21,502 nucleotides of DNA from a virus. Both the position numbers and the translations under genes were made by a program. The notes under the pieces are model-generated. The model saw only the letters and a list, made by a program, of their open reading frames with translations, searched no databases and had not been told where the DNA came from. Every line of letters begins with the position of its first letter. Position 1 is the stretch's first letter. Positions 1 through 21,502 of this stretch are shown in pieces. The stretch covers positions 1-21,502 of IMG/VR virus record IMGVR_UViG_3300029787_000389; one strand, 5' to 3'.

Positions 1-198
1 ACTAAGTACTTTGTAGAAGGTGGTCCTGTTACAACAGTAGCAGATAGTGGAGATTCAGAAACAGAATTCTTCATTGCTTCTGGTTTAGGTTTCCCTATCT
101 CAGATTCAGTTGGTGCTAAAGCATCCATCAAGTATGAATCAAATGATGGTGGAGACAACAAGTACGAGTTTAAAACTGGACTAAAGTACAAGTTCTAA
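1..198 (+). CDS. C-terminal end of a probable outer-membrane beta-barrel (porin-like) protein, 5' truncated
   Basis: Frame 1 is open from the first base to a TAA at 196-198 and gives 65 residues of a longer protein whose start lies outside the window. The visible part is rich in Gly, Ser, Asp and aromatic residues, with stretches of alternating polar and hydrophobic residues (for example KASIKYES and YEFKTGLKYKF). It ends in Phe. A terminal Phe on an amphipathic last strand is the usual signature of Gram-negative outer-membrane barrels. A phage copy could be placed in the host outer membrane or be part of the virion; this cannot be decided here. The gene is directly followed by an intrinsic terminator, so it ends a transcription unit. 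The barrel call is inferred from strand pattern only; a fibre or adhesin C-terminus is the alternative. Confidence 0.5.
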   Translation, partial: TKYFVEGGPVTTVADSGDSETEFFIASGLGFPISDSVGAKASIKYESNDGGDNKYEFKTGLKYKF

Positions 199-203
199 AT
201 CAC

Positions 204-211
204 AATAAATA
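204..211 (+). promoter_or_regulatory. Possible late-promoter box (AATAAATA) abutting the terminator
   Basis: AATAAATA differs from the T4 late box TATAAATA only in the first base and touches the left arm of the terminator hairpin. A transcript starting about six bases downstream would lack most of the left arm and so would escape termination, which would provide a way to express the glutaredoxin gene. The short match makes chance occurrence possible. Confidence 0.35.
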
Positions 212-237
212 AGAGAGTCTTCGGACTCTCTTTTTTT
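211..237 (+). terminator. Intrinsic terminator with UUCG tetraloop
   Basis: AAGAGAGTC (211-219) pairs perfectly with GACTCTCTT (224-232) around a TTCG loop (220-223), followed by a T run (231-237). This is a nine-pair stem, a very stable tetraloop and seven T residues. It lies 12 bases after the stop of the barrel-like gene and 10 bases before the glutaredoxin start codon. Confidence 0.93.
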
Positions 238-247
238 CTCTATAACT

Positions 248-499
248 ATGGCAAAATCTCCAGGTGGAACGGTAATCTATACAAGAACAGGTTGCCCCTA
301 TTGCACAAAAATAAAAGAAGTGTATAATACACAAGGTTGGTCTTACACAGAGTACCAACTAGGTCTACAGTTCACACGTCCACAATTTAAACAAGAGTTC
401 GGACAGAATGCCACCTTCCCACAGGTCATTATCAATGGCAACAAGTTGGGTGGATGTACTGAGACTGTAAAATATCTTAGAGAGTCACAATTAATTTGA
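248..499 (+). CDS. grx: Glutaredoxin
   Basis: An 83-residue protein with the full glutaredoxin layout. The redox motif is C16-P-Y-C19, the cis-proline region TFPQV contains Pro58, and there is a Gly-Gly pair at 68-69 followed by Cys70. The length is that of a classic dithiol glutaredoxin (about 80-90 residues). It would reduce disulfides using glutathione. In T4-like phages such proteins donate electrons to ribonucleotide reductase, supporting dNTP synthesis, and thyX 1.8 kb downstream fits the same purpose. ATG 248 is the only start that keeps the first beta strand (TVIYTRTG). No clear Shine-Dalgarno is present, because the start sits only 10 bases after a terminator. This is the first gene of a plus-strand block running to 6445. 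Confidence 0.93.
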   Translation: MAKSPGGTVIYTRTGCPYCTKIKEVYNTQGWSYTEYQLGLQFTRPQFKQEFGQNATFPQVIINGNKLGGCTETVKYLRESQLI

Positions 500-504
500 T
501 TGTA

Positions 505-879
505 ATGAAAAACTACGACCCCCACAATGAGATGTTATACTCTTTGTTGGATAAGACGATTGATACAGCAGTCGCTGAGGGTAGATATCTCTTTAGTATG
601 GAGGGATATCTTACAGGTCATGACTATACTAGAAAGCAGACCAAGAGTCTACTAGAGTCCACAGTCTTTTCTGAAGTTAAGGAAGCACACGATGAACTAT
701 CAGGTTACATACGTGGAGACTCTATGCTCAAAGAAGCATACGGTTTCATTCCAAAAGCAAAAGCAAAGAAGACTAGGGACTACTTTAAAAAGATCATTAC
801 TCAGGCAGAAGAGTACTATGATCAACGAAAACCAGGACGCAAACTGGGTTCGAAGAACAAATCTAAACGCACTAAATAA
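505..879 (+). CDS. Conserved phage protein of unknown function with basic AT-hook-like C-terminus
   Basis: The most likely start is ATG 505, giving 124 residues; an in-frame TTG at 496 would add three residues and overlap the glutaredoxin stop. The protein is charged and mostly helical in appearance, with no membrane segment or signal peptide. The last 15 residues are strongly basic, with the pattern GRKLGSKNKSKRTK. This resembles the GRPxGSKNK tails seen in many phage and DNA-associated proteins, so DNA contact is a reasonable inference. The gene follows glutaredoxin with a 5-base gap and is followed by a late-type box, which overlaps its stop codon. I do not recognise its function. Confidence 0.75.
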   Translation: MKNYDPHNEMLYSLLDKTIDTAVAEGRYLFSMEGYLTGHDYTRKQTKSLLESTVFSEVKEAHDELSGYIRGDSMLKEAYGFIPKAKAKKTRDYFKKIITQAEEYYDQRKPGRKLGSKNKSKRTK

Positions 880-881
880 TT
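872..881 (+). promoter_or_regulatory. Late-promoter-like box CTAAATAATT
   Basis: CTAAATAATT overlaps the stop codon of the preceding gene and lies 29 bases before ATG 901. The same ten bases occur 28 bases before ATG 10196 and 32 bases before ATG 18477. CTAAATA and NATAAATA are the forms described for late promoters of T4-like cyanophages, recognised through the gp55 sigma factor with gp33. Confidence 0.6.
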
Positions 882-900
882 AAAACTAACGGAGTAACGT

Positions 901-1143
901 ATGACTGATATTTCTTTTCTTTACATTGCGTTCTTCCTAACATTGGGTAGTTTTTTCTTAGGTTTCGTGCTATCATGGAATCTGAAAGACGTATTCGATG
1001 AGTGGTCTGAACGAGCAGACTATGCACAACAGGTAATCCATCCAGAAATGTATAATGCAGAGGGGGAACTCGCTAACCCCGATGAAATACTTTACTTGCG
1101 TTTTACTGATATTGATGCTACACTAGACGATGATGAAGAGTAA
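901..1143 (+). CDS. Small membrane-anchored phage protein, unknown function
   Basis: An 80-residue protein with one N-terminal hydrophobic segment (about residues 5-26, ISFLYIAFFLTLGSFFLGFV) followed by a soluble, acidic tail ending in DDDEE. This predicts a single-pass inner-membrane protein; the tail side is not determined. The start is supported by a strong ribosome-binding site, CGGAGTAA, seven to eight bases before ATG, and by the CTAAATAATT box 29 bases upstream, so the gene probably heads its own transcript. The next gene begins four bases after its stop. No family is recognised. The acidic tail could bind a host membrane-associated partner, but nothing in the sequence names one. Confidence 0.8.
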   Translation: MTDISFLYIAFFLTLGSFFLGFVLSWNLKDVFDEWSERADYAQQVIHPEMYNAEGELANPDEILYLRFTDIDATLDDDEE

Positions 1144-1146
1144 ACT

Positions 1147-1581
1147 ATGAAACTATTGATTTCAGAAGTGCTTCAGAAAGCACACAATGCAAAGACAAAA
1201 GCAGAGAAAATAAGAATCTTACAAGAGAATAAAACTCCTGCACTGATGTCTATGTTCATAATAAATTATGATGAGAGTGTCATTCCCCTAGTACCATTAG
1301 GTGAAGACGTACCCTATCGTAAGAATGAAGCACCAGAAGGTACTGAGCATTCTAAATTAGAGCATGAAGCAAGGATACTATTCCACTTCTTTAAAGGTGG
1401 TTCTAAACTAACTCCTATCAAAAGGGAAACCATGTTCATACAACTGTTAGAAGGTCTACATCAGACTGAAGCAGAGGTTGTGGTCAAGGCAGTAAATAAG
1501 AACTTACATAAGCGTTACAAGATCACACAGGCATGTGTGAAGGAAGCATTCCCAGAGATAGTCTGGGGTGGTAGAACATGA
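1147..1581 (+). CDS. Conserved T4-like cyanophage protein, possibly DUF6433 family
   Basis: A 144-residue soluble protein beginning MKLLISEVLQKAHNAKTKAE. The first third is predicted helical, with an NKTPALMSMFIINYDESVIP stretch. The C-terminal third holds a long amphipathic helical region (FIQLLEGLHQTEAEVVVKAV) and ends in PEIVWGGRT. I associate this pattern (a Lys-rich N-terminal helix, a central P-L-V-P-L-G-E-D-V-P-Y segment and a C-terminal I-V-W segment) with a family of unknown function in T4-like phages, tentatively DUF6433. That label comes from memory and was not searched. Its stop overlaps the next start by four bases (ATGA at 1578-1581), so translation is probably coupled. Confidence 0.78.
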   Translation: MKLLISEVLQKAHNAKTKAEKIRILQENKTPALMSMFIINYDESVIPLVPLGEDVPYRKNEAPEGTEHSKLEHEARILFHFFKGGSKLTPIKRETMFIQLLEGLHQTEAEVVVKAVNKNLHKRYKITQACVKEAFPEIVWGGRT

Positions 1582-1853
1582 AGGTTCTTGTACATGAATG
1601 TGATCCTGTCAAGGATAATAAAAGAAATCTACCTGTCAATGCGTACATCGTTACGTATGAAAAGGAGGGAGCAGAGAAGCATGACATTGTTATCTGCACC
1701 TCAGTTGTAGAGATCTTTGATCATTACTACGACTTATATAAGAAAGGATTAAAGAAATGGGTGCAAGCAGATGGAAGAGTTCCAACAAGGCAGTGGAACA
1801 ATTTGCAAGAACAAAAACAGGAACCAACGAAACCGAAGAAGGGAAGAAGATGA
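1578..1853 (+). CDS. Small hypothetical phage protein
   Basis: A 91-residue protein that starts inside the stop of its upstream neighbour (ATGA). The first 60 residues look like a small alpha/beta domain, with hydrophobic strands (KVLVHE, AYIVTYEK, HDIVICTSVVEIFDHYY). The last 30 residues are polar and basic, ending TKPKKGRR, which suggests a disordered nucleic-acid- or protein-contacting tail. There is no membrane segment and no recognisable catalytic motif. It belongs to the run of short co-directional genes between glutaredoxin and thyX. Function unknown. Confidence 0.75.
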   Translation: MKVLVHECDPVKDNKRNLPVNAYIVTYEKEGAEKHDIVICTSVVEIFDHYYDLYKKGLKKWVQADGRVPTRQWNNLQEQKQEPTKPKKGRR

Positions 1854-2062
1854 ATCCCATCTATCAGTATAGAAAGTGGAACGACAAGACCGAGGAAGAG
1901 AAGCGAGACTTAGAACTTGCAAGTAAGATCCTTGGTTTTATTATAAATCCTTTCATACTGTGGGCAGCATGGAACATATGTATCCCTGCTCTCTTTGGTC
2001 TACCGCCTATAGGTTATGTCTATTCACTAGCACTATACACACTAGTTAAAATTATTAAATGA
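1850..2062 (+). CDS. Small hydrophobic (membrane) phage protein
   Basis: The start is placed at ATG 1850, which overlaps the previous stop (ATGA at 1850-1853) and has a purine-rich site GAAGAAGGGAAG just before it. An upstream in-frame ATG at 1757 would lie deep inside the previous gene and is less likely. The resulting 70-residue protein has a charged N-terminus (about 25 residues) followed by an almost continuous hydrophobic stretch (about 28-67) that could form two membrane helices around a PPIGY turn. It ends in KIIK. The next gene, thyX, starts inside its stop codon. Function unknown; holin-like topology is possible but nothing else supports that role. Confidence 0.72.
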   Translation: MNPIYQYRKWNDKTEEEKRDLELASKILGFIINPFILWAAWNICIPALFGLPPIGYVYSLALYTLVKIIK

Positions 2063-2769
2063 GTAAAGTTTGTCTTGTCTCCGTCACACCTGACGCTGAA
2101 AAAACTATAGGATACATAGCAAGAGTATCTAACCCCAACAACCAAGATAACCCTAAGGTTGAGAAGTTGTTAGAGTATTGTATTAAGCATGGACATTGGT
2201 CTATCTTTGAGCAAGCACACATGACACTAGAGATCAATACCTCTCGTGCTATCGGTGCACAAATCCTCAGACATAGATCATTTACTTTCCAAGAGTTTAG
2301 TCAGAGATATGCAAACACTGAACTACTTGGTACTAACATACCTATACCTGACTTGAGGAGACAGGATGATAAGAACAGACAGAACTCTATCGATGATCTA
2401 GATGAGAAACAAGTATCGTTCCTACAAGGTAGGATCGCACAGTATTTCGCTGAAGGCATTGACCTCTACAGTGAACTCATACGTGAGGGTGTTGCGAAGG
2501 AGTGTGCGAGAATGGTTCTCCCACTAGCAACTCCGACCCGTATATACATGACAGGAAGTGTTCGGTCATGGCTTCACTATATAACATTACGTACTGCTAA
2601 TGGTACACAGAAGGAACATGCAGACGTAGCAAACCTATGTCGAGATCATTTCATCTGTAACTTCCCATTAGTATCCAAGGCAATGGGATGGTGTCCTACT
2701 GCTGATGACTGTGACTGTCATGATGACTACTACAACGACCTACAACCCTGTTTGAGGATAGACCCCTAA
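2059..2769 (+). CDS. thyX: Flavin-dependent thymidylate synthase (ThyX)
   Basis: This enzyme makes dTMP from dUMP using methylene-tetrahydrofolate, FAD and NADPH. The 236-residue protein carries the ThyX signature RHR-x7-S (R71-H-R73 to S81, RHRSFTFQEFSQRY). It also has the upstream helix motif HGHWSIFEQAH (44-54) and the RMVLP segment that helps bind nucleotide. The length is typical. Cyanophages use ThyX to supply thymidine for replicating an AT-rich genome, alongside glutaredoxin. The start ATG 2059 overlaps the previous stop (ATGA). The C-terminus is rich in Cys, Asp and His (PTADDCDCHDDYYND), a pattern that could bind a metal but whose role I do not know. The following gene starts at the last base of the stop codon (TAATG). 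Confidence 0.96.
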   Translation: MSKVCLVSVTPDAEKTIGYIARVSNPNNQDNPKVEKLLEYCIKHGHWSIFEQAHMTLEINTSRAIGAQILRHRSFTFQEFSQRYANTELLGTNIPIPDLRRQDDKNRQNSIDDLDEKQVSFLQGRIAQYFAEGIDLYSELIREGVAKECARMVLPLATPTRIYMTGSVRSWLHYITLRTANGTQKEHADVANLCRDHFICNFPLVSKAMGWCPTADDCDCHDDYYNDLQPCLRIDP

Positions 2770-3002
2770 TGCCTAGATACGATTTCATAAACAAAGAGAC
2801 TGGAGAGATCATCCTCGATGTGAGTATGTCCTTCACGAAGCTCGATAAATATAAAGAGGAGCACCCAGAGTTAGAAAGATACTTTGGGAATCAAACACTT
2901 AAAACAACATATGGTCTCCCTAAACAGTCTGATGGATTTAAAGAAGTAATGTCTAAAGTCCAATCAGCACACCCTAAAGCGAACCTTTCGAGGTACACCT
3001 AA
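2769..3002 (+). CDS. FmdB-like small protein lacking the zinc cysteines
   Basis: A 77-residue protein with an N-terminus of the form MPRYDFINKETGEI...VSMSFTKLD. This follows the start of FmdB-type zinc-ribbon proteins (MPxYxFxCxxCGxxxExxxS), but every zinc-binding Cys position is replaced; no Cys occurs anywhere in the protein. The C-terminal half is polar and basic and probably flexible. Related Cys-less forms are common in T4-like cyanophages, where the role is unknown. It is coupled to thyX by a TAATG overlap and is followed after 3 bases by phoH. The FmdB comparison is an inference from one short motif; the gene itself is well supported by its context. Confidence 0.72.
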   Translation: MPRYDFINKETGEIILDVSMSFTKLDKYKEEHPELERYFGNQTLKTTYGLPKQSDGFKEVMSKVQSAHPKANLSRYT

Positions 3003-3005
3003 ATT

Positions 3006-3758
3006 ATGCCAGTAAAGAAACGTAAGCAACAATCTCCTGCCTCTATGAGTGCCAAGCAATTACGCAGGACAAAACCGATCAACCTTGATCAACTTAAGGT
3101 GATCGAACCACTGTCCGACAATCAACAAACAGTCTTCGACTCGTACAAGGAAGGTAAGAACCTTGTACTACATGGTGCTGCAGGTACAGGTAAAACTTTT
3201 ATCAGTTTGTATCTAGCATTGCAACAGGTACTTGACGTTTCTTCACCATATGAGAAAATATATATGGTTCGGTCTTTAGTTCCTACTAGAGAGATTGGTT
3301 TCCTACCAGGTGACCACGAAGATAAGTCTAATCTATATCAGATACCTTATAAGAACATGGTGAAATACATGTTCGAGATGCCTGATGAAAAATCCTTCGA
3401 AATGTTGTATGATAATCTTAGGACTCAAGCAACAATAAGTTTCTGGTCTACCTCATTCATACGTGGTACTACATTTGACAGGTGTATTATCATAGTAGAT
3501 GAGTTCTCTAATCTAAATTTCCATGAACTAGATTCCATCGTTACTCGTGTTGGACAGGACTGTAAGATAATATTCTCAGGAGACTATTCACAATCTGATC
3601 TTATCAAAAGCGGTGAGCGTCAAGGTGTGCTAGACTTTATGAAAGTACTACAAACAATGCCATCATTTGAGACTGTAGAGTTCGGTATCGAAGATATCGT
3701 ACGCTCAGGACTTGTACGTGAGTATCTCGTATCCAAAATCCAACTAGGTTTATCGTAA
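3006..3758 (+). CDS. phoH: PhoH-like P-loop ATPase
   Basis: A 250-residue protein with the PhoH ATPase core. Walker A is GAAGTGKT (57-64), Walker B is IIIVDEFSNL (161-170), and the sensor-like FSGDYSQSDL segment lies near residue 195. The N-terminal 30 residues are basic (PVKKRKQQS). PhoH belongs to the phosphate regulon in E. coli and is one of the most common auxiliary genes of marine phages. Its biochemical role in infection is unsettled; RNA or nucleotide metabolism has been suggested because bacterial PhoH2 proteins pair ATPase with RNase activity. No PIN nuclease domain is present here. No phosphate-box operator was recognised upstream, only 3 bases separate it from the previous gene, and the exonuclease gene overlaps its stop (TAATG). 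Confidence 0.95.
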   Translation: MPVKKRKQQSPASMSAKQLRRTKPINLDQLKVIEPLSDNQQTVFDSYKEGKNLVLHGAAGTGKTFISLYLALQQVLDVSSPYEKIYMVRSLVPTREIGFLPGDHEDKSNLYQIPYKNMVKYMFEMPDEKSFEMLYDNLRTQATISFWSTSFIRGTTFDRCIIIVDEFSNLNFHELDSIVTRVGQDCKIIFSGDYSQSDLIKSGERQGVLDFMKVLQTMPSFETVEFGIEDIVRSGLVREYLVSKIQLGLS

Positions 3759-4465
3759 TGAAAAAATTTAATCATGTGGGTCCTGCAGGAGAGTTGCAGG
3801 AATTAAAAACCCAAAACGTTGATGGTCAAAGGTTCTACCAAGCACCTTCGGGCAAATGGCTCCCCTCTGTTACTACTGTGGTTGGTAAGCAATCAGTAGA
3901 TGGTATTAGGAAGTGGGAGAAAAGAATAGGACTTCTGAAAGCAGAAAAGATTAGACGTGCGTCAGCATGGAGAGGTACTCAGTACCATACTATAGTGGAG
4001 TGTTATTTAAAGAATGAACCTGAGAAAATTGAGAAGAGCGAGGGTCTTCCCTCGTTCCTTTTTGGGGCTAGTCGTGAGGTGCTTGATCGTATTGATAATA
4101 TTCATTTGTTGGAAGCCCCTCTCTATTCTACTGACTTGGGCATTGCTGGCCGTGTCGATTGCATTGCTGAGTTTGATGGCGAACTTGCTATTATAGATTT
4201 TAAAACTACCAATAGTATAAAGAAAGTAGAGTGGTTGGAAAAGTATTTCGTACAGGAATCAGCGTACGCTTACATGTACTACGAGAGGACAGGGATAGAG
4301 GTAGATAAATTAGTCACACTTTCTGTAGCAGAGAACGGTGAGACACAAGTAGAACAACGTTACGACAAGAGTCCTTATGTAGATACTCTTTGTGAATGGA
4401 TTAAAGATTTTAAGATGTCTCTCCTTACAAGTTGGGCAGTCGAACAGTCAGGAGTAACACTGTGA
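3758..4465 (+). CDS. PD-(D/E)XK exonuclease (RecB/MGME1-like)
   Basis: A 235-residue protein with the ordered motifs of the RecB-like nuclease fold. GTQYHTIVE (73-81) supplies His77 and Glu81. GRVDCIAEFDG (131-141) supplies Asp134. IIDFKT (145-150) supplies the catalytic Asp147 and Lys149. Gln166 and Tyr170 form the QxxxY motif. This is the full active-site set, so the enzyme is predicted to be an active metal-dependent exonuclease. It may act in recombination, DNA end processing or host DNA degradation. Single-domain nucleases of this length, resembling mitochondrial MGME1, are frequent in T4-like cyanophages. The start is coupled to the phoH stop (TAATG), and its own stop overlaps the gp33-like start (GTGA at 4462-4465). 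Confidence 0.88.
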   Translation: MKKFNHVGPAGELQELKTQNVDGQRFYQAPSGKWLPSVTTVVGKQSVDGIRKWEKRIGLLKAEKIRRASAWRGTQYHTIVECYLKNEPEKIEKSEGLPSFLFGASREVLDRIDNIHLLEAPLYSTDLGIAGRVDCIAEFDGELAIIDFKTTNSIKKVEWLEKYFVQESAYAYMYYERTGIEVDKLVTLSVAENGETQVEQRYDKSPYVDTLCEWIKDFKMSLLTSWAVEQSGVTL

Positions 4466-4707
4466 AAGAATTAGAAGAGAACTTTATGACACAACCAAAG
4501 TTTAGTGCTTTAGTTGAGACCTGTGTGGCAGAATCAAATGGATTGATAAACTACATAGAAGCAGTAGCAACTGTGTGTGATGAGCATGGTATAGAAGTAG
4601 AGGTAGTAAACAAACTCATTTCTAAACCACTAAAGGATAAGATCAAAGCAAATGCACAACTACTTAATTGTATAAAGAGAACTACTAGAGGAGTATTACC
4701 ACTATGA
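4462..4707 (+). CDS. 33: Late-promoter transcription coactivator, gp33-like
   Basis: In T4, gp33 bridges RNA polymerase, the gp55 sigma factor and the sliding clamp to switch on late genes. I place the start at GTG 4462, not the in-frame TTG 4432, because a good ribosome-binding site (GGAGTAAC) lies 4451-4458 and the GTGA overlap matches neighbouring junctions. The 81-residue product has a central segment NYIEAVATVCDEHGIEVEVV that aligns by eye with T4 gp33 (SYLEATTAFLEENSIPETQF). After it comes a matching KLISKPLKDKI helix. It is shorter than T4 gp33 (112 residues), missing mostly terminal residues. Its presence fits the late-type boxes found here. The alignment is remembered and not computed. 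Confidence 0.68.
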   Translation: MKELEENFMTQPKFSALVETCVAESNGLINYIEAVATVCDEHGIEVEVVNKLISKPLKDKIKANAQLLNCIKRTTRGVLPL

Positions 4708-5075
4708 GTACAGCAGATGATTTCTTAAAATCTGAAGTAATTAAAGAAGAACTAGATGATCTTCAGAGAACTTATACTGAGTTGTTGAGCATGTCTCAGG
4801 AGTTCAGTTCTTATGATACAGAGGGACAACTAGACCATATCAATAAGACACTAGAACTCATAGCAAAACAGAAGGTATTCTATGCACGTCTTCAGTTGAT
4901 GGAGCAGCATATCACATACGAAGAGGACGAGAAGGACAGTGAAGTGATGGATATGAAGAAGAGAATTGACAATGTAAGTGGCATGTATTCTGGTGGTAAA
5001 AATCTACTAGAGATTCTTGAGGCAATGGAGACAAAACTATTACAATGGAAGAGTGCACTACTTGACAAAACATAA
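4704..5075 (+). CDS. DUF1825-like protein (cyanobacterial-type family)
   Basis: A 123-residue, highly charged, helical protein. The first 70 residues follow the pattern of cyanobacterial DUF1825 proteins: an SEVIKEEL helix, then DLQRTYTELL, then the SYDTEGQLDHINKTLELI segment, then FYARLQLMEQ. The C-terminal 50 residues are a second helical segment. No catalytic motif is seen. DUF1825 is a small family of unknown function known from cyanobacteria and cyanophages, so this supports a cyanobacterial host. It is coupled to the gp33-like gene (ATGA at 4704-4707) and ends 60 bases before gp32. Its last codons contain the -35 box of the gp32 promoter. Confidence 0.7.
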   Translation: MSTADDFLKSEVIKEELDDLQRTYTELLSMSQEFSSYDTEGQLDHINKTLELIAKQKVFYARLQLMEQHITYEEDEKDSEVMDMKKRIDNVSGMYSGGKNLLEILEAMETKLLQWKSALLDKT

Positions 5076-5090
5076 ATAGTACGTTACGAT
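5062..5090 (+). promoter_or_regulatory. Host-type (sigma-70) promoter for gp32 with an embedded late box
   Basis: TTGACA (5062-5067) is followed after exactly 17 bases by TACGAT (5085-5090). That is a perfect -35 with a four-of-six -10, about 45 bases before the gp32 ATG. Within the spacer lies CATAAATA (5071-5078), one base from the T4 late box. The -35 overlaps the end of the upstream gene. gp32 is needed from the start of replication, which fits an early promoter; a late box would extend expression. Confidence 0.6.
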
Positions 5091-5135
5091 TACACAGTAA
5101 CAACATACCAAATACAATTAATACGGAGAATAAGA

Positions 5136-6041
5136 ATGTCATTCGCATCACTTAAGAAATCCTCAGGATCAGTTGCTAAACTGACTAAGGAGTTAGAAAA
5201 ACTTAGTGGCAAAGGCGGTGGAAATGGTCCTGACGATAGACTCTGGAAACCAGAAGTCGATAAGGCAGGTAACGGTTACGCAGTTATAAGATTCCTACCT
5301 GCACCAACAGGTGAAGATCTACCTTGGGCACAAGTATGGTCACATGCATTCCAAGGCACAGGTGGATGGTACATTGAGAATAGTCTCACTACACTAGGAC
5401 AAAACGATCCTGTAGGAGAACTCAATAGAGTACTATGGAACAGTGGAATTGATTCAGACAAAGACGTTGCTCGTAAGCAAAAGAGAAAACTCTCTTACTT
5501 CAGTAACATATTAGTAATCAAAGACCCACTACATCCAGAAAATGAAGGTCGTGTATTCCTATACAAGTATGGGAAAAAGATTCATGACAAATTAGTAGAA
5601 GCAATGAAGCCTCAGTTCGAGGATGAGCAACCAATCAACCCATTCGATTTTTGGAAGGGTGCTGATTTTAAACTTAAGATCGTCAAGCAAGATGGATACT
5701 GGAACTATGATCGTTCCGAGTTCGCTGCACCTACAACACTAGGTGACTATGACGATGCAAAGTTAGAAGAAATCTACAACCAAGAGTATTCTCTAGCAGA
5801 GTTTACTAGTCCTAAGAACTTTAAGTCTTATGAAGACCTAGAGAAGAGACTAAACTTGGTACTTGGGAAGGGAGCAGCGAGAGTAGAAACTCGTGTAGAG
5901 CAGGAAGAATTAGAAATTCCTGTGACAGTTAAAGAAGAGACCACTAAACCTACCAGTGGGTTTGGAGATAGTGTAGAATCATTAAAGACAGACGAGGATC
6001 CAGACCTCGCATACTTCAGCAGATTAGCAGAGGAAGATTAA
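5136..6041 (+). CDS. 32: Single-stranded DNA-binding protein gp32
   Basis: The 301-residue protein matches T4 gp32 (301 residues) along its length. It has a basic N-terminal LAST-like motif (K7-K8-S9-S10) for cooperative self-binding, the core segments AVIRFLP, WSHAFQGTGGWYIE, LSYFSNILVIKDP, ENEGRVFLYKYGKKI and FKSYEDLEKR, and an acidic C-terminal tail ending DLAYFSRLAEED that recruits replication partners. It coats single-stranded DNA at forks and recombination intermediates. His70 matches the T4 zinc-ligand histidine, but the three zinc cysteines are absent: the SLTTLGQNDPVGELN region has no Cys. This variant therefore should not bind zinc in the T4 way. ATG 5136 has an upstream ACGGAGAAT ribosome-binding site. 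Confidence 0.96.
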   Translation: MSFASLKKSSGSVAKLTKELEKLSGKGGGNGPDDRLWKPEVDKAGNGYAVIRFLPAPTGEDLPWAQVWSHAFQGTGGWYIENSLTTLGQNDPVGELNRVLWNSGIDSDKDVARKQKRKLSYFSNILVIKDPLHPENEGRVFLYKYGKKIHDKLVEAMKPQFEDEQPINPFDFWKGADFKLKIVKQDGYWNYDRSEFAAPTTLGDYDDAKLEEIYNQEYSLAEFTSPKNFKSYEDLEKRLNLVLGKGAARVETRVEQEELEIPVTVKEETTKPTSGFGDSVESLKTDEDPDLAYFSRLAEED

Positions 6042-6445
6042 TGAAACTAGCACTTGCAGCACTGTTGCTCGTTACACCTGTAGCGTCAGCAGAAGAGTGG
6101 AAGAGAGAATTAAATGACTATCGCTCTCAAGCAGGGTACTCTACCGAACGCAAGTGTGTTCGTCAAGAGTATAGGGAAGAATATATTCCTGGTACTGCTA
6201 ACTCACCAGGTTATGTCAGGTCTTGGCATGAACAGGTAGAGATTCCATGCTCAGGTGTTACACGTTACAGAAGAAGTACTATCATAGAACGTGATAGTAA
6301 TGACTGTTCAGATGGTAAGATAGCAGGTGGTCTCCTAGGTGGTGCAGCAGGTGCTGCATTATCACAAGGTGACGGTAGATGGTGGGCGATACCACTCGGT
6401 GTGGTAACAGGTGCTACCATTGGTTGCGACATAGATGGTGGGTGA
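6041..6445 (+). CDS. Secreted cysteine-containing glycine-zipper protein
   Basis: A 134-residue protein with a clear signal peptide: K2, a hydrophobic core LALAALLLVTPV, and a probable cleavage after ASA at residue 17. The mature part contains four Cys (39, 70, 89, 129), consistent with two disulfides in the periplasm. Its C-terminal glycine-zipper segment IAGGLLGGAAGAALSQG, then IPLGVVTGATIG, resembles the two-helix glycine-zipper domain of the rickettsial 17-kDa antigen group. The protein should be exported and may associate with the envelope. It is coupled to gp32 (TAATG at 6039-6043), an odd partnership for a replication gene, and is followed by a terminator. Function unknown; envelope modification or superinfection exclusion is speculation. 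Confidence 0.8.
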   Translation: MKLALAALLLVTPVASAEEWKRELNDYRSQAGYSTERKCVRQEYREEYIPGTANSPGYVRSWHEQVEIPCSGVTRYRRSTIIERDSNDCSDGKIAGGLLGGAAGAALSQGDGRWWAIPLGVVTGATIGCDIDGG

Positions 6446-6470
6446 TATATAATTCACCTCTAGAAACACA

Positions 6471-6503
6471 AATACCCCAAATAAAAATTCGGGGTATTTT
6501 TTT
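6471..6503. terminator. Intrinsic terminator between convergent genes
   Basis: AATACCCC (6471-6478) pairs with GGGGTATT (6491-6498) across a 12-base AT-rich loop and is followed by seven T residues (6497-6503). It ends the gp32 transcript on the plus strand. On the minus strand the same stem is followed by a weaker T-rich run (TTTGTGTTT), so it may also stop gp48-gp53 transcripts, which converge here. Confidence 0.88.
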
Positions 6504-6532
6504 GTCTGTAGGGTCGATGTAAGTATTTCTAC

Positions 6533-7444
6533 CTAGTAACCACCTGAGGAACCAGAAGAACTAGAGGAGGAAGACGAAGAGGTATTACTTGATGTACTGC
6601 TAGTAGATGAAGCATCAGTAGTACCAGAGATAACTCCAGAATCGTTAACGTTACCAGTATTTGATGAATCTACAGTTCTAGTAACTGCACCAGATTCGGT
6701 AACTGTAGTAGTAACGGTTCTATTAACCAATTCCTGTGAAGACGCAAATGCGACAGATGGTGTTTGACCATATAATGTTGTATATGCGTCTTTTTGCGTT
6801 GCGAAGATTTCTTCGACTGCACCCCATGTGTACTTAACGTCATCATCGCCAACTTCGTCATTTGGTTGATATTTGACTAAACTCTCGAATTCCTCTATAA
6901 ACTCACCAATGAATGCTTTGCGTAATAACCAAATATTTGATTTATACTCATTTTGCTGTCTTTCGTATTCGAAGTTAGAAACAGGATATGCACAATTCTC
7001 CTTAATAGTGCCATCAGGCAGATAATAGCGAAATTCTTCATTTACCTCTAATCCTTCTCTTAGGACAATATCACCTGCATCGCTTCTTATTTCATTTGTC
7101 TCATAATGGTGAACATTAGTCGCATTACCATATGTCTTAATAACATACTCATATAACTCATGTTCAGAGAATGGCCAATCTCTGTAGATATTGGTAATAT
7201 TGTTGCATATGCATATAATCCAATCATAGTCAGAACTACCATATTCCTCTTGTGCAACCTGATATGGTTTCATATCATTAGGAATGGTATACTGTTGGAA
7301 TCCTAATACATTAGATCTTATATTATCAATTAACTTAATTCTTCTAAAGATATTTTTAGCAATAACGTATGGTTCTACGTTATTAGTACGTTGACTCTTT
7401 ATTCTGACCTTTACATTAGGTAGTGATGAAAAATAATTAGCCAT
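6533..7444 (-). CDS. 53: Baseplate wedge protein gp53 with a Ser-rich C-terminal extension
   Basis: The first 200 residues follow T4 gp53 (196 residues). There is an N-terminal NYFSSLPN segment, an NIFRRIK motif, then a LysM-like stretch (MKPYQVAQEEYGSSDYDWII, followed by CICNNI), then the helical DWPFSEHELYEYVIKTYGNA segment, and a C-terminal helix around EFIEEFESLVKYQ. In T4, gp53 clamps baseplate wedges together around the hub. The last 75-80 residues are additional: Thr/Val/Ser-rich, then a run of serines, ending SSGGY. This low-complexity tail is absent from T4 gp53 and is probably disordered and exposed. The gene follows gp48 on the minus strand with adjoining codons and converges on the gp32 operon. 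ATG 7444 is the first start. Confidence 0.9.
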   Translation of the reverse strand: MANYFSSLPNVKVRIKSQRTNNVEPYVIAKNIFRRIKLIDNIRSNVLGFQQYTIPNDMKPYQVAQEEYGSSDYDWIICICNNITNIYRDWPFSEHELYEYVIKTYGNATNVHHYETNEIRSDAGDIVLREGLEVNEEFRYYLPDGTIKENCAYPVSNFEYERQQNEYKSNIWLLRKAFIGEFIEEFESLVKYQPNDEVGDDDVKYTWGAVEEIFATQKDAYTTLYGQTPSVAFASSQELVNRTVTTTVTESGAVTRTVDSSNTGNVNDSGVISGTTDASSTSSTSSNTSSSSSSSSSGSSGGY

Positions 7445-8520
7445 TAGTCAGTCGCCTCCTCTCCAGAATCTAGTTCTCTTGCTCTATCTTGAGCACTATT
7501 CATAAATGAGAAATCATCGTCTTTACTCATATCCTGTACTCCATAACCAGTTCCACCTTTAAGAAGATTCCTTGTAAGGAATGCAGTCTCATCAAACTTG
7601 AGTGATAGTTTATAACTAGCAGGACCATAATCAATATCACGATTACCACCTACCGTATCTTTGATACTCGTGTTCTGACCACTAGGGGTTAAATTGACAT
7701 CCATATTAGATAGTACCATCTTTACAGGGAACTGCATAATATATGATAATTGGGCAGGTTCGTTTAGTTTCTGTGTTTTAGTATTACCTGGTTGGTATCT
7801 CACAATAGAGGTTTTAAAGAATCTTGGTATTGTTAACCAACGATTAGTTGCACCACTAGTGCCTGGTAACATAGAATCACGTAGAACACTGATAATATTT
7901 CTTATTTCTCTTGCTTCTGATTCATTACGAGGTGCCATATCAAAGTCAAACGTATGACTACGATAGTTAGTACCTTCGAATACAGTCTCTTGATATGGAT
8001 TAAATACTTTCTGTTTTACTAAACCTGCTAACTGATCTTTATTGAGCTCAGTGTCTATAAGAGGGACGTTGTTAAACATACCTGATACTGCACTGAATGT
8101 AGCTTGTGGTGTAGCACTAGCAGCACCTTGACTTATAGCTTCTGCTAATCCTTCGGAGTCACCACCTGACATGGCAGTAGTTAGTGCATCGCCAAATGGT
8201 CCTAAAGTTGCTTTATTATATGATACTCCATATGTCTCTCTCAATTCATGTGGTAAATATAAATAAATACTACTATAGATTGCTTCATCAGCAAACTTAT
8301 TTCCTTGGAACTTTCCACCAGTTCCACCACCTTGCGTACCAACGTAGTTATAGGGACTGGACTTACCAGGATCGTATATAGTGAATTTTAGATAATCTAA
8401 CGATTCTGATCCAAAACGCATATCCTCCGATATATCCTCATCACGCACATTTGCACCACGAGGTGATACAAGTGGATACATGTAACGGGATGAAATAGAA
8501 TGATCTGACCAAACAGGCAT
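7444..8520 (-). CDS. 48: Baseplate tail-tube cap protein gp48
   Basis: A 358-residue protein, close to T4 gp48 (364). The central segment SHTFDFDMAPRNESEAREIR matches the T4 segment with TFTWDLTPRS, a hallmark where the tube-like fold of gp48 begins. Later segments (QFPVKMVLSNMDVNLTPSG, and YKLSLKFDETAFLTR near the C-terminus) match the tube-family pattern of strand, conserved Asn, and final Glu/Thr strand. gp48 caps the hub and nucleates tube assembly with gp54. The start codon abuts that of gp4 with no base between them (CATATG at 8518-8523). The ribosome-binding site (AGAGTAACTC on the minus strand) lies inside the gp4 gene. gp53 follows and overlaps by one base. Confidence 0.88.
   Translation of the reverse strand: MPVWSDHSISSRYMYPLVSPRGANVRDEDISEDMRFGSESLDYLKFTIYDPGKSSPYNYVGTQGGGTGGKFQGNKFADEAIYSSIYLYLPHELRETYGVSYNKATLGPFGDALTTAMSGGDSEGLAEAISQGAASATPQATFSAVSGMFNNVPLIDTELNKDQLAGLVKQKVFNPYQETVFEGTNYRSHTFDFDMAPRNESEAREIRNIISVLRDSMLPGTSGATNRWLTIPRFFKTSIVRYQPGNTKTQKLNEPAQLSYIMQFPVKMVLSNMDVNLTPSGQNTSIKDTVGGNRDIDYGPASYKLSLKFDETAFLTRNLLKGGTGYGVQDMSKDDDFSFMNSAQDRARELDSGEEATD
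8258..8265 (+). promoter_or_regulatory. Candidate late box TATAAATA upstream of gp4 (plus strand)
   Basis: A perfect TATAAATA lies inside the gp48 gene, antisense to it and 256 bases before the gp4 ATG. It is the nearest good late-type box for the plus-strand virion cluster starting at 8521. It would give a long leader antisense to gp48. Distance and AT richness make this uncertain. Confidence 0.35.
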
Positions 8521-8955
8521 ATGAGTTACTCTGGAAAATTTAAACCATCAAACACAAATAAGTATAAAGGTGATCCCACCAATATTATTTATAGGTCTTT
8601 ATGGGAAAGAAAGTTTATGGTGTGGTGCGACAACAATGAAAACGTCTTGGAGTGGGGCAGTGAAGAGATTATTATACCTTATCGTAGTCCCGTGGATAAT
8701 CGTGTTCATCGTTATTTTCCCGATTTCTACGTTAAAACAAGAACGAGAACAGGAAAGTTATCAAAAAATATCATTGAGGTCAAACCTTTTGTTCAGACTC
8801 AAGAACCGAAACGTAAGAAACGTGTCACCAAGAAGTATTTATCAGAAGTAAAGACATTTGTGATAAATGACGCTAAATGGAAGGCAGCAGATGAATATTG
8901 TAAGGATCGTAGGATGAATTTCATAATACTTACAGAGAAAGAATTAAAGGTATGA
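8521..8955 (+). CDS. 4: Head completion protein gp4
   Basis: A 144-residue protein (T4 gp4 is 150) with the family's highly conserved segments: YSGKFKPSNTNKYKGDPTNI, IYRSLWERKFMVWCDNNENV, EWGSEEIIIPYRSPVDNR, and HRYFPDFYV. gp4 acts after DNA packaging, stabilising the filled head before tail attachment. Its fold relates to TnsA/PD-(D/E)XK endonucleases: Glu in RSLWERKF, Asp in FPDFYV, and the IIEVKP motif supply candidate catalytic E, D and E-x-K residues. The C-terminal part is basic (EPKRKKRVTKK). It is the first gene of the plus-strand virion cluster and abuts gp48 head to head. The next gene overlaps its stop (ATGA at 8952-8955). Confidence 0.94.
   Translation: MSYSGKFKPSNTNKYKGDPTNIIYRSLWERKFMVWCDNNENVLEWGSEEIIIPYRSPVDNRVHRYFPDFYVKTRTRTGKLSKNIIEVKPFVQTQEPKRKKRVTKKYLSEVKTFVINDAKWKAADEYCKDRRMNFIILTEKELKV
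8586..8593 (-). promoter_or_regulatory. T4-type late box TATAAATA driving gp48-gp53 (minus strand)
   Basis: Read on the minus strand, this is a perfect TATAAATA followed by ATATT, 66 bases before the gp48 start codon and inside the gp4 coding region. Since gp48 and gp4 have abutting start codons, each promoter must lie in the other gene. The match is exact to the T4 late consensus, but an eight-base AT-rich word can occur by chance. Confidence 0.5.
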
Positions 8956-9428
8956 GTGTATTCACAACCATAAAAGACTCTACACAGGGTGCACCCAAGA
9001 CTAAGGACTGGTATAGATCCCAGTTATTTCAGCAGTTGGGTGACTATACAGGTGGTTTTAGTCAAGGTGATATCATATATTTTAACTATAGTCCATCCAC
9101 ACCTGCACAGAAGTTACCATGGTATGATGCATTCCCTATGGTACAAATTATGCAGAATGATGCAGGATTACTGCAGTTTGAGGGTGGTAATCTACATTAT
9201 CTAAGACCAGAAATGCGTCAATCAGTAGCAAAAACATGGGGTTCGGGTGGTTTACAATATCCTATCCAGTGCCATCATAAATACTTTATGTCTAATGCTA
9301 CTAATATTAAAGTAGTGCCTAGGGAAGAGTTTATAGACATGGTTCCTTTACCAGTAGAAAAGTTTTATACTTCTGTCGGTAGTCGATGGATCGATATTCC
9401 TAGCAGTTTCATATGGAGTAAATTATGA
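8952..9428 (+). CDS. Conserved phage protein of unknown function in the virion cluster
   Basis: A 158-residue soluble protein between gp4 and the gp54-like gene, overlapping both by four bases. It has a tryptophan- and tyrosine-rich N-terminus (TKDWYRSQLFQQLGDYTGGF), then a KLPWYDAFPMVQIMQ segment and a GGNLHYLRPEMRQSV segment that I associate with a widespread but uncharacterised myovirus family. It ends in an IPSSFIWSKL strand. There is no signal peptide, membrane helix or catalytic triad. The position implies a virion or assembly role. gp2 (DNA end protector) and gp3 were considered from T4 gene order, but the sequence does not show their features. Confidence 0.75.
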   Translation: MSVFTTIKDSTQGAPKTKDWYRSQLFQQLGDYTGGFSQGDIIYFNYSPSTPAQKLPWYDAFPMVQIMQNDAGLLQFEGGNLHYLRPEMRQSVAKTWGSGGLQYPIQCHHKYFMSNATNIKVVPREEFIDMVPLPVEKFYTSVGSRWIDIPSSFIWSKL

Positions 9429-10171
9429 CACTATCAGGTGTTCCATACAGTCCTAACAGTTTTAATACCTTTAAAGAAGCAGTTAATCTTGGGTCATACG
9501 AACCTGCGAAGAGTAATCTATACGAAATTTCCTTCGCATTACCGCCATGTTTAGCAGCAGAATCACCTACACAGTGGAGACCAGAGGATAATGGTGGTAA
9601 AGAACTTATGATCTCAATGAGTTTATTTGCACAAAGCGTCACTATCCCAAGTAGAGCAGTTACTACTGGTGAAGTCAATAACCACGGAATGATTCGTCGT
9701 TTCGGTACTGGTCAGACTGCATCGGAAACTCAGATCAGTTTTTTAGTTACTAAGGATCAGGTTCATAGAGATTATTTTGAGAGATGGTGCCATTGTGTAG
9801 CATCAGATGCTGATAATACTGTTGGATTCTATGATCATTACGTTACTGAATTTCAGATAGTCAAATGGGAGAATGGATCTAATACATTCCTTCAGTCATT
9901 TAATGCTAAAGACCCATTAGAGGTATATAAGCAAAGACTGAACCAAGCAACTGCAGTATATAAGATGTATGGTGTTTTTCCTACAAACATAGGAACTTTC
10001 GAGTTAAGTAACGATGAGACTAGTTTACTTAGCTTAGACGTTCAGTTAGTGTTCGAGAGATATAGATTTGATACTGTCAACATCGATGGGATATCAAGTA
10101 ATAGTCCACAAAGAACATACACTAGCGATGCTATACCTAGACAAGGAAACTTTTCTAAATATGGTGCCTAA
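9425..10171 (+). CDS. 54: Tail-tube-family protein, probable baseplate tube initiator (gp54-like)
   Basis: A 248-residue protein with the pattern of T4 tube-fold proteins (gp19, gp48, gp54). The N-terminal strand YEPAKSNLYEISFALPP is typical of the first tube strand. MISMSLFAQSVTIPSRAVTT corresponds to the strand and loop that ends in an LPG/IPS turn in gp19. ISFLVTKDQVHRDYFERWCH is the conserved helix-start region, and SLLSLDVQLVFERYRF is the last strand. It is longer than gp19 (163 residues) and shorter than T4 gp54 (320). Being beside other hub genes and not next to a sheath gene, it is more likely gp54, which starts tube polymerisation on the baseplate. A second tube protein, gp19-like, is the alternative. 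It starts by ATGA overlap. Confidence 0.65.
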   Translation: MTLSGVPYSPNSFNTFKEAVNLGSYEPAKSNLYEISFALPPCLAAESPTQWRPEDNGGKELMISMSLFAQSVTIPSRAVTTGEVNNHGMIRRFGTGQTASETQISFLVTKDQVHRDYFERWCHCVASDADNTVGFYDHYVTEFQIVKWENGSNTFLQSFNAKDPLEVYKQRLNQATAVYKMYGVFPTNIGTFELSNDETSLLSLDVQLVFERYRFDTVNIDGISSNSPQRTYTSDAIPRQGNFSKYGA

Positions 10172-10177
10172 ATAATT
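10168..10177 (+). promoter_or_regulatory. Late-promoter-like box CTAAATAATT before gp26
   Basis: The same ten bases as at 872 and 18445, here overlapping the gp54-like stop codon and 28 bases before ATG 10196. The gp26 start has no clear Shine-Dalgarno, and the 24-base gap between the genes breaks the pattern of overlapping genes, which supports a promoter here. Confidence 0.6.
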
Positions 10178-10195
10178 CTATCGTTATATTTAATT

Positions 10196-10897
10196 ATGCC
10201 TTTACCAAAACTTGCAGTGCCTGATTATGACTGCACATTACCTGTCAGTGGTAAGAAAGTCAGTTACCGACCCTTTCTTGTTAAAGAGGAGAAGTTGCTT
10301 TACCTAGCAATGGAGACTCAAGATGAAAAAGAAATGGGAAAAGCAGTTAAGAGTATCCTCAAAGCATGTACCAATGTTAAGGATGTTGACAAACTAGCTA
10401 CATTTGAGATTGAGTATTTATTTTTAAGAATTCGTGCTAAAGCAGTTGCTGAAGTCAGTGAATTTAAGATAACATGTCCTGATGATGGTAAAACTCAAGT
10501 AGATGTTAGTTTAGATTTGGAAGAGATTGAGGTAACAGTTCCTAGAACACATAAAAAGATTCTAGATGTTGGCGATGATGTTAAGATTGAGATGAAATAT
10601 CCATCTCTTAATGCATTCATTGATCGTAACATGAAGAATGATCCTACAATGGAGGATGTCTTCGAACTATCTGCAGCATGTATTGATAAAGTATATCAAG
10701 GTGATGAGATCTATGATTCTTTTACAAAGAAAGAAGCAGTGGACTTCATCGGTGACATGAATCAAGATCAATTTTCTAAGATCCAAGAGTTCTTTGAGAC
10801 TATGCCTAAACTAGAGCATACTATTACAGTAAAGAACCCTAAGACTAAGAAAGAAAGTGAGGTTAAACTGGAGGGTCTTGCATCTTTTTTCGCATAG
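10196..10897 (+). CDS. 26: Baseplate hub assembly protein gp26
   Basis: A 233-residue protein matching the T4 baseplate family (T4 gp26, 208 residues). The N-terminal motif is LPKLAVPDYDCTLPVSGKK followed by YRPFLVKEEKLLYLAME, the clearest hallmark of this family. Then come a helical region, a strand region with an FKITCPDDGKTQVDVSLDL segment, and a C-terminal helix with FFETMPKL. In T4, gp26 takes part in building the central hub of the baseplate, and related proteins in other contractile phages act as assembly chaperones for tape-measure-containing hubs. It is followed two bases later by the gp51-like gene and then by the two tape-measure-like genes. This order resembles the chaperone-then-tape-measure order seen in many tailed phages. 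Confidence 0.88.
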   Translation: MPLPKLAVPDYDCTLPVSGKKVSYRPFLVKEEKLLYLAMETQDEKEMGKAVKSILKACTNVKDVDKLATFEIEYLFLRIRAKAVAEVSEFKITCPDDGKTQVDVSLDLEEIEVTVPRTHKKILDVGDDVKIEMKYPSLNAFIDRNMKNDPTMEDVFELSAACIDKVYQGDEIYDSFTKKEAVDFIGDMNQDQFSKIQEFFETMPKLEHTITVKNPKTKKESEVKLEGLASFFA

Positions 10898-10899
10898 CG

Positions 10900-11094
10900 A
10901 TGTTGCACGACAGTCTTGAGAATTACTTTAAGACTAATTTTGCTCTCATGCAGCATCATAAGTACAGTTTAACGGAATTGGAAAACATGATCCCATGGGA
11001 ACGTGATGTTTATATTACGCTGCTAATACAGTATCTAAAAGAAGAAGAAACTCGTAGGAAGCAACGTGAGAACAAAGGTCAGATAGCACTCTAA
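10900..11094 (+). CDS. 51: Small baseplate hub assembly protein, gp51-like
   Basis: A 64-residue helical protein starting two bases after gp26, with the short motif MIPWERDVYITLLIQYLKEE. That pattern, a W-E-R-x-x-Y or similar segment followed by a long charged helix, is common in small proteins encoded between a tail-chaperone gene and a tape-measure gene in many phages, including those labelled gp51 (hub assembly catalyst) in cyanophages. The Lys/Glu/Arg-rich C-terminus supports a coiled or chaperone-like helix. The label gp51 rests on context and a short motif. The tape-measure-like gene begins on the last base of its stop codon (TAATG). Confidence 0.6.
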   Translation: MLHDSLENYFKTNFALMQHHKYSLTELENMIPWERDVYITLLIQYLKEEETRRKQRENKGQIAL

Positions 11095-13346
11095 TGACAG
11101 CAACGATTAGAAAATTTATTAAAACTAATCCTATAAGAGTAACAACTCCTTATAGCAAGCAGTTGCGTGCACATCAGATTCAGTATCATAGATTAGGTAA
11201 TACGCTAACAGGCATTGGTGAAGGTCTAGCGTCTATGCAAAATATGATGCAGTTTCAGTTAGATTTCTTAAAAGATTCTTTTGTAGAAGAGACTAAAGAG
11301 ATAGAGCAAGAGAAAGAAAAGAAACTTGAGGTTGGTGATGTACTGGTAGAGGAACAGGAGAAACAAGAGAATTTAGAAGCAGATAAGGAAGCCGAGCAGG
11401 AGCAGGAAGCACTTGGGAATGCAGAAGAAGATGGTGAAGCAGCAGCTAAAAAGGTTCCAAAGCAGAGACTAGGTTTCTTAGAAGGTTTTGCTAAGTCACT
11501 GTCACCTGTATTTGGGTTCCTTAAGAAGGTTACTGGACTAGTAGTTGGTGTTGGATTCTATAAGTGGTTAGGTAATCCTGCTAATGTTGAGAAGATACAG
11601 TCCTTACTTAAGTTTTTTAAGGTCATATTTACATGGACAACTGGTCTCATAGGGATGGGACTAGATGGTATACTGACTGGTGTAGGTAATATATTTGGTA
11701 GTAAAGATCCTGGTCAAAGCAATCTTAGCAAGGCATTTGAGGGTATATTTGGTGTATTTAAAATATTAGGTGGAGTCGCATCTCTTTGGTTAGCTTCTAG
11801 AGTATTATTTCCATGGAAGTTAATTGGTGATGTGAAGATGATGCAGACAATAGGTACTGCATTAACTGCTGCTGAAGCATCGGGTGGTGGTGGAAAAGGA
11901 AAAACAAAACTTAAGAAACCTAGACTTAGGAAGTTTAAGAACATTGGTGATCGTACACGTAACTTGCGTAGAAGAATGCAGGTTCGTGGTGGTAGAACGA
12001 TGCAGGATATTAATAAGTTCGCATCAAAGACAACAAGAAGATTTAGACCAACAAATATAAAGAGAATGGCAAATGTTGGTATGGAGAAGTTAACGAGATT
12101 TGGATCTACAACTGCATCTAACTTTAAAAATCAGGTAGATAATCTAGGTAAGGGTGTAGGTAACATGTGGTCGAAAGTTAAAAATATAGGTAGTATGGTT
12201 AAATCCAAAGCAGGAAAAGGTTTTAACTTTGCTAAGGATATGACTCAGAAGCAGCTCAAGAGACTTAGTAGTTGGCAAGATGATTTTGTCAAGAATATGG
12301 GTAAGAACTGGCAGCAGATGAAGGAGTTTGGTAAAGGTGTAGCAAAGAAGATAGGAGATATAGCGGAATTAGCAAAAGACCCTAAGAAGTTAATAGAAAT
12401 GGTAAAGGGTAATCTGAAGGGCAAAATCAATGCACTTGTTAAGAAGGATAAAACTATAAAGAAGTTGGTTGATTTGGCAAAGAATCCTAAGAAGATTAAG
12501 GATGGTATACGAGGAATGCTCAAGAGTGCGAAGAAGAGTAAAGGATTACTAAAACTTCGCAAGGGATTGGAAATGGCGAAGAAGTCAACCAAGGGTGTTG
12601 GTGGTATAGACAAACTAATTGCAGCATTAATGGGTGTACTTGATTACACTGTATTTGGTGAGGCACCAGTCAACGCAATCTTACGGGCACTTGGTGGGCT
12701 AACGGGTTATACTGCAGGTTTTGCTATTGGTGCACCGTTTGGTGGATTTCCTGGTTTTGTTACTGGTATGGCAGGTGGTGCACTTGGTGAAATAGCTGGT
12801 GATGGAGTATCAGCAATGATCGCATCAGTGATTCCCAAGAAACTTAACAAAGATCCTATCATGAATGATGGTAGACCTCTTGCGAGAAATCCTTTTAAGA
12901 AAGACAAACCAGTGGAAGTAGAGGAGAGCTCAGAGAAAATATCTACCAAATCTAGAGTTTCAGGTCGTTTTGATTTAGATACTGGCACAGGATATATTAA
13001 TGGTGTCGAAGTTTCCATGAAAGAGTATGAAGCATTTGCAAACATGAGTGAGCAAGAGAAGTTAGCAAAGTATGGTAAAACTGAGTTATCTAAGGGTGGT
13101 GTGGTACCAATGTTCAGTAAAGGTGGTCAGATTCCACAACCAATGCCTGAGTTAAAAATGGGCGGGAATACTCTAAATATAAAGAGAGAAACAGTTAACG
13201 TAGTTGCAAAGTCAACACCTAGAGCTCGAGCTAAGAATAAAAGTACTATATTAATAGTGAATCAAAGGGTCATAGTACCGAAGAATGTACCTGGTCCTCC
13301 ACCTAAGGTATCCTATACCAGAACAACACCAATGATTACTGACTAA
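11094..13346 (+). CDS. Large tape-measure-like tail protein, copy 1, with basic insert
   Basis: A 750-residue protein and close structural cousin of the next gene. Order of parts: a helical N-terminus; a Glu/Gln/Lys-rich coiled-coil region (about 60-125); a hydrophobic Gly-rich region shared with copy 2 (about 125-260, beginning LGFLEGFAKSLSPVFGFLKK); a strongly basic region of about 235 residues (265-500) dominated by Lys and Arg; a glycine-zipper-like region (about 530-580, with AGFAIGAPFGGFPGFVTGMA); and a C-terminal tail with GGVVPMFSKGGQIPQPMPE. Coiled coil plus hydrophobic Gly-rich segments is typical of tape-measure proteins, which set tail length and may enter the host membrane at infection. 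Its position between gp26/gp51 and gp27 is where T4 keeps hub and tape-measure functions (gp28, gp29). Homology to gp29 is not shown. Confidence 0.6.
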   Translation: MTATIRKFIKTNPIRVTTPYSKQLRAHQIQYHRLGNTLTGIGEGLASMQNMMQFQLDFLKDSFVEETKEIEQEKEKKLEVGDVLVEEQEKQENLEADKEAEQEQEALGNAEEDGEAAAKKVPKQRLGFLEGFAKSLSPVFGFLKKVTGLVVGVGFYKWLGNPANVEKIQSLLKFFKVIFTWTTGLIGMGLDGILTGVGNIFGSKDPGQSNLSKAFEGIFGVFKILGGVASLWLASRVLFPWKLIGDVKMMQTIGTALTAAEASGGGGKGKTKLKKPRLRKFKNIGDRTRNLRRRMQVRGGRTMQDINKFASKTTRRFRPTNIKRMANVGMEKLTRFGSTTASNFKNQVDNLGKGVGNMWSKVKNIGSMVKSKAGKGFNFAKDMTQKQLKRLSSWQDDFVKNMGKNWQQMKEFGKGVAKKIGDIAELAKDPKKLIEMVKGNLKGKINALVKKDKTIKKLVDLAKNPKKIKDGIRGMLKSAKKSKGLLKLRKGLEMAKKSTKGVGGIDKLIAALMGVLDYTVFGEAPVNAILRALGGLTGYTAGFAIGAPFGGFPGFVTGMAGGALGEIAGDGVSAMIASVIPKKLNKDPIMNDGRPLARNPFKKDKPVEVEESSEKISTKSRVSGRFDLDTGTGYINGVEVSMKEYEAFANMSEQEKLAKYGKTELSKGGVVPMFSKGGQIPQPMPELKMGGNTLNIKRETVNVVAKSTPRARAKNKSTILIVNQRVIVPKNVPGPPPKVSYTRTTPMITD

Positions 13347-15526
13347 TGGCAAGTTTACCAAGAGCACGTTTATATAAGATGGTGACTCCACCTCAGGTGA
13401 AGTCGGGAATCACTGTGAAAATTGGTGATAAGACTGTTGCGGGTCAGACTAGTGGTATGTCCACACTGATTAAAGCAACTAATAGCCTAGGTGCTACTGC
13501 TAATAGCATAGCTATTATCGTTGAGAAGATGGTTGGGACATTTAGCCAGCAGATGAAGCAGCAGATATCTCAGCAGCAGGAGTTGATGGATAGAAGGACT
13601 GAAGCATTAGAAGAGCTAACAACAGCAAGAAGAGAAGAACAAGAAGATCTAATACGACAACAGAATTTAGCAGCAGATAAGAAAGCAGAGCAGTTGCAAG
13701 AAGGAAAACCTGCACCTGATGTTAAACCAGAACCAGAAAAAGAAACAGGAGGTAAGTTAAACTTTGGATTTGGTTTCTTAGGTGGTCTACTTGGATTCAT
13801 GAGTAAACTATTCGCAGGTCTAGTTGGACTTAGTTTACTTAAATGGGCAAGTAAACCTGATAATATTAAGAAGACGAAGAAGTTTATAGAAGCAATAGGA
13901 ACGGTAGGTAAATGGTTACTTAACACAGCAACCTTTATGATTGACATGGGACTTGGTGGTCTCATGGAGTTTATGGAGAAACCATTGAGTTTCGGTGGTG
14001 TGTTTGGTATTCTAAAATTTGCCACTGCATTGGCAGTACTGTTTGCACCAGTAAGTTTAGCTAAACTAGGTATTGGAACTGTAATAAAACAGTTTAAGAG
14101 TGGTGCATTAGTTAAGAATCTCAAAGGGATGTTTAAGGGTATATTTGGTCTCTTTAAGGGAATCATTGGATTTATATCCAGAAGACCTCTTGCTGCAGCA
14201 ATAGCGGGTGGAGCATTACTTGCTTGGGGTATCAAGTCTAAGATGGATGAGGATAAAGAAGAACGAGAACTAGATGATGGTGCAAGAAAAGAAGAGAATA
14301 ATAGTTCAGTAAAACTACCACCAGAAGTGAAGGGTAAGCAGAATAGTGGTATTATAGAGAAGGGAGAGGTAACTGGCGGTAATATGACCAAAGAGCAAAT
14401 AGAAGCTCAAAAGGCATATATGAGTCTGGAAGAAGATATGATGCAAGCCATCGAAGATGGTGACATGAAGAGGCATTCACAATTACAAAAAGAACAGGAT
14501 GCGTTACCAAAATTTGCAGGTGGTGGATGGATCTCAGGTCCTCAGTCTGGTTATCCTGTATCATTGGATGGTGGTAAGTCTACTAGCTTCATAGGTCATG
14601 GTACTGAGTATGTTGGACTACCAAAGAAGGCAGCAGGTGGTGCATTTGTTGTCCCGTTTGATACACCTGCAACCCGTACGAATCCTGGTCTTACTAATCG
14701 AAGAATGGCAGAGGCAACAACTAAAGGATTTTCAGTACCTTTTAGTGTTGGTGGATTACTCCCACAATATAAGGAAGGTGGGCAGTATAAAGACTACTGG
14801 AAAGATAAAGACATATCTCATTTCGGACAGATGGGATATAGGATGGGGCAGATTATGCCTGAACACTTAGTTGTTGCATTCTCAACATTAAAAGAGAAAA
14901 CTGTAACTAGGAATGGTGAAATAATAGATGATGAATCATATTCTCATTTCGATGAAGGAATAGCAAGTGTTGGTACGGAAGATATGAAAGAACACCAGAA
15001 AGATCTGGTACAAAGAGTGCAGAAAGTACCTGGCTATGAGAATAAGAACTTTTTGGATATCTTATATAAGAGAAATATGATGCCACCACAACAGTTCGTA
15101 CCTATTCTGAACTCTAGTGATGCATCAAAACAAAGTGATGATAAGTACTTCGCTGCTCGTAAAAAAGATAGAGAAGCAGGACTAGCGTTCCCACCTGGTA
15201 CTGCATTAATTGATAAATTATCAGAACTAGGAATATTCTCAGGTGGTGGTAAGGTAAATATAGATGCAGTAAAACATCGTGATGTGGGTGGATACATTAA
15301 TAGTCAAGAATCTGCAGCAGAATCAGATTTTAATGACATGAGTGGTGGTTCATCAGTCAATACAATAAATCTTCCTGATAAGGTACAATCCAGTGGTAAT
15401 CAAGAAGTTCCAGTTGCACCACCTATTGTTATACCTAATGATTACGAACCACCTGCTAATGATTTCTTCCAAACTCGTTATGGGTTGATGGCAGATAGTA
15501 AAGCTTCCCCTGTTGAGATGTTCTAA
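13346..15526 (+). CDS. Large tape-measure-like tail protein, copy 2
   Basis: A 726-residue protein coupled to copy 1 (TAATG). It has the same order: an N-terminal head; a Gln/Glu/Arg-rich coiled coil (about 60-115, with QQISQQQELMDRRTEALEEL); a hydrophobic Gly-rich region (about 138-225, GFGFLGGLLGFMSKLFAGLV); and further hydrophobic stretches to about residue 300. Unlike copy 1 it lacks the long basic insert. It has a larger C-terminal part with repeated Gly-Gly and Phe-Pro motifs (FAGGGWISGPQSGYPVSLDG, IGHGTEYVGLPKKAAGGAFV). These occur in the C-terminal halves of many tail tape-measure proteins and may bind hub or tail-tip proteins. The Pro-rich end (PVAPPIVIPNDYEPPANDFF) may dock to the baseplate. 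gp27 starts at its stop (TAATG). Confidence 0.62.
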   Translation: MASLPRARLYKMVTPPQVKSGITVKIGDKTVAGQTSGMSTLIKATNSLGATANSIAIIVEKMVGTFSQQMKQQISQQQELMDRRTEALEELTTARREEQEDLIRQQNLAADKKAEQLQEGKPAPDVKPEPEKETGGKLNFGFGFLGGLLGFMSKLFAGLVGLSLLKWASKPDNIKKTKKFIEAIGTVGKWLLNTATFMIDMGLGGLMEFMEKPLSFGGVFGILKFATALAVLFAPVSLAKLGIGTVIKQFKSGALVKNLKGMFKGIFGLFKGIIGFISRRPLAAAIAGGALLAWGIKSKMDEDKEERELDDGARKEENNSSVKLPPEVKGKQNSGIIEKGEVTGGNMTKEQIEAQKAYMSLEEDMMQAIEDGDMKRHSQLQKEQDALPKFAGGGWISGPQSGYPVSLDGGKSTSFIGHGTEYVGLPKKAAGGAFVVPFDTPATRTNPGLTNRRMAEATTKGFSVPFSVGGLLPQYKEGGQYKDYWKDKDISHFGQMGYRMGQIMPEHLVVAFSTLKEKTVTRNGEIIDDESYSHFDEGIASVGTEDMKEHQKDLVQRVQKVPGYENKNFLDILYKRNMMPPQQFVPILNSSDASKQSDDKYFAARKKDREAGLAFPPGTALIDKLSELGIFSGGGKVNIDAVKHRDVGGYINSQESAAESDFNDMSGGSSVNTINLPDKVQSSGNQEVPVAPPIVIPNDYEPPANDFFQTRYGLMADSKASPVEMF

Positions 15527-17139
15527 TGGCAGCACAAGCAAAGGATTATAAAGTAGTAGATGCTTATATTGTACATGAGGGTACAAAGTATGACATCAAA
15601 GCAATGATAGCAGAGTTCGATTGGATGGAGAGTATCGACTCACCTTTCGTGCGTTGTGATATGACAATACTAGACTCGATACAGTTTGGTGATATACTAT
15701 TTGGTGATGAAATGGTTAAGCTATGTTTTGAGACATATGCATCCATAGACCCTGCACAGAGAAACAGTAGAAACGCTAAGAAGACTAGGATTGATGCTGA
15801 TCTACAGATTTATAAGATTGGTAGTGTAATCAAATCCGAGAGAGCAAAGGTTTATATTCTTCATTGCTCATCACCAGAGGTATATTTAAACGAAGCAAAC
15901 AGGACATTTGGTGGGTTCGGTCCTCATGCACAGAAACCAGATACAGTAAGGTATGTAATTAGTCAAAAACTGAAAGCACCACAGAAGATCAAGCATAAAG
16001 GAGCAATAGAACCACATAGTAATATTAATTTCATATCACCAAACTGGAGACCAGTTGACTGCATTTCATATGTTACTGATAAAGTTGTTAGAAAAGAAAG
16101 TAAAGGAGGAAAAGGTGGTAAGCTTACAACCCAGTCTGGATTCTTATTCTATGAAAATCGTTTAGGATTTAACTTCCAAAGTATTGATTACTTATGTGAA
16201 CAGGAATCATTAGAGACATACACATATACACCAGGTGGATCTGCAGAAGCTGCATCAGGTGACAATGCTTATCGTATTGAGAGTGTCACATATCCCGAAA
16301 GAATGAATCATCTTGATAAGATGCGTTCAGGGTTATATAAGAACATCACTTATGGACTAGTAATTCCTGCAATATCAGAGAGTGCTATACCTAATCCTGC
16401 AGCCACTAGTAGTGTAGCATTTGATAAGTTGTATGAGTCTGGAAACGTTCCTGCAGGTTTTTCCGTACCAGAATATGCTAGCTCATTATCAGGTTCAGAC
16501 TTTACAAACTATCTTGACTCTGCTAAAACAAGTACTAATTTCTTTAGTGCAGGTGGAGAATCAAGTCGTTCATTCAGTATGGAATCGTTTACCTATGCAA
16601 TGAACTTTAAGAATACTTCTAAACAGATACAAACTGCAGAGAATCAATCTAAAGCAGGTGGTACATCACAACCCCCTGCAGTATTTTCACTTGGGCAAGT
16701 CTTCTCTACTGCTTCTACACTAGAGAAAGCACCACCATTTGATGCGAAAAAGATAGAGCAATATTCTCAAGATCATCCAACAAGGATGAAAGTTAGGATC
16801 TTACCAAAATATACACAACAAACATCTGGTCAGCCCAATAATGGTGCTGATAATCAACCACAAGACGTACTAGTGACAGGTGCTTATGCTGCAGCAAGGT
16901 TAGCATTACTAAACACACTGACTCTTACTATTAAAGTTGCAGGTAATACTAGACTATATGCAGGTGGTATAGTTAAGACTGTTATACCTGAGTCTGGTAC
17001 TGAGAAGAATAGCGAAAATGTCAAGCAAGATAAGAAATATAGTGGTAGATATCTCATAAGAGGACTCAAGCATACCTACAAAAAGACTGGTATGTCTACA
17101 GAGTTGCATCTATGTCGGGATTCGGTACCAGCCCCTTGA
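15526..17139 (+). CDS. 27: Baseplate hub protein gp27-like
   Basis: A 537-residue protein, larger than T4 gp27 (391). The N-terminal segment VVDAYIVHEGTKYDIKAMIA, followed by FDWMESIDSPFVRCDMTILD, is the first tube-like domain of gp27-type hub proteins. A later segment HSNINFISPNWRPVDCISYV, followed by GFLFYENRLGFNFQSIDYLC, is the second conserved gp27 block. The C-terminal third is low complexity, with Thr/Ser/Asn-rich stretches, then a final domain ending HTYKKTGMSTELHLCRDSVP. gp27 forms the trimeric hub ring joining the tail tube to the gp5 spike. The 140-residue excess over T4 is mostly in the latter half. The -35 box of the cp12 promoter overlaps its stop codon (17137-17139). Confidence 0.83.
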   Translation: MAAQAKDYKVVDAYIVHEGTKYDIKAMIAEFDWMESIDSPFVRCDMTILDSIQFGDILFGDEMVKLCFETYASIDPAQRNSRNAKKTRIDADLQIYKIGSVIKSERAKVYILHCSSPEVYLNEANRTFGGFGPHAQKPDTVRYVISQKLKAPQKIKHKGAIEPHSNINFISPNWRPVDCISYVTDKVVRKESKGGKGGKLTTQSGFLFYENRLGFNFQSIDYLCEQESLETYTYTPGGSAEAASGDNAYRIESVTYPERMNHLDKMRSGLYKNITYGLVIPAISESAIPNPAATSSVAFDKLYESGNVPAGFSVPEYASSLSGSDFTNYLDSAKTSTNFFSAGGESSRSFSMESFTYAMNFKNTSKQIQTAENQSKAGGTSQPPAVFSLGQVFSTASTLEKAPPFDAKKIEQYSQDHPTRMKVRILPKYTQQTSGQPNNGADNQPQDVLVTGAYAAARLALLNTLTLTIKVAGNTRLYAGGIVKTVIPESGTEKNSENVKQDKKYSGRYLIRGLKHTYKKTGMSTELHLCRDSVPAP

Positions 17140-17164
17140 CAAAGGAAGCGAATATAAATATAAT
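17136..17164 (+). promoter_or_regulatory. Perfect sigma-70 promoter with overlapping late box, before cp12
   Basis: TTGACA (17136-17141) is followed by exactly 17 bases and TATAAT (17159-17164), the complete consensus for the vegetative sigma factor. TATAAATA (17153-17160), the T4 late box, overlaps the -10 by two bases. Transcription from the host-type promoter should start near 17171, only about 15 bases before ATG 17186, just ahead of the CGGAG ribosome-binding site (17176-17180). This predicts that cp12 and the genes after it can be transcribed early, independently of the surrounding late tail genes. Confidence 0.8.
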
Positions 17165-17185
17165 TGACGTAGTTACGGAGATTCT

Positions 17186-17413
17186 ATGGAATCCATTGAG
17201 AAGCACATAGACAAAGATAAGCAACTGATTGACGATCCACTAGCAAATCCTGCAGCACGCAGACACGCTAAAGCGGAATTACATGACTTAGAAGAGTATG
17301 CAGAGCACCACAAAGATGAAATCAAAGCTGGTGATCACCACGACCCTAACGCATTAGAACTATTCTGCGACCAAAATCCAGAAGAACCAGAATGCTTAGT
17401 GTATGACGACTGA
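17186..17413 (+). CDS. cp12: CP12-type Calvin-cycle inhibitor (cyanophage form)
   Basis: CP12 links GAPDH and phosphoribulokinase into an inactive complex and so stops the Calvin cycle. The 75-residue protein ends with the CP12 signature CDQNPEEPECLVYDD: Cys61 and Cys70 separated by eight residues, which form the redox-sensitive C-terminal loop that binds GAPDH. The ELHDLEEYAEHH helix (31-42) resembles the central CP12 helix. The N-terminal Cys pair of plant CP12, which contacts phosphoribulokinase, is absent; these are the only two Cys. Cyanophages are known to carry cp12, and by blocking the Calvin cycle they are thought to divert carbon to the pentose phosphate pathway for nucleotides. The gene has its own promoter and overlaps the next gene by 11 bases. 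Confidence 0.92.
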   Translation: MESIEKHIDKDKQLIDDPLANPAARRHAKAELHDLEEYAEHHKDEIKAGDHHDPNALELFCDQNPEEPECLVYDD

Positions 17414-18008
17414 ATTTATTAACATCGATGCACCTTATAGTTTCATCGGTGGTGGGAAGATAGAAGAATCAGTAGTAGATGGTGTTCTAGATTTCTGGGA
17501 CACCTGCGATTACCTAGAGAAACAAGAAGGATACTCTGGGGGTGCTTTTGGTGCGAAGGGAGGAGTTGATAAAGATATCAAAGACTCTATTGATATGACT
17601 ATTCCTAGGTATATAAAGGATAAAAGAATAACTAATTACATTGATGCTCTCGCAGAAGTAACTAGAGAGTACTGTAATTACTGGACAATGCTAAAGACTA
17701 TCCACTGGGATTTGATAGAAGATTTTAATATACAGTGGTATCCAAAAAGCGGTGGGTTTAAGAAACTACACTGTGAGAGGAACAGTGCACATCCTGAGTG
17801 TACCAACCGTGTGATGGCATGGATGACATATCTTAATGATATTCACGATGGAGGAGAGACATTCTTTGATGTGCAGCAGTGTAAAGTTGCACCAAGAAAG
17901 GGATTGACTCTCGTCTGGCCAGCAGATTGGACACATATGCATAAGGGATATCCTGCACCAACTGAGGAGAAGATGATTATTACAGGATGGTATGACCTCA
18001 TTATATGA
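17403..18008 (+). CDS. 2-oxoglutarate/Fe(II)-dependent oxygenase (prolyl-4-hydroxylase-like)
   Basis: A 201-residue protein with the double-stranded beta-helix oxygenase motifs near its C-terminus. The first iron ligands His123-x-Glu125 (KLHCERN) are an H-x-E in place of the usual H-x-D. The DGGETFFDVQQ segment (149-159) is the typical (E/D)-GGET-F-F of prolyl-4-hydroxylases. The distal His is His180 in WTHMHKGYP, and the 2-oxoglutarate-binding residue is Lys190, ten residues later as expected. The ligand set is complete, so it is probably active as a hydroxylase. The substrate is unknown: a protein, DNA or small molecule. Such oxygenases are abundant in marine T4-like phages. It overlaps cp12 by 11 bases and cpeT by 17 bases, suggesting one coupled transcript. 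Confidence 0.9.
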   Translation: MTTEFINIDAPYSFIGGGKIEESVVDGVLDFWDTCDYLEKQEGYSGGAFGAKGGVDKDIKDSIDMTIPRYIKDKRITNYIDALAEVTREYCNYWTMLKTIHWDLIEDFNIQWYPKSGGFKKLHCERNSAHPECTNRVMAWMTYLNDIHDGGETFFDVQQCKVAPRKGLTLVWPADWTHMHKGYPAPTEEKMIITGWYDLII

Positions 18009-18477
18009 TAAACTAATACTTGGTCATTATGAGAACAAGAAGCAAGCATATAGTAACCCTACCAAGTGGCCATGGGTTAATATCTTGTACACCAAGATCA
18101 AACCAGATGTTCTAGAACTAAAGCAATGGTATAACTATGATGGTGAGGAGAAACCTTACAGACACTATCATATAACATTTAGATATGAATATGAGGATAC
18201 GGTATTTACTAAAGCACATAATCTCTTAACTGATAAAGAGGGGTGTGAAATGCAGTGGGGATACTTTGCAGGTACATGGTATGGTGAGATCAAAGGTGAA
18301 TGTATAGTCAGAGATACTAAAGTTGTTAGTGCTGTAGAATTTGATGGTACAAACTACAGGTCAATTGACACTGGATATAACATAGAAACAGGAAAATTTT
18401 CTTGGGGTAAAGAACCGTCTGAGGGGTTCTTCACTTTTACTAAGCTAAATAATTCGAGGATACTAGATGTAACATAA
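17992..18477 (+). CDS. cpeT: CpeT/CpcT-family phycobiliprotein lyase
   Basis: T-type lyases attach or handle phycobilin chromophores on phycobiliproteins. The 161-residue protein follows the family layout: an N-terminal ILGHYENKKQAYSNPTKWPW segment, an ELKQWYNYDGEEKPYRHYHI segment (Q-Y-Y, then PYR), GCEMQWGYFAGTWYGEIKGE with Cys in the conserved GC-x-M position, ECIVRD, and SIDTGYNIETGKFSWGKEPS, matching the D-G-D-x-x-T-x-x-x-W-G signature. Cyanophage CpeT proteins are known and their exact effect on phycobilisomes is not fully settled. With cp12 it forms a photosynthesis-directed island. ATG 17992 overlaps the previous gene by 17 bases; no in-frame alternative lies nearby. The last codons contain the CTAAATAATT box of gp5. 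Confidence 0.9.
   Translation: MTSLYDKLILGHYENKKQAYSNPTKWPWVNILYTKIKPDVLELKQWYNYDGEEKPYRHYHITFRYEYEDTVFTKAHNLLTDKEGCEMQWGYFAGTWYGEIKGECIVRDTKVVSAVEFDGTNYRSIDTGYNIETGKFSWGKEPSEGFFTFTKLNNSRILDVT
18445..18454 (+). promoter_or_regulatory. Late-promoter-like box CTAAATAATT before gp5
   Basis: The third copy of the ten-base box, 32 bases before the gp5 ATG and inside the end of cpeT, where it encodes Leu-Asn-Asn. It would restore late expression of gp5 after the early-type cp12 unit. Confidence 0.55.
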
Positions 18478-21155
18478 TGGCAATTGGAGGAAAGACCGAT
18501 TTTGCAGGTCGTGATGGATTTAACTGGTGGGTAGGTGAAGTAGAAGACATACTTGACCCATCCCAGTTGGGACGTGTAAAGGTTCGTATTATTGGTTGGT
18601 ATACCAGTAATAAAACTGATGAAAATGGAGACGCAGCACACTGGAACGAATTACCAACAGATATTCTACCATGGGCTACAGTTCTACTCCCAACAGATAA
18701 ACCGCAGACCAAGAACGCAGGAACTACTACCGAACTACAAGTCGGTGCTAGTGTCTTGGGCTTCTTTTTAGATGGTGAAGAAGGTCAACTTCCATGTGTT
18801 ATGGGAGCATTTAGAGGATTTAAGCACGCAGAGAGATCTAATGAGGCAGGTGCTAGTGGTGTAGAACGTGGAACACCAAACCAACTAGGAAGAACTACTA
18901 TTGCTGAGCCGACTGTAGGTGCAGCACTAGCAACTGATACTCCACAGCAGAAAGCAGTCAATAATCAATTTGCACTAGGTGGTCACCCATTCGCTAAGGT
19001 ACAAGGTCAAACACCTGGTTCTGCAGAGGGTGGAGAAGAATATGCAAGGGGAGCAGTATCTAAGGGTGAAGTAGATACACCATTTAACGTATATACAAAC
19101 CCATTAGGACCACCAGGTTTAGCAGGTGGTATCGCTGATGGTACTACAGGTCCCGCAAACAATGGTTTTAACCTTGATATGAAGAGGATGCTATCTGACA
19201 TTGGTGTGCAGGTAGGTGGTCTAGCAAAGGATAGTGATACTGGTAACTTTATGTCTGCTATCACAGGTAGATCAGTACAAGGTAAAGCAATACTTAATCA
19301 ACTGTCTAACCTTACTAACTATGTGACTAACGCAGTTAGTGGTATGTTAGCACCTTTAAAGGAACTAGCAGCAAGAGTTATACAGCAAGCAATTGATACT
19401 ATATTAGGACTAATATCTAACATGGTTCCAGTTGTTGTGGTAACAGCAATCGGAGCAATCTTAGAACTTATATTTGCTATGTTCTGTAAACCTACACCTG
19501 CATGGGTGTCGGTCATGGGAAATATAATGGGATTCATAACGAACTATCTGAATAAGATATTCGATCAGGTGATGGATTTCGTGCAGGAAATGGAGTCTTC
19601 CATTACTAATTGGGTTGAGTCTGCAATGTCTGGTATCCAAGGACAAATTTGTAAGGCACTCAACTCTATCAACTCGGCAGCAAGTGGTATATTTGCAGGG
19701 GTAACGACAGCGAAAGGTGCATCAAAACTTGCTGATGGTATCAGTAGTATATTCTCTCTTGACTTCACTAAGTTAGACTTTAAGTCTATCCTTAGCATAT
19801 TAAAAGCAATTCTTGCACTTATTCTTGGTGGTAAAGGTTGCAACAGAGAAAGTCGAAAACCGAAAGCACAGGCATGGGTTCCTCTCTTAGGAACCACACA
19901 GTGTGACCCTGATAGTCTTAGTGGTGTAAATGGTGTTGGTGGTGGTAATTATGATAGTTGCCCACCATCGTCAGGAACTGCAGGAGGTGGTTTACTGAAC
20001 ATGTCTGGTGGTGAACCTGAGTCTGGTGGATTCTATGATGACTTCTTTAAGAATGTTAATCCATTCTTGATGGAGACACAGACATCACTCAATGGTACTA
20101 GAATCCTTAATGATGCAACGCCAGGTAAAGAGAAGTTTGTTGTTTCAGGACCAGGTGGTGTTACCAACTTCCAAGATAAGATGGGTAATGAGCACCTCAA
20201 TGCACCAGGTAATAGCACATCCATCATCGGTGGTGACCAATGTCAAGCTATTAAAGGTAACCATGTTCATACTGTAGAAGGTGATTACTACCTCAAAGTT
20301 ATGGGGGATCTTCACATTGAGGTTTCTGGATCTATGAATACTCACGTATCAAATGGTCCAGGTGCTCAAGCATCTGATGCTAATGGTGGATTTGCTAGTG
20401 GTAGTACATGGAATGATCAGAAACCATTGCAAGCAGCAGGGGCAAGTAACAAATATACTGCAGGTGGTGTTAATGTAGCAACTGATCAGATGGCAGCAGT
20501 ATTGCAGGATAAGGTTGCAAAGAGAAACAAACCACAGTTTGATGTAGAAGTTGCAGAAAGAGAAGCAAAATCCTTACACACAGTAGCAGGTGACTACGAT
20601 TGTAACTATCAAGGTGACTGGACAGTACAGGCAAACAAAATAAACATGACAGCGATATCCGCTATCAACCTTAAGGGTCAGGATATCAATAACGAGGCAG
20701 CATGTATAACTAACACAGCTAACGGTGAGATTATTAATGAAGCAAACTGGATCACATCATTCTTAAACTGTGGTAGGTTTGATATTATTGGTATATTCCA
20801 ATTGATGCCAGTCATAACAGGACAATTTAGTATAGTAAAAGGATCTATTGTAGATGTCACAATGGATGCACCATTTCCAGGTGTGTCTCCACCTGCACAT
20901 GTTCGTCTATCATTGGGTACTACAATGCCCACAGCTATGGCAGACATAGTAACAGGTGCAACACCAGGTGGTCATATGACATTAGTGGCCAGTCCGACAG
21001 GTGGCATAGGAGAGGTTGTAACTGCAGCAAAAGGTGCTATAATAAATCAGGTAACTTCTGGCATAGCGTCCTACGGTGTAGGAGTAGGTTTCAGTGCTTT
21101 CGGTACTGGACTTGGAGCTTGCCAGATTTACGGTCTTCCTGTTATGCTTAACTAA
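18477..21155 (+). CDS. 5: Baseplate hub / spike protein gp5 without recognisable lysozyme domain
   Basis: An 892-residue protein. The first 125 residues form the gp5 OB-fold, with FNWWVGEVEDILDPSQLGRV, then KVRIIGWYT and PWATVLLPTDKP, matching T4 gp5 (WW-G-VVED-DP-LGRV-RI-G). A Gly/Asn-rich linker follows. Where T4 gp5 carries its lysozyme domain, this protein has amphipathic and hydrophobic helical stretches (about 270-450, with LAPLKELAARVIQQAIDTIL, MVPVVVVTAIGAILELIFAM and later LDFKSILSILKAILALILGG); no E-x8-D-x5-T lysozyme pattern was found. The C-terminal part has a repeating strand pattern (about 565-625, IGGDQCQAIKGNHVHTVEGD, YYLKVMGDLHIEVSG) of the triple beta-helix needle. It forms the membrane-piercing spike with gp27. 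Start is TAATG-coupled to cpeT. Confidence 0.93.
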   Translation: MAIGGKTDFAGRDGFNWWVGEVEDILDPSQLGRVKVRIIGWYTSNKTDENGDAAHWNELPTDILPWATVLLPTDKPQTKNAGTTTELQVGASVLGFFLDGEEGQLPCVMGAFRGFKHAERSNEAGASGVERGTPNQLGRTTIAEPTVGAALATDTPQQKAVNNQFALGGHPFAKVQGQTPGSAEGGEEYARGAVSKGEVDTPFNVYTNPLGPPGLAGGIADGTTGPANNGFNLDMKRMLSDIGVQVGGLAKDSDTGNFMSAITGRSVQGKAILNQLSNLTNYVTNAVSGMLAPLKELAARVIQQAIDTILGLISNMVPVVVVTAIGAILELIFAMFCKPTPAWVSVMGNIMGFITNYLNKIFDQVMDFVQEMESSITNWVESAMSGIQGQICKALNSINSAASGIFAGVTTAKGASKLADGISSIFSLDFTKLDFKSILSILKAILALILGGKGCNRESRKPKAQAWVPLLGTTQCDPDSLSGVNGVGGGNYDSCPPSSGTAGGGLLNMSGGEPESGGFYDDFFKNVNPFLMETQTSLNGTRILNDATPGKEKFVVSGPGGVTNFQDKMGNEHLNAPGNSTSIIGGDQCQAIKGNHVHTVEGDYYLKVMGDLHIEVSGSMNTHVSNGPGAQASDANGGFASGSTWNDQKPLQAAGASNKYTAGGVNVATDQMAAVLQDKVAKRNKPQFDVEVAEREAKSLHTVAGDYDCNYQGDWTVQANKINMTAISAINLKGQDINNEAACITNTANGEIINEANWITSFLNCGRFDIIGIFQLMPVITGQFSIVKGSIVDVTMDAPFPGVSPPAHVRLSLGTTMPTAMADIVTGATPGGHMTLVASPTGGIGEVVTAAKGAIINQVTSGIASYGVGVGFSAFGTGLGACQIYGLPVMLN

Positions 21156-21361
21156 TGGATGATTTAATGGAGCATTTAGTCGAGTACATCGAACATGCCT
21201 TTATTCATATCTCTACAAGACGCATAGTCATTAGAGATGAAGAGGGGTATACTGAAGAGTACCGATTTGAGTTTGATGAAGAAGGGATGCAATCCTATTC
21301 TGATATGGTGAACTTATTACAGGACTTTCTGGAACCTGATGATCTTACTTTCGTATTCTAA
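21155..21361 (+). CDS. Small acidic hypothetical phage protein
   Basis: A 68-residue protein that begins at the gp5 stop codon (TAATG) and ends on the first base of the next gene's start (TAATG). It is strongly acidic, with segments MEHLVEYIEHAFIHISTRRI, EEGYTEEYRFEFDEEG and LLQDFLEPDDLTFVF. The pattern suggests a small alpha/beta fold. No signal peptide, membrane helix or known motif is seen. Its tight coupling on both sides implies co-expression with gp5 and with the Phd/YefM-like gene. Function unknown. Confidence 0.75.
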   Translation: MDDLMEHLVEYIEHAFIHISTRRIVIRDEEGYTEEYRFEFDEEGMQSYSDMVNLLQDFLEPDDLTFVF

Positions 21362-21502
21362 TGAACAATCTAATAGAAGTATCACCCGATGAGGTTAGCA
21401 ATAACCTAGGGTTCCTCTTGACATTATTGGAAAGAGGTCATACAATAAAGATTCTGCAGGAAGGCAAACCATCTATCATAATGGCAGAAGTTCCTGAGTT
21501 TA
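21361..21502 (+). CDS. Phd/YefM-like protein, 3' truncated by window edge
   Basis: The reading frame from ATG 21361 stays open to the end of the window, giving 47 residues. The pattern is VSPDEVSNNLGFLLTLLERG, then HTIKILQEGKPSIIMAEVP. This follows the N-terminal half of Phd/YefM antitoxins: a Val-Ser and helix opening, a helix ending in E-x-G, then a strand with xGKPxxxM/L and a further strand. In toxin-antitoxin systems such proteins bind DNA and neutralise a toxin; free-standing phage versions are possible. The rest of the gene and any toxin neighbour lie outside the window, so a toxin cannot be judged. The similarity is by eye. Confidence 0.6.
   Translation, partial: MNNLIEVSPDEVSNNLGFLLTLLERGHTIKILQEGKPSIIMAEVPEF
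21418..21446 (+). promoter_or_regulatory. Possible sigma-70-like promoter inside the Phd/YefM-like gene
   Basis: TTGACA (21418-21423) is followed by 17 bases and TACAAT (21441-21446), a perfect -35 and five-of-six -10. It lies inside the truncated Phd/YefM-like coding region and points toward genes beyond the window. The same architecture is found before gp32 and cp12, but here it is intragenic and could be a coincidence. Confidence 0.4.

Follow-up and report, generated by a model that had tools for sequence, protein, structure and literature searches.

A T4-like cyanophage carries the gp27-gp5 accessory-gene slot in its cp12-2OG oxygenase-cpeT form, with overlapping sigma-70 and late promoter elements at the left edge

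The window analyzed here, a 21.5-kb virus record from IMG/VR (the whole stretch of DNA under study, 21,502 nt), comes from a T4-like cyanophage, a marine virus of cyanobacteria; P-RSM6 is its closest named phage at the DNA level. On its plus strand, the window encodes gp27, cp12, a 2OG oxygenase, cpeT, and gp5, in that order (Table 1). This arrangement is ordinary for the group, being the accessory-gene slot that is standard in T4-like cyanophages, here in a cp12-2OG-cpeT form. Our favored explanation, which we consider probable as a whole, combines this slot with expression of the three genes from the middle phase into the late phase and with the functions proposed below for their products.

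Table 1. Genes and promoter elements in and around the gp27-gp5 slot of the window
Feature	Position	Strand	Evidence and remarks
gp27-like baseplate hub protein, 537 aa	15526..17139	+	phrog_350, E 3e-94; predicted fold resembles T4 gp27; left neighbor
Sigma-70 promoter, 12/12	17136..17164	+	TTGACA 17136-17141, 17-nt spacer, TATAAT 17159-17164
T4-type late box TATAAATA	17153..17160	+	Within the left sigma-70 promoter
cp12, Calvin-cycle inhibitor, 75 aa	17186..17413	+	PF02672, E 1.5e-12
2OG-Fe(II) oxygenase, prolyl-4-hydroxylase fold, 201 aa	17403..18008	+	2OG-FeII_Oxy_3 PF13640, E 7e-10
cpeT, phage-type T-lyase-like protein, 161 aa	17992..18477	+	PF06206, E 1.6e-10; 5hi8, E 2e-35
Late box CTAAATA for gp5	18445..18451	+	In the coding end of cpeT; conserved across trio lineages
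gp5 baseplate hub and tail lysozyme, 892 aa	18477..21155	+	phrog_694, E 1e-205; right neighbor

A preliminary description of this DNA had presented cp12, the oxygenase, and cpeT as an island wedged between two hub partners. The open reading frames confirm that the three genes keep gp27 and gp5 apart, but the image of an intrusion is overstated. When loci were picked by gp27 rather than by cp12, and those with both hub genes in reach were counted, cp12 was found between gp27 and gp5 in all 70 cyanophage loci; in the window as well, it directly follows gp27 and precedes gp5. Most of these loci also carried cpeT, the oxygenase family of the window was present in 4 of the 70, and other 2OG families were present in about 11. 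Thus, the seeming anomaly is normal for T4-like cyanophages, whose hub operon has a fixed slot that keeps cp12 and admits other accessory genes.

Comparison of gp27-gp5 intervals, as the same description had proposed, showed that the exact trio recurs in the same order in P-RSM6, S-SZBM1, and S-WAM1 and in many IMG/VR contigs. These three named phages share all five genes with the window (66 to 70% identity for the oxygenase, 59 to 87% for cpeT, and 51 to 80% for gp5), with a gap of 10 to 63 bp between cp12 and the oxygenase gene where the window has an overlap. Other occupants are seen elsewhere. The slot holds cp12-cpeT, sometimes accompanied by small genes or a tRNA, in Syn9, S-SM1, P-SSM4, and Syn19; cp12-cpeT-pcyA in P-SSM7; cp12-ndhI-speD-cpeT plus small genes in P-TIM40; and cp12 with a different 2OG enzyme and a tail-fiber gene in P-RSM4. 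A tRNA-Val is also among the variable contents. The closed junction, in which gp27 and gp5 overlap by 1 bp (P-HM2) or 4 bp (P-SSM2), is the exception. A hot spot near gp5 with tRNAs was reported for T4-like cyanophages in 2010, with cp12 near gp5 in some genomes (Sullivan et al., PMC3037559). In having accessory genes, cp12 among them, close to gp5 together with tRNAs, it resembles the slot described here; the parts of that report drawn on here do not single out the 2OG clade or the promoter arrangement.

Pfam, phrog, and predicted-structure matches support the gene identities first proposed for the window. For gp27, sequence alone was insufficient, as searching the PDB by sequence gave no match and hhalign matched the protein to T4 gp27 only weakly. 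Its identity is settled by the predicted structure (mean pLDDT, 74), which has the T4 gp27 hub fold and whose best solved matches are T4 gp27 itself (9mkb, 2z6b, and 1k28; E 2e-15 to 2e-14). Judged by this model, the left neighbor is a gp27-like hub protein. No Rfam match was found anywhere in the window.

The overlaps of 11 bp (cp12/2OG) and 17 bp (2OG/cpeT), from which the trio had been taken for one coupled unit, are confirmed by the open reading frame coordinates; cpeT and gp5 overlap by 1 bp. Coupling holds up for the second pair, since the 2OG/cpeT overlap is 14 to 17 bp in nearly all trio lineages. It does not extend to the first, as the trio lineages differ at the cp12/2OG junction, from -11 to over +70 bp, with 703 bp in L112, and some relatives have a promoter there. 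The cpeT/gp5 junction is usually a 1-bp overlap in these lineages. In S-SZBM1, S-WAM1, and L095-L104, a consensus or near-consensus sigma-70 promoter lies between cp12 and the oxygenase gene, overlapping the cp12 stop codon in most of them; in S-SZBM1 and S-WAM1, it is accompanied by a palindrome. The window and its relative L012 have the sigma-70 promoter before cp12 instead. These positions imply that a sigma-70 promoter serves 2OG-cpeT in most of the trio lineages but serves cp12 in only a subset.

The slot genes also differ in how they appear to be inherited. Distances for the oxygenase correlate with those for gp27 (r 0.91) and gp5 (r 0.94) about as closely as the two hub genes correlate with each other (0.95). 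The correlation with cp12 is 0.03, a low value that may partly reflect the shortness of cp12 (75 residues). Compared with the window, L020 has 87% identity in cp12 but 43% in the oxygenase, and S-WAM1 has 55% in cp12 and 69% in the oxygenase; cp12 thus appears to have been exchanged between lineages independently. All 27 hub-slot oxygenases group in one clade, separate from relatives outside the slot (SH-aLRT 94 in a quick tree, below the starred level). The slot enzyme of P-RSM4 and S-TIM4 stands apart on a long branch of the same tree and is probably a separate acquisition. In a more divergent clade (43 to 50% identity), cp12-2OG precedes gp5 and cpeT lies beyond it. Values of dN/dS against L012 (0.08 for cp12, 0.07 for the oxygenase, and 0.12 for cpeT) indicate, at the level of sequence, purifying selection on all three genes. 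A hub-linked oxygenase can now be told apart from a more mobile cp12.

The host-type promoter that had been noted at the left edge of the trio is real. The TTGACA-17-TATAAT arrangement is the sole 12/12 sigma-70 site on either strand of the window (dinucleotide shuffles give 0.014 per strand), its -35 element overlaps the gp27 stop codon, and the site is also 12/12 in L012. Weaker promoter-like sites in the window were no denser than shuffles predict. The preliminary description had missed that the -10 element shares bases with the late box TATAAATA, so that a sigma-70 site and a late box occur together at this edge. The late-type box that it had placed near the right edge, for gp5, was found as CTAAATA. 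Both late boxes have counterparts in relatives: TAAATA occurs 15 to 45 nt upstream of cp12 at 65 of 104 distinct loci (5.6 expected) and upstream of gp5 at 39 of 69 loci (2.5 expected). The published late motif of cyanophages is NATAAATA, and for RB49 and S-PM2, two phages without MotA and Asi, overlapping early and late promoters were proposed to provide a "middle" mode, although quantitative PCR on a few S-PM2 genes gave no middle profile and the idea is not settled (PMC2984593). The proposed middle promoters of those phages have a sigma-70 consensus and a late box at one place, as in the window; the window differs in that its late box and -10 element have bases in common, and the middle mode is a prediction.

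Given that the late box overlaps the sigma-70 promoter, and given the proposed middle mode, expression from middle to late is likelier than purely early expression. We imagine that host sigma-70 polymerase would start at the left edge and that gp55 late polymerase would later start there too. Our best prediction is that production of the trio would begin in the middle phase and extend into the late phase, with gp5 being mainly a late product from its own late box. This promoter logic, an early/late fusion with middle-phase output, is testable. Late-transcribed readthrough from gp27 could also dominate the real expression of the trio. In P-HM2, all auxiliary metabolic genes, including cp12, fall in a middle transcript cluster (PMC5082946). 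Because cp12 of P-HM2 sits elsewhere in the genome, outside the gp27-gp5 slot, its timing may not carry over; for P-HM2 and P-SSM2 alike, which have adjoining gp27 and gp5 and a cp12 at another site, timing is not directly transferable.

One can also envision the trio as a purely early metabolic operon set in a late operon and suppose that its oxygenase acts on proteins of carbon fixation or light harvesting. The preliminary description had taken this position, and its sigma-70 promoter, perfect in sequence, stands; metabolic neighbors (cp12 and cpeT), the conserved 2OG/cpeT overlap, and the separate sigma-70 promoter for 2OG-cpeT in sister phages would also fit. However, the late box overlapping this promoter favors middle expression continuing late, the metabolic genes of P-HM2 are middle rather than early, the oxygenase does not codiverge with cp12, and cpeT lies beyond gp5 in the second slot clade. 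We therefore regard a purely early operon as unlikely.

The AlphaFold2 model of the oxygenase (pLDDT, 92) has a prolyl-4-hydroxylase (P4H) fold, the best Foldseek matches being P4Hs (E 1e-8 to 1e-7; TM 0.5 to 0.7) of Bacillus anthracis, Pseudomonas putida (complexed with EF-Tu), PBCV-1, and Chlamydomonas. The His-x-Asp/Glu...His iron site and a basic 2OG-binding residue are present, and 45 homologues all retain H123, E125, H180, and K190. With the P4Hs of P. putida (4iw3), B. anthracis (5iav/5hv0), and PBCV-1 (vCPH, 5c5t), it shares the double-stranded beta-helix fold, the distal His, and the 2OG-binding Lys, and it is similar in size. It differs from them in being only 15 to 22% identical and in its HxE metal motif; P4Hs usually carry HxD. 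We infer from the model and these residues that it may be an active protein hydroxylase of the prolyl-4-hydroxylase type. Since the gene has followed the hub genes rather than cp12 in its inheritance, the protein target need not be metabolic. The idea of carbon or light-harvesting targets found no support, given this inheritance and a fold that points to protein prolyl hydroxylation.

Which protein might be modified can be considered in more than one way. A hub-inherited prolyl hydroxylase with dedicated promoters ahead of structural genes might hydroxylate one specific protein as a regulated step of infection, a speculation to which we give a low probability. The target would then belong to the baseplate or, in the host, to the translation machinery or the antenna, and the promoters would be the sigma-70/late fusion in the window and, in sister phages, sigma-70 with an abutting CAACACTGTCAGGGTTG. 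We also doubt that the substrate is a virion protein, from the baseplate or elsewhere, which would make the hub position of the oxygenase functional and its metabolic neighbors incidental. The single clade of hub-slot oxygenases, the codivergence with gp27 and gp5, and the P4H fold are all consistent with this, and only coinheritance suggests a hub-protein substrate, but vertical descent alone would give an equal correlation. Moreover, we found no collagen-like repeats in the hub or neighboring structural proteins, and the proline content of gp27, gp5, and cp12 differed little with or without the oxygenase; the oxygenase is also under sigma-70 promoters ahead of late genes. Fortuitous accumulation at a hot spot of gene exchange, with order and overlaps lacking joint function and genes merely tolerated, would accord with the variable contents (pcyA, ndhI and speD, a tail fiber, tRNA-Val, and other 2OG families) and with the apparent independent swapping of cp12, but is very improbable in view of the constancy of cp12, the conserved overlaps and late boxes, dN/dS of about 0.1, and the recurrence of sigma-70 consensus promoters at two positions in related lineages.

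For the two flanking genes of the trio, the favored explanation proposes metabolic roles. The CP12 Pfam score is 48.5 bits against a cutoff of 22.7, and the protein matches PDB CP12 chains at E 5e-5, aligning to 6gfo and 3zdf. Its C-terminal Cys pair (C61 and C70), which forms the GAPDH loop, is invariant in 12 phage CP12s. The protein has two cysteines in total and lacks the canonical N-terminal pair, so GAPDH-type inhibition is likelier than a full PRK/GAPDH redox switch. GAPDH binding is the action expected of CP12, and the phage protein likely acts in this way. We imagine that CP12 would hold GAPDH by the C-terminal Cys loop, slowing the Calvin cycle and sparing NADPH for nucleotide synthesis. 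CpeT scores 41.6 bits for PF06206 against a cutoff of 21. Compared with phage CpeT 5hi8, its closest solved relative (E 2e-35), and CpcT 4o4o, it belongs to the phage CpeT family; it is longer than 5hi8 (161 versus 136 residues). It is a candidate T-type lyase, for which bilin ligation or carriage alone is possible, and we suppose that it would help the antenna to handle bilins.

In sister phages, the sigma-70 promoter between cp12 and the oxygenase gene abuts the palindrome CAACACTGTCAGGGTTG. The window has no composite promoter of this type (no palindrome match with up to 2 mismatches) and has the sigma-70/late fusion instead. A host origin of the palindrome was considered and set aside: a bacterial genome collection gave four matches, about the number expected by chance and none of them cyanobacterial. 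The composite promoter is apparently confined to these phages and is worth mapping. An exact scan found the palindrome in 70 IMG/VR stretches, 64 of them with -35 and -10 elements in register and abutting it; the other 6 look like chance matches. A wider pattern was found in at least 120 stretches. Of the 111 sites that were classified, many being near-copies, 19 precede the oxygenase gene, 84 are antisense, between gene 55 and a small gene (gp143 in Syn9), next to uvsW, and the remainder lie elsewhere.

A composite element, in which a TTGACA-17-TANNNT promoter motif directly abuts the imperfect palindrome CAACACTGTCAGGGTTG, is repeated across more than 100 cyanophage contigs. The majority of its copies are directed antisense into gp143/uvsW, immediately upstream of gene 55, which encodes the late sigma factor. 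Other copies may, as predicted promoters, drive the 2OG-Fe(II) oxygenase gene of the hub slot, the accessory interval between gp27 and gp5. We also saw the element a few bases upstream of a small ORF (MNKEHLKVLLKDLEFTLEELKAEVYSD...) in one locus, L198, and similarly placed ahead of a relative of this ORF in another, L183.

Positions of the composite element and other features in the window and compared cyanophage loci
Feature	Locus	Position	Strand
Element beside gene 55	L175, L177, L179-L182 and others (IMG/VR)		
Element in Syn9	NC_008296	123689-123705	minus
Element before hub-slot oxygenase	L176, L178, L187, L189, L190, L192 (IMG/VR)		
Element before small ORF	L198	near 8718	
Element before small-ORF relative	L183	near 3217	
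Early/late overlap	window	5062-5090	
Single-strand DNA binding protein gene	window	5136-6041	
Slot oxygenase and CpeT	S-WAM1, NC_031944	14433-15488	
Tandem cpeT-like genes downstream of gp5	L019, L023, L024, L122, L126, L127, L128		

A further overlap of early and late promoter motifs, TTGACA-17-TACGAT with CATAAATA at 5071 inside the spacer, lies about 45 nt upstream of the single-strand DNA binding protein gene of the window, an arrangement in line with a candidate middle-type promoter.

The public record of S-WAM1, where the slot oxygenase is named "DNA endonuclease", seems to begin both this gene and CpeT too far downstream. With longer ORFs, the two genes regain their conserved 14-bp overlap. 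The second, more divergent hub-slot clade carries two tandem cpeT-like genes downstream of gp5 and none in the slot.
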